DNA of 64,000 nucleotides from Geminocystis sp. NIES-3708 (GTDB lineage Bacteria > Cyanobacteriota > Cyanobacteriia > Cyanobacteriales > Cyanobacteriaceae): NCBI RefSeq assembly GCF_001548095.1, contig NZ_AP014815.1, positions 3,595,656 through 3,659,655 on the forward strand. The letters are read 5' to 3'. Of the stretch, positions 1 through 64,000 are shown in pieces. The position numbers and the translations under genes were made by a program. The notes under the pieces were generated by a model, which saw only the letters and a list, made by a program, of their open reading frames with translations, made no database searches and was not told the DNA's origin. Positions within the stretch are counted from its first letter, which is position 1; every line of letters starts with the position of its first letter.

Positions 1-520
1 CTTCTAAATCTAACTGCCAATTAATTTTCGTGATGATTTCAGGCAAAGAAATTTTCCCGTGTTGGCAATAAACCTTTTCGATGCCTGTGGATGCTTGAGA
101 TACGGGGATTGATTCTATTTCCATGTTAGAAATATAATTTACCTCATAACCTTGATGATTAAACTCAGGATTATTCACCGAATACATAGAATAATGGTTA
201 GATTGTGGAGGTTCTAGTATTACACTCATTTGTGGTTCGACGTTGTAGCCAAAAGCGCCATAATGACCAATAATTAAAGTATAGCCGTTTTCCCCGAAAG
301 GCTCTGCTTTCATGGGAGAGGCACATCTAACAAACCAGCCTTGATGATCATTGAGATAATTTGCCACAGTGTCTTCATCGCTATACATTTCCAAGATACC
401 GCAAAAACATGATTGAAAAGTTACAGGCTCTTGTTCAAAAATTTCTAATTCCTCATCGCTAAAAGAATTTTCTATTAAATTGTTTTGTTTATTTTCTGGA
501 GAAATATTTGACTCTAACAT
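1..520 (-). CDS. DUF1997 family protein (3' part outside window)
   Basis: The frame starts at the ATG complementary to 518-520 and stays open to the window edge, giving 173 residues of an incomplete protein. After a short polar N-terminus there is a conserved-looking core with GYTLIIGHYGAFGYNVEP and a later YCQHGKISLPEI stretch, which I recognise as the DUF1997 family found in cyanobacteria and plastid lineages. No enzymatic motif is seen and the family has no assigned biochemical role that I can state. It reads away from the RND permease gene, so 521-739 is a divergent promoter region carrying a heptamer array. The family call is from memory of the motif pattern; the C-terminus is unseen. 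Confidence 0.75.
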   Translation of the reverse strand, partial: MLESNISPENKQNNLIENSFSDEELEIFEQEPVTFQSCFCGILEMYSDEDTVANYLNDHQGWFVRCASPMKAEPFGENGYTLIIGHYGAFGYNVEPQMSVILEPPQSNHYSMYSVNNPEFNHQGYEVNYISNMEIESIPVSQASTGIEKVYCQHGKISLPEIITKINWQLDLE

Positions 521-530
521 AGTTTAGCAA

Positions 531-572
531 TTGACGTTTAGTAGTTGACAATTGACAATGGACAGTTGACAA
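531..572. repeat. Degenerate heptamer array (TTGACAA type)
   Basis: Six consecutive 7-bp units can be read, including perfect TTGACAA at 545-551, 552-558 and 566-572, separated by TGGACAG and preceded by TTGACGT and TTAGTAG. This matches the pattern of short tandemly repeated repetitive (STRR) heptamers known from cyanobacterial intergenic DNA. It sits in the divergent gap between the DUF1997 gene and the RND permease gene, and related arrays occur elsewhere in the window. Confidence 0.7.
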
Positions 573-739
573 TTAATTTTTTAACGATATTAAGTATCGA
601 ATATTATATAGATCAATTATTGATTCATTAGTAACAAATTAGCATTTTTTGTCAAATTTTTTTTGTTTATATTTCTAATTCTTAATCCTTAATTAATCCC
701 TAATTCTCAATTTTTAATCAATCTATCCTTAAACTATTC

Positions 740-3415
740 ATGAATTTTTCTTTACGCCAACGGTTAAATATCTCTCGCCTCGCTATTCAACATCCTTGGT
801 TAACGATTAATTTTTGGATAGCGATAAGTGTCGCAGGATTATTGGCTTTTTCTTCTCTTCAATATGCTTTATTTCCTGACGTGACTTTTCCTGTGGTGAT
901 TATTCGCGCTTCGGGAAATTTGGAAACTGTTATTGAGACGGAAAAAAAACTAACGAATCCTTTACAAAAACCTTTACTAAGTCTTGAGTCAATAGAAAAT
1001 ATTGTTTCTTATACTTATCCCAATGAAACAGTCATTACTTCTCTTTTTTTTGCAGGGGATACTCTCGATTCAGCAACCAAAATTATTGAAAATACCATTA
1101 TAAATGTTAATTTACCAAAGGATGCAAAAATTGAAATTATCCCTTACAATCTCAACGAATCTTCCGTTATTAGTTATGTTTTAACTAGCGATAAAAAAAG
1201 TTTAGAAGAAATAACACAAGTAGCGAATAATCAAATTCTTCCGGCTTTAGGAAATATTGACGGTATTTTGAAGGTGAAGGTTTTAGGGTTAGATGTGACT
1301 GAAGATGACAATATTACTCCTAGTTTTGTCAGTTTTAATGGTAAAGAAGGTTTAGGAATTCAAGTTATTAAACGGGGAGATGGAAATACTTTAGAAGTGG
1401 TAAAATCCGTTGAATCTGTTATTAAAAAATTAGAATCTTCCTTAACAGATATAACGATAAATGTGGCACAAACAGAAGCAGATTATATCAAAGAAGCAAC
1501 TCAAGCAACTATTGATACTCTTTTCTTGGCGATTATATTAGCAGTCTTGATAATTTTTCCTTTTCTTGGCGATTTTACCGCTACTTTTATCACTGCTTTA
1601 GCCATTCCGATTTCTTTACTAGGCACTTTTATTGTCATGGCGATAGGTAATTTTAATTTAGAAACCATTACTTTATTAGCTTTAGCCTTAGTCATTGGGA
1701 TTGTTGTCGATGATGCCATTGTAGATGTCGAAAATATTATGCGTCATATTGACAATGGTGACTCACCTAAAGAAGCTGCCATCAAAGGTAGTGATGAAAT
1801 TGGTTTAACAGTATCAGCTTCGACTTTAACAATTGTGGCGGTTTTTTTACCAGTGGCATTAACTAGCGGAAATGTTGGGCAATTTTTTAAACCTTTTGGT
1901 TTAACTGTTTCGGCGGCGGTGATAATTTCTCTTTTAGTCGCACGCACTTTATCCCCTGTTTTAGCTATGTTTTGGTTAAAAGGGAAAAAGCATCAGGAAA
2001 AGATGAAAAATTCTAGGGTGACAAATATTAGTAATAAAATTATCAGAAAATATCGTAATTTATTAATTTGGTCATTATCTCACCGTAAAATAGTTTTAAT
2101 TGCGACTTTAGTGAGTTTTATTCTTGGTATCGCTTTAATTCCTTTTATTCCTCAGGGTTTTATTCCTCAATTAGATAGGGGAGAATTTAATATTGTTTAT
2201 ACTACCGAATTGCCAAAAATTCCTCGTGACTGGAAAATTAATGAAAATCAAGAAAAAACTTCTGCTGTCAATGATAATAATTCCACTTTTAACTGGATAG
2301 GAGAAATAAAAGATAATCCCAATGGTTTTATTTTAAGACGTACTCGTCGTGTCGGGGAAAAAATTGAGACGTTGATTTTAGACACTCCTGAAATAGAATC
2401 TATTTTTAATATAGTTGGTTTTCGAGGGCAACCAAATCTAGGCAAAATTTATGTTAAGTTAAAAAGAGCTCGAACATTAAATACTTTCGAGGTGCAAACT
2501 AAAATTAGGGAAAGTTTACCTAGTCTTAGAGGAGTTAATATCAGCGTTGAAGATATTAAATTTGTTGACACAGGAGATGAGAAACCTTTTTCTTTTCGGT
2601 TAATAAGTGATAATCTTACTTCTTTGAATCAAAGTGCCAATAAAGTTAAAGAGAAATTAGCAAATTTTTCAGGGTTAACAGACTTAACTATTTCCCCCTC
2701 AGAAATTTTCACTGAGGAAAATAATATCACGATGATTGAACATTTTAATGGTAAACGGTCAATTACTTTTTCTGCTAATTTGGGAAAAGGAGAAGCTTTG
2801 GGAGATTTAACTTCTGAAGTAGTAAACAAGATTCAACCCATTTTATTTCCTGATGTTACCCTTTCGGTGGGCGGAGATTCTGCAAGAATGGCAGAAATTG
2901 CAAGACAATTTAGTATCATTTTTATCTTATCCATCGCCTTTATGCTATTGTTACTATGGGCATTATTTGGCAGTTTACTAGAACCAATAGTCGTGGCTTT
3001 ATCACTACCTTTATCTATTGTTGGTGCTATGTTAGCCTTACTAATCACTCAAAGTGCCTTTGGTATGATTTCTTTACTAGGGGTTATTTTTCTGTTGGGA
3101 TTATTAGATAAAAACGCTTTATTATTGGTAGATTATGCTAATCAACTTCGTCGCCGAGGAATATCCCGTCAAGAAGCAATTATAATAACGGGAATGACGA
3201 GATTGCGCCCGATTTTAATGACAACTTTTTCGACTATTTTAGGAATGTTACCCATTGCGATGGGATTTGGTGCAGGTGCAGAATTAAGACAACCAATGGC
3301 AGTGGCAATTATTGGTGGTTTATTAACCTCGACCATTCTATGTTTAGTTTTCGTGCCTGTCTTTTATACCATTGTGGAAGATTGTTGGTTAAAAATTCAA
3401 AATAAAAATAAATGA
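740..3415 (+). CDS. RND-family efflux permease (AcrB/MMPL-like), short form
   Basis: An inner-membrane proton-driven exporter of the resistance-nodulation-division superfamily. The 891-residue product has an N-terminal membrane helix (about 16-38), a periplasmic porter domain, a block of helices from about 255 to 410 containing VVDDAIVDVEN (the TM4 acidic pair, near residues 324-325), a second periplasmic domain, and a C-terminal helix block with LDKNALLLVDYA, holding the TM10 lysine near 791. AcrB-type permeases are usually about 1030 residues, so this is a compact version, with shorter periplasmic parts. No adaptor or TolC gene is adjacent; an HlyD-type adaptor lies about 13 kb away on the other strand. 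The substrate cannot be inferred. The next gene converges on it with a 2-nt gap. Confidence 0.9.
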   Translation: MNFSLRQRLNISRLAIQHPWLTINFWIAISVAGLLAFSSLQYALFPDVTFPVVIIRASGNLETVIETEKKLTNPLQKPLLSLESIENIVSYTYPNETVITSLFFAGDTLDSATKIIENTIINVNLPKDAKIEIIPYNLNESSVISYVLTSDKKSLEEITQVANNQILPALGNIDGILKVKVLGLDVTEDDNITPSFVSFNGKEGLGIQVIKRGDGNTLEVVKSVESVIKKLESSLTDITINVAQTEADYIKEATQATIDTLFLAIILAVLIIFPFLGDFTATFITALAIPISLLGTFIVMAIGNFNLETITLLALALVIGIVVDDAIVDVENIMRHIDNGDSPKEAAIKGSDEIGLTVSASTLTIVAVFLPVALTSGNVGQFFKPFGLTVSAAVIISLLVARTLSPVLAMFWLKGKKHQEKMKNSRVTNISNKIIRKYRNLLIWSLSHRKIVLIATLVSFILGIALIPFIPQGFIPQLDRGEFNIVYTTELPKIPRDWKINENQEKTSAVNDNNSTFNWIGEIKDNPNGFILRRTRRVGEKIETLILDTPEIESIFNIVGFRGQPNLGKIYVKLKRARTLNTFEVQTKIRESLPSLRGVNISVEDIKFVDTGDEKPFSFRLISDNLTSLNQSANKVKEKLANFSGLTDLTISPSEIFTEENNITMIEHFNGKRSITFSANLGKGEALGDLTSEVVNKIQPILFPDVTLSVGGDSARMAEIARQFSIIFILSIAFMLLLLWALFGSLLEPIVVALSLPLSIVGAMLALLITQSAFGMISLLGVIFLLGLLDKNALLLVDYANQLRRRGISRQEAIIITGMTRLRPILMTTFSTILGMLPIAMGFGAGAELRQPMAVAIIGGLLTSTILCLVFVPVFYTIVEDCWLKIQNKNK

Positions 3416-3417
3416 AG

Positions 3418-4059
3418 TTAATAAGCAATACCACGATAAGTTCTAGGTTTTACTTTATGATTAGATAATGTTTGATTTTCAACTATAATTTGGTTATCAG
3501 TCGTTTGATTAATGGTGGCTCCTCGATATTTTTTTACATCTTCTGTTATTTCTAATGAATCAGATATAAGCTGTCTTTTATTCTTATTTTCTTTCGTTTT
3601 TTCTTGAATATTTTCACTATCACTAGACTGAAAAAGATTATAATCTTCCTCTAAAAATATTGTTTGGTTATTAATCTCTTTTCTATCTATAAATGTTGTT
3701 TCTATATCAATTTCTGTCTGATTATCATTGAAAGAAGATAATGAAAAATGATTAGATTCTTCGGGATTATATTCCTCAATTTCTTTTTTGATTACTGTGA
3801 AGTCTTGAGATTCAATTATTTCTTTAACTGTATCTTCTTCTACCCATATTGTATAAGAATAGTTGGTATCTATAATAAAACTTTCTTTACCTTTTTTTAT
3901 CATCTCTTGGCATAAGTTTAAGGCTTTTTCTTTGAATTTTTTAGGTAAATCTGATTGACGATGAAAAGTTTTTCCGAAGTAATTTAAGGTTAAAGATCTT
4001 TTGATTTCTGATGACGAAATTCCTTGTTGGGTTAATTCTTCTAAAAGAAGTAGTTTCAT
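3418..4059 (-). CDS. Hypothetical protein with terminal YRG motifs (DUF4278-like)
   Basis: A 213-residue protein of unknown function. An N-terminal segment of about 75 residues (with NYFGKTFHRQ at 26-35 and one cysteine at 50) is followed by a polar, acidic, probably disordered linker. The C-terminus carries two copies of a short motif, KKYRGATIN (176-184) and RTYRGIAY (206-213, the extreme end). The YRG-x-x-Y pattern is what I associate with the small DUF4278 family of cyanobacteria, where it usually stands at the N-terminus. The start at the ATG complementary to 4057-4059 is the first in frame. The stop lies 2 nt from the stop of the convergent RND gene. No function is proposed. Confidence 0.6.
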   Translation of the reverse strand: MKLLLLEELTQQGISSSEIKRSLTLNYFGKTFHRQSDLPKKFKEKALNLCQEMIKKGKESFIIDTNYSYTIWVEEDTVKEIIESQDFTVIKKEIEEYNPEESNHFSLSSFNDNQTEIDIETTFIDRKEINNQTIFLEEDYNLFQSSDSENIQEKTKENKNKRQLISDSLEITEDVKKYRGATINQTTDNQIIVENQTLSNHKVKPRTYRGIAY

Positions 4060-4142
4060 AGCTAAATTTATAAGATAATAATAAGTTAATGAGAAGTATA
4101 ATAGTTTGATTTAAAAGTTAAAAATGTAAACTAAAATACAGA

Positions 4143-4565
4143 TTACCAAATTTGATAACTAGAATATTTTTCTGAATTTTTTTCTTTTGTATTTATTAAT
4201 ATTCTCCACGTATAACCTTTAGGTTGTCTTTGTAAATCTAAATTAAAACTATTATTTATAATGCGATTTTTTCCTCTATTTTGCTTGAAATCTAATTTAT
4301 ATGTGCCTTCTAAATGATAAGTTGGTAAATTATTAATCATAGTAGGTTCAATTTTTTCAATATTGATTTTTGTCACATGTAACTTAGGAGCTTTTATTTG
4401 TAACTGTTCACTTAAATATTGATGTTGTCTTTGAAGTTTAAAAATAATAGCTTTTTCAATAATGGGAGGATTCGGTGCAAATTCTAAAGGTGGTTGACTA
4501 TTTTCGCAACCTGTACATAATACTAAAATAAATAGACATATTTGGAGTAAAATTTTATTGGTCAT
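4143..4565 (-). CDS. Small putative lipoprotein
   Basis: A 140-residue protein beginning with a lysine, a hydrophobic stretch (5-16) and LCTGC, so Cys20 is a likely lipidation site. The -3 residue is Cys rather than the usual Leu/Ala/Val, making the lipobox slightly atypical. The rest is a basic, beta-rich region without a motif I recognise; it ends in YQIW. It would be anchored in a membrane facing the periplasm. The gene precedes the YRG-motif gene on the same strand (gap 83 nt), so the two may be cotranscribed. Function unknown. Confidence 0.6.
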   Translation of the reverse strand: MTNKILLQICLFILVLCTGCENSQPPLEFAPNPPIIEKAIIFKLQRQHQYLSEQLQIKAPKLHVTKINIEKIEPTMINNLPTYHLEGTYKLDFKQNRGKNRIINNSFNLDLQRQPKGYTWRILINTKEKNSEKYSSYQIW

Positions 4566-4654
4566 AAATATCTTTTTTTATAAACTATTGTTCTTTTGTC
4601 GTAAGCTATTATTCATATAATTAGTAGATTAAGACAGTAAGATTTTTAAATACT

Positions 4655-5665
4655 ATGGTGGAAAATTACCAAAATTCTGATAATAATAATAATTCATCTA
4701 TTGAAATTAAAAAAACCTTAAAAAGAACTATTCTTCAATTAGAAAAAGCTATCAATATTATTAATCAAAAATCTATCAAAGATTTACCTAATTTAAAAGT
4801 TGTAGAAAGATTACTTAATTCTAGTAATGCCTTAGTAGATTATTTACAGCTTAGAACTTCTCAAGTTGATAATGAGGAAAATTTAGTTCGAACAATTATT
4901 AATGATAATGATGAATATTATGAAATTAATAATAATCAAAAGAAAAGAAATATTGATTTAAAAAAAGACAAGAAAAATAGGACAAATTTAATTTTAGTTA
5001 TTGCTTTGATAATCAGTCTTTTTAGTAATTTATTAATTTGGTGGTTTAAGCCTAATATTACTGTTAATTTATCTAAAAATAGCGACAATAATAGTCAAAT
5101 GGAGTATCAAGAATCTCAAGAAAATAAAATAACCATTGATAATACTCCTATTATAGATAATAAAAATATTTCTACAGAAGAAAATAATGAGAATCCAATT
5201 GATAATAATACTTTATTAAATAATTCTAATTCTTTAGAAATAATCAATGATAAAATAGAAGAAAATATAATCAAAAATGAAGATAAAATAAAAGATAACA
5301 ATAATCTTGATGATGAAAATATAAAGAATAAAAATGAGAATCCTCTTGAAGAATATTTATCTTTACCATTAACTCCTGAGCAGTCTTTATTACAAAACAT
5401 TGAAACTCAAATTGCTGATATTACTAATAAGTATCAAAAGAAATTAATTATAAAAATAGAAGCTAATTTTAGTAATAATAATTTAATAATTACTATGAGT
5501 CAAGATTGGTATAGTTTAAATAATAGTCAACAAAATAATTTAGTTAAAGATATATTTGATAAAGTTAAAACTCTTAATTTTTATAAGTTTAATATTGAAG
5601 ATATAAATGGCAAATTGTTAGCTCGAAACGCTGTAGTAGGTAATGATTTTATCATTATAAATTAA
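4655..5665 (+). CDS. Asn-rich single-pass membrane protein, unknown function
   Basis: The 336-residue product has an N-terminal region with a predicted helical segment (about 17-66), one transmembrane helix at about 111-131, then an extremely Asn/Glu/Asp/Ile-rich low-complexity linker (about 140-240), and a folded-looking C-terminal domain of about 100 residues starting near SLPLTPEQ. The C-terminal domain contains DWYSLNNSQQN and ends in a hydrophobic IIIN. The layout (cytosolic helix, one membrane span, linker, small domain) suggests a membrane-tethered domain outside the cytoplasm. The strong A/T bias of the linker could be codon-composition drift rather than selection. I do not recognise the family. 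Confidence 0.6.
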   Translation: MVENYQNSDNNNNSSIEIKKTLKRTILQLEKAINIINQKSIKDLPNLKVVERLLNSSNALVDYLQLRTSQVDNEENLVRTIINDNDEYYEINNNQKKRNIDLKKDKKNRTNLILVIALIISLFSNLLIWWFKPNITVNLSKNSDNNSQMEYQESQENKITIDNTPIIDNKNISTEENNENPIDNNTLLNNSNSLEIINDKIEENIIKNEDKIKDNNNLDDENIKNKNENPLEEYLSLPLTPEQSLLQNIETQIADITNKYQKKLIIKIEANFSNNNLIITMSQDWYSLNNSQQNNLVKDIFDKVKTLNFYKFNIEDINGKLLARNAVVGNDFIIIN

Positions 5666-5672
5666 GGTTCAT

Positions 5673-6089
5673 TCACATCATTAATATATCATTAGGATCA
5701 GGGGAAGTAGTAAATACTATATAAATAATTCCCGCTCCTAAAAAGGTAATGGCTAAACTAAATAAAATTACCCATCGGTCAGGTGGTTCATATGTATCCT
5801 CCTCAATGTCACGACGAACAATAAAATATTGGATTGTTGAGAGTAAAACCGTTAGTAAGCCAACGACAGAAAAAACTAAGCCCATTTTCCAACCAATGCC
5901 GGGGCGAGGTAATTCGGGAGGATGAAAAGCACGAAGACGCAAAATTACGACACCAAATCCCATTAATCCCACAGACGTACGCATCCAAGCTAAGTACGTT
6001 CGTTCGTTTGCTAAATGATCTCTTGTGCGAGAAGGGTTTAATGCTTTGGCTTTGGCTGAACTTTCTTTTGTTGACTTGCTAAAAAACAT
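5673..6089 (-). CDS. DUF202 (YidH-like) membrane protein
   Basis: A 138-residue membrane protein. Residues about 25-55 contain ANERTYLAWMRTSVGLMGFG, the typical DUF202 signature, followed by two more hydrophobic segments (about 68-90 and 105-128). DUF202 proteins are small three-helix inner-membrane proteins without a firmly established function; one branch is fused to or paired with transporters. The gene starts 11 nt after the stop of the CadD-like gene on the same strand, so the two almost certainly form one operon. That pairing points to a role in membrane stress or metal handling, which is inference. Confidence 0.85.
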   Translation of the reverse strand: MFFSKSTKESSAKAKALNPSRTRDHLANERTYLAWMRTSVGLMGFGVVILRLRAFHPPELPRPGIGWKMGLVFSVVGLLTVLLSTIQYFIVRRDIEEDTYEPPDRWVILFSLAITFLGAGIIYIVFTTSPDPNDILMM

Positions 6090-6100
6090 AGTATATTTAA

Positions 6101-6793
6101 TTATTCTTCTTCGGAAAATCGATTTTGTTCGAGATTAATAGCCCATAAGTAACTAATAATTAGGGCTAAAGATGATAACCAGAAATTTTCTTGGACAATA
6201 TATACCCCTAAACCTATTAAAACACAAGGTACGAGAGTATTTCCATAACTGGTCAATAAATTGGCGATCGCCTTAATATTAGTTAATTTATAGGCGACAA
6301 AACACCACACCGCCACTAACACTAAAAAGGTAATCACAGTAATCAACAAACCTTGAATATTCGTATTGGCAAATAATGGTAAATAAACACTAATATTATC
6401 ACTACCATTGGCAATAGTAATAGCCGCAACACTATAAATTTGAGGGGATACTAAACGAGTTAGCCAGTTAGAAGGATGATGATTTATGGATAATTCATTC
6501 TCTTCATTTCTTTCCTCAGATTCGATTTTGTAAAGATAAACTATCCCTACAATAACGGGAATAATGCCTAATCCTCTAAGAAAATAACTAGGAATAAGAA
6601 AAGTACCAAAAAATCCCGGTAAACTAGCTAAAACTAAGAATATAAACCCTAAATATTGACCAATAACGATTTGCCGACGACGAAATAAAACATTCACTTC
6701 ACCAAAAAATAACGTCAAAATCATGATGTCATCTAAATTAGTAGCTGTAAAAGTGGCGATCGCCTTGGTGATAGCAATAAATAAATCTGTCAT
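6101..6793 (-). CDS. CadD-family cation (cadmium) resistance transporter
   Basis: A 230-residue integral membrane protein with about six hydrophobic segments. The N-terminus TATNLDDIMILTLFF and the following FRRRQIVIGQYLGF match the cadmium-resistance transporter family (CadD), part of the LysE-type exporter superfamily. In CadD proteins the N-terminal DD pair lies in the first helix. A polar loop rich in Glu/Asn (about 90-105) precedes the second half. The true substrate is unknown; only the family is supported. The gene is first in an operon with the DUF202 gene and is divergent from a Crp/Fnr regulator, which could regulate it. Two HIP1 octamers lie in the coding sequence. Confidence 0.8.
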   Translation of the reverse strand: MTDLFIAITKAIATFTATNLDDIMILTLFFGEVNVLFRRRQIVIGQYLGFIFLVLASLPGFFGTFLIPSYFLRGLGIIPVIVGIVYLYKIESEERNEENELSINHHPSNWLTRLVSPQIYSVAAITIANGSDNISVYLPLFANTNIQGLLITVITFLVLVAVWCFVAYKLTNIKAIANLLTSYGNTLVPCVLIGLGVYIVQENFWLSSLALIISYLWAINLEQNRFSEEE

Positions 6794-7089
6794 GAGTTTC
6801 CTAATAATGAAAGGCTAAGAAAGTTTAATTAATGATTAAAACAAAAATAATTTTTCTTATTTTTTTCACTTTAATTTGAACAACCCATAAAAATCAAATG
6901 GTCTTTTTTGTTTAATCCATAAATAAAAATGATAATCAAATAACATAAAATCAGCATTTTAGCTAATTTTTACAATAAAAATCTTTCATCCAGAAAACAA
7001 TTGTAAGAACTTTAAAAATGAAAGCAAATACATTTTAAAATAAAATGTGCAAAAATGGAAGTCATAAAATCAAAAAAAGGTCTCAATAT
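6794..7089. promoter_or_regulatory. Divergent cadD-like / crp-like intergenic region with inverted repeat
   Basis: This 296-bp AT-rich gap separates two divergent genes and must hold both promoters. An inverted repeat with 8-bp arms, ACATTTTA and TAAAATGT (7030-7037 and 7041-7048), lies 42 nt upstream of the preferred regulator start and could be an autoregulatory operator. A Fur-like partial match (12 of 19 positions to GATAATGATAATCATTATC) lies at 6925-6943, with only one good half-site. Both are suggestive, not decisive, in such AT-rich DNA. Confidence 0.35.
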
Positions 7090-7665
7090 ATGACTGCTAT
7101 GATATTACGAAATGGAACTCCTTTAACAACATTCAAACAACATCAAAGTATATATTTGAGGCGTTCATTTTTACCTCTACGTAGAGATGGCTTTTGGCAA
7201 ATTCAATCAGGAGTCGTTCGTACTTTTAGTTGGCTTGATGATGGTACAGTGGTTGTATTTGGTTTGTGGGGCAAAGGAGATATTATTTCCCCGTTACTTT
7301 CTAAAGCCCATTCTTTTAAAATGGAATGTTTAACGGATGTCAAAATCACTTATTTATCGCTACATCAACAAACAGAAATCAATCAAGCCTTAATTTCTCA
7401 AACTCAAGAAATACAACAGTTAATGACAATCAAACACTATCGCCCAGTTAATGAAGCATTAATGCAACTACTAAGATGGCTAGGGAAAAAATTTGGAGAA
7501 GAGAGAAAAAATGGTATTTTGATCGATCTACGATTAACCCATCAAGAAATTGCTGAAACTATTTGTACAACTAGGGTTACAGTCACTAGGTTATTATCAT
7601 TATTTGAAAAAAGAGGTATTATTGATCGTCCAACGAAACACTCTATTATCTTAAAATACAATTGA
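7090..7665 (+). CDS. Crp/Fnr-family transcriptional regulator
   Basis: A cytoplasmic DNA-binding regulator. The N-terminal half is a cyclic-nucleotide-binding-like beta barrel (GFWQIQSGVVRTFSWLDDG, then FGLWGKGDIISPLL). The C-terminal third has a winged helix-turn-helix, LTHQEIAETICTTRVTVTRL, close in pattern to the recognition helix of NtcA/Crp proteins. The canonical cAMP-contact phosphate-binding cassette is not evident, so the effector is unknown. I prefer the ATG at 7090 (191 residues) because AAGG at 7077-7080 is well spaced; an upstream ATG at 7045 would add 15 residues and overlap the inverted repeat at 7030-7048. Likely targets are the divergent transporter operon or the downstream secreted protein gene. 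Confidence 0.85.
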   Translation: MTAMILRNGTPLTTFKQHQSIYLRRSFLPLRRDGFWQIQSGVVRTFSWLDDGTVVVFGLWGKGDIISPLLSKAHSFKMECLTDVKITYLSLHQQTEINQALISQTQEIQQLMTIKHYRPVNEALMQLLRWLGKKFGEERKNGILIDLRLTHQEIAETICTTRVTVTRLLSLFEKRGIIDRPTKHSIILKYN

Positions 7666-7855
7666 AAAAATATCAAAAAACAAGTAAAATCAATATTGAA
7701 TCGTTTTTAGAGTAAAATAAACTAAGATTATTCTGTAGATAGAAAAAAGTAATTACTTCTCAGAATAAAATAAAGTAAAATTATAATACAAATAAAAATC
7801 AAGAATATATATTCTTTGATTTCTTCTAAATAACCTTACACATAAGGAGAAAATG

Positions 7856-8473
7856 ATGAAAAAATTACAAATTTGGCTCGTTAGTTTATTGTGTGTCGCA
7901 AATATTTTTATTGCTTCCCCAGCTTTAGCTGATCGCATTGCCAAAAAAAGTCCCGACTATCCCGTTGTCGTTGAAAATTTGAATACTATATTAGCTGTTC
8001 AGGCAGATCCACAACAAAAAGAATACACACCAGAAGAACTAAAGCAAGTTATTAGTGATTTACAATTTCAAAAATATGTATTAGAAACCTCTGAAGACTG
8101 GGGCATTTGCCGTAATGAAACAGGTAAAAACATAGGTATTTATGTACGGAATCCTAAAAAAGCCACACCTAGTACATTATTGTATTTAGGTACTGGAGAA
8201 GAAACCGACGATAACTGGGATTGTGAAGGAGTTTATATTCCTAATGATGTTAATGTCGCATCTTTAGAAATTCCTACAGGACAACCAGCCGCAGTAAGAA
8301 TTCTTGACGGAACAAATTTAACTATTAGTAGTAATCCTGATACGGGAGAATTAATATTAGATGCACCTCCTGCACTAATCGAAGTACTTGATGCTACTGA
8401 TACAACCTTATCAATTCCTAATATTGCTCAAACAGAAGTTGATGCACAAGTAGCTAATGCACCCATCGACTAA
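7856..8473 (+). CDS. Secreted protein of unknown function
   Basis: A Sec-type signal peptide (Lys-Lys, hydrophobic core, ASPALA before Asp) predicts export to the periplasm or outside. The mature part of about 180 residues has two cysteines, in WGICRNE and NWDCEG, spaced to form a possible disulfide, then an acidic C-terminal region with repeated D-T/A-L-x-I patterns. AAGGAGA at 7844-7850 is an unusually good ribosome-binding site for this genome. It sits 2 nt from the ATG at 7853 and 5 nt from the ATG at 7856, favouring the second start. The gene stands alone between two regulators. I do not recognise the family. Confidence 0.75.
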   Translation: MKKLQIWLVSLLCVANIFIASPALADRIAKKSPDYPVVVENLNTILAVQADPQQKEYTPEELKQVISDLQFQKYVLETSEDWGICRNETGKNIGIYVRNPKKATPSTLLYLGTGEETDDNWDCEGVYIPNDVNVASLEIPTGQPAAVRILDGTNLTISSNPDTGELILDAPPALIEVLDATDTTLSIPNIAQTEVDAQVANAPID

Positions 8474-8478
8474 TTAAA

Positions 8479-8499
8479 TAATAAGTAATAAGTAATAAG
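8479..8499. repeat. Three tandem TAATAAG heptamers
   Basis: Three perfect copies of TAATAAG directly follow the stop codon of the secreted-protein gene. They belong with the other 7-bp arrays in the window, though the unit sequence differs. Confidence 0.7.
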
Positions 8500-8537
8500 T
8501 TTTAAAGAAAAATTTATATTTTATTACTAATTATTTT

Positions 8538-8558
8538 GGGGGTTTAATCCCCTTTTTT
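8538..8558 (+). terminator. Weak intrinsic terminator
   Basis: GGGG and CCCC arms around GTTTAAT are followed by six T residues. The stem is short but GC-only in an AT-rich region, and it is placed 65 nt after the secreted-protein gene and before the LysR gene. Confidence 0.4.
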
Positions 8559-8589
8559 AATCTTCATTTTTTGATATTAATAATTTACT

Positions 8590-9543
8590 ATGGCACAAAT
8601 GACTTTAGATCAATTGCGAGTATTTCTTGCTGTTGCTGAACATTTACACTTTACTCGTGCCGCCGATACTTTATATGTTACGCAACCTGCTGTTAGTGCG
8701 GCTATTCAAAATTTAGAAATAGAATATGGTGTCAAGTTATTTCATCGTTTAGGAAGACATATTGAAATTACAGAGGCTGGAAGATTATTACAAGTAGAAG
8801 CACCAAAAATTTTAGATCAAGTTGCCTTGACAGAAAGAGCATTAAAAGAATTAAATAATTTACAAAGAGGAGAGTTAAAGATTGGCTCTAGTTTAACAAT
8901 TGGTAATTATTGGTTACCAGAAAAAATTAGTCAATTTCAACGAACTTATCCACAAATTAATATTAATTGTACCTTAGCAAATAGTGAAGAAATTTCTTTA
9001 GGTACTGCCAATGGAAAATTTGATTTAGGTTTAATAGAAGGGGAAGTAAAATCTGGTTTTAATGATATTTTACACCAAGAAGAAATCGGCAGTGATCGAC
9101 TGTTAATTATCGTCGGAAAACAACATCCTTGGTTTGAAAAAGAAAAAATTAAATTAAGCGAATTAAATCATACTGATTGGATTATGAGAGAGTCTGGTTC
9201 TGGTACTCAACAAAGATTAGAAGAAGCCTTAATGAACTGGGAAATTAATCCTAAGCAATTAAAAACTACTCTAATTTTAAATACAGGAGAAATGATAAAA
9301 GCTATTTTAGAACAGACTCAATGTGCGGCAGGAATTTCTGAATTAATGGTCAAAAAAGAGATTAAACTAGGAACTCTTAAACCTGTAAAAATAATAGATG
9401 ATCGTACAGTGATGCTTAATAATTATCAGAGAAATTCTAAAAAGTTAGAAATGATTAGACCATTTTTAAAAATAAAACATCGTGAAAGATTCCAGACAAA
9501 AATAGCTCAAGTTTTTGAAAAAATTTTATCTTTTATGGAATAG
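8590..9543 (+). CDS. LysR-family transcriptional regulator
   Basis: A 317-residue cytoplasmic regulator. Residues 4-63 form the LysR winged helix-turn-helix (LDQLRVFLAVAEHLHFTRAA, then TQPAVSAAIQNLE and LFHRLGR), followed by a linker helix and a periplasmic-binding-protein-like effector domain (about 95-300, with GSGTQQRLEEAL). LysR proteins typically bind as tetramers and respond to a small molecule. The effector and targets cannot be read here: it is not visibly NtcB, CmpR or RbcR, and the divergent-gene context typical for LysR targets is absent, since the gene upstream reads the same way. Confidence 0.9.
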   Translation: MAQMTLDQLRVFLAVAEHLHFTRAADTLYVTQPAVSAAIQNLEIEYGVKLFHRLGRHIEITEAGRLLQVEAPKILDQVALTERALKELNNLQRGELKIGSSLTIGNYWLPEKISQFQRTYPQININCTLANSEEISLGTANGKFDLGLIEGEVKSGFNDILHQEEIGSDRLLIIVGKQHPWFEKEKIKLSELNHTDWIMRESGSGTQQRLEEALMNWEINPKQLKTTLILNTGEMIKAILEQTQCAAGISELMVKKEIKLGTLKPVKIIDDRTVMLNNYQRNSKKLEMIRPFLKIKHRERFQTKIAQVFEKILSFME

Positions 9544-9564
9544 TTATATATTATTAATTTGAGT

Positions 9565-9584
9565 TATTCTTAACAAGAATATTT
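9565..9584. terminator. Possible bidirectional hairpin
   Basis: TATTCTT and AAGAATA (7-bp arms, 3-nt loop) lie between the convergent LysR and glutamine amidotransferase genes. The stem is all A/T except one C-G pair, and only a short T run follows, so it is a weak candidate. Confidence 0.3.
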
Positions 9585-9590
9585 GTAGTT

Positions 9591-10358
9591 TTACATAATA
9601 AGATTACCATTTTGAAAAACCAATAATTGTTCTTGGGAAATACTTGTCCATATTTCATTATCCGTTAAAGGTAAAGTTGCAATAATTGCGACTTGATCAT
9701 TTTTTTTGGTTAAAGCTCGAAAATCAACAGTAACATCTTCATCTATTAAGTGCGCAGCCGCAAAGGGAGCTTGACGAACTAAATAGTGTAACTTAGTTGA
9801 ACAATGAGCAAAAAGATATTCTCCATTAGAGAGTAAATAATTAAAAATTCCGTATCGAGATAAATTTTGAGTGATCGTTTTTAGAATAGGATAAAGTTCT
9901 AATAAAGTTGGCTTACCATTTGGAAAACTTTGACGAAGAGTTTCTAACAATAAACAAAAGGCTTTTTCACTATCTGTTGTACCTACAGTTTGATAAATTC
10001 CTCTTAAGTTCGGTTCAAAATTATCTAAATTACCGTTATGGGCAAAAACCCAATAATTTCCCCATAATTCACGCTGAAATGGATGACAATTTTCTAAACC
10101 AATTTCTCCTTGAGTCGCTTTACGAATATGAGCAATGACATTTTTCGACTTGATGGGATACTGTTTCACTAATTGAGCAATGGGAGAATTAATGGATGGA
10201 TTATCATCTAAAAAAATACGACATCCTAAATCCTCAAAAAAGGCAATACCCCAACCATCTCGATGTTCATCAGTTTTACCTCCTCTAGCACAAAAACCTT
10301 CAAAGGAAAAACAAATATCAGTTGGTACGTTAGAATTCATGCCCAAAAGTTGACACAT
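9591..10358 (-). CDS. Class II glutamine amidotransferase (YafJ-like)
   Basis: A 255-residue single-domain protein of the Ntn-hydrolase fold. The product starts MCQLLGMN, so removal of Met would expose Cys2 as the catalytic nucleophile, as in other class II amidotransferases. Further family features are the GRR-like DGWGIAFF stretch, HIRKAT (oxyanion region), CHPF and FAHNGNLDNF. No synthetase domain is attached, so the acceptor is unknown; YafJ-type proteins are generally annotated only as putative amidotransferases. It converges with the LysR gene and is followed upstream by the initiator tRNA on the same strand. Confidence 0.88.
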   Translation of the reverse strand: MCQLLGMNSNVPTDICFSFEGFCARGGKTDEHRDGWGIAFFEDLGCRIFLDDNPSINSPIAQLVKQYPIKSKNVIAHIRKATQGEIGLENCHPFQRELWGNYWVFAHNGNLDNFEPNLRGIYQTVGTTDSEKAFCLLLETLRQSFPNGKPTLLELYPILKTITQNLSRYGIFNYLLSNGEYLFAHCSTKLHYLVRQAPFAAAHLIDEDVTVDFRALTKKNDQVAIIATLPLTDNEIWTSISQEQLLVFQNGNLIM

Positions 10359-10441
10359 ACAATAAAACAGCTAGAAAATAATAATTATATTATTATCCAA
10401 AGTTTACTAAATTGAACTTTTTATTTTTTTAGCTGATAATA

Positions 10442-10515
<74 letters not shown>

Positions 10516-10728
10516 ATGCCTTTACTATAATAACCAGTATTTTTATTTTTAGCAACCTTTTTTCTTAAATTAATTATTTCTCAGTAGAAATCATCATTTA
10601 TGGCTTTCACAGATTAAGGTAAAATAAAGATAATTATGTAACAAATTAAAAAAAATAAACACATAATCCACAACTAATTCTACAATCAAGATATAGACAT
10701 AGTTGTAGATTGCTAAATACGAAAATCT

Positions 10729-12495
10729 ATGGTAGCTTCTAATATTCCTTCTTTTAAATTATCAACAGATGTAATTCCTCTCCGATGTAGTGGTGCTTAT
10801 GCGTTGATGGATAGTCTTTGTCGTCACGGAGTTAAGCATATTTTTGGTTATCCCGGAGGTGCTATTTTACCTATTTACGATGAATTGTATCGTTTTGAAG
10901 CCAAAGGTGAGTTACACCATATTCTTGTAAGACACGAACAAGGAGCAGCCCATGCCGCCGATGGTTATGCCCGTGCCACTGGTAAAGTAGGGGTTTGTTT
11001 TGGCACTTCTGGACCTGGTGCGACAAACTTAGTTACAGGTATCGCTACTGCTCATATGGACTCTATTCCGATGGTAATTATCACAGGACAAGTACCTAGA
11101 GATGCAATTGGCTCAGATGCTTTTCAGGAAACAGATATTTATGGAATCACTTTACCCATTGTGAAACATTCCTACGTTGCTCGTCATGCTAGAGATATTG
11201 CTTGGATTATTGCCGAAGCATTTTATATCGCTAGTACAGGCAGACCAGGTCCAGTTTTAGTAGATATTCCTAAAGATGTCGGCTTAGAAGAATGTGAGTA
11301 TGTACCAGTAAATCCGGGTGAAGTTAAGCTTTCAGGTTATCGCCCCACCGTTAAAGGAAATCCTCGTCAAATTAATGCCGCAGTTGAATTAATTGCTTGT
11401 GCTAAAAAACCTTTACTTTATGTTGGTGGTGGTGCTATCTTATCTAACGCCCATGCTCAAATTAAAGAATTAGCAGAACGTTTTCAACTACCTGTTACGA
11501 CTACTCTAATGGGCTTAGGTGCATTTGACGAACATAATCCTCTTTCGGTGGGTATGTTAGGAATGCACGGTACTGCTTATGCGAACTTTGCTGTTAGTGA
11601 ATGTGATTTATTAATTGCCGTTGGTGCAAGATTTGATGATCGAGTGACAGGTAAACTAGATGAATTTGCTTCTGGTGCAAAAGTGATTCATGTGGATATT
11701 GATCCTGCCGAAGTTGGTAAAAATCGTCGTCCTGATGTTCCTATTGTCGGCGATGTGCGTCAAGTCTTAGAGCAAATTTTACAACGTGCCAGAGAATTAG
11801 ATTTACCCGTCAAAGATACTTTAACTGACGATTGGTTAGCAAAGATTGATACTTGGAAACAAAACTATCCTTTAGAAATACCTCATCCTGAAGACTCTCT
11901 TTCTCCTCAAGAAGTGATTGTTGAAGTAGGTCGCCAAGCTCCTAATGCTTACTACACAACAGATGTAGGTCAACATCAAATGTGGGCGGCACAATTTTTA
12001 AAAACAGGACCGAATCGTTGGATTTCTAGTGCTGGTTTAGGTACAATGGGTTTTGGTTTACCCGCTGCCATGGGTGCAAAAGTAGCTGTACCTGATGAGG
12101 AAGTTATTTGTATTAGTGGGGATGCTAGTTTTCAAATGAATTTACAAGAGTTAGCTACCCTTGCTCAATATAATATCAAAGCTAAAATCGTTATCATTAA
12201 TAATCGTTGGCAAGGAATGGTTCGCCAATGGCAAGAAACTTTTTATGGTGAACGCTATTCTTCTTCTAATATGGAAATAGGAATGCCTGATTTTGCTCTT
12301 TTAGCAAAAGCTTTTGGTGTTAAAGGCATGGATGTAACTCAACGCAGTGAGTTGTCAGGTGCGATCACTGAAATGTTAGCGCATGATGGTCCTGTATTAT
12401 TAAATGTTCAGGTAAAACGGGATCAAAATTGTTATCCAATGGTAGCACCGGGTAAAAGTAACGCTGAAATGTTAGGATTACCATCGCAAAAATGA
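10729..12495 (+). CDS. ilvB: Acetolactate synthase large subunit
   Basis: The catalytic subunit of the first common enzyme of branched-chain amino acid synthesis, condensing two pyruvates, or pyruvate with 2-oxobutyrate, using thiamine diphosphate. The 588-residue length is normal. The N-terminal ThDP domain shows [14 protein letters not shown] and the catalytic Glu70 in [15 protein letters not shown] central FAD-binding-type domain follows, and the C-terminal domain has the GDA...NN ThDP/Mg motif (about 464-492). The regulatory small subunit (ilvN/ilvH) is not adjacent. A CTACAA/TTGTAG inverted repeat just upstream could be regulatory but is short. The initiator tRNA gene lies divergently upstream. 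Confidence 0.97.
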
Positions 12496-12689
12496 TCAAA
12501 ACAAGGCAGGTGGACAAGTGGACAAATATAAAAACTCCGAATATTTTTACATTATTAAAATCATTTAACTGATTAACAAAAAATATAATTTCCCTGTCAG
12601 CCTTTCTTCCAAGTCATTTATAACCTATTTTAAAATTGAACTCAGGTTACTTGCTATTTTCAGCAAAAAACTTTTTCATCACATCCTCA

Positions 12690-12800
12690 TTAACAATTAA
12701 CAATTTTACATTTTAATAAGAATTGGTGAGATTTTTCACCCATAATGATAATATAGATTACCAATTAGAAAAATCTGTTTAGCAAGGAACTCTTTTTATT
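12690..12800 (+). promoter_or_regulatory. psbK upstream region with candidate promoter
   Basis: The 305-bp gap after ilvB holds two TTAACAA heptamers (12690-12703), a GGTGA/TCACC hairpin around 12725-12740, and a plausible sigma-70-type promoter: TTGGTG at 12723-12728 and TGATAA at 12746-12751, 17 bp apart. AAGGA at 12784-12788 is the nearest ribosome-binding site to psbK. The rest (12496-12689) shows nothing recognisable. Confidence 0.35.
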
Positions 12801-12938
12801 ATGGAAGCTACTATGTTATTGGCTAAACTACCAGAGGCTTACGAAATTTTTAAACCTTTAGTAGATGTATTGCCCATTATCCCTTTATTCTTTTTGTTAT
12901 TAGCTTTTGTTTGGCAAGCAGCGGTTGGTTTTAGATAA
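12801..12938 (+). CDS. psbK: Photosystem II reaction centre protein K
   Basis: A 45-residue thylakoid membrane protein that reads [17 protein letters not shown] then one transmembrane helix ending [10 protein letters not shown]. The LPEAY...PLVDVLP...[10 protein letters not shown] pattern is diagnostic for PsbK, a low-molecular-mass subunit at the edge of the photosystem II core near CP43. PsbK is made with a short N-terminal extension that is removed. The gene has its own upstream region and a strong terminator 39 nt after the stop, so it is probably transcribed alone. Confidence 0.96.
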
Positions 12939-12976
12939 ATCGCCTTTCCAAATCAAAATATCAATGATGTGATCTA

Positions 12977-13016
12977 AACCCATACTTTTTAAATTCTTAA
13001 AGAGTGTGGGTTTTTT
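12977..13016 (+). terminator. psbK intrinsic terminator
   Basis: AACCCATACTTTTT pairs with AAAGAGTGTGGGTT (14-bp stem with two G-U type wobbles, 8-nt loop) and the stem runs into six T residues. It is the clearest terminator near psbK. Confidence 0.85.
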
Positions 13017-13127
13017 GTAAGTTAGCAAAGCTTATTGATACTTATTAATTGAAAGTTTTAGTTATGATCTTACGAAATTCAGCACTTTCACTGATCGTAA
13101 AGTCAACTACAAAACGTACGAAACTAA

Positions 13128-13161
13128 AACAACAACAATACTATAACAACAACAATACTAT
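13128..13161. repeat. Perfect 17-bp tandem duplication
   Basis: AACAACAACAATACTAT occurs twice head to tail (13128-13144 and 13145-13161) in the 359-bp gap between psbK and tRNA-Thr. Identity suggests a recent slippage event. Beyond this and the psbK terminator nothing else is recognisable in that gap. Confidence 0.85.
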
Positions 13162-13297
13162 ATAATTAACTCAAGATAGCTTGAAAAGAACACAGTTTTG
13201 GTAATAAATAGTACTTAATGATATCAGTCACCTAATTGTATTTCGATACCTATAAATTATGGTGAAAATTAATTTGGTACTTTAGAAATTATAATAA

Positions 13298-13369
13298 AGC
13301 CTTTGACGAGGATTGAACTCGTGACCTCACCCTTACCAAGGGTGTGCTCTACCACTGAGCTACAAAGGC
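13298..13369 (-). tRNA. tRNA-Thr (GGT)
   Basis: The minus strand gives acceptor GCCTTTG paired with CAAAGGC, D-stem GCTC/GAGC, anticodon arm CACCC-TTGGTAA-GGGTG with anticodon GGT, and T-arm ACGAG-TTCAATC-CTCGT, discriminator U. It follows tRNA-Tyr by 3 nt on the same strand, so the two are one transcript. Confidence 0.95.
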
Positions 13370-13372
13370 ACA

Positions 13373-13454
13373 TGGGCCGAGCTGGATTTGAACCAGCGTA
13401 GGCGTAGCCAGCGGATTTACAGTCCGCCCCCATTAACCACTCGGGCATCGACCC
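13373..13454 (-). tRNA. tRNA-Tyr (GTA)
   Basis: An 82-nt class II tRNA on the minus strand. Acceptor GGGTCGA pairs with TCGGCCC, the anticodon arm GCGGA-CTGTAAA-TCCGC carries GTA, a long variable arm follows, and the T-arm is GCTGG-TTCAAAT-CCAGC with discriminator A. It is the upstream member of the Tyr-Thr pair. Confidence 0.95.
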
Positions 13455-13563
13455 CTTTGTTTTCACATTTATATATTATAGCTCAAAGTTTTTTAAAATG
13501 CCAACATAATTTTAAAAAAAGTGTACAGTATATTTTGTTGGTGAAAATTTTTTGAAACATATA

Positions 13564-14622
13564 TCAAGCAAGAGGAAAAATTTGAGCAGTTTTAGGAATA
13601 ATATTTAGTTTAACTTTTGCACCGATAGGTAACTGAGTTTTTACATCTGTGCGTGCATGAAGTCTTTTACCTGAATAAGTTTGTAAACAATAACGATATT
13701 CTCTTCCCAAAAATTCTCTTTCCTGAATCACTGTAACTCCATCTTCATCAGGTTGTAGAATTACGTCCTCTTGACGAAACATTAATTCCCCTTGATGAAA
13801 ACTAACAGGGGTATCAATACACCATTCACCTAATTCTGTACACCATACTTCTCCTTGTTTTGTTGCTTGTAAAAAATTCGCTTGAGTAACAAATTGAGCT
13901 ACAAACTTACAGTCTGGTTTGGTATAAATTTCTTCAGGTGTACCTATTTGAGCCAATTTTCCTTGATCCATTACACCTATTTTATCAGCGATCGCCATAG
14001 CTTCTTCTTGATCATGAGTGACAAAAATAGCTGCGGTGTTAGTACTTTTTAGTATCGTACGTATTTCATGGCGAAGTCTTTCTCTTACCTGCACATCCAA
14101 ATTACTTAAAGGTTCATCTAATAAGATTAACTTAGGTTGGGGTGCTAAAGCTCTGGCTAAAGCAATTCTTTGTTGTTGTCCACCTGATAGTTCATGAGGA
14201 TAACGCTTCTCAAAACCACTTAAACCAACTAATTGCAAAACTTCTGCAACTCTATTTTTTATTTGTTGACTATTGGGGCGTGGTTTTTTCGTTTTTAAAC
14301 CAAAAGAAATATTATCAGCTACATTAAGATGAGGAAATAAAGCATAATCTTGAAATACCATACCTGTATGACGCTTTTCTGGTTCAACCCAGTTGATACC
14401 TCCAGTGACAATTTTCCCACCTAATTCAATCATCCCCTCAGAAGGTTTTTCAAATCCAGCAATAATTCTTAGTAAAGTAGTTTTACCACAGCCAGAAGGA
14501 CCTAATAATCCTAATAATTCACCTTCTTGTAAATTAAAACTAACTTGATTCACTGCTGAGATTGGATTTCCAGAGAATTTTTTACTAACTCCTTTGACTT
14601 CGAGAATTGCTGATTCTGTCAT
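13564..14622 (-). CDS. ABC transporter ATP-binding protein, FutC/PotA type
   Basis: The ATPase of an importer, probably for ferric iron. Walker A is GPSGCGKT, the signature LSGGQQQRIALARALA, Walker B LILLDEPLSN and the switch VTHDQEEAMA; a C-terminal TOBE-like domain (about 250-352) includes GREYRYCLQT. The regulatory domain, with QANFL after the EIYTKP segment, resembles the cyanobacterial iron ATPase FutC, but polyamine, sulfate or thiosulfate ATPases share most of this layout. I chose the ATG complementary to 14620-14622 (MTESAILEV, 352 residues) because family proteins start there; an upstream ATG would add 16 unrelated residues. No permease or binding protein is adjacent, as expected for a scattered fut system. 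Confidence 0.8.
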   Translation of the reverse strand: MTESAILEVKGVSKKFSGNPISAVNQVSFNLQEGELLGLLGPSGCGKTTLLRIIAGFEKPSEGMIELGGKIVTGGINWVEPEKRHTGMVFQDYALFPHLNVADNISFGLKTKKPRPNSQQIKNRVAEVLQLVGLSGFEKRYPHELSGGQQQRIALARALAPQPKLILLDEPLSNLDVQVRERLRHEIRTILKSTNTAAIFVTHDQEEAMAIADKIGVMDQGKLAQIGTPEEIYTKPDCKFVAQFVTQANFLQATKQGEVWCTELGEWCIDTPVSFHQGELMFRQEDVILQPDEDGVTVIQEREFLGREYRYCLQTYSGKRLHARTDVKTQLPIGAKVKLNIIPKTAQIFPLA

Positions 14623-14775
14623 GATTATACGCAAATACGATAGATTATTTTTAATAAGAATTCTTCTCAATTATTTTCAATATACCATGAACCATCAATA
14701 ATGCACAATTAGAAATTAATTAAAGGATTATAATACCTAAGCCAAAATTATCATTACTTGATTAAACTATTTGTG

Positions 14776-14794
14776 TCAAATAATAATCATCATT
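14776..14794. promoter_or_regulatory. Fur-box-like sequence (weak)
   Basis: In the 340-bp divergent gap between the ABC ATPase and creatininase genes, this 19-mer matches GATAATGATAATCATTATC at 13 positions, including an intact AATCAT core. It lies about 150 nt upstream of the ATPase start. If the ATPase is FutC, Fur control would make sense, but AT-rich background produces such matches by chance. Nothing else stands out in the gap. Confidence 0.25.
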
Positions 14795-14962
14795 TGAACC
14801 GAGGCTTTCGTATTGTTGTAAATTGTTTAGTTAATTAATATTGGCGACAAACAAGATTCATCATGCCAAATCAACTGTTGTGGTGATAAATTCTTGTCGT
14901 TGAATATTGCTACACTCTTAATTTAAAATCACTATAATCAAAATGTGTGGGAATAAATAAAA

Positions 14963-15703
14963 ATGCAGTTACATTTATGTACATGGATAGAAGTTGAAAC
15001 TTATTTACAACATAATAATTCTATTATTATACCGATCGGATCTACAGAACAACACGGACCTACAGGATTAATCGGTACAGATGCCATTTGTGCCGAAAAA
15101 GTGGCTTTAGGGGTATCAAATAACGTTAAAACTATCGTCGCACCAACAATTAATGTAGGTATGGCTCTCCACCATACTGCCTTCCCGGGTACAATCAGCC
15201 TACGTCCGACAACTTTAATTGTATATGTGCAAGATTATGTTACTTCTTTAGCTAAAGCAGGTTTTCGTAAATTCTTTTTTATCAATGGTCATGGTGGTAA
15301 TATTGCGACACTCAAAGCCGCTTTTTCTCAAATTTATGATTATTTAGACTGTTTAAATTTAGTTAATAGTGATCAAGTTAAATGTAAAATCGCTAATTGG
15401 TTTATGGGTAGAGAAGTTTATTTGTTGGCAAAGAAATTATATGGTGAAGAAGAAGGCTCTCATGCTACCCCTTCAGAAGTAGCATTGACTCAATTTGTGT
15501 ATCCTGATGTGATTAAAAACGCAGTTTTAGGGGAACAAGTAGGAAAAGGACATCCAATTTATGGGGCTAGTAATTTTCGTGGTTGCTACCCTGATGGTAG
15601 AATGGGATCAAATCCGGCTTTGGCAACTCCTGAACACGGTCAACAGTTCTACGAGTTGGCGGTGAAAGAACTAACTGAAAGTTATCTTGAATTTATTAGT
15701 TAG
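14963..15703 (+). CDS. Creatininase-family amidohydrolase
   Basis: A 246-residue metal-dependent amidohydrolase of the creatininase superfamily. Characteristic stretches are IPIGSTEQHGP near the N-terminus (Glu and His metal ligands), ALHHTAFPGTISL, and FFINGHGGN. Members open cyclic or linear amides, with substrates ranging from creatinine to formamides of riboflavin or mycofactocin precursors. The true substrate here is unknown; creatinine use is unlikely in a phototroph. The nitrilase-type gene starts 44 nt downstream on the same strand, suggesting one transcript and possibly linked amide hydrolysis. Confidence 0.88.
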   Translation: MQLHLCTWIEVETYLQHNNSIIIPIGSTEQHGPTGLIGTDAICAEKVALGVSNNVKTIVAPTINVGMALHHTAFPGTISLRPTTLIVYVQDYVTSLAKAGFRKFFFINGHGGNIATLKAAFSQIYDYLDCLNLVNSDQVKCKIANWFMGREVYLLAKKLYGEEEGSHATPSEVALTQFVYPDVIKNAVLGEQVGKGHPIYGASNFRGCYPDGRMGSNPALATPEHGQQFYELAVKELTESYLEFIS

Positions 15704-15747
15704 AAACGGTCTGAAAACTTTATTTTGTTAAGCACATTAAATTACAC

Positions 15748-16563
15748 ATGAAATCATATATTGCGGCGGCAGTTTGCATGACTAGCACTCCTGATCTTGA
15801 CAACAATTTAACTCAAGCAGAAGAATTAATTGAATTAGCAGTTAATCAAGGAGCAAAATTAATTGGTTTACCCGAAAATTTCTCCTTTTTAGGTGATGAT
15901 CAAGAAAAAATTGCTCAAGTGGAAAATATAGCCATTAAAAGTGAAAAATTCTTGATTCGCATGGCACAACGTTTTCAAATAACTATTTTAGGTGGTGGGT
16001 TTCCTACTCCTGTAATGGAAGATAAATCTAAAGCTCATAATACTGCTATTTTAATTAATGCCAATGGTTTAGAACTCGCTCGTTATGATAAAGTGCATTT
16101 ATTTGATGTAAATGTGCCTGACGGAAACAATTATCATGAATCTAACACTGTAAAAGCTGGATCTAGTTTGCCCCCTGTTTATGATGGCGGTGATTTAGGT
16201 AAATTGGGTTTATCGATCTGTTATGATGTGCGTTTTCCTGAAGTTTATCGTCATTTATCCCGTGAAGGTGCAGAAATTCTCTTTATCCCCGCCGCTTTTA
16301 CTGCTTATACAGGCAAAGATCACTGGCAAGTTTTATTACAAGCAAGAGCCATCGAAAATACTTGCTATGTGATTGCTCCTGCACAAACTGGTAATCATTA
16401 TGCTCGTCGTTTTACCCATGGTCATGCTATGATTATTGATCCTTGGGGTTCGATTTTAACTACCACAGGCTCTCAAACAGGAGTTGCCATTGCGGAAATT
16501 AATCCTCAAAGATTACAACAGGTACGTCAACAAATGCCTTGTTTACAACATCGAGTATTTTAA
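15748..16563 (+). CDS. Carbon-nitrogen hydrolase (nitrilase superfamily, Nit1-like)
   Basis: A 271-residue cytoplasmic amidase. The Glu-Lys-Cys catalytic triad is visible as Glu43 in GLPENFSFLGD, Lys115 in RYDKVHLFD and Cys158 in SICYDVRFPE. The family branch with DVRFPE and HLFDV resembles Nit1/NitFhit-type proteins, whose characterised members remove the amide of deaminated glutathione, a metabolite-repair role. The length is normal for this branch. It follows the creatininase gene closely and probably shares its transcript. Confidence 0.88.
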   Translation: MKSYIAAAVCMTSTPDLDNNLTQAEELIELAVNQGAKLIGLPENFSFLGDDQEKIAQVENIAIKSEKFLIRMAQRFQITILGGGFPTPVMEDKSKAHNTAILINANGLELARYDKVHLFDVNVPDGNNYHESNTVKAGSSLPPVYDGGDLGKLGLSICYDVRFPEVYRHLSREGAEILFIPAAFTAYTGKDHWQVLLQARAIENTCYVIAPAQTGNHYARRFTHGHAMIIDPWGSILTTTGSQTGVAIAEINPQRLQQVRQQMPCLQHRVF

Positions 16564-16706
16564 GAATTAGGATCTGCTAAAAAAAGTATTTTATTTTGAG
16601 GGGGTAGCTATCAGTAATCAACTATCAGCTTAAATGACCAAAAATCAAGTTTTGTCTTTAAAAACTATTGCCCATTCCCCGTATTTACAACCACATTGAG
16701 CAAACT

Positions 16707-18113
16707 CTACTTGGTGCTTGAAGTTAATTCCGCCTCAGTGACAGGAGTATTATTTCTTAAATCTAAAATTCGAGAAGTAATAATACGATCGCCTGGACGA
16801 ACCCCTGAAAGCACCTGAAATTCTTGTCCTTGAATTCTTCCCACAGTAATGGGGATTTGTTTTGCCATCAAAGAAGACTCAGATTCTCCCGGTTGAGCAA
16901 CAAAAACAAATTTTTGCCCCCCTAAGCTACTAACCGCATTAGTAGGAATTAATACCCCCGGACTAGTTTGCCAAATAATACGAGTACGAACATATTTTTC
17001 ATCCTTAAATATATTATTATTATTAAAAGTAACCTTAATATTTACAGACTGGTTTGACTGATCAACTATAGGAGAAATATAATTCACACTACCTGAAACT
17101 ACAGCAGAATTATCTTCATTGAGAATTTGTACGGGAAGACCAATTTTCAGACGGTTAAGATTCTCACTAGGTACATTAACATTGAGATGAAATTGATTAT
17201 TACTGGTAATCGTCGTAAAAGTTTCACCTCTGTTAAGATAATCACCAACTTTTTTCTTTTTAAAATCACCTACAATACCACTGACAGGAGCAACAATTCT
17301 GTTGAAAATTAATTCTTGTTCGATACTTCCTTTATTTCCTCTTGATTGATCAATATTTGCTTTTGATCTAGCAACATTAGCTCTTGCACCTTGTATTCTC
17401 TCATTGGCTACTTTTAAATTACTTAATGCTGAATTAAGAGATTCTTTTGTAGTTTGGACTTGAGATCGTGCTGCTTGTACTGCTTCTTTTTGAGCCGAAA
17501 CTGTTGCCTTAGAGGTATTTAAGTCTCTTGTTTTATCATCTAAATCTTGTTTGGGTAAGACTCCAGAGTTCACCAAGAAAGTAGAACGTTCATGATTAAC
17601 CTTAGCTAATTCTAGATCTGCAGTTGCCCTTTGTAAATCAGCAAGAGCAGATTTTAAATTTGCTTCCGCACGACTAACATCGGCTCTTAAACCCGCTACT
17701 TGAGATGAAGTACTGTCTTTTTCCCCTTCTCGTTGTCTTAATTCCGATTGAGATTGAGTAAAAGCCGCTATTTGACTTTGGACATTAGCATCAGCCGCAA
17801 AGACATTTTCTTCTTGTTGAGTAGGCTCTAATTCTGCTATTAATTCTCCTTGATTAACAAAATCCCCTTCTTGAACAGCTATTTGCTTGATTCTACCATT
17901 AATTTCTGGGGCTAAATTAACTCTCTGGATAGCCTCTAATGTACCTACATATTCAGTACTATCAATAAGTTGAGCCTGTTGTGCTGTGGTTATATTAACA
18001 GGTATAGCAGTTGGTGCAGGAGCTTGGGTTTTTTCTTGATTACATCCTGTGGTTAACATTGCTAACAAAGAAACCGTCGTCACAATATTTTTACTTTTAA
18101 TTTGGTTTTTCAT
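16707..18113 (-). CDS. RND efflux periplasmic adaptor (HlyD/AcrA family) lipoprotein
   Basis: A membrane-fusion protein linking an inner-membrane RND pump to an outer-membrane channel. The N-terminus has a hydrophobic core and LTTGC, a good lipobox. The order is: biotinyl-lipoyl-like half (GRIKQIAVQEGDFVNQGE), a long alpha-helical hairpin of about 170 residues rich in Ala/Gln/Ser, the second lipoyl half (NRIVAPVSGIVGDF), then beta-barrel and membrane-proximal domains. The hairpin is long for the family. Two ATGs, 6 nt apart, are possible starts; AGGA upstream is better spaced for the second (18113). No permease gene is adjacent; the permease near the window start is a possible but unproven partner. 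Confidence 0.9.
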   Translation of the reverse strand: MKNQIKSKNIVTTVSLLAMLTTGCNQEKTQAPAPTAIPVNITTAQQAQLIDSTEYVGTLEAIQRVNLAPEINGRIKQIAVQEGDFVNQGELIAELEPTQQEENVFAADANVQSQIAAFTQSQSELRQREGEKDSTSSQVAGLRADVSRAEANLKSALADLQRATADLELAKVNHERSTFLVNSGVLPKQDLDDKTRDLNTSKATVSAQKEAVQAARSQVQTTKESLNSALSNLKVANERIQGARANVARSKANIDQSRGNKGSIEQELIFNRIVAPVSGIVGDFKKKKVGDYLNRGETFTTITSNNQFHLNVNVPSENLNRLKIGLPVQILNEDNSAVVSGSVNYISPIVDQSNQSVNIKVTFNNNNIFKDEKYVRTRIIWQTSPGVLIPTNAVSSLGGQKFVFVAQPGESESSLMAKQIPITVGRIQGQEFQVLSGVRPGDRIITSRILDLRNNTPVTEAELTSSTK

Positions 18114-18316
18114 AAACATTTATCCTAAATTGATTCAATTTTCAACATTTAAGGTTAAGAGTAAATCAAATCACTCTTATGAGATCGATCTTACCTCGAA
18201 CTACTTAACATTAACATGACGGTATGATGGTGATTCATTGATTAAATGATGTTAAACACTGCAATTATGGATATAGTACCAAAAGAACAAATTAAAACCA
18301 ATAATTAATTATCTGA

Positions 18317-21300
18317 ATGCACAGAATACCAACAATACCCGGTGGATGGAATCCTGAATCTGAAGGGGTGATTATTATTCAACAAAATCCTGCACCTATT
18401 ATCTTTTTAACCAGTGCAGACACCGATATTCAAAGCATTGCCGCCAGTGTCGAAATTTTACCTAAAGATTTTCCTGATATTCGAGTTGTTAATTTACTGC
18501 AATTACAACAAGAATTAACGATTGATACTTATGCAGAAGAAATTTTATCACAAGCAAAAGTGATTATTTTACGGTTGTTAGGAGGAAGAAGTTATTGGAG
18601 TTATGGCTTAGAAGTTTGTAAAGAAATAGTCAGCCAAAATAACGCTCATTTAATCATTTTACCCGGAGATGATCGCCCTGATTTTGAATTAATTAATCAT
18701 TCTAATATTTCCTTATCTAAAGTTAATCAATTTTGGCAATATTTAATAGAAGGAGGAGTAGAAAATTTTGTTAACGCTTTTAAGTTTATCAGTGACAATT
18801 TTTTTGATACTAAATTTAATTTTAATTCACCCCAATCAATTCCTCGTTTAGGTCTTTATAAAAAAACTTTGACATCTTTTACTCAAAATAATAATACAGG
18901 GTGGTCAATGCACACAAATGAAAGAGAAAAAAAAGACATAATTAATCAAAATATTGACACCGCTATTATATTTTATCGATCACATTATTTATCAGGTAAT
19001 CTTAAACCCATTGACGCATTATCTAAAAGTTTAGAAAAACAAAATTTAACGAGTATTTCTATATATGTATCTTCTCTTCAAGAAATAGATATTCAAGAAG
19101 AATTAATTAAACTTTTACAACAATATCAAGTAAAATTAATTCTTAATACTACTAGCTTTTCTGTGGCAAAAATTGGCAATGAAACTAACGCTAAAATTTG
19201 GCAAACTTTAGATATTCCAGTTTTACAAGTTGTTTTAAGTGGCAGTACTCAAGAATATTGGGAAGATAATCTTCAAGGCTTATCACCGAGAGATGTTGCC
19301 ATGAATATTGCTTTACCTGAAGTTGATGGAAGAATAATAACTCGTGCAATTTCTTTTAAATCAGTTGCAACTTGGCATCCTCAATTGGAAACGGATATTA
19401 TTGAATATAAACCCTTAATAAATCGAGTAGAATATATTGCTAAATTAGCAGAAAAATGGGCAAAATTAAGTAAATTAAAAAACTCAGAAAAAAAAGTTGC
19501 TTTGATTTTAGCTAACTATCCTAATAAAGATGGAAGAATAGCTAATGGTGTTGGTTTAGATACTCCTGCTAGTTGTATTAACATCTTAAAGGCTTTACAA
19601 AACAAAGGTTATCAAGTTAATAATATTCCAGCTAACGGTGACGAGTTAATCTTTAAGTTAATTGAAGGGGTAACTAATGATTTAGAAATGCAATCTAACC
19701 GAAAAATTAATCAATATTTATCTTTAGAAGAATATCAAAATTATTTTCTCACTTTACCCTTAGAAGTTCAACAAGAAATTATTAATAGATGGGGTGATAT
19801 TAGTCAATTATCAGATAAGTTTAACTCCCATTATAATAATAGAGTTTGGGAAGAATCATTTATCCCCATTTCTGGTGTACAATTAGGTAATATTTTTATT
19901 GGTATTCAACCATCAAGAGGTTATGATTTAGATCCTAGTTTAAACTATCATGCACCTGATTTAGAACCCACTCATCATTATTTAGCTTTTTATTATTGGG
20001 TGAGAGAAATTTTTAAAACAGATGCTATTATTCATGTAGGAAAACATGGTAATTTAGAATGGTTGCCGGGTAAAAGTTTAGTTTTATCAGAAAATTGTTA
20101 CCCCGAAATAACTTTAGATACTTTACCTAATTTTTATCCTTTTATTGTAAATGATCCGGGAGAAGGTTCACAAGCAAAAAGAAGAGCAAATGCAGTAATA
20201 ATTGATCATTTAACTCCACCTTTAACTCGTGCTGAATTATATAAAGAGTTGCTTGATTTGGAAGTTTTAATTGATGAATATTATCAAGCACAAAGTCTTA
20301 ATCCTAGTCGTTTAAAAGTTATTAGTGATCGCATATTAAAATTAATAAAAGAAACTAACTTCAACGAAGATTTAGGGATAAAAGATATAGATAAAAATAG
20401 TTTTTCGGAATTTTTAACTACTGCTGATGGTTATTTATGTGAATTAAAAGATGCTCAAATTAGAGATGGTTTACATATTTTTGGAGAATGCCCTGACGGA
20501 AGACAATTACGAGATTTAATTATTGCGATTGCCCGTTTTAGTAATTATAATAACTTAGGATTAATTGAGGGTATCAAACAAGATTTAAGAAATAATTTAA
20601 CTGAATTAGTAATAAATAATAAAGAAAATAAGCCATTATTTAAAATTAAAGATAAATTAGAAGATAAAGAAAGTAAAGAATATATCGAAAATCTTGCTTG
20701 TCAATTAATTGATACTCTCATTCAAGGAAAAAATATCACAAATTTGTTTTTACAGAACATAGAATCAATAATTAATCAGAAGGATAATAAATCTTGGATA
20801 GCTCAATTATTAGATAAAAAAATTTATCAAAAAATTAGCTTAGGAAAACATACAGAAAAATCTCTTAATTGGATAACTAATAACTTACTACCAAATTTAA
20901 GGAAAACTGATCAAGAAATAACTAATTTAATGAGAGGATTAGAAGGTAAATTTATTTCTAGTGGCTCATCAGGAGCTCCCTCCAGAGGCAGGGCTGATGT
21001 TTTACCGACAGGGCGTAATTTTTATTCGGTAGATATTCGAGCAATACCTAGTGAAACGGCTTGGGATGTAGGTGCAAAGGCTGCCGAAGCTGTTATTGAA
21101 CGATATACCCAAGAAAATGGTGAATATCCTCGAACTTTGGCAATTTCTGTTTGGGGTACTTCCACCATGCGCACAGGAGGCGATGACATTGCTCAAATTA
21201 TGGCATTAATGGGAATAAAACCCGTCTGGGATGGTGCTACTCGTAGGGTTGTTGATTATGAAATCATACCTATTTCAGTGTTAGGACGACCTCGTATAGA

Positions 21301-22222
21301 TATAACGATAAGAGTTTCGGGTTTTTTTCGTGACGGATTTTCTAACATACTGGAATTATTATATAAAGCGATCGTACATTTGTCAACTCTGACGGGAGAA
21401 AAAGAAAATAATCCCCTTGCTTTACAAGTAGAAAAAGAGACAAAATATTGGCTTGATCAAGGATTAGAAAATAATCAAGCAAAAGACAGAGCAAGTTATC
21501 GATTATTTGGTTCAAAACCCGGAGCTTATGGTGCAGGTTTACAAGGTTTAATAGAGTCACAAAATTGGGAAAATGACGGTGATTTAGCAAAAGCTTATTT
21601 AAACTGGAGTAGTTATGCTTATCAGGGTAGCCATGGAGTTTCAATGCCTGAAGTTTTTGAGCAAAGATTGAAGGAATTACAAATAGTTTTACATAATCAA
21701 GATAACCGAGAACATGATTTATTAGACTCTGATGATTATTATCAATTTCAAGGAGGATTAACTGCGGCAGTCAGACATTTAAAAGGAGAAAATCCTGTTA
21801 CTTATTTTGGAGATAATTCTCAACCTAATAACCCAAAAGTTAGGGAGTTAAAAGAAGAAATTGCCAGAGTTTATCGTAGTCGAGTTATTAACCCTAAATG
21901 GATAGACGGAGTTATGCGTCATGGTTATAAAGGAGCATTTGAAATGAGTGCAACTGTTGACTATTTATTCGCCTATTCAGCTACCACGAAAACCGTACCT
22001 AATTTTATGTTTGAAGGAGTAGCTAAAAGTTATTTATTCGATGAAAAAATACAACAATTTATTCAAGAAAAAAACCCTTGGGCATTAAGAGATATTGCAG
22101 AAAGATTAATCGAAGCATCTCAACGAAATTTATGGCAAAATGTAAGTCAGGAAATGTTAGATAAATTAAGGAGTATCGCTCATGAGTCCGAGGAAAAAAT
22201 CGAAGGATTGAATATAATTTAA
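18317..22222 (+). CDS. cobN: Cobaltochelatase subunit CobN
   Basis: The large subunit of the ATP-dependent cobalt chelatase of aerobic-type cobalamin synthesis, related to ChlH/BchH of magnesium chelatase. At 1301 residues it has full length. The opening HRIPTIPGGWNPESEG, the central HVGKHGNLEWLPGKSLVLSE, and the C-terminal GAPSRGRADVLPTGRNFYS and GSKPGAYGAGLQG blocks are typical of CobN rather than ChlH. Several Asn/Lys-rich loops (about 770-860) are longer and AT-driven. Partner subunits are not nearby; in cyanobacteria the ChlI/ChlD ATPase subunits are thought to serve. No cobalamin riboswitch is visible in the 197 bp upstream. Confidence 0.93.
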   Translation: MHRIPTIPGGWNPESEGVIIIQQNPAPIIFLTSADTDIQSIAASVEILPKDFPDIRVVNLLQLQQELTIDTYAEEILSQAKVIILRLLGGRSYWSYGLEVCKEIVSQNNAHLIILPGDDRPDFELINHSNISLSKVNQFWQYLIEGGVENFVNAFKFISDNFFDTKFNFNSPQSIPRLGLYKKTLTSFTQNNNTGWSMHTNEREKKDIINQNIDTAIIFYRSHYLSGNLKPIDALSKSLEKQNLTSISIYVSSLQEIDIQEELIKLLQQYQVKLILNTTSFSVAKIGNETNAKIWQTLDIPVLQVVLSGSTQEYWEDNLQGLSPRDVAMNIALPEVDGRIITRAISFKSVATWHPQLETDIIEYKPLINRVEYIAKLAEKWAKLSKLKNSEKKVALILANYPNKDGRIANGVGLDTPASCINILKALQNKGYQVNNIPANGDELIFKLIEGVTNDLEMQSNRKINQYLSLEEYQNYFLTLPLEVQQEIINRWGDISQLSDKFNSHYNNRVWEESFIPISGVQLGNIFIGIQPSRGYDLDPSLNYHAPDLEPTHHYLAFYYWVREIFKTDAIIHVGKHGNLEWLPGKSLVLSENCYPEITLDTLPNFYPFIVNDPGEGSQAKRRANAVIIDHLTPPLTRAELYKELLDLEVLIDEYYQAQSLNPSRLKVISDRILKLIKETNFNEDLGIKDIDKNSFSEFLTTADGYLCELKDAQIRDGLHIFGECPDGRQLRDLIIAIARFSNYNNLGLIEGIKQDLRNNLTELVINNKENKPLFKIKDKLEDKESKEYIENLACQLIDTLIQGKNITNLFLQNIESIINQKDNKSWIAQLLDKKIYQKISLGKHTEKSLNWITNNLLPNLRKTDQEITNLMRGLEGKFISSGSSGAPSRGRADVLPTGRNFYSVDIRAIPSETAWDVGAKAAEAVIERYTQENGEYPRTLAISVWGTSTMRTGGDDIAQIMALMGIKPVWDGATRRVVDYEIIPISVLGRPRIDITIRVSGFFRDGFSNILELLYKAIVHLSTLTGEKENNPLALQVEKETKYWLDQGLENNQAKDRASYRLFGSKPGAYGAGLQGLIESQNWENDGDLAKAYLNWSSYAYQGSHGVSMPEVFEQRLKELQIVLHNQDNREHDLLDSDDYYQFQGGLTAAVRHLKGENPVTYFGDNSQPNNPKVRELKEEIARVYRSRVINPKWIDGVMRHGYKGAFEMSATVDYLFAYSATTKTVPNFMFEGVAKSYLFDEKIQQFIQEKNPWALRDIAERLIEASQRNLWQNVSQEMLDKLRSIAHESEEKIEGLNII

Positions 22223-22350
22223 TATACTAAAAATTCTTGTTCAATTTTAATATTAAACTAATGAAGATAAGCAAGTGCTAACAGATATTAGAAAAGGAAA
22301 ATATTAAGCCTATAACAAGAATTGATGTTAACTTTTATTGATTAGTAATT

Positions 22351-23114
22351 ATGAAAAAAATAGATAAGTGCATTAAGTGGCAAATTTTCTTGAAAATTTT
22401 ACCCTTGACGGGGTTATTTTTGTTGAGTAAATATGAAATACATTTAGTAAATATAGAGATTTGGTCTTTTGATCTTTTAGGGGCTTTTTTATTAGGAGCA
22501 ACGACTTTTTTAATTGCTTTTGCTCTTAATAATACTATTGCTGATTATCGTTATAGTGAAAGTTTGCCCTTAGAAGTTAGTAATATTTTAGAGAGTATTA
22601 ACGATACTAATTTATTGGTGGCAATTCTTCATTCTGAATATAATTCTCAACCTTTAAAAAATGCTTTGATTATTTTTGGCAAGGAATTATTAGAGGCTTT
22701 AGAAACAAATATGCCCCTTGAATCAGTTATTAATAATATTAATTTTTTGAATCATTTTTTGCTGATTTAGCTAAATATATCAATGAAACCTTAATGAGTA
22801 GTTTACAATCAGAACAAAATAAATTACGTTTTCTTATTAGACAAATTCAACGCATGAGAGATATAAATTTTATCGAACCTGCCTATGCCATTTTACAAAT
22901 TATTATTATTGATGCATCAGTATTTATTCTCTTAATAAAGTCTAATTATTTTCTTCAAAATTTAGTTATTTCTGGACTAATTTTTTCAGTTTTGATATAT
23001 TTATTAGTGTTAATTTCTGATTTAGATAACCCTTTTCAATATGATAATAAATCTAGTGCTGATGTTGATCTTAGTAGAGATCGAAAGAACTTTAAAACGT
23101 TTAGAATCTTTTGA
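22351..23114 (+). pseudogene. Bestrophin-like (DUF4239-type) membrane protein split by frameshift
   Basis: Two abutting frames form one protein. Frame 1 (22351-22770, 139 residues) has two hydrophobic segments and LIAFALNNTIADYRYSESLP; it ends NHFLLI. The second frame continues from the same point as FADLAKYINETLMSSL (its first ATG is at 22794) and runs to 23114 with two more helices and LVLISDLDNPFQ, a signature of bestrophin-like DUF4239 proteins. The break lies in a run of six T at 22755-22760; one more T would fuse the frames. Near the 3' end a third frame reads ERTLKRLESFDF, hinting at a second shift around 23080. Likely a decayed gene or sequencing error; programmed slippage is possible. 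Expected role: an ion-channel-like membrane protein. Confidence 0.7.
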
Positions 23115-23170
23115 TTTTTAGGTATGAAGTCGTTAAATCTAATTTCACTTGTCTTGTCGTTTGTTAATTA

Positions 23171-24583
23171 TTAATTAATTCTGTGTATTTTCAAAAAATT
23201 AGTACCTTGACTTTTACCTGTGGGAATCCCTGCCATGATTAAAATTTCATCTCCTGATTTACCTAATTTTTTTTGTTTAATAACCCTTTCTGCTTGTGCC
23301 ACCAACTCTTCAAAATTAGCTGGATCATTAGGGATTAGAATAGGTTTTACACCCCAAATTAAATTTAAACGATGATAGACTTTTTCATTAATTGTTAAAG
23401 CTAAAACTGGTGCTTTTGGACGTTCTCCTGCCGCTATCATGGAAGTATAACCACTACTGGTAAAAGTGACAATGAATTTTAAAGACAAAGTTTTATCAAT
23501 AATATTTAATGCTTCGCTTAAAGCATTAGTAGCATCATCATAATAAGGTGGATTGTTGACAAAATTAAGTTGTGGTTCAACAATGGTAGCAATTTTAGCC
23601 ATCATCTCCACTGCTTTAATGGGGTAATCTCCCACTGCTGATTCTCCTGATAACATTACTGCATCCGTGCCATCAAAAATCGCATTGGCTACGTCACTAG
23701 CTTCAGCACGAGTAGGACGAGGATTGCGAATCATACTATCTAACATTTGTGTTGCTGTAATCACAGGGATAGATTTTTGATTGCATAAAGAAATGATTTG
23801 TTTTTGCAAAAGGGGTACTTTTTCGGCACTCATTTCTACTCCCAAATCTCCCCTCGCTACCATAATTCCATCACACTGGTTGATAATGTCTTCTAAATTA
23901 TCGATGGCTTGAGGTTTTTCAATTTTAGCAATAACTGGCGTATCTTGAGCATTATTTTCAGCTAAAAAACTTTTTAAGGTAATAACATCTTGAGCTTTTC
24001 TGACAAAACTTAGAGAAACCCAGTCAATTCCCTGAGATAAGCCAAATTTTAAATCTTTTTTATCTTTTTCTGTCATGGAAGGTAATCGCAAATTTAAGCT
24101 AGGCAAGTTAACTCCTTTACGATTTTTGAGGATGCCTCCTTCTATTACCTCACACAATACTCCTTGATTTTCAATCTTCACAACTTTAAACTCTAATAAA
24201 CCATCATCAAGTAGAATTTGTGCACCAATGTGTGCTTCTTCTGCTAAATAGGGATAATCGATGGTGATCGTATTTTCAGAATCAGGTATTATGTTATCGG
24301 GTACTAACTTTAATTTTTGTCCTTGTCTTACATCAATTTGCCCATCGGGTAAGTTATCAACTCTAATTTTTGGTCCTTGTAAATCTTGAAGTAATGTAAT
24401 AGTAGTATCTAATTCTTCTGACACAGAACGCAATACAGAAATGATGTGAGCGTGTTCTTCGTAAGTTCCATGAGAAAAATTTAACCTCGCCACACTCATT
24501 CCTTTTTTTACCATCTCTCTAATAATTTCAGAAGAATTACTAGCAGGTCCAATGGTTGCGACAATTTTAGTATGATGCTTCAT
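23171..24583 (-). CDS. pyk: Pyruvate kinase
   Basis: Catalyses the last step of glycolysis, phosphoenolpyruvate plus ADP to pyruvate plus ATP. The 470-residue chain shows the substrate-binding start [13 protein letters not shown], the active-site stretch ARLNFSHG, the signature [13 protein letters not shown], then [11 protein letters not shown] and TATQMLDSM. It lacks the extra C-terminal PEP-utiliser-like domain found in longer cyanobacterial pyruvate kinases of about 590 residues, so it is the short isoform. It converges with the disrupted bestrophin-like gene. Confidence 0.96.
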
Positions 24584-24753
24584 AATAATAAACTCGGATT
24601 GTTAGATATACGATAATCAAAGGATAATATTTTTTCCCCCAAATTAAGATTAAGAAGCAATTAAAAATTTTTAGCAATTTTAATCCTTATGATCAATTGA
24701 TTTATTCTTGTAAATAAGATATAATGGTAAGGCTATGTTCAATTCTAAAAATC

Positions 24754-26112
24754 ATGCTTCCTATCGTTGCCATAATAGGCCGTCCCAATGTCGGTAAATC
24801 TGCTCTCGTTAATCGTTTATCAGGAGAACAAGATGCTATCGTATATGATGAACCAGGTATAACACGAGATCGTACTTATCGACCAGCATTTTGGCAAGAC
24901 AGAGAGTTTCAAATCGTCGATACAGGAGGATTAATCTTTGATGATGATACTGAATTTTTGCCTTTTATTCGTGAACAAGCACAAGCCGCATTAGAAGAAG
25001 CTGTAGCAGCTATCTTTGTAGTCGATGGACAACAAGGATTAACTGCAGGAGATGAAGAAATTGCAGCATGGTTGCGCACTCAAAATATCCCCATTGTATT
25101 AGCTGTTAATAAATGTGAATCAGAAAAACAAGGATTAGTTCAAGCCGCAGAGTTTTGGAATTTAGGCTTAGGTGAGCCATATCCTCTTTCAGCCATTCAT
25201 GGTAATGGTACAGCAGAACTGTTAGAAGATTTGATTCAATACTTGCCCAGTATGGACGAAATAGAAGAAGTTGAAGAGATTAAAGTAGCAATTATCGGAC
25301 GACCAAATGTCGGTAAATCAAGTCTTTTAAATGCCTTAACAGGGGAAAATCGTTCCATTGTTAGCCCTGTTTCTGGTACAACTCGTGATGCCATTGATAT
25401 GGTAGTAGAAAGAAATGGAAAAACCTATCGTCTCATTGATACTGCTGGAATTAGACGGAAAAAAAATGTTGATTATGGGGCAGAATTTTTCGGTATCAAT
25501 AGGGCATTCAAAGCCATAAAACGAGCAGATGTTGTACTATTTGTAATCGATGTTTTAGACGGTGTTACCGAACAAGATTTAAAATTAGCCGGTAGAATTA
25601 TCGAAGAAGGACGAGCTGCTGTTATCATTGCGAATAAATGGGATGCAGTAGAAAAAGATTCCCATACCATCTATGAATATCAAAAAATGCTCGATGATCG
25701 CTTATTTTTTATGGAATGGGCAGAAAGAATTTTTGTGTCAGCGATGTCAGGTAAAAGAGTTGAAAATATTTTAGAATTAGTCGATAATGCCGCAGAAGGA
25801 CATAAAAAACGAGTTAGTACTGCTGTAATAAATGAAGTTATAGAAGAAGCTGTTAAATGGCATTCTCCACCAACCACAAGGCAGGGGAAACAAGGAAGAA
25901 TTTACTATGGCACTCAAGTAACGAGTAAACCTCCCACCATTGCTTTATTTGTGAATGATCCTAAACGATTAGATAATAATTATCGTCGCTATATTGAAAA
26001 ACAATTTCGTCAACAATTAGGTTTCAAAGGTACACCCTTAAAATTACTTTGGCGTGGTAAACGTCTGCGAGAAGGTGAAAATATGGGAGCAAATCGTGCT
26101 ACGAAAGTTTAA
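24754..26112 (+). CDS. der: Ribosome-associated GTPase Der (EngA)
   Basis: An essential GTPase of 50S ribosomal subunit assembly with two tandem G domains and a C-terminal KH-like domain. G1 motifs are [12 protein letters not shown] near the N-terminus and [12 protein letters not shown] about residue 179; both G domains have DTGG/DTAG and NKCE/NKWD motifs. The KH-like domain ends near MGANRATKV. The start at the ATG at 24754 ([12 protein letters not shown], 452 residues) fits the family better than an ATG 30 nt upstream. The pyk gene is divergent. Confidence 0.95.
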
Positions 26113-26141
26113 TCAGAAATTAATTAGATTAAAATGGGATT

Positions 26142-26156
26142 GTGAGCAATGCTCAC
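26142..26156. repeat. Short palindrome GTGAGCAATGCTCAC
   Basis: A near-perfect palindrome (7-bp arms around one A) followed by TCTACA lies 29 nt after der. It resembles, from memory, the GTGGGCAATGCCCAC-CCTAC type of repeated palindrome seen in other cyanobacterial genomes. No T tract follows, so it is probably not an efficient intrinsic terminator. Confidence 0.5.
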
Positions 26157-26180
26157 TCTACATCTTAATAGTGAATTGAC

Positions 26181-26654
26181 ATGATTCCTTCTTGGTTAGT
26201 GATTGGTGGAATAGGATTTTTAATTAGTTTATTGATTAATCGTATTCCCCCTGATGATTTAAGGTGGTTTTTTCGGTTACGTCGCCCAAATTGGCTTACT
26301 TTTGAGTTTGCTATCCCTTTTATTTGGATTTTTATTTTTGTTTGTCTAATTTTATCTGCAAGTATAACTTGGGATACAGATACTAATCTGATGAAAAAAA
26401 TAATTCTAATGATATTTTATCTCAGTTTAGAAATTGTAATTTTAGCTTACACTAGAGTAATGTGTGCCATGCGTAGCTTAATGATTGGCACGTTAATTGG
26501 AGGGGGAGGGTTTTTAATAGGTTTAGGGTTGGCAATTTTAGTCTTTTTTACTAATAAATCAGCATTATATTTATTAATACCTTATCTTTTATGGAGTCCT
26601 ATTGGTACTTATGTTACTTGGGCAATGATACCTTTAAATCGTGATTCTATTTAA
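26181..26654 (+). CDS. TspO/MBR-family membrane protein
   Basis: A 157-residue protein with five hydrophobic segments, the layout of TspO/translocator proteins. RRPNWLTFEFAIPFIWI matches the family's first-loop motif (K/R-P-x-W followed by an aromatic-rich second helix). TspO proteins bind tetrapyrroles and have been linked to stress responses and porphyrin handling; the exact role here is inferred only from the family. The characteristic late Trp-rich helix is less conserved, so this is a divergent member. It follows der by 68 nt on the same strand. Confidence 0.65.
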   Translation: MIPSWLVIGGIGFLISLLINRIPPDDLRWFFRLRRPNWLTFEFAIPFIWIFIFVCLILSASITWDTDTNLMKKIILMIFYLSLEIVILAYTRVMCAMRSLMIGTLIGGGGFLIGLGLAILVFFTNKSALYLLIPYLLWSPIGTYVTWAMIPLNRDSI

Positions 26655-26854
26655 TACTATTAAAAAATAATAGTTAATAAAATAATTTTAATCTTAACAA
26701 TAAAGATGGAATAAATCACTTTTATGAAGCAAAAAAAAGATACAAAAATAATTTTTAACCTTAAATAATAATAATGATAAGTAAATATTAGGCTTACAAA
26801 AAGCATCTGTGTTAAAATAGATTAAATCATGTCCATTTAAAATGTCTTCAGCGA

Positions 26855-29173
26855 ATGAACTCTAATCTCGATTTTCTTAATCATCTTAACCTGTGTCAAC
26901 GTCAATCCGTAGAACATTTTTGCGGACCTTTATTAGTTGTAGCTGGTGCTGGATCGGGAAAAACTAGAGCTTTAACTTATCGTATCGCTAATTTAATTCT
27001 AACCCATAAAGTTGCTCCAGAAAATATTTTAGCCGTGACTTTTACTAACAAAGCGGCACGGGAGATGAAAGAAAGAATTGAATTAATTTTCGCTCAAAGA
27101 ATTGCCGAAGAAAAACATGGGCAAAGATGGGATTTATTATCTGAATTAGAGCAAAAACAAATAAAATCTAAAGTTTATCGCAACACAATTAAACCTCTTT
27201 GGGTAGGAACTTTTCATAGTTTATGTGCTAAAATTTTGCGTTTTGATATAAATAAATATCAGGATGATAAAGGAAGAGTTTGGCAAAGAAATTTTACAAT
27301 TTTAGATGAGTCTGATGTTCAAAGTCTAGTCAAACAAATTGTCACAAAAAAGCTCAATCTTGATGATAAAAAATTTGAACCTAGAAAAATGCGTTATAGC
27401 ATTAGTAATATTAAAAATTTAGGTTTGTCTCCTCAACAATATGCTCAACAAAATCAAGATTATAAAGGTAGAGTTATTGCAGAAATTTATGAAGAATATC
27501 AAAGTCAATTAGCGGCAAATAATGCTTTAGATTTTGATGATTTATTATTAATACCTGTGCGCATCTTTCAACAAAATGAATCAGTTTTGGGTTATTGGCA
27601 TCAACAATTTAAACATATTTTAGTTGATGAATATCAAGACACAAATCAAATTCAATATGAGTTAATTCGACTATTATCTACTAATAATGAAACGAATAAA
27701 AAAGAATGGAATTGGCAAAATAGATCTGTTTTTGTAGTAGGTGATGCAGATCAATCTATTTACTCTTTTCGTATGGCAGATTTTACTATTTTGTTGAATT
27801 TTCAAGAAGACTTTGGAGATAATTTACCCGATGAAAAAACTCAAACAATGGTTAAGTTAGAAGAAAATTATCGCTCCAGAGAAAATATTTTACAAGTAGC
27901 AAATCATTTAATTGAAAAAAATACCCAACGCATTGATAAAGTATTAAAAGCAACCCGTGGTGAAGGAGAAACTATTTATACTTATCGAGCAGATAATGAA
28001 AGAGAGGAAGCTAGTTTTGTTTGTCGAAAAATTTTGCAATTAGTACAAGAAAATCCTGAATTAAATTGGGGTGATTTTGCTATTTTATATCGTATAAATG
28101 CTCAATCTCGTGCTTTTGAAGATGAATTGATTAATAAAAATATTCCTTATAGTATTGTGGGTGGTTTAAAATTCTATGAAAGAAAAGAAATTAAAGACGC
28201 TTTAGCTTATTTACGTTTAATTACTAATCCTGCTGATACTGTTAGTCTCTTACGCATTATTAATACTCCTCGTCGAGGAATTGGGAAAACAACTATTGAT
28301 AATTTATTAACTGCTTCTCAAGAATTAAATATTCCTTTATGGGAAATTATTAGTGATGAAACTTCTGTTAATACTATTGCTGGAAAAGCCTCAAAAAAAG
28401 TTAATCAATTTGCTCAAATTATCAATGATTGTCAAGCCAAAATACAAGAAACACCTGCGGTGGAAATTTTAAATCAAATACTTAATAATTCTGGTTATTT
28501 AGAAGATTTAAAACAACAAGGTACAGATGAAGCGGAAGGAAGGACAGAAAACTTAAATGAATTATTAAACGCTATGCTTCAATTTCAAGAGGATAATGAA
28601 GATTCTAGCTTAGAAGGTTTTTTGAGTAGTGCCGCTTTAGCCTCAGATTTAGATAATCTTCAAGAAGGAGAAAAGACAGTATCTTTGATGACTTTACATT
28701 CTGCTAAAGGATTAGAATTTCCTGTAGTTTTTTTGGTGGGTTTTGAACAAGGTTTATTACCCCATAATCGTAGTTTACGTGATCCTATGGATTTAGAGGA
28801 AGAAAGACGCTTGTGTTACGTAGGGATAACAAGGGCAAAAGAACAATTATTCATCACCTACGCCAGAGAAAGATATTCATGGGGAAATGTAGATTATTGC
28901 ACACCTTCTCAGTTTTTAGAAGAATTACCCCAAGATTTAATCACCAGTAATTTACGCTCTCGTCAATCGATTTCTCAAAAAGCTAAAGAAGAATCAGAAA
29001 CCCCCTCTCAATCTCATGATTGGAAAGAAGGAGATCAAATACATCATCCCACTTTTGGCACTGGAATCGTTACTCATTTATTAGGGTTAGGAAAAAAGAA
29101 TACTTTAGTTGTTCAATTTGAGGTAGGAAGAAAAATAATTAATCCTAATCATACAAAATTAGAAAAAATTTAG
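26855..29173 (+). CDS. pcrA: UvrD/PcrA-type DNA helicase
   Basis: A superfamily 1 3'-5' DNA helicase for repair and replication-fork maintenance. Motif I is AGAGSGKTRAL, Ia TFTNKAAREMKER, motif II VDEYQDTN, motif III GDADQSIYSFR, motif IV ENYRS, motif V LMTLHSAKGLEFPVVFLVG and motif VI ERRLCYVGITRAKE. The 772-residue length and the C-terminal basic Tudor-like tail (HPTFGTGIVTHLLG near the end) fit PcrA. It converges with gltA. Confidence 0.95.
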   Translation: MNSNLDFLNHLNLCQRQSVEHFCGPLLVVAGAGSGKTRALTYRIANLILTHKVAPENILAVTFTNKAAREMKERIELIFAQRIAEEKHGQRWDLLSELEQKQIKSKVYRNTIKPLWVGTFHSLCAKILRFDINKYQDDKGRVWQRNFTILDESDVQSLVKQIVTKKLNLDDKKFEPRKMRYSISNIKNLGLSPQQYAQQNQDYKGRVIAEIYEEYQSQLAANNALDFDDLLLIPVRIFQQNESVLGYWHQQFKHILVDEYQDTNQIQYELIRLLSTNNETNKKEWNWQNRSVFVVGDADQSIYSFRMADFTILLNFQEDFGDNLPDEKTQTMVKLEENYRSRENILQVANHLIEKNTQRIDKVLKATRGEGETIYTYRADNEREEASFVCRKILQLVQENPELNWGDFAILYRINAQSRAFEDELINKNIPYSIVGGLKFYERKEIKDALAYLRLITNPADTVSLLRIINTPRRGIGKTTIDNLLTASQELNIPLWEIISDETSVNTIAGKASKKVNQFAQIINDCQAKIQETPAVEILNQILNNSGYLEDLKQQGTDEAEGRTENLNELLNAMLQFQEDNEDSSLEGFLSSAALASDLDNLQEGEKTVSLMTLHSAKGLEFPVVFLVGFEQGLLPHNRSLRDPMDLEEERRLCYVGITRAKEQLFITYARERYSWGNVDYCTPSQFLEELPQDLITSNLRSRQSISQKAKEESETPSQSHDWKEGDQIHHPTFGTGIVTHLLGLGKKNTLVVQFEVGRKIINPNHTKLEKI

Positions 29174-29195
29174 GCTTTTGTGGTTATTGATTTGA

Positions 29196-29223
29196 TTGTT
29201 AACTGTTAATTGTTAATTGTTAA
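29196..29223. repeat. TTGTTAA heptamer array overlapping the gltA stop
   Basis: Four consecutive heptamers TTGTTAA, CTGTTAA, TTGTTAA, TTGTTAA lie between the convergent pcrA and gltA genes. The last unit (29217-29223) contains the complement of the gltA TAA stop codon, so the repeat touches coding sequence. Confidence 0.75.
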
Positions 29224-30359
29224 GATCTTTCTTCTATGGGGATATAAATTTGATCATGTTCTCCTATATACACTTGAGTAGGACGGAAAATACGATTAAC
29301 GGCTAATTGTTCTTTCCAATGGGCTAACCAACCAGCTACACGAGAAATGGCAAACATGGGAGTGAATAAATCAGTTTTAATACCTAATTTACGGTAAACC
29401 AATCCAGAATAAAAATCGACATTAGCGTAAATACCCTTATGTCCTAATTTTTCAGCCACGACTTTTTCTACTTCTAAAGCAATGTCATAATAATCATCAT
29501 GACCTGTTAATTCAAATAATCGTTCAGCTAACTGTTGTAATATCCTTGCCCTAGGATCTTTTACTTTATAAACCCGATGACCAAAACCCATAATTTTCTG
29601 TTTATTTTCGATACATTTTTCAATATAAGGGCGAACATTTTCGATCGAACCAATTTCTTCTAGCATCGATAAAACTTCTTCATTTGCACCACCATGTAAA
29701 GGACCTGCTAATGTTCCCACAGCAGAAGCTACCACAGCATAAGGATCTGTGAGGGTAGAAGCTGTTACCATCGCTGAAAAAGTTGAAGCATTCATTGTAT
29801 GTTCAGCATGAAGCATTAAACAAACATCAAAGATTCTAGCTTCTAAAGGTTCAGGTTCTTTTTCTGTAAGCATATACAAAAAGTTAGCGGAATAATTCAA
29901 ATTATCATTAGGTTTAACAGGATCATTTCCGTTACGCATTTGAGCAAAAGCCGCTACCATTGTGGGAATTTTTGCTAATAAACGCACCACCGCATCTCTA
30001 ATATACTCTTCTTTGGCTAAAGCCCGACGAGAATAAAATAAGCCTAAGGCCGCCGCCGAAGTTTGTAAAGCATCCATGGGATGACCACTTTCGGGAAAAC
30101 ACTTCATCATGTCTCGAATATGATATTTAATACGCCGATGATCATTAATTTCTTGCTGAAAAATACATAATTCTTCTTTAGTGGGTAATTTACCCCAAAT
30201 TAGTAAATAAGCGGTTTCGATAAAAGTACTTTTTTGGGCTAATTCTTCAATATTAATGCCTCTATATTCTAAAATACCGTTCTTACCATCCACAAAACTA
30301 ATACTAGATTGTGCTACGGGAATGCCTTCTAAACCAGGTTGATATTCACAACTTGTCAT
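29220..30359 (-). CDS. gltA: Citrate synthase
   Basis: Condenses oxaloacetate and acetyl-CoA into citrate. The 379-residue chain has LHAEHTMNASTF (substrate-binding His), LAGPLHGGANE (catalytic His) and GFGHRVYKVKDPRA (catalytic region with the third conserved His and Asp context). The short type, without the N-terminal domain of the E. coli hexameric NADH-inhibited enzyme, is usual in cyanobacteria. Its stop codon lies within a heptamer repeat array. Confidence 0.96.
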   Translation of the reverse strand: MTSCEYQPGLEGIPVAQSSISFVDGKNGILEYRGINIEELAQKSTFIETAYLLIWGKLPTKEELCIFQQEINDHRRIKYHIRDMMKCFPESGHPMDALQTSAAALGLFYSRRALAKEEYIRDAVVRLLAKIPTMVAAFAQMRNGNDPVKPNDNLNYSANFLYMLTEKEPEPLEARIFDVCLMLHAEHTMNASTFSAMVTASTLTDPYAVVASAVGTLAGPLHGGANEEVLSMLEEIGSIENVRPYIEKCIENKQKIMGFGHRVYKVKDPRARILQQLAERLFELTGHDDYYDIALEVEKVVAEKLGHKGIYANVDFYSGLVYRKLGIKTDLFTPMFAISRVAGWLAHWKEQLAVNRIFRPTQVYIGEHDQIYIPIEERS

Positions 30360-30507
30360 CTTTATCTATACCTCTATCATAAAATTTTAAATAATAGTGA
30401 AATTAATTCATTGCGTATCCAACAAAAGTCATATAAGATACTAAACCTTGAACTGACGCAATAAAGTAAAAGTCTAAGTACTTCTGTGTGTTTTTTTCGA
30501 TAAAATT

Positions 30508-31002
30508 TTAATTAGTAATCCATTTTGGACCTGCTAACAAAAATAACTCACTTGTACCGATAGGATTGGATAAATCCAATAAGTCTAAACCAATAATACC
30601 AGCTTTTTTGAGGATTAATTTTCCATGAATTTGTCCCCAAACTAATAATTCTGTCCAATTACCAAGATTTGGTTGATGTCCGACTAAAGCAATACTACTA
30701 TTTTGATTACAATTAAAATTTTGTAGCCAACTAATCCACTCTAATATATTTCCTTCAGGTTCTAAGGCTGAATGTTCAATAATTTCAGAAGTTAATTTTG
30801 CTTGTTGTAAAATAATTGCAGTTTCCTTGGCTCTGGTATAAGGACTACTAATAATTACATCAAACTTAACCTCTAAATTAGATAATTTTTGGGCGACTTT
30901 TTGGGTTTTGGTAATTCCTCTACCCGTCAAAATTCTTTCAGGATCATTTTGTTCTATATTCCTAGATTCAGCAATACCGTGACGGATTAAGTATATTTTC
31001 AT
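30508..31002 (-). CDS. sixA: Phosphohistidine phosphatase SixA
   Basis: A 164-residue histidine-phosphatase-fold protein. RHGIAE at residues 7-12 gives the nucleophilic His8, and VGHQPNLGNW near residue 125 the second catalytic His. SixA removes phosphate from His-containing phosphotransfer domains or PTS proteins; the target in this organism is unknown. It reads divergently from the VLRF1-type gene, and a heptamer array lies between them. Confidence 0.92.
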   Translation of the reverse strand: MKIYLIRHGIAESRNIEQNDPERILTGRGITKTQKVAQKLSNLEVKFDVIISSPYTRAKETAIILQQAKLTSEIIEHSALEPEGNILEWISWLQNFNCNQNSSIALVGHQPNLGNWTELLVWGQIHGKLILKKAGIIGLDLLDLSNPIGTSELFLLAGPKWITN

Positions 31003-31061
31003 ATTATATTTTAATTATAAATTAGGTGTCTTAAAATTTCTCGCTTATTACTTAAAGCTCA

Positions 31062-31096
31062 TTGTTAACTGTCCACTGTCTGCTGTCAACTGCTAA
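31062..31096. repeat. Degenerate heptamer array, opposite orientation
   Basis: Five 7-bp units read TTGTTAA, CTGTCCA, CTGTCTG, CTGTCAA, CTGCTAA, the complement type of the TTGACAA array at 531-572. It occupies the divergent gap between sixA and the VLRF1-type gene. Confidence 0.7.
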
Positions 31097-31225
31097 CGAT
31101 CATTGTCAATCATAAAAATTAACAGAAAAAACGATTAATTATAGATAATAGATTAAGAAAAATTGACAATAGTGATCAATAATAGAGTTACTACTTAAAG
31201 TATTCAGTAAATATATAAAAAAAGC

Positions 31226-32302
31226 ATGAAAACAGGCATAAACCAAATATTAGAAACTTTTAGAGAATTTGTTAGTACTCACGATTATCAAAATAATCCT
31301 ATTTTAAGTGTTTATGTAGATATTGATTCTACTAACCCTGATAATAGAAAAGAACAACCAGCGTGGCAGATTGAATTAAAAAACGAATTAAAAAGAATTG
31401 AGTCCCAATTAGATCCTGAAGAAATGAAGCGTTGGGATAATCAGAAAATTTGGTCTGATACTGAACGTATGGTAATGGATTATTTAGAAACTCAAAAACC
31501 AACGGGAAGATCCGTCGTAGTTTTTACCGATTTTAAAGACATCATCGGGGTTGATTTACCCGTAACCATGAAAACTGCTATCTATTACGGATTGCCACAA
31601 ATCAAACATCTTTTATTTGCTCTTGATCAGTATAAAGAATATTCTGCTATCCTCTTTTCCGGTGATCAAGGGAGAATAGTAGAAGTATTTTTAACTAGAT
31701 CTACCAATGAGGTCAAAATAGAAACAGAACACGAATTATCTCGTCGATTCGGACGTAAATCTCAAACTCTCGCTAGCGATCGCCGTGATAGAGAATTTGA
31801 ACTACGTTTCATCAGAGAAATGTCCGCAGAAATTAACGAATATTTCCTTGACCATTTAGAAGATTCTCGCATTGTTTTTGGCGGTAATTTACAACAAGCA
31901 GCAAAAATTAAAAATGCTCTTAATCCTGCTGTCAGAGATTTAGTAGTCGCCATTGAACCAATGGACTTCAAACTTCCTGACAACGAAGTTGCCGACATTG
32001 TTCGCCCCATTGCCTATGCTTATGAGCAAGATTATGATGTGATGGTGGTAGAAAACTTAATTTATCATTTCAACAAAAATGGTACTGCGGTAATCGAAAA
32101 ACAAGGAGTAGAAAAAGCTTTAAGCGAAGCTAGAGTAAAAACTTTAGTACTTCCTTATCCTATGGATACCGAAGAATTTGACTCTCTTATTGTTGAAGTT
32201 ATTTTATCGGGTGCACAAATAGAATTTGTTTATGGGGAAGGTGCAGAAAAATTAAAACAGTATGGTGGTATTGGAGCTGAACTTTACTATTCTGTAAGAT
32301 AA
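31226..32302 (+). CDS. VLRF1/baeRF-type release-factor-like protein
   Basis: A 358-residue cytoplasmic protein that I assign to the bacterial aeRF1-related families (VLRF1, Vms1-like release factors). Supporting features are the N-terminal LSVYVDIDSTNPDNR, a central FSGDQGRIVEVFLTR strand typical of the eRF1-like domain, the charged helix SDRRDREFELRFIREMS, and a C-terminal eL30/Baeyer-like domain ending GIGAELYYSVR. Characterised relatives cleave peptidyl-tRNA on stalled ribosomes; in bacteria the role is only predicted. It is monocistronic between sixA and cobA. The family-level call is moderately secure, the function inferred. Confidence 0.7.
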   Translation: MKTGINQILETFREFVSTHDYQNNPILSVYVDIDSTNPDNRKEQPAWQIELKNELKRIESQLDPEEMKRWDNQKIWSDTERMVMDYLETQKPTGRSVVVFTDFKDIIGVDLPVTMKTAIYYGLPQIKHLLFALDQYKEYSAILFSGDQGRIVEVFLTRSTNEVKIETEHELSRRFGRKSQTLASDRRDREFELRFIREMSAEINEYFLDHLEDSRIVFGGNLQQAAKIKNALNPAVRDLVVAIEPMDFKLPDNEVADIVRPIAYAYEQDYDVMVVENLIYHFNKNGTAVIEKQGVEKALSEARVKTLVLPYPMDTEEFDSLIVEVILSGAQIEFVYGEGAEKLKQYGGIGAELYYSVR

Positions 32303-32442
32303 TTAAGCATTAGAAAAATTAACAACAGTTATTTAATTAACATTAAATCTACTCATTTTTATGGCTATAAAGATTAATGAGTAGATTTTTAGGAGATTAG
32401 TTATGATTAATTCTCTTTGACAATAACAATAAAACTTCTTCG

Positions 32443-33213
32443 CTAAAGATTTTTAATGATTGTTAAACTTTGGCGAAAACCAACTACTTTCCCAATAATA
32501 GCGATGGCAGGAGCAGTAAAACCAGTTTTTTCTACTTGATCAAGAATATCCTCTAAAGTACCATATAATTCTTCTTGTTCTGGTCTTGTACCCCATCGAA
32601 TCAGGGCGATTTCTGTTTTTTCATCTAAACCAGCCTTAATCAATTCGGGGATAATATAGCTTAAATTATGAATCCCCATATAAATAACAATAGTTTCTGA
32701 ACCAAGGGCGATCGCCTTCCAGTTAACTTCAGGGCGATATTTTCCTGCTGACTCATGACCAGTTACAAAAGTAACCGAAGAACTATAACCTCGATGGGTA
32801 ACAGGAATATTTGCATAGGCAGGAGCAGCAATACCAGCAGTAATTCCGGGTACAACTTCCACTGCAATTCCTTCGGCTATTAAATCTGACATTTCTTCCC
32901 CACCCCGTCCAAAAACGAAAGGATCTCCTCCTTTCAAACGTACAACGATAGAGTGTTCTTTTGCTTTTGCAATCAATAATTGTGTGGTATCTGATTGTAA
33001 CAATGAGTGATTGCCTCTACGTTTACCAGCGTTAATTTTTTCAGCATCAGGGCTAATCATCTCTAAAATTTCTGCACTTACTAAAGCATCGTAGATAACC
33101 ACTTCTGCCAATTCAAGGAGAGTTTTGCCCTTAATTGTCATTAATCCCGGATCTCCAGGACCTGCACCCACTAAGTAAACTTTACCAACTTTTTGAGACT
33201 CTTTTATTATCAT
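32443..33213 (-). CDS. cobA: Uroporphyrinogen-III C-methyltransferase
   Basis: Transfers two methyl groups from S-adenosylmethionine to uroporphyrinogen III, giving precorrin-2 for sirohaem and cobalamin. The 256-residue length is that of the single-domain SUMT (CobA), not the fused CysG. Motifs are VYLVGAGPGDPGLMT at the N-terminus, VVRLKGGDPFVFGRGGEE, and VVPGITAGIAAPAYANIP. It is functionally linked to cobN in this window, though separated by about 10 kb. Confidence 0.95.
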   Translation of the reverse strand: MIIKESQKVGKVYLVGAGPGDPGLMTIKGKTLLELAEVVIYDALVSAEILEMISPDAEKINAGKRRGNHSLLQSDTTQLLIAKAKEHSIVVRLKGGDPFVFGRGGEEMSDLIAEGIAVEVVPGITAGIAAPAYANIPVTHRGYSSSVTFVTGHESAGKYRPEVNWKAIALGSETIVIYMGIHNLSYIIPELIKAGLDEKTEIALIRWGTRPEQEELYGTLEDILDQVEKTGFTAPAIAIIGKVVGFRQSLTIIKNL

Positions 33214-33310
33214 TTAACAACCTGAGATTAATTTATACTCTAACTTTTTTGCCAAATACATTAAGTAAAGTTAACTACATTTATCTGCAAAATATTATCA
33301 TTGAAATCTT

Positions 33311-33382
33311 TAAATCATTGAGAAATAATTAAAGATTTAAAAATAAATCTGTAGATTTTACGATACTCCTAAAGCTAACCAC
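33311..33382 (+). repeat. Dispersed intergenic repeat, copy A
   Basis: Begins TAAATCATTGAG, contains AAAGATTTAAAAATAAATCT and ends near CTAAAGCTAACC. A 7-bp stem (AGATTTA/TAAATCT, 33333-33350) with an AAAA loop makes this the best-formed hairpin of the five copies. It lies in the 305-bp divergent gap between cobA and menB; nothing else is recognisable there. Confidence 0.65.
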
Positions 33383-33518
33383 GAATAGCCAAAAAACCAC
33401 CACCTTGAAACTATCAACCTTTCCCATATTGAAAGATTCTCCTGTAAATTTTTCTGAAAGTTTATCATTTTAAAAAATAGCAAGAACTGAGTATAATAAT
33501 CAACGATTACCAAAATTT

Positions 33519-34364
33519 ATGAAACTATCCATGAATGTCAGTTGGGAAACCGTTGGAACATACGAAGATATATTGTATTTTAAATATGATGGTATAGCAA
33601 AAATAGTTATTAATAGACCTCATAAACGTAATGCTTTTCGTCCTCAAACTGTATTTGAACTTTACTCAGCTTTTTGCGATGCTAGAGAAGATCAACATAT
33701 TGGAGTGATTTTACTTACAGGTGCAGGACCTCACAGTGACGGTAAATACGCTTTTTGTTCTGGTGGTGATCAAAGTGTCAGAGGTAAAGCAGGATATGTG
33801 GGTAATGATGGCGTACCTCGTTTAAATGTTTTAGACCTACAAAGACTAATTCGCACTATTCCTAAAGTTGTCATTGCTTTAGTGGCAGGATATGCTATCG
33901 GTGGTGGTCATGTATTGCATTTAATCTGTGATTTGAGTATTGCCGCAGATAATGCTATTTTCGGACAAACTGGACCAAAAGTAGGAAGTTTTGATGGTGG
34001 TTTTGGAGCTAGTTATTTAGCTCGGGTAGTAGGACAAAAAAAAGCCCGTGAAATCTGGTTTTTATGTCGTCAATATAATGCTCAAGAAGCTTTAGAAATG
34101 GGGTTAGTTAATATTGTTGTACCCCTAGAAGAGTTAGAAGCAGAAGGAATAAAATGGGCACAGGAAATCCTCGAAAAAAGTCCTACGGCTATTCGTTGTT
34201 TAAAATCTGCTTTCAATGCTGATTGTGATGGTCAAGCAGGAATACAAGAGTTAGCTGGGAATGCTACTTTACTATATTATCTCACGGAAGAAGGTACAGA
34301 AGGAAAACAGGCATTTTTAGAAAAGCGATCGCCAAATTTTCGCCAATATCCTTGGCTACCATAA
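33519..34364 (+). CDS. menB: 1,4-dihydroxy-2-naphthoyl-CoA synthase
   Basis: A crotonase-family enzyme that closes the second ring in phylloquinone/menaquinone synthesis; phylloquinone is the photosystem I quinone. The 281-residue chain shows [41 protein letters not shown], then [20 protein letters not shown], which is the MenB-specific active-site pattern. The C-terminal [16 protein letters not shown] is typical. The start could also be the internal ATG four codons later. A small membrane peptide gene follows by 31 nt. Confidence 0.96.
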
Positions 34365-34395
34365 GAATAAATAATTAATTTTTAAAAGAGGAAAT

Positions 34396-34500
34396 ATGGA
34401 AACAGATAAGTTAGATTCGATTCTGGGTATTCTTGCTTTGATGATTTTACTAGGGGGATTGTTGATGTTGTTTAGTGGAGTTAAGAAAATGAATGAATAA
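34396..34500 (+). CDS. 34-residue single-pass membrane peptide
   Basis: An ATG preceded by AAGAGG at suitable spacing opens a 35-codon frame: METDKLDSILGI, then a hydrophobic helix (about 9-27), ending SGVKKMNE. Acidic N-terminus and basic C-terminus predict one membrane span with the C-terminus inside. Size and shape recall the small subunits of photosynthetic or NDH complexes, but I do not recognise it as psaM, petN, psb30 or ndhP. It is 31 nt downstream of menB and may be cotranscribed. Confidence 0.55.
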   Translation: METDKLDSILGILALMILLGGLLMLFSGVKKMNE

Positions 34501-34582
34501 AAAATACTGTTGTTAACCACTAAAATATAATCAAACTTTCATCCTAGTAATTTATACTAATAAAATTAATTTTTACTAACAC

Positions 34583-34879
34583 CTAAATAGATTTAGAAAT
34601 AGTAACGTCTGAAGATACTTTTATTTCATGACTAGGTATAGATTCCACCTCTAAATTAACTTGAGGAGTAGCACATCCTAAAGAAAAAGATTTTTCTAAT
34701 ATGGCAATTTCTGGAAGGGTTTGCCATTCGACATCAAAAGCAGGACTTGCTAAATGACAAGATTTCCATTCTGCTTTTACTAAAACTCCTAATTGTGAAC
34801 ACATTCCCCCTCGTCTTCCTTCTGGGTTATAAAATTGACAATGACGACAGGCAAAATTACAATAATTTTCAGGTTTCAT
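34583..34879 (-). CDS. Small Cys-rich protein, putative metal or Fe-S binder
   Basis: A 98-residue protein with cysteines at 7, 11, 14, 27, 41 and 69. The first part, YCNFACRHCQFYNPEGRRGG followed by MCSQLG, has a C-x3-C-x2-C spacing and then two further Cys, so metal or cluster binding is plausible. The pattern recalls a conserved cyanobacterial hypothetical family, but I cannot name it. The C-terminal 30 residues are variable and acidic. The gene is convergent with the 34-residue peptide gene and stands alone on its strand. Confidence 0.65.
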   Translation of the reverse strand: MKPENYCNFACRHCQFYNPEGRRGGMCSQLGVLVKAEWKSCHLASPAFDVEWQTLPEIAILEKSFSLGCATPQVNLEVESIPSHEIKVSSDVTISKSI

Positions 34880-35281
34880 TTTCTTACTATGAAATTGATT
34901 TAACAGTTTTTTATCTTTTTCTATTATTAACTATCTGGGATCAAGGCTTTTTAGCCTGAAAATGTTTTATACCTAAAGCGATAAGGTTTTTTTGAGGCTT
35001 TTTTCTTTTATATTGTTTTAACTATTGCTTAACAGATCTAAATAATTAGTTAAATTTTGATTAAGTTAGATAAACTCTTAATTTACAAAGTTAATAATGT
35101 ATTAATGGACACACTAGGGATCAACAAAAAACTATTTTAAATATATTTAAAAACAAATTATCTTGTTAATTAATTCTTTAGAAAAATACAAATTATTTTA
35201 GTTTCGTTTTTAAGATTATTTCCCTAAAAAATGCTATTAAAACTACTCGAATATAGTTAAATTCGTCATCACTCTTAATAA
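34880..35281. other. Intergenic region, nothing recognised
   Basis: About 400 bp of AT-rich divergent DNA before pyrD. The only structure seen is a 5-bp AGGCT/AGCCT hairpin at 34945-34957, too small to call. No gene, tRNA or repeat family member was recognised. Confidence 0.5.
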
Positions 35282-36415
35282 ATGTTAAATCTTCTTAAAC
35301 CTTTATACCCTGTTTTTTTTGCATCCTTACAAAGCAACCCCGAATTTGCTCATATACAAAGTCTGAATTTACTACAAAAATTAAGTTATCAGACAAATAA
35401 TGCTTTAGGTAAATGGATTATTCAAGAAATGGAAAAATCTTTCTGTTATAGTCATCCTTCTTTATCTCAATCTCTATGGGATTTGAATTTTTCTCATCCT
35501 TTAGGTTTAGCACCCGGATTCGATAAAAATGCTCAAGGGGCTGGAATTTGGTCGAGTTTTGGCTTTAGTTTTGCTGAATTAGGTGCAGTTACTCTTCATT
35601 CTCAAATGGGCAATCCTTCTCCTAGAATGTTTCGTTTACCCGCAGATAAAGCTATTCTTAATCGTATGGGTGCTAATAATGATGGTGCTGAGGCGATCGC
35701 AGAAAGATTACAAAAAACATGGCAAAGACATTCTCGCACTATTCCTATCGGAATTAACTTATGTAAATCAAAAATTACCGAATTAAATCAAGCTAGTGAT
35801 GATTATGTAGGCAGTTTTCGCTTCTTACGTGCCTATGCGGATTATTTTGTCATAAATGTCAGTTCTCCCAATACTCCCGGACTACGATCACTGCAAGGAG
35901 GAGAACAATTAGAGTTAATTTTAGAAGGTTTACAAAGAGAGAATCAGGGGGAAAAACCGATTTTGATTAAAATTGCCCCAGACTTAGAATGGGATGAGAT
36001 AAAGTCAATTTTAAGATTATCTCAGCAATATAATTTATCAGGTATTGTTGCCACTAATACCACCATTAAAAAAGATGGTTTAAAAACGAAGATTTTACCC
36101 ACAACAGGTAAACCCATAACGGAAGAAGGAGGGGGAATTAGCGGACAACCCTTAAGACATCGCTCAACGGAGGTAATTAAGTTTATTTATCAGGAAACTA
36201 GGGGTAAACTACCTATTATTGGGGTGGGTGGTATTTTTGACACAGAATCAGCATGGGAAAAAATCACAGCAGGAGCAAGTTTATTACAATTTTATAGCGG
36301 CTGGATTTATGAAGGTCCTTGGATAGTAAAAGAAATTTTGCAAGGGTTAACTGAAAAATTAACAGAAAATGGATTTGAGAATATAAGTCAAGCAGTAGGG
36401 GTGAATAATAAATAA
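35282..36415 (+). CDS. pyrD: Dihydroorotate dehydrogenase (quinone), class 2
   Basis: Oxidises dihydroorotate to orotate in pyrimidine synthesis, passing electrons to membrane quinone through FMN. The N-terminal helix ([12 protein letters not shown]) is the membrane-association segment of class 2 enzymes. Further motifs are NPLG-like [47 protein letters not shown] (catalytic Ser) and [14 protein letters not shown], then [15 protein letters not shown] (FMN phosphate). The 377-residue length is normal. Confidence 0.96.
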
Positions 36416-36435
36416 TTAATAGTTAAGATGGCATT

Positions 36436-36520
36436 TAAATCATCAGCGAATGATTAAAGATTCAAAAATAAGTCTCAATTTTACTATACTGCCAAAGCTG
36501 ACCACTGAAAGCTGATAGTT
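36436..36520 (+). repeat. Dispersed intergenic repeat, copy B
   Basis: Begins TAAATCATCAGCG, contains ATTAAAGATTCAAAAATAAG and CTATACTGCCAAAGCTGACC, ends GAAAGCTGATAGTT. It lies between pyrD and the 67-residue membrane protein gene. Confidence 0.6.
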
Positions 36521-36540
36521 AGTAATGCCAAAAACATTTA

Positions 36541-36579
36541 AGATAAAAAAGAATTAAATTGAAGATAAAAAAGAATTAA
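36541..36579. repeat. 17-bp direct repeat before a small membrane protein gene
   Basis: AGATAAAAAAGAATTAA occurs at 36541-36557 and again at 36563-36579 with a 22-nt period, ending 6 nt before the downstream start codon. Such placement could affect translation or simply reflect slippage. Confidence 0.7.
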
Positions 36580-36585
36580 TTAATT

Positions 36586-36789
36586 ATGTATATGACTCCC
36601 AAAAGTAGCATCTTGTTACTTGTTTCCTGTATAGCGGCTATTGCTTCTGTGGGTTCTGTATTTGAATTAACGTCAGGAGTACCCCAACTAGGTCAGGCAA
36701 ATACTACTATCATTTTAGCCATTAGTATTCCTTTAACAATCGGCTCTTTTTTTCTAGCAGTAATAGATGCAAGGGCGAATTTAAAATAA
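36586..36789 (+). CDS. Small two-helix membrane protein
   Basis: A 67-residue protein with two hydrophobic helices (about 8-27 and 40-60) joined by a short loop with ELTSGVPQLG; it ends DARANLK. The second Met (36592) is equally good as a start. I believe similar short proteins are conserved in cyanobacteria, but I cannot assign a function. The HpsJ-like gene follows by 56 nt on the same strand. Confidence 0.6.
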   Translation: MYMTPKSSILLLVSCIAAIASVGSVFELTSGVPQLGQANTTIILAISIPLTIGSFFLAVIDARANLK

Positions 36790-36803
36790 TTATTCACCGA
36801 TAA

Positions 36804-36824
36804 TTGATAATTGACAATTGATGA
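36804..36824. repeat. Three TTGATAA/TTGACAA heptamers
   Basis: TTGATAA, TTGACAA and TTGATGA follow each other immediately after the 67-residue protein gene and 22 nt before the HpsJ-like gene. Same class as the array at 531-572. Confidence 0.6.
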
Positions 36825-36845
36825 TATTTAGTAAAAATTAACCTT

Positions 36846-37631
36846 ATGAGAATTACATCTGCTTTTATTACTCTTTCATTAAAATTAGTGGGGGGCATTC
36901 TTTTAATTTCCTCTTTAATTGACTATCTTTTTCTCTTAATCCCTCCACAGTTACAAGATAAAAATTGGCAAATTAATATCACCAACAATTTAGTTGATAG
37001 AGGTATCGTGCCTTTAATTGCCATCGTTTTATTACTGATTGGATGGTGGATTAGTGATAGTAATAGTAATGAAAAATCAGCTACCAAGATTCGTCTTCCT
37101 GTTTTTATTATTTCTAGCATTTTAGGTTTAATATTTTTGATATTAGTACCTTTACATTTAACTAACATTAGTAGTGTCAGTGCCGATTTAATGAACCAAA
37201 TTGCTCAAAGAATAGGACAACAAGAAGCTCAAATTCAAGGATTTGTCGCTCAATTAGAAGCTATTTCCAGAAACCCAGAACGATTAAAATTAGAAATTGA
37301 TCAAAGAAATCAAGTCATTGAGGCTGGAGGAGTTATACAAGGACAAAAACTTGATCCTCAACAATTACAATTAATAACTAGTCAAAGAGATGAATTACAA
37401 CAAATTTTGGATTTATCTCAAAAACCTGAACAACTAAATGCAAAATTACAAGAAGTACAAACAAAACTACAATCAGAGTTAAAAGCATTAGAAGATAAAG
37501 AGAAAAGAAAAGCCCAAACCTTAGCCTTAAAACAGAGTTTACGCACATCCATCAGCAGTTTAATGTTGGCGATCGCCTATACTTTTATTGGTTGGTTGGG
37601 GTTACAAATGGTAATGAAGAAAAACCCTTAA
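36846..37631 (+). CDS. HpsJ-like membrane/coiled-coil protein
   Basis: A 261-residue protein with three membrane helices in the N-terminal 105 residues (about 10-31, 54-70, 85-105), a long Gln/Glu-rich coiled-coil region (about 115-230), and a last helix near the C-terminus (about 236-256). VPLHLTNISSVSADLMNQI after the third helix and the overall layout match the HpsJ family, named from hormogonium polysaccharide secretion in filamentous cyanobacteria. A unicellular host would use it for something else, perhaps exopolysaccharide or envelope assembly; that is inference. One HIP1 octamer is in the gene. Confidence 0.65.
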   Translation: MRITSAFITLSLKLVGGILLISSLIDYLFLLIPPQLQDKNWQINITNNLVDRGIVPLIAIVLLLIGWWISDSNSNEKSATKIRLPVFIISSILGLIFLILVPLHLTNISSVSADLMNQIAQRIGQQEAQIQGFVAQLEAISRNPERLKLEIDQRNQVIEAGGVIQGQKLDPQQLQLITSQRDELQQILDLSQKPEQLNAKLQEVQTKLQSELKALEDKEKRKAQTLALKQSLRTSISSLMLAIAYTFIGWLGLQMVMKKNP

Positions 37632-37750
37632 AAATCTATTTTTAATACTTATGTTCTTAAACTTAATCCACGACAAAACATTGTTAATGATTAAGTTTTA
37701 GTTGATAATGGGATAATCATTCATAAATAAATAAAAGAGATAGGGAAGTT

Positions 37751-38473
37751 GTGTTGCAACGCATAAAGCAAGATTTAAAAAATGATTTAATTGCCGGTTT
37801 GTTAGTCGTTATTCCTTTAGCAACAACAATTTGGTTAAGTTATGTCATTGCTAACTGGGCAATTAAATTTCTCACCGAAATACCAAAACAAATTAATCCC
37901 TTTGATGGACTTAACCCCATTGTTACCAATTTATTAAATTTCTTTGTGGGATTAACCGTACCTCTGGCTTTAATATTGTTAATTGGTTTGATGGCGAGAA
38001 ATATTGTTGGTAGATGGTTATTAGATGTAGGGGAAAAAATTTTACAAGGAATACCTCTTGCAGGTTCAATTTATAAAACTCTTAAACAAATTTTAGAAAC
38101 CTTATTTCAAGATTCTGAAACTAAATTTAGAAGAGTTGTTATGGTAGAGTATCCTCGCAAAGGTGTCTGGAGTGTAGGATTTGTTACGGGAAAAGTCAGT
38201 GATATGATTCAATCACAATTTGATAAACCAGTATTAAGCATTTTTATCCCCACAACTCCTAACCCTACCTCTGGTTGGTATGCCGTTATTCCTGCAGAAG
38301 AAGTTATTACCCTTTCTTTATCCATTGAAGATGCTTTCAAAGTTTTGATTTCTGGGGGTATAGTTAGTCCTAACAGTGGGGAAATGGTTCATAACAATAA
38401 CAATAAAACTTCCATATCAGCCACATCTTTAACCAATGATCTTTCTTCAACCACCACTTCAGAAATTAGTTAA
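37751..38473 (+). CDS. DUF502 family membrane protein
   Basis: A 240-residue protein, starting at GTG with AGGGAAG close upstream. Two helices (about 14-36 and 56-82) flank a loop, then a soluble part with VMVEYPRKGVWSVGFVTG and IFIPTTPNPTSGWYAVIP, the recognisable DUF502 core. DUF502 proteins occur in bacteria and plants (LCV/COV-type) and have no established biochemical role. The Ser/Thr-rich tail is probably disordered. Confidence 0.88.
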   Translation: MLQRIKQDLKNDLIAGLLVVIPLATTIWLSYVIANWAIKFLTEIPKQINPFDGLNPIVTNLLNFFVGLTVPLALILLIGLMARNIVGRWLLDVGEKILQGIPLAGSIYKTLKQILETLFQDSETKFRRVVMVEYPRKGVWSVGFVTGKVSDMIQSQFDKPVLSIFIPTTPNPTSGWYAVIPAEEVITLSLSIEDAFKVLISGGIVSPNSGEMVHNNNNKTSISATSLTNDLSSTTTSEIS

Positions 38474-38514
38474 TTTGATTCTTTGAAATAAATATCGCAA
38501 AAAGATTTTACAAA

Positions 38515-38598
38515 ATGTGTACTTACTGCTACGATTATTGTAAAGAAATCTTACAGAGAAACATTGGAAACTCCTTGCAAAGATTTCCTCAAGATTAA
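38515..38598 (+). CDS. Possible cysteine-rich micro-ORF (27 residues)
   Basis: A short frame between the DUF502 gene and a strong terminator encodes MCTYCYDYCKEI... with cysteines at 2, 5 and 9, ending FPQD. No clear ribosome-binding site precedes it. Its place 41 nt after DUF502 and 17 nt before the terminator hairpin means it would lie inside a transcript. It may be chance; the clustered C-x2-C-x3-C is the only reason to list it. Confidence 0.25.
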   Translation: MCTYCYDYCKEILQRNIGNSLQRFPQD

Positions 38599-38615
38599 AC
38601 GACAACAAATATTTG

Positions 38616-38643
38616 CCGACACATACTATGTCGGTTTTTTTTT
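38616..38643 (+). terminator. Strong intrinsic terminator after the DUF502 gene
   Basis: CCGACA pairs with TGTCGG across a 7-nt loop, directly followed by nine T residues (38635-38643). A second hairpin, TTTACCA/TGGTAAA, follows at 38641-38659. It most likely ends the DUF502 transcript. Confidence 0.85.
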
Positions 38644-39263
38644 ACCATTTTTTGGTAAAGATAACCTGAATTAAAGATCAAATTATTTTTTCTTTGCTCT
38701 ACCTCCATCAAAAAATTTGTTTATCTCACCCTAATTAAAGATTTTTACATCGAAACTGAGGTAAAAATAACAAAAAACCTGTTTATTAGGATATGATAAA
38801 GGATGAAAAACTAATTATAATTAATGTTTGTCCTTTGCTTTTGCTGCTTTGAGAGATATATAATAAGATTTTTTTTCAAAAACGTAAAATATTGCCAATG
38901 TTTGTTACAATTTGTTAAAAGGCATCAATTTGCTCAATGGAGAGTATTTATATTTTCTCCCAAATTACCTCAGTCGATGTCTATGATCTCTATGGTGAAA
39001 TTGAGATAAATTAGTAAACTTTGTAAGTAAACTGAAAAACTCATTCCGTTTACTCAATCGCTATCTCAAAGGAAGAGTATCTTTAGAAGTAAGAATAGGA
39101 AAGTAAGGACTAATGCCATAATTTCTGAATTATGTATTTTTTTTAGTCAAGTGTATATCATTAATCTCAAACCCTTACCATTACAAGTTTTGCTTCTCGT
39201 GATTGTTTTCCCCCTTCATCTGTCGAGACACTTTAAGTTAAACAATTCATATTAATCATACAG
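38644..39263 (+). promoter_or_regulatory. Long non-coding region upstream of crhR
   Basis: About 620 bp without a convincing gene precedes the RNA helicase gene. A short open frame at 38824-39009 has no homology-like pattern. In Synechocystis the crhR transcript is cold-induced and has a long regulated 5' leader, so this region may hold a similar leader; I see no defined structure to prove it. Confidence 0.4.
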
Positions 39264-40748
39264 ATGACAACTTCTTTCGCAAGTTTAGGACTATCAGAAT
39301 CCCTCGTTACTCAAGTAGAAAATTTAGGTTTTTCTACCCCCACAAAAATACAAACTTTAGCTATTCCTGAATTGATTTTAGGACGTGATGTAGTGGGACA
39401 ATCCCAAACGGGTACTGGTAAAACTGCAGCCTATTCTTTGCCTATTTTAGATCGTATCGATCGTCATGCTAAAGAGGTTCAAGCCTTAATTTTAGCTCCC
39501 ACCAGAGAATTAGCTCAACAAGTAGCTGAGTCTCTTAAAGATTTAATTGGTAAAGAACGTATTTATGTACTAACCGTTTATGGTGGGCAATCAATGGAGC
39601 GTCAAATTCGCTTTTTAGAAAAAGGTGCTCATATTGTTGTTGGTACTCCGGGACGTATAATCGATTTATTACATCGCAAACACTTAAAATTAGATCATTT
39701 AAAATACGTAGTACTTGATGAAGCTGATGAAATGTTAAGCATGGGCTTCATTGATGATGTAAAACAAATTCTATCAACTACTCCTGCTACTCGTCAAACT
39801 ACTTGTTTCTCAGCGACAATGCCTCGTGAGATTAAGCAATTAGTTAATGAATTTATGAGTGATCCTGTCAGTATCATGGGAGAAAAACCCCAAGATACTC
39901 CTTCTCGTATTGACCAAGTAGTTTATATGGTACCTCGTGGTTGGTCAAAGATTAAGGCAATTCAACCTATTTTAGAAATTGAAGATCCTCAAACGGCAAT
40001 TATTTTTGTACGAACCAAACGTACTGCTTCTGAAGTGACCGCTAAGTTGCAAGAAGCAGGTCAAAGTGTGGACGAGTATCATGGTGACTTAAGTCAACAA
40101 CAACGGGAGCGTTTAATTCAACGTTGGCGTGAAGGTAAAGTAAAAGTAGTAGTGGCTACTGACATTGCCGCTCGTGGCTTGGATGTTTCAGATTTAACCC
40201 ACGTTTTCAACTTCGATTTACCTGATAATAGTGAGACTTATATTCACCGTATTGGGCGTACTGGAAGAGCTGGAAAAGAAGGTAAAGCCATTGCTTTAGT
40301 TGAACCTAGCGATCGCCGTTTGTTACGTCAAATTGAACGTCGTGTAAATCAAACTATCAGAATCGAACAAATTCCTAATCGTTCGACGGTGGAAGCCAAA
40401 CGCATGGAAAAACTCACTGAAAAAATTAAAGAATCTCTAGCAGGTGAAAGATTAGCTTCTTTCTTACCTCTGATTAAAGAATTACACGGTGAATATGAGC
40501 CTAGTGCTATCGCTGCGGCAACTTTACAAATTTTATATGATGCCAATTGCCCCGCATGGTTACAACAGGATTGGGAAATACCCCCAGAATCTTCTTTGAA
40601 ACCAAATATTAGTGGTAAAGGTAAGCCTTCTTCTGGACGTAAATACGGTAGTCGTGGTAGTGGTAGTTATGAGCGTAAACAAGCCTTTGGAGGCGGTGGT
40701 AGTGCCAAACCCAAACGTAATTATGATCGCCCTGTCAAAGTCAGATAA
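39264..40748 (+). CDS. crhR: DEAD-box RNA helicase, CrhR-like
   Basis: An ATP-dependent RNA helicase. Motifs in order: Q motif with GFSTPTKIQTLAIP, motif I SQTGTGKTAAYS, Ia PTRELAQQ, motif II VLDEADEML, motif III FSATMP, IV IIFVRTKRTA, V VVATDIAARGLDV and VI HRIGRTGRAG. The 494-residue length and the regions after motif VI (IPNRSTVEAKRMEKL, GERLASFLPL) match my memory of Synechocystis CrhR closely, a redox- and cold-responsive helicase. The C-terminal tail is basic and Gly/Ser-rich, as expected for RNA contact. The upstream leader is long. Confidence 0.9.
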   Translation: MTTSFASLGLSESLVTQVENLGFSTPTKIQTLAIPELILGRDVVGQSQTGTGKTAAYSLPILDRIDRHAKEVQALILAPTRELAQQVAESLKDLIGKERIYVLTVYGGQSMERQIRFLEKGAHIVVGTPGRIIDLLHRKHLKLDHLKYVVLDEADEMLSMGFIDDVKQILSTTPATRQTTCFSATMPREIKQLVNEFMSDPVSIMGEKPQDTPSRIDQVVYMVPRGWSKIKAIQPILEIEDPQTAIIFVRTKRTASEVTAKLQEAGQSVDEYHGDLSQQQRERLIQRWREGKVKVVVATDIAARGLDVSDLTHVFNFDLPDNSETYIHRIGRTGRAGKEGKAIALVEPSDRRLLRQIERRVNQTIRIEQIPNRSTVEAKRMEKLTEKIKESLAGERLASFLPLIKELHGEYEPSAIAAATLQILYDANCPAWLQQDWEIPPESSLKPNISGKGKPSSGRKYGSRGSGSYERKQAFGGGGSAKPKRNYDRPVKVR

Positions 40749-40752
40749 TTAA

Positions 40753-40780
40753 TGATAAATTAGGAATTAGCAATTAATAA
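40753..40780. repeat. Degenerate heptamers after crhR
   Basis: TGATAAA, TTAGGAA, TTAGCAA and TTAATAA run in 7-bp register just after the crhR stop. This is a decayed member of the heptamer class. Confidence 0.4.
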
Positions 40781-40892
40781 TTTTTAGGGTTGAATAGTAT
40801 TCCCTCAATTAATTGCCAATTTCTCTAGTTTAGTTTTTTAACCTGAATCATTAGTTAGTCACTCAGATGAGGTTGATTTAGAAAGATAAAAA

Positions 40893-43778
40893 CTATAAAA
40901 TTTCCACTGTACCTTGATTACCATTTAATCGTACTAATTGACCATCTTTAAAAATTCCTGTGGCATGATGAATATCCATCACTGCGGGAATTTCATATTC
41001 TCTAGCAATAATTGCACCATGGGAAAGTTTGCCCCCCACTTCAGCAATAATTCCTCCAGCTTGAGCTAAAATTGTTGTCCAACCCGAATCAGTATAAGGC
41101 ACAACAATAATAGTTTCACGGCTTATTTCAATAGCTTGTGTTAGAGTTGATATTATTTTTATTTTACCTTCGATAATTCCTGCACTAGCACCAATACCAA
41201 TAAAACGTGAATTGGAAGAAATAGGAGTATATTTATACATTAAATCAATGTTAGGTGCTTTACCATAAATTAAGTAAGGAATAGAGGTAATTTTTTTGCT
41301 TTCTTGCCATTGATATTGACGTTGTTGGATTAATTCTATTAAGTTAATTTCATTATTTTCTTGTTCAATAAAATTACTAATTTCACCTAAGGTTAAAAAG
41401 AATATATCTCCTTCTTTTGTTAAAATATTCTCTTGCAACCATTGTTTTTCTAAGGCTAAAAAACTATAACGTAAATAAGCTAATAATTGTGAATAAATTT
41501 CGGTAACTTTGCCTTTTAAATTGAGTCTTTTTTGTACAGCTTTTATCTGCCAAGTAACTTTATTTATTTGTTTAGTAGCAATAGAATTATTTTCTTTTTC
41601 AAAAACCAGTTTAGTAAACATTACTTTCATTTCTCTTGCATTTTCTTGCCAACGAGAAACTGAAATATCTGTGGCAACTTCACTTAGATAACCATATTTA
41701 TCTAACCATTTATCAAGACGATTTAAGACACATTCTCCTTCATTTAATTCAGCTAAATAAGCAAAGAAAGCTGCATAGTTATCAAAATCTAAATTATTAA
41801 ATTCCTTATTATAAATTAATTTTTTGGTGTCAATAGCAATATTTTTTAAAGCATTAAAAGAAGAAATTTCTGGAATATCATTATTATCTAAATCATGGGG
41901 AGACACTTTTAAAATTGCTTGTCTTAAAGCATAACTAAGAGGAGAAAAAATACTATAGTAAGTTGCTTTTTTTAGAGTGTCTAAAATACTCTTAATTCGA
42001 TTTAATAATTCTTGAGAGGATAAAATATCAGGATTAATCTCTTTTAATTCATCTAAAATAGGAGCAAAATATCGATCATGATCATAAATAAAATCAGCTT
42101 CTAATTTTAACTCTTTTTTGAATAATCTCCATAAACCAAATAAATTTTTGAAAGTTGCTATTAAAGGCGGTTTTGTAAACTTACTGCCACGGGTAAGAAA
42201 TTCTAAACTCTCTGGGGGTAAACCCATTAACAGAAAAATATCTCCTAAAAGGGTAGCATTAAAATATGCTCGATGATAATGTAAGGTAGCCGTTTGATTA
42301 AAATCGAAACCAGCAGCTTTTTTGCCTAATACAATAGCGAAAATATCACCCCAAACTCCGCAGGTAAGAGGTTGATTAATTGACCATGTTAATGATTTTA
42401 TCACTCCGGGGATAACTTCAGCGGCAATTTTTCTCGTCCATAAAGGTTGTAATGTGGTGATAGGACGAGTTTGCAATAACCAAATTTTTTCACCGTCATA
42501 AGTCCATTCTATATCTTGAGGAACTCCTTTGGATATATTTTCAATTTCTCTAGCAATTTTAGCGATAGTAATTAAAATATGAGCAGGAATTTTCTCGTTT
42601 TCTTCTCCTTCTAAAGTTTCTTCAGGAAAGTTAACTTTATATTGTTTTGGGGTAACTTCTCCTGATACTAAAGGTAAACCCATTCCCTCAATGGCTTCTA
42701 TACAAACGCAGTCTTGTAATTGATTAACAGGATCTCTACTAAAAGCTACACCTGAAAATATACCATTAATTTGTTCTTGGATAATAACAGCAATGCCTTG
42801 ATCTTTTTTATGCCTACTTTGACGATAATTGATAGCAATCGAGGTATCATAGGAAGAAAGACAATTGATGATAGCCTGTTGTAAACTAGGAATATCATTT
42901 ATATTTAAAAAACTTTCATAAATTCCCGCCGCAGAAGCATTAAGAGAGTCCTCGTCAAGAGCAGATGATCGTACTACTAAAGGCTTACTAAAAGAAGGTT
43001 GAAAAAATTGACTTAATTTACCAATATCATCTCCAGCTTTAACTACCCAGCCTTTAGGAACATTGTAACCCCATTTTGTAAGTAAAGATAAATTGGCTGC
43101 TTTAGCACCAACTTGTGCAGGATTTAAAGATTCATTTAAACTGAGAATACCAAAATCTCCTCGAAAAAAGCGAAACATTTTAGCTGACTCTGGGTTAACT
43201 TGACTGGTTTGTAAATCTAAATCGTCAGGCATTCGCCGATAAATTACTGTTAATAAACTAGCTAATGCTATTGTCATCAAAATATATTCTAATTCATTAA
43301 TTCTTTGAGCGGATAAAATAACTACCATCAACACAAGAATTCCGACTCTTCCAGTTTTTTTTTCTCGCCACAGAGTAAAGCTAACACCACCGATGAGAAA
43401 AATTAACAATGCAGCTATAGGATTGTGAGTAATTATACCCCAAGTAACATTCGTTGCCCCCGCACCTTTTCCGCCCCAATAGCGCCCCATCACTAATGCT
43501 ATGATGGCAACAATTTCCCAAGTTGAGCCAAAGGGAAAAAATGTTCTTGTCAATAAGACTACAGCAATACCTTTTCCTGCTTCGCATAAAACGGCTAAAA
43601 TTCCCGCTAATTTTCCTCCATGATAGAAAGCGGCTGAGACAGAAATATTCCCCGTGCCTAATTTTTGCAAGTTTTTCCCTGATACTGCATAGGTAAACCA
43701 ATCAATGAGGGGTATTGCACCGATTATCGGACTAATGAATAATATTAACAATACGCCCCAAAGTTGTGTGATTGTCAT
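40893..43778 (-). CDS. PlsY-like membrane domain fused to ATP-grasp / His-domain phosphotransferase
   Basis: A 961-residue fusion. Residues 1-182 are a multi-helix membrane domain resembling the acyl-phosphate glycerol-3-phosphate acyltransferase PlsY: GTGN (41-44) and WGGKGAGATN (101-110) recall its loops, but the usual GSGNxGATN and the His before GGKG are altered. Residues 224-480 are a PEP-synthase-type ATP-grasp domain (GAKAANL 224-230; RSSALDEDSLNASAAG 270-285; QDIEWTYDG). A helical region of about 400 residues follows, and the C-terminus is a swivelling phosphohistidine domain with GGKLSHGAIIARE (His920). There is no PEP/pyruvate TIM barrel, so the order ATP-grasp, helical, His domain is that of rifampin-phosphotransferase-like enzymes. 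It lies 23 nt downstream of the aminopeptidase gene, probably one operon. The substrate is unknown. Confidence 0.8.
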   Translation of the reverse strand: MTITQLWGVLLILFISPIIGAIPLIDWFTYAVSGKNLQKLGTGNISVSAAFYHGGKLAGILAVLCEAGKGIAVVLLTRTFFPFGSTWEIVAIIALVMGRYWGGKGAGATNVTWGIITHNPIAALLIFLIGGVSFTLWREKKTGRVGILVLMVVILSAQRINELEYILMTIALASLLTVIYRRMPDDLDLQTSQVNPESAKMFRFFRGDFGILSLNESLNPAQVGAKAANLSLLTKWGYNVPKGWVVKAGDDIGKLSQFFQPSFSKPLVVRSSALDEDSLNASAAGIYESFLNINDIPSLQQAIINCLSSYDTSIAINYRQSRHKKDQGIAVIIQEQINGIFSGVAFSRDPVNQLQDCVCIEAIEGMGLPLVSGEVTPKQYKVNFPEETLEGEENEKIPAHILITIAKIAREIENISKGVPQDIEWTYDGEKIWLLQTRPITTLQPLWTRKIAAEVIPGVIKSLTWSINQPLTCGVWGDIFAIVLGKKAAGFDFNQTATLHYHRAYFNATLLGDIFLLMGLPPESLEFLTRGSKFTKPPLIATFKNLFGLWRLFKKELKLEADFIYDHDRYFAPILDELKEINPDILSSQELLNRIKSILDTLKKATYYSIFSPLSYALRQAILKVSPHDLDNNDIPEISSFNALKNIAIDTKKLIYNKEFNNLDFDNYAAFFAYLAELNEGECVLNRLDKWLDKYGYLSEVATDISVSRWQENAREMKVMFTKLVFEKENNSIATKQINKVTWQIKAVQKRLNLKGKVTEIYSQLLAYLRYSFLALEKQWLQENILTKEGDIFFLTLGEISNFIEQENNEINLIELIQQRQYQWQESKKITSIPYLIYGKAPNIDLMYKYTPISSNSRFIGIGASAGIIEGKIKIISTLTQAIEISRETIIVVPYTDSGWTTILAQAGGIIAEVGGKLSHGAIIAREYEIPAVMDIHHATGIFKDGQLVRLNGNQGTVEIL

Positions 43779-43801
43779 GAATTTATTTTCAATTATAAAT
43801 A

Positions 43802-46384
43802 TTAATGGTTAATCGCTTCTAGTTTTGCTAAACGACTTTGCAAATCCTGATTTTCCTCCTTCAATTTATCAATGGCTTTTTGTAAGTCTTTAGAAGTTTT
43901 GTCTTTACCTAGTTTTTCTCGCACTTCGTTAATCGCTTCTTCCGCTCTGCGTTTAACTCTTCCATCCGGGGTGGTATCTGCTAAATTTATTAACAGAGCA
44001 ATGGCTTCAGAGTCTTCTATATGACTTAAACCACTTATTAATGCCATTTGAGTCAAAAAGAAGGTATCTGTCAATATGGACTCAAATCTTTGCAGAATAA
44101 GAGTTAGCTTATCAGGTTTTTGACCGTGAGCGATTACGCCTAGGCAACGAATAGCAGTTAAACGTAAAGGTTGAGGAATACCTAATTCTGTGTATTTAGC
44201 AATTATATCAGCAGCTTTTTCATTGGTTTTGAGATGACTTAAACCATTAAGAGCAGATGATCTGATAATTTCATTCCAACCGCTTTTTTCTGCTAAAATT
44301 ACTTCTAATAGTTCAATGACTTCTGATTGTTTACTCTCTAAAGTGCCTGTTGCTAATTTGCCTAATCCAAGAATAGCAGAGGATTCAACATAATAACTTT
44401 CATCACCATTGATAACGATATTTTTTAAAGCTTGATAGCTAGATTCAGTTTTATGGTGAGTTAAGGCTTCTACAATTGTTCTTCTAATTTTTGCATCATT
44501 ATCGTTAATATGAGCTATTAATACGTCAATAGCTTGATTTAGCTTAATTTTGCCCAATTGTTTAATTATTTCAACTTTTACCCCCCAAAATTTCTCTTTT
44601 TCGAGGGATTCTGTTAAGGTTTTTACTGCTTCTAAGTTACCCTTTTTCCCAATAGCGATCGCCGCATAAATACGAGATATGACATTAGGATCATGTTGTA
44701 ATTGAGTTTTTAACTCACTAAACCCATATTCTAATTTAACGGTTTTTAAATGATAATTACCGACATCAAAGGAGATAAAATCAGGCTTTTTTGTTAAAGG
44801 AAAATAAAATACTTGTTCTGGTTGATTAAGTTTAAGAGAAATGAGTTTTAAGTCTGGTTTTTCTCCTTCTTTTATATAACCGAAAGCAAAAGGTATTTTT
44901 AAGTCAAATAAATCCTTAAATTTACCGTTTTCTTCTTTAGCTTGAGTTTGCTTAATAGTTATAATAGCTAAGTTTGATTCACTATCCCAACTATAATTAA
45001 TTTTAAAATCTGGATGTCCTCCTCTAAAAACATACTGATCAAAAAGAGGGCTTAAATTATAACCAGTTGAGTTTTCAATTGCTCTTAATAAATCAATAGT
45101 TTCTACAGTTTTATGGGCATTATCATTAACGAAAGTATGAATAAATTTATCAAATAATTCCTCTCCTAAAATCCCTCTAATCATGTGATAAACACAAGCA
45201 CCTTTTTCATATAAATGGCGATCGTATAATTCTATAGCTTCTCTGTAAATATTAGTAACAATGGGACGACGATAACGAGAAGAATCTTCATGTAAATAAT
45301 TTCGAGCCTCTTTTAATAAATAATATGCACCCTCATCATTACTGTATTCGTGTTCAGTCCATAATACTTCTGCATAGGAAGCTGCACCCTCTTTAATCCA
45401 TGCGTGACTCCAATGTTTGATTACCACTAAATCTCCAAACCATTGATGTGCCAATTCATGGGCGACTAAACTTTCTGTGTTGCGGTTGTCAAGGGATGCT
45501 TTTTCGTCTAATAAACAGCGATCAGTTAACAAAGTAGTAGATGTGTTCTCCATGCCGCCGAAAATAAAATCATCGACACAAACTTGAGCATATTTAGTGT
45601 AAGGATAAGGATAACCATATTTTTGACTGAAAAATTCAATCATTTTTGGGGTTTTACCCATACTAATTTTGGCTTCAGTTTCTTTTCCTTTTTCCACATA
45701 ATAATTAACAGGAATTTCTTGATATTTATCTTCTATTTCCGCAAATTTTCCTACTGCCAAAGTCATTAAATAAGTAGGGTGAACTTGAGGCTGTAACCAA
45801 TGATAGATTTTATTTTCTCCTATTTCTTCTGTTTTAAATAACTCACCGTTAGAAATTGCAATATAATCTGAAGGTACTGTTACTCTAATCTCAGATGTTG
45901 TCAATTGCCCTGGATAATCGAAACAAGGAAACCAGTATCGAGAATCTTCATCTTCTCCTTGTGTCCAAACTTGGCTTGGTTTGTCAGGATAATACTCATC
46001 AGGTGCGATAAAATATAAGCCTCGTTGGGGTTTTTCTTTACTATAGGTGATCGCGATTTTCAAATCTTCTTCAGTGGTAGGCTGTAAAAGATTAATTGTG
46101 ATAATTTCACCGTTATATTCAAACGCTTGACTTATATTATCAATCAAAATTGATTCGATGGTTAAATCGATGGCATCGAGACTTAATTGAGTAATATTAT
46201 TTCTCACGGGAGTTAAAATAATCGTACAAATACCCCTAAAACTTTGATGAGGAATATCTAAATCTAAATCAAGAAAAATGTGTTGAACTTGTCCGTAACG
46301 ATCAGGATTATAATGAGGTTTCGCACCGGGTAACTCAAAACTTTTTTTTTCTTCAGTGTCAAAATAATATTGCAAATGACTCAT
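43802..46384 (-). CDS. M1-family zinc aminopeptidase with HEAT-like C-terminus
   Basis: A cytoplasmic metallo-aminopeptidase. The exopeptidase motif is GGMEN (276-280) and the zinc site HELAHQWFGD (309-318) with the third ligand Glu332 in KEGAASYAE. The N-terminal beta-domain is normal. After the catalytic and beta-sandwich parts, residues about 575-825 are HEAT-like helical repeats (ISRIYAAIAIGKKGNLEAVK, then similar units each of 30-40 residues), ending in a short coiled coil (DKLKEENQDLQSRLAKLE). Other M1 enzymes of this type, such as those near leukotriene A4 hydrolase, have comparable armadillo-type tails. The gene heads the operon with the PlsY-like fusion. Confidence 0.93.
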   Translation of the reverse strand: MSHLQYYFDTEEKKSFELPGAKPHYNPDRYGQVQHIFLDLDLDIPHQSFRGICTIILTPVRNNITQLSLDAIDLTIESILIDNISQAFEYNGEIITINLLQPTTEEDLKIAITYSKEKPQRGLYFIAPDEYYPDKPSQVWTQGEDEDSRYWFPCFDYPGQLTTSEIRVTVPSDYIAISNGELFKTEEIGENKIYHWLQPQVHPTYLMTLAVGKFAEIEDKYQEIPVNYYVEKGKETEAKISMGKTPKMIEFFSQKYGYPYPYTKYAQVCVDDFIFGGMENTSTTLLTDRCLLDEKASLDNRNTESLVAHELAHQWFGDLVVIKHWSHAWIKEGAASYAEVLWTEHEYSNDEGAYYLLKEARNYLHEDSSRYRRPIVTNIYREAIELYDRHLYEKGACVYHMIRGILGEELFDKFIHTFVNDNAHKTVETIDLLRAIENSTGYNLSPLFDQYVFRGGHPDFKINYSWDSESNLAIITIKQTQAKEENGKFKDLFDLKIPFAFGYIKEGEKPDLKLISLKLNQPEQVFYFPLTKKPDFISFDVGNYHLKTVKLEYGFSELKTQLQHDPNVISRIYAAIAIGKKGNLEAVKTLTESLEKEKFWGVKVEIIKQLGKIKLNQAIDVLIAHINDNDAKIRRTIVEALTHHKTESSYQALKNIVINGDESYYVESSAILGLGKLATGTLESKQSEVIELLEVILAEKSGWNEIIRSSALNGLSHLKTNEKAADIIAKYTELGIPQPLRLTAIRCLGVIAHGQKPDKLTLILQRFESILTDTFFLTQMALISGLSHIEDSEAIALLINLADTTPDGRVKRRAEEAINEVREKLGKDKTSKDLQKAIDKLKEENQDLQSRLAKLEAINH

Positions 46385-46450
46385 AATCTCAATAAACGGG
46401 AATTAACTATATTGAAGAATATGTTAACAAATTGTTGATATACCAATCCT

Positions 46451-46526
46451 TAAATCATTGGTGAATAATTAATTAAAGATTAAAAAATAAATCTGGAAAT
46501 CTTAGTACATCTAAAAGCTGATAGCT
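46451..46526 (+). repeat. Dispersed intergenic repeat, copy C
   Basis: Begins TAAATCATTGGTGAATAATT, contains AAAGATTAAAAAATAAATCT and ends CTAAAAGCTGATAGCT. It sits in the divergent gap between the aminopeptidase and MCE genes. Confidence 0.65.
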
Positions 46527-46646
46527 TAGGAATGAGCAATGATATTAATAAATAATTTCAAAATCTCAGATATAAATTAAAATTAATAGTATTTTAGTTT
46601 CATGTGAAGATCTAATCAATTAAAGTAATTTGGGATGGTATTTTAA

Positions 46647-47990
46647 ATGTTACGATCGAGATTAGTAAGGGAAGGGTCAGTCGGATTATTTTTATTATTA
46701 GGTTTAATTGTATTTGGAGGAATGGTATTTTTTTTAAAAGGTCATCGATTTCAGAATAATAACTATCAATTAAAACTTTTATTTGCCAATGCAGGAGGAT
46801 TAAGAGAAGGTGGGAGAGTTTTTTTTCGTGGTGTAGGTGTAGGTAGAATTACACAAATTAGTCCAAGTAGTAACGGGGTAGAAATTGTTACGGAAATTGA
46901 TGGACAATTAAGGATACCGGCTGATGTTCGAGTTTCAACAATACGTTCTGGATTATTAGGAGATGTTAGTGTTAATATTATTCCCAAGAATGATCTAACA
47001 GAAGAAGCAAAACAGATTAATCCCTTAAGTCAAGATTGTTCGACGCAAAATCTAATTTTATGTAATAGATCAAGTATCAACGCTCAAGCTAGTCCTGATT
47101 TAGTAGAAACATTAGGTCGTTTAGCGGATCGTTTCAATAATGATGAATTGTTTGATAACGTTAATAATGCCATTATTAGTGTCAATAGTGCTAGTACTAA
47201 GGTATCGAAATTAACAGATAATCTTTCAACATTAACCACCCAAGTTAAACAAGATTTCAATAAAGTTTCTACCGCAGCCGAGAGAATTGGTACAACGGCT
47301 GATTCTGTGGCTATGACTGCTCAATCTTTTTCTCGTACTGCTGATGTCACCTCAGAACAAGTCAAACGTTTAGCGGATGATTATAGTGGACTTTCTTCTG
47401 AAATTACTTCTCTAACCAATAATGTTAATACAGTTGTCAGTGAAAATAGATCTAACCTTAGCACTGCCATCGCTAATTTAAGCCAAACCGCCCAAGAAAT
47501 TAGTCGAGCAGTCAAAAATACCGATCAATTAATAACTAGAGTTAATCAAACAGATGTCGAAAAAATATCAAAAAATTTGGAAACCAGCAGTCAAAATTTG
47601 ACACAAATTAGCAAAAATTTATTAGCTATTTCCGAAGAATTAAATAATCCTACTAATCTCGTAACTCTTCAACAAACTTTAGACTCAGCAAGAGTAACCT
47701 TTGCAAATACGGCGAAAATCACCTCAGAAATTGAGGAATTTACAGGAGATGCTGAATTTAGGCGTAACTTGAGAAATTTAGTAAACGGATTGAGTAATTT
47801 AGTCTCTTATACTGATTTATTAGAAAAGCAAGTCGAATTAGCAACACTATTAGAAGAAGTAGAAAAAGTTACCTCCGAAAATTCTTCCATAACATTACCT
47901 CCCAAAACAACATTGTATATTACAAAAAAACAATTTCCTGCGGCTATACATATTGACCAAAATTTAGAAGTAAAGAAGTCCAATCAATAA
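46647..47990 (+). CDS. MCE (MlaD)-domain lipid-transport protein
   Basis: A membrane-anchored periplasmic protein of a lipid ABC transport system. An N-terminal helix (about 12-30) is followed by an MCE/MlaD domain (about 38-115) with FANAGGLREGGRVFFRGVGVG and IRSGLLGDVSVNI. The rest (about 150-420) is a long Ser/Thr/Asn-rich helical region with heptad spacing, which may form a tube or coil across the periplasm. Cyanobacterial and chloroplast (TGD2) relatives move lipids between membranes. The ATPase and permease genes are not adjacent. Confidence 0.9.
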   Translation: MLRSRLVREGSVGLFLLLGLIVFGGMVFFLKGHRFQNNNYQLKLLFANAGGLREGGRVFFRGVGVGRITQISPSSNGVEIVTEIDGQLRIPADVRVSTIRSGLLGDVSVNIIPKNDLTEEAKQINPLSQDCSTQNLILCNRSSINAQASPDLVETLGRLADRFNNDELFDNVNNAIISVNSASTKVSKLTDNLSTLTTQVKQDFNKVSTAAERIGTTADSVAMTAQSFSRTADVTSEQVKRLADDYSGLSSEITSLTNNVNTVVSENRSNLSTAIANLSQTAQEISRAVKNTDQLITRVNQTDVEKISKNLETSSQNLTQISKNLLAISEELNNPTNLVTLQQTLDSARVTFANTAKITSEIEEFTGDAEFRRNLRNLVNGLSNLVSYTDLLEKQVELATLLEEVEKVTSENSSITLPPKTTLYITKKQFPAAIHIDQNLEVKKSNQ

Positions 47991-48124
47991 AAATAAAGAT
48001 CTTTTCTGGAAGAATAATAAAAATGAACAGATAAAGGATTTTTTTTAAATTTAGTTTTAGAAAGTCACACATTAAGCTAATCTTTTTTAGGGAACTAAAA
48101 ATTAACATTTGTAAATATAAAAAT

Positions 48125-48574
48125 ATGGAACGTACTTTTTTAATGGTGAAGCCTGATGGTGTGCAACGTAACCTTATCGGTGAAGTTATCCAACGCTTAG
48201 AAAAAAAAGGTTTTACCCTCGTTGGTTTAAAATTAATGGCAGTTTCTCGTGAATTAGCCGAGCAACATTATGACGTACATAAAGAAAGACCTTTTTTCGC
48301 AGGTTTAGTTGAATTCATAGTTTCTTCTCCTGTTGTTGCCATGGTATGGGAAGGAGAAGGTGTTGTGGCTTCCGCTCGTAAAATTATTGGTGCAACTGAT
48401 CCTTTAGCGGCTGAACCCGGTACAATTAGAGGAGATTTTGGTGTTAGTATTGGACGTAACCTCATTCATGGTTCAGATGCGATCGAAACTGCCCAAAGAG
48501 AAATTGCTTTATGGTTTAAAGAAGGCGAATTAGCTTCATGGGAAAATGTCGCAAAACCTTGGCTAGTTGAATAA
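48125..48574 (+). CDS. ndk: Nucleoside diphosphate kinase
   Basis: Equalises the nucleoside triphosphate pool through a phosphohistidine intermediate. The 149-residue chain begins [20 protein letters not shown] and has the signature [20 protein letters not shown], with the catalytic His in the NLIHGSD stretch. Length and motifs are fully typical. It follows the MCE gene by 134 nt. Confidence 0.97.
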
Positions 48575-48589
48575 TTAGAAAGTTTCTGG

Positions 48590-48608
48590 GGGTGAATGCC
48601 ATTCACCC
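48590..48608. repeat. Palindrome GGGTGAATGCCATTCACCC
   Basis: Eight-base-pair perfect arms around GCC, 15 nt after ndk. It looks like an AT-drifted version of the GGGCGAATGGCATTCGCCC-type palindromes seen in many cyanobacterial genomes. No T tract follows. Confidence 0.55.
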
Positions 48609-49132
48609 AAATGGTATTTGAGAATCTATCGATGGAAATATTAAGCCTTTTATAATTTTTTATGATTAGGGGTTTAGAAATATTAAACCTCAAGAATTAT
48701 CAATTAATCAGTTAATTAACATTTAAAATAACTTGGAATAAAATTTATAAAATAATAATATAATACTTATATCTTGCACCAGGAAAAATTCATATGAAAA
48801 TCTAGGATGAGGAAAAGAAACCACTAAAGATAGATAACTATAAAAAACAAAGCTGTTAGCCAGATTAGCTGAAACAAGATCCAACTTCCGACAATAATCC
48901 CGATTCCAGTGAGCAGAATTAATCAAGATTGACACCACTAAGGCTTGTACTTCCAAATTGATGACGATGACGTAGTTAGCTCTATCTAGTGGATTAGCTC
49001 AGAAAATTTAGTGAAAAAAGAAAGTTAAAATTTCAATGTATGTACCATAATTGATTATGGATCAAAATGAGAATTGACATTATATCTTACCCAACTTTTA
49101 GTTAAGTACATACAAAATTTAGAGTAAAGATT
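48609..49132. other. Intergenic region before the giant gene, nothing firm
   Basis: About 520 bp with a 6-bp hairpin GGTTTA/TAAACC at 48671-48689. Open frames on the minus strand (for example at 48723-48956) show no family-like pattern. The region marks the switch from low-GC native DNA to the higher-GC giant gene and could contain the left edge of an insertion, but no terminal repeat was recognised. Confidence 0.4.
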
Positions 49133-52100
49133 ATGACAGATAGTACCGTGCGCTATTTATCGCAAATGTTAAAACCAATCCTAGCTAATTTCGCCGATTC
49201 TGATGATTTTACAGTTCAAATGGCAGAAATCTTTGGCATTAGTGCAGAAGTGGATATTTTACGGCAACAGTGGAAAAATGAATCTTGGGTTTTGCCAACC
49301 GTAGAGTTAGTTAGTTCATCGGTGATTAATGGTGCATTAGGGGCGTATTCGCTACAAACAGGTAAGATTTATTTATCTCAAGAATTAATAAATAGTAACA
49401 ATACAGATTTAATTATCGGAATTTTGTTAGAGGAGTACGGACATCACGTTGACGGACTTCTTAATGTCACCGATACCCTAGGGGATGAAGGGGAATTATT
49501 CTCTAACCTACTGCGGGGGATTATCCTAAGCGAAGCTCAGTTACATAATATCTCCACAGAAAATGACCATGCAACCATTGTTATCAATGGAGAGGAAACC
49601 CCCATTGAGATGGATGCTAGTACCTTCATCGTCAACAGTACCGATGACACAGATGATGGCGACATTAATAATGGTGTAACGACTCTGCGGGAGGCGGTTA
49701 ATGCAGCTAATGCCAGTAGCGGAGCAGACACCATTACCTTCGGCGGCTCAGTTTTCACTGATGATACCCCAGACAAGATTATCCTAACTAACGGACAACT
49801 GTTTATCAATGACAGCCTGACAATTATCGGCACGGGCATCAACCAACTCACCCTCAGCGGCGATGCCAATAACAGCGGTAATAATGACGGGGGTGACGTC
49901 CGCCTGTTCTTCGTTAACCAAGGGACTGTCAACCTCTCAAACTTGACCTTAAGTGGCGGTCGGAGTCAAGGAGGCAACGGACAAGAGTCCGGCGGTGGTG
50001 GTGGAGCGGGTATGGGGGGAGCTTTATTTATCAACGATGGCATAGTGAAACTGGGTAATATAACCTTCACCAACAACCAAGCTATTGGAGGCAATGGCGG
50101 TTTGAAGGGCGGCGCACTTTATGGTGGTAGAGGGGGAGGCTTCGGTGGCTACGAAGGTCTTGACAACGTTGGAATCGATGGCTTGGGCGGTGCTAGTACT
50201 GGTACTCTAACGCCCGGAGAAAACAACGCAGGCTTTGGCGGTGGTGGCGGTAGCAGTTTCTTCCGAGGAGGCAACGGAGGTTTCGGCGGTGGTGGTGGTG
50301 GTGGCAGCACCCCGGCGTCGATTGGCTTCGGTGGCTTCGGTGGTGGCAATCCTGCCCCTAATGCTAGTGGTGGTGGTGGTGCCGGTTTTGGCGGGGCAAT
50401 CTTCATCCGCTCTGGGTCTCTCGATCTGCAAGACACCAGTTTTACCAATAACAGCACCGTTGGCGGTATCGGTGATTCTGGTGGGCAAGGATTGGGGGGT
50501 GCCATTTTTGTTGTTCCCGCCGAGCTGACAGGGCAAACGGGAAGACCAGCCCCTACCGTAACTGGCACTAATGTTAGCTTTGTAAATAATTCCGCAAGTA
50601 ACGATGCTGGTGTTGTGGCCAATAATGATAATTTGTTTGGTCCGACTACTTTTCCAGCGCCAACGTTAGTTGGGATGATTGCCGACCAATTGATCATAGA
50701 GAATAGCCCCTTTAACTTTATTCTGCCCACTGGTCTCTTTAATGATGTGGATGGGGAAGGAAGCCTTACCTATGTAGCGACATTAGCTGATGGTAGTCCT
50801 CTACCTGGTTCTTTAACCTTGAATGGAAGCAGTTTTAGTGGTACGCCTTCCCTCAACTTTAATGGCACTCTTCAGATCAAAATCACAGCCTTTAATACCA
50901 GTAAGGCGAGTGTCAGTACTATCTTTGACTTGATAGTAGTCAATCCCATCGCCAACCAATCTATTCAAGAGGATAGTTCCTTTAACTTCACTGTGCCAGA
51001 TAATGCTTTTGAAGATTTTGTGGACAGTGCAGGAGGCAGTGTAACCTATACGGCAACTTTAGCGAATGGTAGTCCTCTACCTGGTTCGTTAAGCTTTGAT
51101 GGTCGCAGTTTTAGTGGAACGCCTCCCTTGAACTTTTCTGGTGCTATTTCCATCAAAGTTACTGCCACCAATAACAATGCTAGTATAAGCGACGTTTTCG
51201 TGCTAACTGTAACATCCGTTAATGACGTGCCTGTAGCGTTAGCCGATATAGCTCTTAGCTCTTATAACCTGCCGATTGAGGGTTCGGTAGCTACTAACGA
51301 TAGCGACGTTGACGTTAACTCGATTCTGACCTACAGCCTGCTTGCTCCTGTTGACGGTCTGACCCTCAACCCAGATGGGAGTTACCTTTTCAATCCAAAT
51401 GTCTTTATTACGTCTGGAAATTCGAGTGATACCCTGCTCGCTAATTATCGAGTTACTGATGAGTTTGGAGCATTCAGCGACAGCACCCTCACGATTAACC
51501 TTTCAGGAAATGCCCCCATTGGCTCACCCACCGCTACCTTAGAAGATATTAAAAAAAATACCTCTCTTGTTCCTACCTCTCTTGTTTTCAGTGCCGCTGA
51601 TCTTTTGGATGGATTTAGCGATCCAGATGGGGATAGTATCTCCCTCGTTAATTTAACAGCGAGTAATGGCACTTTAGTCAATAACAACGATGGGACTTAT
51701 ACTTTTACGCCTACAGCTGACTTTACTGGCGTTGTAAATCTCTCCTACGGTGTCAGTGATGGGACTTATACTCTCAGGGGACAAACTCGCACTTTCAATG
51801 TCTTACCATACGACTTCTCCATTCCGAAAAATACGGCCGTTACTGTTAATAACAGCACTTTATTGGCAGGGGTTGTTAATGTTGATAATGACCCTTTATC
51901 AGTATCTAACTTAACGGCGAGTATTGGCACTTTAATCAATAAAAGTGATGGAAGTTATACCTTCATTCCTCCCGTTGACTTTGCTGGATTAATAACCCTT
52001 ACCTACGATGTCAGTGATGGGCAAAATCCTCCCAGCCAGCAAACTCGTACGGTAGAAGTAACAAACCAACTCTTCCCTGTCTTTGACGGTGGCGATCCAT

Positions 52101-55100
52101 CATATAGCAATAAGGCTGGAGTTAGCGATCTAATTAAGGTCTATTGGGGCTATGATACCAACGGAAATATTATCGGCTCAGCTAGAAGCTTTGCGGAGCT
52201 TAGGTTCTGGACTCCGAACATATTAGTTAATGATATCCAGAGCATTAATTTTACCAAAGTCTTAGCAGCCACTCCCAGCATGATTGGCGTAGCTGGTATC
52301 AGCGCGAGTAATAATTCGGGTATTGGTAGCGGTCAGAGTGGAATACGGGATATTCTAGGCTTGTTAGAGCGATTCGGCAGCATCCTCGATCCAAATTTCC
52401 CATACGGGCAGAGCAGCGCGACCGTTACAAACTACTTAACTAGTCTGTACATGAACGTGGATGGTTCTCATGCAGGTTTCGTAAATCTCAGCAATCCAGA
52501 CCTTAAATTTGCGTTGGAGCAAGATAAACCAATCACCGAATCCTACGCTTACTGGGTACTGCATATTGACAACACAGTAAACCATCCTCGTTCGAGGTAT
52601 GGATACTATGGATACTATAACTATGTGACTTTGAGCCTGGAGCAAAACGCACCTCCTGTAGCCACGCCTAAATCATTGTCCTTCACAGAAGACGCGGGCT
52701 TTTTCTATCCGGAACTTCAATCTACGATTGATTTTGCTTTGGGGCTTCTTTTACCAGGGGTTGAGGATGAAATTGTCTCCTCGAACCCTAGCAGCTGGTT
52801 CGCCCAGAATGCTCTTGTCCGTGTCGATGGAATTCCGGGACTACAGACTCTAAGGCAAAGTATTCTCTATTATGAGGGGGATCCCTCAGATGTTGTACTT
52901 GCTGACACAGGTAATGCGGCTTACCAACATCTCGCTCAAGGGGCAACTAAGACCATCGTGGGGTCTTATACCGTTCAAGATGACTTTTACAAAACGGGTA
53001 CAGCGCCTCTCACCGTCACCTTTACTGGGGTAAATGATGCGCCCGTCGCCGTAGCAGATACCAATAGTGGTTTGACTAATACTATTATTGAAGGATCAGT
53101 TGCTACTAACGATAGTGATGTTGATGATGGAGCAATTTTAACCTACAGCCTGATCGCTCCTTTGGACGGTCTGACTCTCAACGCTGACGGGAGTTACAGC
53201 TTGGATGCAACTCACTTCTCATTTTCTTTTGGTCAAACCGTTGGTGCGATCGCTAACTATCGAGTTACCGACGAGTTTGGAGCCTTCAGTGACAGTACCC
53301 TGACGCTTACCCTAGTCCAGAATAGTCCTCCAACTGGAGAGCCGACTGACATTAGCCTTAGCAACAATACCGTTATTGAAAACGTAGTGCCTGGAACCGC
53401 AATTGGTCTTTTCACAGCCATCGACCCAGACGTAAACGACAGTTTTAGCTATAGTTTAGTATCGGGTGAGGGAGACACCGACAACGCCAACTTCGAGATT
53501 GTGGGTAACCAACTGCGAATTAATGCTTCCCCAGATTTTGAAACGAAAAGTAGTTACAGCATTCGGGTAAAAACGACGGATCAAGGCAATTTATCCACTG
53601 AAAAAACCTTCACTGTTACTATCAATAACTTAGATGAAGTAGCCCCGACAATTACTTCTGGCTCAACCGTCAAAGCAATCAATGAAAATAGTGGAGCAAG
53701 TCAGATAGTTTATTCTGTAGCCTCTATTGATACAGGCGATATTGCAACAGGTGCAACTACCTATAGCCTGAAAAACGAAGGAGACTTTGCCGCCTTCACT
53801 ATTAACAGCATATCAGGACAAGTCAGCCTAATAGCTAATCCTGATTTTGAAACTAAATCAAGCTATAGCTTTACCGTTATTGCCACCGATGCGGCTAATA
53901 ATGCTTCAGAAAAGGCTGTTACTTTAGGCATAAATAACCTCGATGAAGTAGCTCCAACAATCACCTCTGGGGTTACAGCCACCACCATTAATGAAAATAG
54001 TGGGGCTAATCAGATTATTTACATCATCGTTGCTACCGACTTAGTAGATTTTACTGATGGTGTTGTAACCTATAGCCTGAAAAACGAAAGAGACTTTGCT
54101 GCCTTAATTATTAACAGCACATCAGGACAAGTCAGCCTGATAGCTAATCCTGATTTTGAAACTAAATCAAGCTATAGTTTTACGGTTATTGCCACCGATG
54201 GGGCTAATAATGCCTCAGAAAAAGCTGTTACTTTAGGCATAAATAACCTAGACGAAGTAACCCCTGATTTAAACCAAGCCCCTGTATTAACCGTGCCAAC
54301 TGCAAAAACTGTCAACCAAAATACCCCCCTGATCCTCGGTGGTATAAGCATCGCAGATCCAGATGCAGGTAGTGGCAACCAAACTGTCACCCTTTCCGCC
54401 ACATCAGGAACCATCACCCTAGCCAGTACCGCAGGTTTGACCATCTTGGCAGGGGGTAGTGGTAGCAGTAACCTAACCTTTAGCGGTACCCTCAATAATG
54501 TCAATGCCGCTTTAAAGAACCTCATCTATCAAAGTAATAGTACCTTTAGCGGCTCAGATACAATTAACCTGACAGTCAATGATAATGGCAATACAGGCTC
54601 AGGTGGTGCTAAACAAGATAGTGACTCCATTGCCGTGACGGTTAAAGCCGTAACTCAAACAGCACCTTCTTTATCTACGGATATTTTAGCAGTGAACTCT
54701 GTACGCACCACCATCATTGCCGACTTTAATAACGATAATCTCTCTGACATTGGTTATACAAACTCCCTCAATGCTTTCTATGTGGCTATCAATAACGGTG
54801 CGGGGGGTTATCTTTCTCGTGTCACCTTTCCCACTAATAAAAAACCAGGAGGAGGGGCAGTAACCAACTTGAATGGTCATGCAGGTCTGGACCTAATTTT
54901 ACCAAATAAGACAACGAATAATGTCTCAGTATTTCTCAGCAATGGTACAGCCTCACCAACAATCACCACCGTTACCACTGGTACTAATCCTGTGTTTGTG
55001 GTGACTGGAGACTTTAACGAAGATAGTAACAAAGATATGGCCGTAGCTAATTATGGCAATAATACCGTTTCCGTTTTTTTAGGCAATGGAGTGGGTGGCT

Positions 55101-55594
55101 TCTCCTCTCCTACCTCTTTAACCGCAGGTTCTAAACCATCGGCCATGGCCGTGGGGGACTTTAACGGAGACGGTAAATCAGATTTAGCCGTAACCAATTA
55201 TAGTGCCAATACAGTTTCTATCTTCCAGGGAGCAGGTGATGGTACCTTCGGGACAAAGACGGATTATCTGACAGGTACAAGCCCCAACTCCGTTGCTGTT
55301 GGCGATTTTGACAAGGACGGGGATTTTGATTTAGTCGTTAATAACAACAAATCGAATACCCTGTCTGTCTTCCTCAACAACGGCAGTGGTGGGTTTAGTC
55401 CAAAAACAGATATCGCCCTCAGTGCTAATTTATCTGCCTACAGTGTAACGGTAGGAGACTTCAATAGCGATAGTAACCTAGACTTAAGAGTGGCCAATAA
55501 TTTAACCAATAATGCTGGTATCTTAACAGGGGATGGTCTTGGCAACTTTTCTGCTATCTCAAACCTAACCATAATTCAGATTCCATCAGTTTAA
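49133..55594 (+). CDS. Giant multidomain surface-type protein (2153 residues)
   Basis: An apparently secreted protein without a classical signal peptide. In order: a 160-residue N-terminal domain with EEYGHHVD (100-107), of the kind heading many large cyanobacterial exoproteins; a CSLREA-type beta-helix opening (STDDTDDGDINNG, TTLREAVNAAN); a very Gly-rich stretch (about 280-460); two putative Ig/dystroglycan-type domains (about 515-695); tandem-95 and cadherin-like repeats (about 695-980 and 1300-1710, with NDAPVAVAD, PDFETKSSYS); and FG-GAP/VCBS repeats at the C-terminus (about 1840-2153) with several DFNGDGKSDLA-like calcium loops. Type I secretion is typical for such repeat proteins. GC content is visibly higher than in neighbours, with GGC, ACC and CTC codons, suggesting transfer. 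Likely an adhesin or matrix protein. Confidence 0.88.
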   Translation: MTDSTVRYLSQMLKPILANFADSDDFTVQMAEIFGISAEVDILRQQWKNESWVLPTVELVSSSVINGALGAYSLQTGKIYLSQELINSNNTDLIIGILLEEYGHHVDGLLNVTDTLGDEGELFSNLLRGIILSEAQLHNISTENDHATIVINGEETPIEMDASTFIVNSTDDTDDGDINNGVTTLREAVNAANASSGADTITFGGSVFTDDTPDKIILTNGQLFINDSLTIIGTGINQLTLSGDANNSGNNDGGDVRLFFVNQGTVNLSNLTLSGGRSQGGNGQESGGGGGAGMGGALFINDGIVKLGNITFTNNQAIGGNGGLKGGALYGGRGGGFGGYEGLDNVGIDGLGGASTGTLTPGENNAGFGGGGGSSFFRGGNGGFGGGGGGGSTPASIGFGGFGGGNPAPNASGGGGAGFGGAIFIRSGSLDLQDTSFTNNSTVGGIGDSGGQGLGGAIFVVPAELTGQTGRPAPTVTGTNVSFVNNSASNDAGVVANNDNLFGPTTFPAPTLVGMIADQLIIENSPFNFILPTGLFNDVDGEGSLTYVATLADGSPLPGSLTLNGSSFSGTPSLNFNGTLQIKITAFNTSKASVSTIFDLIVVNPIANQSIQEDSSFNFTVPDNAFEDFVDSAGGSVTYTATLANGSPLPGSLSFDGRSFSGTPPLNFSGAISIKVTATNNNASISDVFVLTVTSVNDVPVALADIALSSYNLPIEGSVATNDSDVDVNSILTYSLLAPVDGLTLNPDGSYLFNPNVFITSGNSSDTLLANYRVTDEFGAFSDSTLTINLSGNAPIGSPTATLEDIKKNTSLVPTSLVFSAADLLDGFSDPDGDSISLVNLTASNGTLVNNNDGTYTFTPTADFTGVVNLSYGVSDGTYTLRGQTRTFNVLPYDFSIPKNTAVTVNNSTLLAGVVNVDNDPLSVSNLTASIGTLINKSDGSYTFIPPVDFAGLITLTYDVSDGQNPPSQQTRTVEVTNQLFPVFDGGDPSYSNKAGVSDLIKVYWGYDTNGNIIGSARSFAELRFWTPNILVNDIQSINFTKVLAATPSMIGVAGISASNNSGIGSGQSGIRDILGLLERFGSILDPNFPYGQSSATVTNYLTSLYMNVDGSHAGFVNLSNPDLKFALEQDKPITESYAYWVLHIDNTVNHPRSRYGYYGYYNYVTLSLEQNAPPVATPKSLSFTEDAGFFYPELQSTIDFALGLLLPGVEDEIVSSNPSSWFAQNALVRVDGIPGLQTLRQSILYYEGDPSDVVLADTGNAAYQHLAQGATKTIVGSYTVQDDFYKTGTAPLTVTFTGVNDAPVAVADTNSGLTNTIIEGSVATNDSDVDDGAILTYSLIAPLDGLTLNADGSYSLDATHFSFSFGQTVGAIANYRVTDEFGAFSDSTLTLTLVQNSPPTGEPTDISLSNNTVIENVVPGTAIGLFTAIDPDVNDSFSYSLVSGEGDTDNANFEIVGNQLRINASPDFETKSSYSIRVKTTDQGNLSTEKTFTVTINNLDEVAPTITSGSTVKAINENSGASQIVYSVASIDTGDIATGATTYSLKNEGDFAAFTINSISGQVSLIANPDFETKSSYSFTVIATDAANNASEKAVTLGINNLDEVAPTITSGVTATTINENSGANQIIYIIVATDLVDFTDGVVTYSLKNERDFAALIINSTSGQVSLIANPDFETKSSYSFTVIATDGANNASEKAVTLGINNLDEVTPDLNQAPVLTVPTAKTVNQNTPLILGGISIADPDAGSGNQTVTLSATSGTITLASTAGLTILAGGSGSSNLTFSGTLNNVNAALKNLIYQSNSTFSGSDTINLTVNDNGNTGSGGAKQDSDSIAVTVKAVTQTAPSLSTDILAVNSVRTTIIADFNNDNLSDIGYTNSLNAFYVAINNGAGGYLSRVTFPTNKKPGGGAVTNLNGHAGLDLILPNKTTNNVSVFLSNGTASPTITTVTTGTNPVFVVTGDFNEDSNKDMAVANYGNNTVSVFLGNGVGGFSSPTSLTAGSKPSAMAVGDFNGDGKSDLAVTNYSANTVSIFQGAGDGTFGTKTDYLTGTSPNSVAVGDFDKDGDFDLVVNNNKSNTLSVFLNNGSGGFSPKTDIALSANLSAYSVTVGDFNSDSNLDLRVANNLTNNAGILTGDGLGNFSAISNLTIIQIPSV
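53762..54259 (+). repeat. Recent 309-bp internal duplication (cadherin-like units)
   Basis: The segment 53762-53950 recurs at 54071-54259, 309 bp (103 codons) apart, with only scattered third-position changes (for example TATAGCTTTACC versus TATAGTTTTACG). Both encode ...NPDFETKSSYSFTVIATD.... The low DNA divergence shows a recent duplication or gene conversion within the giant gene. Confidence 0.85.
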
Positions 55595-55618
55595 CAGGGA
55601 CAGTTGAGGCTTCCTAAG

Positions 55619-55656
55619 TATTCTATTTCAAAGTGGAACTATTTTGAAATAGAATA
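55619..55656. terminator. Perfect 14-bp inverted repeat after the giant gene
   Basis: TATTCTATTTCAAA and its exact complement TTTGAAATAGAATA are separated by 10 nt, 25 nt after the giant gene. No T run follows, so it may be a non-canonical terminator, an mRNA-end hairpin or an insertion-element end. The arms are AT-rich. Confidence 0.5.
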
Positions 55657-55852
55657 AGATAAATCCGCTAATGAAACTATACATACGATAAAATGATATT
55701 GTTGAGGATAAATCATTAAAATTTGTCATCAAAAATCATCGTTCTTTGGCTGATTTTTATTGCTAGAAACTAATGTTTATATACCAAAGATATAAAATTT
55801 GTTCAGAAAAATTAACTTATAGTTATTTAACTTAAGAATGAGACAAAAATAG

Positions 55853-56059
55853 AGTAAAATCTTAGAAGAAAATTTAGTACCAAGAAGAAGAAAAGGAAAA
55901 AAAGATTTAATGTTATCAATGCTCTTTACGGGAAGTTTAAATGCAGAAAGTTTTGAAGGATGGTTAGAAAAATATTTATTGCCATCATTAGAAATATTAT
56001 CAGTATTAATCATAGATAATGCACCAATTCATCGGGATAATCAATATATTAATTGTTAA
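55853..56059 (+). pseudogene. IS630-family transposase remnant
   Basis: An open segment after a stop encodes about 68 residues; an ATG occurs at 55910. It contains RRRKGKKDLMLSML, TGSLNAESFEGWLEKYLLPS and VLIIDNAPIHR, which match the DDE-domain core of IS630-type transposases, where DNAPIHR holds the second catalytic Asp. The sequence then diverges and stops at 56057-56059, so the C-terminal part with the third acidic residue is gone, as is the whole N-terminus. It is a dead fragment directly abutting the peroxiredoxin start. Confidence 0.75.
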
Positions 56060-56060
56060 A

Positions 56061-56621
56061 ATGTTTAAATACTTGGTAAAAATAGCAATTATTTTCAGCG
56101 TAATTTTTTGCTTATTATTTAGTTTCAGTAATTTTGCTCTTGCATTAGGAGGAATACAACCGCCTTTAAACGAACTTGCCCCAGAATTTATATTACCCAC
56201 GAATAAAGGAGATGGAGAGATTTCCTTGAAAGATTATCGAGGTAAATGGGTGGTACTCTATTTTTATCCTCAAGATTTTACTCCCGGATGTACCCTCGAA
56301 GCGAAAAGATTTCAACAAGATTTGGCGAAATATCAAGCCCTAAATACCGAAATAATTGGCGTGAGTGTTGATGATGTTCATTCTCATGAAGATTTTGGCG
56401 AGGAAGAAGGTTTAAATTTTCCTTTATTAGCCGATACTGAAGGTAAAGTAAGTAAAGATTATGGTTCATGGTTAAGTGGAAGATCCATGCGTCATACTTA
56501 TATTATCAACCCCGATGGCGTTTTAGTCGCTCAATTTTTAGGGGTGCACCCTGCTATTCACTCTCAAGAAATTTTAAGAGCCCTAACAGAGTTACAGAAA
56601 TCAGAAAACGGATTAAGTTAA
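56061..56621 (+). CDS. Exported PrxQ/BCP-type peroxiredoxin
   Basis: A thiol peroxidase that reduces peroxides. I use the ATG at 56061 (186 residues), since it is followed by a signal peptide (MFKYLVKIAIIF, hydrophobic core, FALALG) directing the protein to the thylakoid lumen or periplasm; an upstream ATG at 56019 lies inside the transposase remnant. The AhpC/TSA core has the peroxidatic Cys77 in FTPGCTLEAKRF. The resolving Cys that many PrxQ proteins have five residues later is replaced, and no other Cys is in the mature part, so it works as a 1-Cys enzyme. Its start lies 1 nt after the remnant's stop codon. Confidence 0.88.
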   Translation: MFKYLVKIAIIFSVIFCLLFSFSNFALALGGIQPPLNELAPEFILPTNKGDGEISLKDYRGKWVVLYFYPQDFTPGCTLEAKRFQQDLAKYQALNTEIIGVSVDDVHSHEDFGEEEGLNFPLLADTEGKVSKDYGSWLSGRSMRHTYIINPDGVLVAQFLGVHPAIHSQEILRALTELQKSENGLS

Positions 56622-56705
56622 CAAAACTTTACTTATAGGAATTAAAATTAATCACATTTTGAGAGAGAAACTAGAATAAAAGTGGTTGTTCAAGAATAGA
56701 ATAAA

Positions 56706-58235
56706 ATGTTGACACTACAAGAAAATCCTCTCAGAGTTGGTTTAAAACAGGCTAAAACTCCAGAACCGTTAATATTAGTTATCTTTGGAGCATCAGGAGA
56801 TTTAACCCAACGAAAATTAGTACCAGCTTTGTATCAACTAAAAAAAGAAGGGCGACTACCAGCAGAAATGACTATCGTAGGAGTTGCTAGGCGAGAATGG
56901 AGTCATGACTATTTTCGTGAGCAAATGAGACAAGGTATTGAAGAATTTTCTGATGGTATTGGTAAAGAAGAGTTATGGGATGATTTTGCACAAGGACTTT
57001 TTTACTGTGCTGGAAACATGGATGAAGCAGAAAGCTATGAACAATTAAAGGCTTTCCTCGAAGAATTAGACGGTAAAAGAGGCACAAGAGGTAATCGAGT
57101 TTTTTATCTGGCTGTTTCTCCTAAATTTTTTCCTCCTGCCATTAAGCAATTAGGTGCGGCAGGAATGTTAGATGATGCTTTAAAACATCGTCTAGTTATT
57201 GAAAAACCCTTCGGTAAAGATTTAAGCAGTGCACAAGTTTTAAACCGTATTGTACAAAAAGTTTGTAAAGAAGAACAAATTTATCGTATTGATCATTATT
57301 TGGGTAAAGAAACGGTACAAAATTTGATGGTTTTTCGTTTTGCCAATGCCATTTTTGAACCTTTATGGAATCGTAACTACGTTGATAATATTCAAATAAC
57401 CGTAGCGGAAACCGTTGGAGTTGAAGAAAGAGCAGGTTATTATGAAACCGCAGGGGCGTTGCGAGATATGGTGCAAAATCACCTATTACAACTTTTTTGT
57501 TTAACGGCGATGGAAACACCTAACGGGGTTAATGCAGATAGTATTAGGGGAGAAAAAGTCAAGGTTTTACAATCAACTCGTTTAGCGGATGTCAAAAATT
57601 TAGAAAAAAGTGCCATTAGGGGGCAATATTCAGCAGGATGGATGAAAGGAAAAGCAATTCCGGGTTATCGTGACGAAAAAGATGTAAATCCTTACTCTAC
57701 AACTCCCACTTTTGTCGCTTTAAAGTTAATGGTAGATAACTGGCGCTGGCAAGGTGTACCGTTTTATTTACGCACAGGGAAACGATTACCGAAAAAAGTC
57801 TCTGAGATTGCCATTCAATTTAAAGATGTACCTTTAACCATCTTCCCCTCGGCGGCACAACAAACAAACCCTAATATTCTCGCTTTACGCATCCAACCCA
57901 ATGAGGGTATTTCTTTGAGATTTGAAGCAAAAGTACCAGGATCTGAATTACGCACTCGTACAGTGGATATGGATTTCAGCTATGGTTCATCTTTTGGTAT
58001 CAATACCGCAGACGCTTATCACCGCTTACTATTAGATTGTATGTTGGGGGATCAAACTTTATTTACCCGTGCTGATGAAGTAGAAGAAGCGTGGCGTATT
58101 GTTACCCCTGCCTTAACCGCTTGGGATGCCCCTTCAGCCCCCGATTCCATACCTTTATATGAAGCAGGTACATGGCAACCACCAGAAGCGGAATTTTTGC
58201 TTAACCGAGACGGTAGAAAATGGCGACGCTTGTAA
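56706..58235 (+). CDS. zwf: Glucose-6-phosphate 1-dehydrogenase
   Basis: Catalyses the first oxidative pentose-phosphate step, producing NADPH, important for cyanobacteria in the dark. The 509-residue chain has the nucleotide-binding [20 protein letters not shown] and the signature RIDHYLGKE (active-site His and Lys) near 198-206, then [20 protein letters not shown]. In cyanobacteria zwf is followed by opcA, as here, and redox control acts through OpcA and thioredoxin. The fbp and tal genes that often precede it are absent. Confidence 0.96.
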
Positions 58236-58285
58236 TTTGAAGACTATGTAATTTGACGAAAAACTTTACTTACAAAAAAAAGATC

Positions 58286-59650
58286 ATGAAAACAACTCCC
58301 CTCGTATCCTTACAAGCTCCTAAAGATGTTAACTTAGAATACATCGACAGCGAATTAAGACAAATCTGGCAAACTTATACGGGCACAGGTGATGGTTTAG
58401 CCGCCACTAGGGCTTCTACTTTTAGCTTTTTAGTATATGAGCCAGAAGCTACTCAACCATTACTGTCTGCCCTTGGTTTTTATAGTGGTCCTGTAGATGG
58501 AATTGGCGGACCTCGTACTACTTCAGCGATCAAGGCGGCTCAAAAAGCCTATGGTTTAGAAGTGACAGGGCTTTCTTCACCCGAATTATTGACTAAACTT
58601 AGAATCGAATTTGAAGCGAAACAGGTTAAGGGTAAAATTGATTTAGTGGAATTAGCTTCGGTAAAACAGTATTCTCTCGATATGGAAGGTGCTGGAATTG
58701 CTGATGCCATCGCCTCTATTAATCCCTGTCGTATTATTACTTTATCCCCTACTACCGAAGGAGATGAAGGAGTAAAAGCTAGAGTATCAGCGTATTGTCC
58801 TGTAAATAAACGCTCGGCTAATACTTTAATCTGTTGTGAATATATTAATATTACGGGAATTTCCTCTGCTTTTGAACGTATCGGCGGTGTTATTTCTGAG
58901 TTGATGATTCCTGATTTACCCAAATTTATGTGGTGGAAAGCTGGGATTGATGAGGAATATCCTCTCTTTCAACGGCTAGTTAATGAATGCGATCGCCTAA
59001 TTATTGATTCAAGTATTTTTATACAACCAGAAATTGAGTTACTAAAAATAGGTAAACTATTAGATCGAGATTTACCTGTTATTGACTTAAATTGGGCAAG
59101 ATTATCGGCATGGCAAGAGTTGACAGCTGAAGCATTCGATCCTCCAGAAAGACGTAGTGCTATTTGGGAAGTAGATCAAGTTACGGTTGACTATGAAAAA
59201 GGTAATCCAACTCAAGCCTTGATGTATTTAGGTTGGTTAGCTAGTCGTTTAAATTGGCAACCTACTGAATATCATTATGAAAGCGGTGATTATAACATTA
59301 CTACCATTAAATTTTTGAATCCTGAAGGCAAAGAAATTAATACGGAATTAGCAGGAGTGCCCATTGCGGATTGGGGTGCAGTTTTAGGGGATTTAATTAG
59401 TTTAAAACTTACTTCTACTAACCTTAACGCCGATTGTTGTACTGTTTTATGTTCCGAAACCACAGGCTGTATGAGAATGGAAGCAGGAGGAGGAGCACAA
59501 TCTTGTCGGATTCAACAAGTAACCTCTTTAGCAGATCAAGATACTGAACAATTATTAAGCCAACAGTTACAACGTTCTGGTAAAGATGTTCTATATCAAG
59601 AAAGCATGAAAGTAACTACTCAAATTTTAAAATTAGCAATCGATCATTAA
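58286..59650 (+). CDS. opcA: Glucose-6-phosphate dehydrogenase assembly protein OpcA
   Basis: An allosteric activator and assembly factor for Zwf in cyanobacteria. The ATG at 58286 (MKTTPLVSLQAPKD, 454 residues) follows zwf by 50 nt; an in-frame TTG at 58253 would add 11 residues. The OpcA core includes ISELMIPDLPKFMWWKAGID and LNWARLSAWQELTAEAFDPP. Residues about 50-105 hold a peptidoglycan-binding-like module (LLSALGFYSGPVDGIGGPRT then AIKAAQKAYGLEVTG), which I believe is common in cyanobacterial OpcA. Several Cys (for example CCTVLCSETTGC) fit redox regulation. A strong terminator follows. Confidence 0.94.
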   Translation: MKTTPLVSLQAPKDVNLEYIDSELRQIWQTYTGTGDGLAATRASTFSFLVYEPEATQPLLSALGFYSGPVDGIGGPRTTSAIKAAQKAYGLEVTGLSSPELLTKLRIEFEAKQVKGKIDLVELASVKQYSLDMEGAGIADAIASINPCRIITLSPTTEGDEGVKARVSAYCPVNKRSANTLICCEYINITGISSAFERIGGVISELMIPDLPKFMWWKAGIDEEYPLFQRLVNECDRLIIDSSIFIQPEIELLKIGKLLDRDLPVIDLNWARLSAWQELTAEAFDPPERRSAIWEVDQVTVDYEKGNPTQALMYLGWLASRLNWQPTEYHYESGDYNITTIKFLNPEGKEINTELAGVPIADWGAVLGDLISLKLTSTNLNADCCTVLCSETTGCMRMEAGGGAQSCRIQQVTSLADQDTEQLLSQQLQRSGKDVLYQESMKVTTQILKLAIDH

Positions 59651-59677
59651 AGTTTGCTTAACAATGTAAATGATAAG

Positions 59678-59713
59678 ATAGGTAAGGACAAAAATTAACT
59701 TACCTATTTTTTT
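59678..59713 (+). terminator. zwf-opcA operon terminator
   Basis: ATAGGTAAG pairs with CTTACCTAT (9-bp stem, 12-nt loop) followed by six T residues, 28 nt after the opcA stop. Confidence 0.9.
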
Positions 59714-59782
59714 CAGTAATTAAGCTCATAAGTGGGTAAGCTAAATTCATGATTAATTTTACCTAGAGACTTATAGTAATCC

Positions 59783-59846
59783 TAAATCATTTGTAAATCA
59801 TTAAAGATTAAAAATAATTTTCACTATACATGAACGCTAATGGCTC
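59783..59846 (+). repeat. Dispersed intergenic repeat, copy D
   Basis: TAAATCATTTGTAAATCATT, then AAAGATTAAAAATAATTTTC, ending near CGCTAATGGCTCAT; preceded by TATAGTAATCC, a stretch it shares in part with copy E. It lies between the opcA terminator and the CIA30 gene. Confidence 0.55.
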
Positions 59847-59927
59847 ATATTTCTCAAAATCTTACAAATCATATATGAGAATTGCTATATATCACCTGTC
59901 TAAAAATTACTGTATTGTATTAGATTT

Positions 59928-60920
59928 ATGGAATTAAAACGTCTTTGGAAAACTTTAACCTATTTTGAAGTAATCCCTTTTCCTTATTGTCTTCTAAAAT
60001 TATTTCAGTCAAAAAATATTGATAAAAATATGATTGATTCTATGGTAAATTTAACTTTAATTAGTGATGATCGCAGTAGTTTAGCTCAAGAAACAATTAA
60101 TTCTCTACAACAAAAAAACTTACCTTTAAGAATTATTAGTCCATCACCAACCACTGCATTTTCTTCCTCTTTGACAGAAATTATTGATTTGAATTTAGAG
60201 GTAGATACTCCTTTTTCTTCATTATTAGAAAGAGTTAATAAAATTATTTTTTTTCCTCAAAATGGCATCGATAAATTATTAGAATTAGTCAATCAAAATT
60301 TACAACAGGGAGAAATAATATTATTTGATTTTCAAACTCCTAATCAAAATCTACGCAATATTTGGGGTGCAGTAGATGATGTTGTAATGGGTGGAGTTAG
60401 TAGCAGTAATTTAATTTTAAGCTCTCATTGTGCGATTTTTACAGGTATTGTTTCCACTAATAATAATGGTGGTTTTGCTTCAGTTAGGAGTAAAAATTTT
60501 AATCAACCATGGGATTTATCTAATTATCAAGGCATCAGATTAAAAGTTAAAGGAGATGGTAAAAGATATAAATTTATTACCCGATGTGAAGGAAAATGGG
60601 ATGGCATTAGTTATTGTTATTCCTTCGATACTATCGTAAATGAGTGGCTTATTGTTGATATTATTTTTGATAATTTAATTCCTGTTTTTCGTGCCAAAAC
60701 TCTTCAGGATGCTGATAAATTTGATTCAAGTAAAGTTTATTCTTTACAATTAATGTTGAGTAAATTTGAATATGATGGTGGTTATAATCCCACGTTTGAG
60801 GCAGGAAGATTTGCTTTAGAAATTGAATCGATTAAAGCTTATGGTAAAAAAGATTCTCCAGAACTTATTTTTATGGGAAATCCAGAATTATGGGCTGATT
60901 ATAATATAAATAAAAGTTAA
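59928..60920 (+). CDS. CIA30-family protein with short N-terminal extension
   Basis: A 330-residue protein. Residues about 130-310 form a complex I intermediate-associated protein 30 domain, a jelly-roll carbohydrate-binding-like fold: NIWGAVDDVVMGGVSSSN, then GFASVRSKNFNQPWDLSNYQ, RLKVKGDGKRYKFITR and a C-terminal IESIKAYG. Many cyanobacterial CIA30 proteins of about 490 residues carry a Rossmann (NmrA-like) NAD(P)-binding part. Here the first 125 residues alternate strands and helices but have no GxxGxxG loop, so dinucleotide binding is doubtful. No function beyond a possible assembly role can be stated. Confidence 0.8.
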   Translation: MELKRLWKTLTYFEVIPFPYCLLKLFQSKNIDKNMIDSMVNLTLISDDRSSLAQETINSLQQKNLPLRIISPSPTTAFSSSLTEIIDLNLEVDTPFSSLLERVNKIIFFPQNGIDKLLELVNQNLQQGEIILFDFQTPNQNLRNIWGAVDDVVMGGVSSSNLILSSHCAIFTGIVSTNNNGGFASVRSKNFNQPWDLSNYQGIRLKVKGDGKRYKFITRCEGKWDGISYCYSFDTIVNEWLIVDIIFDNLIPVFRAKTLQDADKFDSSKVYSLQLMLSKFEYDGGYNPTFEAGRFALEIESIKAYGKKDSPELIFMGNPELWADYNINKS

Positions 60921-61059
60921 TCACAAAATTTTCTTGATGAAGATAAGAATTAGTCAGGGTAATTCATTAATTATCCACAAACAAGTCGAGAGAAATAATT
61001 ATAAATCCTAAATATTTATTTAGTTTTCTTTCCCTGCTAAAAACCCAAATTACACCAAA

Positions 61060-62160
61060 TTAGAGATATTTTTTTATCACTTTTTCGGTTTGTTTTCCTG
61101 TCTTTTTCCAACTAAAATTCATGGCTCTTTTTAATCCTAATTCTCTTAATTGTTTTCGTAAGTTTTTATCCTCTGCCATTATATTCATTGCTTGAGTAAT
61201 GCTATCAATTTCTAATGGATTAACGAATAATCCTGCTTCTCCTGCTACTTCTGGTAACGAAGAAACATTAGAAGTAATAATAGGAGTGCCACAAGCCATC
61301 GCCTCTAAAATAGGGAAACCAAAACCCTCCCAAAGAGTAGGAAAAACAAGAGTTTGAGCTTGATTAATAATAATAGGTAGATTATCACTAGAGACATAAT
61401 CTAAGAATTTAACTTGAGTTGCAATACCTAATTCTTTTGCCTGTTGTTTTAATAATGGAGTATAACGGGTATCAGGTGGACCAACTAACCATAATTCATA
61501 GTTATTATACTGTTTAAAATTAGCAAAAGCTGAGATAATTCTGCTGATATTTTTATGAGGATCATGTCGTCCTAAATAAAGAAAATAAGGATTTTTATAA
61601 TTATTTCTTAAATTTTCTATTACTCGAAATTTTTGATGATCATAACCTAGATAAATGGGAGTAATTTTATTGGCAGAAATACCAAAATAATTAATAATAT
61701 CATCTGCTGTTGCTTGAGAATTACAGATAATATGTTCAGCTTGACGGCAAACTTGAGGAATATAATAGCGGAAATAAGGAGTAAGAGGAGATTTTTTTTT
61801 AGGATAACGAATAGGTATTAAGTCATGCACCATTATTACCGCTCTAGTTTTACTAAATAAAGGAATTTCAGGCACTGGAGAAAATAATAAACTTCCTTTT
61901 AAATTACGATAAATATTTGGTAACTGAAACTGTGTCCATTTTAGTCTTAAAAAATGACCTTTACTACCATTATCTGGACTAAGTTTTTCATCAATAAAAT
62001 AAGGATTTTCATAACTATTATTATTATATTTTTCGGGTAATAAACTATGATATTCTAAACCATGAAAATGAGGTAAAATATTTTGTATATAGTTAGTTAT
62101 TCCCGTCGGTTTTTCAACCAGCATTGATAGATTAATTATTAATTCTTGCTCCATTTTCAT
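61060..62160 (-). CDS. Glycosyltransferase family 4 (GT-B fold)
   Basis: A 366-residue cytoplasmic glycosyltransferase with two Rossmann-like domains. The C-terminal donor-binding domain has [18 protein letters not shown], then [18 protein letters not shown] (the E-x7-E pattern) and [18 protein letters not shown]. The N-terminal domain has the [13 protein letters not shown] stretch common in mannosyltransferase-like GT4 enzymes. The donor and acceptor cannot be read; polysaccharide or lipid glycosylation is the usual role. It is alone on its strand, with a dispersed repeat upstream. Confidence 0.9.
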
Positions 62161-62211
62161 CCTCTAAATCTCAAAGAAGAATTTTTATAATATAAATTTT
62201 ATAGTAATTTT

Positions 62212-62297
62212 TCAATCATTTGTAAACAATTAAGGATTAAAAAATAAATCTGTAAATTTTAATATACCTGAAAGCCGATAACTAAAAGCTGATGAGC
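62212..62297 (+). repeat. Dispersed intergenic repeat, copy E
   Basis: TCAATCATTTGTAAACAATT, GGATTAAAAAATAAATCTG and CCTGAAAGCCGATAACTAAA; preceded by TATAGTAATT as in copy D. It lies between the glycosyltransferase start and the sodB terminator. Confidence 0.6.
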
Positions 62298-62364
62298 TAA
62301 AACGCTTTTAACTTATATCTTTTAAAATTAGTAAAAAATAGCTTATTTTAATAAACAGATTATA

Positions 62365-62400
62365 TAAAAAAATTAGTCCATAAAAAATTTATAGACTAAT
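62365..62400 (-). terminator. sodB intrinsic terminator
   Basis: On the minus strand ATTAGTCTATAAA pairs with TTTATGGACTAAT (13-bp stem with one G-U wobble, 3-nt loop) followed by a run of seven T. It lies 34 nt after the sodB stop. Confidence 0.88.
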
Positions 62401-62434
62401 TATTAATTATTCATTTCTAATTTTTAAGAATTAA

Positions 62435-63040
62435 TTAAGCCGTTGCCTTAGCAAAATTTTCCGCAACAAAATCCCAATTAACTAATTTGCTTAGAAAATC
62501 ACTGATGTAATCAGGGCGTTTATTTTGATAATCTAAATAGTAAGCGTGTTCCCATACATCCATTGTTAATAAAGGAATTTGCCCAGCGGTTAAGGGATTA
62601 TCGGCATTACCAGTTTTAGTGACTTTTAAAGTACCATTATCTAATACTAACCATGCCCAACCACTACCAAACTGAGTAGCACCAGCCGTTTTGAAAGCCT
62701 CTACAAACTTGTCAAAACTACCGAAATCAGCATCAATTTTATCAGCTAATGCACCACTAGGAGTACCACCACCATTAGGTTTAATAGACTGCCAATAAAA
62801 ACTGTGATTCCATGCTTGAGCAGCATTATTAAAAATACCAGCCTGACTGGGGTTAGTAGCCGTGATTTTAATGACTTCTTCAAGGGATTTAGAGTCTAAA
62901 TCTGTACCTGCGACTGCATTATTGAAGTTATTTACATAGGCAGCGTGATGTTTGTCATGATGAAATTCTAAGGTACTTTTAGAGATACAAGGCTCTAATG
63001 CGGTGTAATCGAAAGGAAGAGTTGGTAATTGATAAGCCAT
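62435..63040 (-). CDS. sodB: Iron superoxide dismutase
   Basis: Converts superoxide to oxygen and peroxide. The 201-residue protein has metal ligands His27 (EFHHDKHH), His79 (AAQAWNHSFYW), Asp161 and His165 (DVWEHAYYLDYQN). Gln in AAQAWNH marks the Fe-type rather than Mn-type enzyme. No signal peptide is present, so it is cytosolic, the usual SodB of cyanobacteria. A strong terminator follows, so it is monocistronic. Confidence 0.96.
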   Translation of the reverse strand: MAYQLPTLPFDYTALEPCISKSTLEFHHDKHHAAYVNNFNNAVAGTDLDSKSLEEVIKITATNPSQAGIFNNAAQAWNHSFYWQSIKPNGGGTPSGALADKIDADFGSFDKFVEAFKTAGATQFGSGWAWLVLDNGTLKVTKTGNADNPLTAGQIPLLTMDVWEHAYYLDYQNKRPDYISDFLSKLVNWDFVAENFAKATA

Positions 63041-63197
63041 ATTATTTAATCATATTATCGGTTACTTTGTTTATCCTATCTGAATCATGTCTCAACTGTC
63101 AATGGAATCAGTTATAAGCAATAAAATTCGGCTTTTATTTAATAATTGATACTATGATTATTAATAATTTTAGATAGTGATTCTTTCCTTAATATTT

Positions 63198-64000
63198 ATG
63201 AAGCCAATTTGTGAATTAATTAATCTTCAAACTTTAGCTAGTGGCGATATTCTACAATTAAAAACGTATCAATTTAAAGGCAAAACTAAAGATAAAAAAG
63301 TTTATATACAAGCTAATTTACATGGTGCAGAAATCGTAGGAAATAAAGTTATTTATGAATTAATTCAATTTTTAAGTCAGTTAAATGATGATAATATTAA
63401 AGGAGAAATTTTATTAGTACCGATGTGCAATCCTACGGGAGTTAATCAACGAAGTTTGTTTTTCTCTACGGGAAGATTTAGCCCTTATGATGGACTTAAT
63501 TGGAATCGAATTTTTTGGGACTATACTCATGAAAATGTTGATATTAATAAATTTGTACAAGCAAATCTTAATTTAAACAAAGAAAAAATACAACACAATT
63601 TTTTAGATCAAATATTGACTAAATTTGCTGATAAACTTAAATCTATTGATGAAAATCGAGGAATATCTTTTTCTGAACATTATCGTAATCTGTTACATTC
63701 TTTATCTTTAGATGCTAATTATATCATTGATATTCATAGTTCTAGTGTTAAAGCCATCGACTATTTATATTGCTTTGACTATCGTCAAAAAAGTGCAGAT
63801 TATTTTCTTTTTGAATATGCTATTTTAATGAACAAATATGATGGTAATGCCTTTGATGAAGCCTTTTTAAACCCTTGGTTAGTTTTAGAAAAAAAGTTAA
63901 TTCAAGCAGGAAGAAATATTACTTTTGATATAGAATCATGGACATTAGAATTAGGCTCAGGAATGATCATTAATCAAGAATCTGTCAGCAAAGGTGTTAA
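63198..64000 (+). CDS. AstE/AspA-type zinc deacylase (3' end outside window)
   Basis: The frame opens at the ATG at 63198 and is still open at the window end (267 complete codons). It resembles succinylglutamate desuccinylase/aspartoacylase proteins, carboxypeptidase-like zinc amidohydrolases. Visible ligands are His42 and Glu45 in ANLHGAEIVGNK and His180 in YIIDIHSSS; NPTGVNQRS follows the pattern of the substrate-binding loop. The Arg-rich substrate specificity region is not distinguishable, so the acyl substrate is unknown. It is divergent from sodB. Confidence 0.82.
   Translation, partial: MKPICELINLQTLASGDILQLKTYQFKGKTKDKKVYIQANLHGAEIVGNKVIYELIQFLSQLNDDNIKGEILLVPMCNPTGVNQRSLFFSTGRFSPYDGLNWNRIFWDYTHENVDINKFVQANLNLNKEKIQHNFLDQILTKFADKLKSIDENRGISFSEHYRNLLHSLSLDANYIIDIHSSSVKAIDYLYCFDYRQKSADYFLFEYAILMNKYDGNAFDEAFLNPWLVLEKKLIQAGRNITFDIESWTLELGSGMIINQESVSKGV

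Follow-up and report, generated by a model that had tools for sequence, protein, structure and literature searches.

A single protein of 961 residues encoded in the window, the 64,000-nucleotide stretch of the Geminocystis sp. NIES-3708 genome analysed here, combines a membrane domain of the PlsY fold with a soluble dikinase that resembles rifampin phosphotransferase, hereafter abbreviated as RPH. Neither fold is new, nor is the phosphohistidine mechanism; the combination of the two folds is widespread among cyanobacteria, and our literature search retrieved no paper that describes this fusion or names its function (nor anything relevant on DUF3419 together with UbiA). We tentatively favour, with slightly less than even confidence, the interpretation that the fusion joins a membrane-bound ATP-dependent dikinase to a PlsY-fold site with a new specialization, and that it would make and use a phosphorylated lipid or acyl intermediate with an acceptor other than glycerol-3-phosphate (G3P).

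Domain organization of the fusion protein

The open reading frame extends over positions 40893-43778 on the minus strand and begins with ATG, the plus strand across the same interval being rich in stops. The sequence-only reading had already proposed one chain of this length here, without giving its strand, and the architecture it described is borne out by Pfam searches and structural matches. Pfam recognizes G3P_acyltransf at residues 15-181 (65 bits against a cut-off of 24.1), PPDK_N at residues 261-388 (139 bits) and PEP-utilizers at residues 887-956 (71 bits), the latter two also above their cut-offs. From these matches, the structural comparisons and the conserved columns of the alignment we delimit, all on the minus strand, a PlsY-fold membrane domain (residues 1-186, positions 43221-43778), a short linker recognized from the secondary structure of the model and the aligned ranges (residues 187-207, 43158-43220), an ATP-grasp domain (residues 208-445, 42444-43157), a helical domain where RPH has its acceptor, or rifampin-binding, domain (residues 446-850, 41229-42443; also supported by hhalign) and a swivelling phosphohistidine domain (residues 855-961, 40896-41216), which matches the His domain of 2e28 with Z 19.4. 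The latter closes the chain at residue 961, and neither Pfam nor the predicted model contains a PEP/pyruvate barrel in the 961-residue chain, as had been anticipated. The motif around His920 (GGKLSHGAIIARE) and a second motif (RSSALDEDSLNASAAG) are likewise as originally described.

Structural comparison was carried out with an AlphaFold2 model built from 50 relatives (mean pLDDT 80), the pTM of which is only 0.56, so that the relative placement of the domains is not readable from it. Aligned from this predicted model with VIA-align, residues 6-207 superimpose on the acyl-phosphate form of PlsY (5xj7) with Z 18.6 and 2.9 Å over 180 residues, no other structure matching the membrane domain better than this acyl-phosphate-bound enzyme; a lack of PlsY similarity in residues 1-182 is thus ruled out. 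Residues 209-961 align with RPH 5hv1 with Z 24.8 over 656 residues, in keeping with the domain order previously suggested. Over the entire RPH chain the rmsd is 11.8 Å because the domains are arranged differently, as can be expected when an enzyme swivels; single domains fit at about 1.4-2.5 Å. Listeria RPH structures (5fbs, 5hv1, 5hv2) are also the PDB entries whose sequences best match the soluble half (E about 3e-49), and hhalign pairs this half with RPH at E 4e-46.

(Of note, an M1 aminopeptidase with HEAT repeats lies at 43802-46384, upstream of the fusion gene at a distance of 23 bases and on the same strand. Its pairing with the fusion gene does not recur in relatives, and across the 41 loci compared only the fusion itself recurs beyond a few loci; the neighbourhood gives no hint of a pathway.)

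Conserved residues of the dikinase half

Among 50 family sequences, Lys226, Arg270, Ser272, Glu276, Asp277, Glu424, Arg438 and His920 are invariant or nearly so. Invariant Lys226, Arg270, Glu424 and His920 correspond to Lys22, Arg117, Glu297 and His825 of RPH, Lys226 having been assigned by eye from the GxK motif rather than by the aligner; the numbering of the L. innocua RPH present in the alignment runs one behind that of the published L. monocytogenes enzyme. His920 (41019-41021, minus strand), the residue predicted to be phosphorylated, is matched to RPH His825 in both phmmer and hhalign alignments and is conserved in all 50 sequences. Within the helical domain, Arg449, Glu454, Arg751 and Lys755 are also invariant or nearly so. 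The spacing of Arg751 and Lys755 fits that of Arg666 and Lys670 in RPH, of which they could be the counterparts in a stretch that is not confidently aligned, with a hydrophobic residue at the place of RPH Glu667; for the latter, whose role is to position the phosphohistidine, no clear equivalent is seen in the fusion.

Residues kept and lost in the PlsY-fold site

Residues of the membrane domain were mapped with hhalign using Aquifex PlsY as reference, column counts being taken over the same 50 family sequences, and were read against the published roles of PlsY residues in the G3P clamp and in acyl-phosphate contacts (PMC5700162). The sequence-only reading had found the PlsY motifs partly altered, which can now be specified residue by residue. 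The GTGN segment (residues 41-44, 43647-43658, minus strand), counterpart of the start of PlsY motif 1, retains PlsY Asn37 as Asn44 in all 50 sequences and replaces Ser35 by Thr42, a change that in PlsY itself (S35T) leaves 17% of the activity (PMC5700162). The position of PlsY Thr41 is Ser48 in the window protein and either Ser or Thr in 48 of the 50 sequences; T41S costs PlsY about half of its activity (PMC5700162). Tyr52 (43623-43625, minus strand) stands without exception at the place of Arg45, part of the clamp for the G3P phosphate, and Arg99 (43482-43484, minus strand), equally without exception, at that of His92, which contacts acyl-phosphate. GKGAG (residues 103-107, 43458-43472, minus strand) corresponds, in shortened form, to the GGK104GVA phosphate-hole loop, and 46 of the 50 sequences have K or R at the Lys104 position. 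Ser142 has no counterpart, and His177 and Asn180 are replaced inside a PDDL segment. The clamp set of Ser35, Arg45, Lys104 and Asn180, with Ser142 and His177, is therefore not preserved. This mapping leaves the acyl-phosphate side of the site partly recognizable and the G3P side rebuilt; with Arg in place of His92 and the phosphate loop shortened, acyl-phosphate binding may have been lost too.

The membrane domain is nevertheless highly conserved, with invariant Thr42, Asn44, Tyr52, His53, Glu66, Lys69, Arg99, Thr109, Asn110, Trp113, Asp185 and Asp186, and the mean share of the majority residue over the 50 sequences is 0.72 here, compared with 0.70 in the ATP-grasp domain, 0.64 in the middle domain and 0.76 in the His domain. 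Such conservation appears to be more than an anchor would need, even if the conserved residues could serve folding or regulation instead. It bears on the possibility that the kinase works on a soluble small molecule, with the membrane part merely fixing its location. The known RPH relatives, which act on rifampin and phenols (PMC4844700, PMC12167813), lend this possibility some weight, but the strong conservation of polar residues in the membrane loops and the lack of any known reason for a membrane placement make it quite improbable.

Distribution of the fusion and coexistence with canonical PlsY

Searches with the membrane domain as query produced matches in 177 of 291 sampled genomes of the class, spanning 101 of 131 genera, nearly all of them in open reading frames of 940-1085 residues, so that similar long proteins do exist in other cyanobacteria, as the sequence-only reading had supposed. 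Across 292 genomes of the phylum, full-length relatives occur in the greater part of the order and in several further families of the class; none were found in family f25 (small genomes, picocyanobacteria-like in size), g8, most of g33 and several other groups. Carriers include Nostoc, Anabaena, Fischerella, Calothrix, Microcystis, Crocosphaera, Spirulina, Oscillatoria PCC 10802 and Leptolyngbya. Where present, the gene is mostly single-copy, and a sizeable minority of genera is without it. Conservation as one open reading frame across genera dismisses a join created by an assembly artefact. In one genome (G215) the halves are adjacent genes of 186 and 809 residues in different frames, 2 bases apart; the kinase half of this genome falls inside the fusion clade, indicating either a late fission or an assembly frameshift, and the halves belong together either way.

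The genome containing the window also encodes a separate canonical PlsY (177 bits, C1:170090-170641) with the usual GSGSTGATNVLR, GGK and RHRTNIQR motifs, settling a check that had been proposed with the original reading. Fusion-bearing genomes regularly show two PF02660 matches, the best near E-50, and canonical PlsY co-occurs in essentially every one of them, the two exceptions being G051 and G064. Replacement of canonical PlsY by the fusion was considered for both and rejected, since the neighbouring gene runs into a run of N in G051 and the orthologues of neighbouring genes are also missing in G064, as a missing block would give. (The N run, itself observed only in G051, from C1:1496001 onward, covers the neighbourhood of canonical plsY and mimics the loss of an essential gene in surveys.) The presence of a separate canonical enzyme implies that the fusion is not the ordinary G3P acyltransferase, G3P acylation being covered elsewhere in essentially every carrier. 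A second G3P acyltransferase bearing a regulatory or energising kinase would agree with the PlsY fold and with a Pfam score over the cut-off. We consider it very improbable, however, because canonical PlsY is already present and because the fusion retains none of Arg45, Ser142, His177 and Asn180, four residues that mutagenesis has tied to G3P binding or to activity (PMC5700162).

Two further associations were evaluated among 80 genomes. DUF92, the phytyl-phosphate kinase for which the fusion might have been a stand-in, is found in all 80, fusion or not, and gives this idea no support. A dependence on the operon containing DUF3419 (see below) was rejected, DUF3419 being present in only 7 of the 80 and absent from the window genome.

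Joint decay of the two halves

In 126 distinct family members the residues listed above for both halves hardly vary, and three lineages depart from this pattern. In L033-L035 of family f9 the GTGN segment and the Glu-Asp pair of the ATP-grasp domain are lost and Gln replaces His920. This full-length form is found in one genus (L033:7411-10155, L034:8455-11157 and L035:8936-11638), and judged by its residues it is a maintained pseudoenzyme. The 590-residue paralogues of genus g57 have lost GTGN, the Glu-Asp pair and the whole acceptor domain, as well as the His in one case; they consist of PlsY-like, ATP-grasp and His domains with degraded motifs, and their reading frame is intact in three genomes (L040:8329-10104, L206:2422-4203 and L207:1904-3682). 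L041 shows a partial joint loss, with GTGN gone and the ATP-grasp motif changed. The joint loss of membrane and kinase motifs is what two cooperating sites would give, and we take it as support, not proof, because three events are few and the relaxation of a useless protein would look alike.

The same pattern bears on the possibility that the PlsY-fold domain has no catalytic activity and serves as an anchor that recruits lipid, leaving the dikinase alone to phosphorylate a lipid alcohol or another hydrophobic molecule presented by the membrane. The loss or replacement of several PlsY active-site residues agrees with it, as does the fact that RPH holds its substrate mostly by hydrophobic contacts (PMC4844700), but polar residues of the membrane loops that are invariant in all 50 sequences and decay jointly with the kinase do not; we regard it as a serious, if rather doubtful, alternative.

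Non-fused relatives and a putative lipid operon

The top-scoring non-fused relatives, with about 29-33% identity, belong to small-genome members of a sister group in the phylum (L036, L037 and L179-L181). They are part of a six-gene run encoding, in order, a UbiA family protein, the RPH-like protein, DUF3419 (the family of the betaine-lipid enzyme BtaA), a CTP_transf_1-like membrane protein that scores under its Pfam threshold, a GNAT protein and an AMP-forming ligase. The same order is found on a plasmid of the alphaproteobacterial Roseinatronobacter; the run, found at L036:2755-10741, L037:909-8827, L179, L180, L181 and L177:523-8507, occurs in sister-group genomes and on the alphaproteobacterial plasmid, and it looks like an undescribed lipid pathway employing an RPH-type dikinase. 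Partial runs with UbiA and mostly DUF3419 adjoin non-fused RPH-like paralogues in cyanobacteria (L185-L187) and in other genomes (L190, L200 and L201). A phylogenetic tree separates the fusion clade, a single group with a long branch, from the operon clade, their sister relation being weakly supported. The operon suggests that the RPH-like branch is able to serve lipid chemistry and does not itself identify the substrate of the fusion.

Proposed function

In RPH and PEP synthase, ATP phosphorylates the catalytic histidine, yielding AMP and Pi. By analogy with the RPH mechanism, ATP would phosphorylate His920 of the fusion with release of AMP and Pi, after which the His domain would swing and deliver the phosphate to an acceptor held in the helical domain. 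This acceptor would most likely be a membrane lipid or fatty acyl group, given a tether of about 20 residues and PlsY-fold loops as conserved as the kinase. The PlsY-fold site may then take over the phosphorylated product, binding it as PlsY binds acyl-phosphate, and, with the G3P clamp gone, would transfer it to, or act on, a partner other than G3P. The cooperation of the halves through a phosphorylated lipid intermediate, as first envisaged in the sequence-only reading, is strengthened by invariant active-site residues in both halves and by their joint decay in three lineages; the hand-over between the sites is what we infer. Stated in full, namely a two-site enzyme in which the β-phosphate of ATP, carried by a swivelling phosphohistidine, serves to activate either a membrane lipid or a free fatty acid and the product is handed to a non-G3P PlsY-fold site, in a new lipid-modifying reaction general to most cyanobacterial genera, the proposal is possible, if rather doubtful.

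The most specific form of the interpretation favoured at the outset, contained in the likelihood we assign to that interpretation, would have the dikinase use ATP to convert free fatty acid into acyl-phosphate and the PlsY-fold domain pass the acyl group on to an acceptor other than G3P, so that PlsX is bypassed. It would account for acyl-phosphate-bound PlsY being the closest structure to the membrane domain and for the retention of Asn37 and of a hydroxyl at the Thr41 position. Those RPH-type enzymes whose substrates are known, however, phosphorylate hydroxyl or enol groups; we know of no documented carboxylate phosphorylation in this superfamily, and with no candidate acceptor either we find this form unlikely. 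If the two sites do cooperate, cyanobacteria would have an undescribed lipid activation outside the acyl-ACP/PlsX route and an undescribed lipid product. Metabolic models would be misled by annotating these proteins simply as glycerol-3-phosphate acyltransferase or as PEP synthase.

Comparison with known systems

The fusion shares with PlsY (5xj5-5xj9) the seven-helix fold, Asn37, the hydroxyl at the Thr41 position and a glycine-rich phosphate loop, but differs in having Tyr for Arg45 and Arg for His92, in lacking Ser142, His177 and Asn180, in its shortened loop and in the attached dikinase. With PEP synthase and PPDK it has in common the ATP-grasp and His domains, without their PEP/pyruvate barrel. 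The prodigiosin ligases PigC and RedH belong to the same three-domain superfamily, yet the fusion scores 192 bits against their cut-offs of 1300 and 1350, they have no membrane domain, and the PigC-like L178 lies outside the fusion clade in the tree. The two-component dikinase HpeHI (PMC12167813, 9goj) shares the RPH-type mechanism acting on small molecules, the ATP-grasp domain of HpeI matching that of the fusion with Z 18.2, but is composed of two soluble chains and uses phenolic substrates (PMC12167813). RPH itself (5hv1/5fbs) has, over the whole soluble half, the same succession of ATP-grasp, helical acceptor and swivelling His domains together with the same ATP-site residues and catalytic His. 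The fusion nevertheless shows only about 25% identity with RPH, falls short of the NCBIfam RPH equivalog cut-off of 999 with 225 bits, and has invariant Glu454 where the L. monocytogenes enzyme has Gln337, other acceptor residues being changed or not alignable; it also carries a membrane domain in front.
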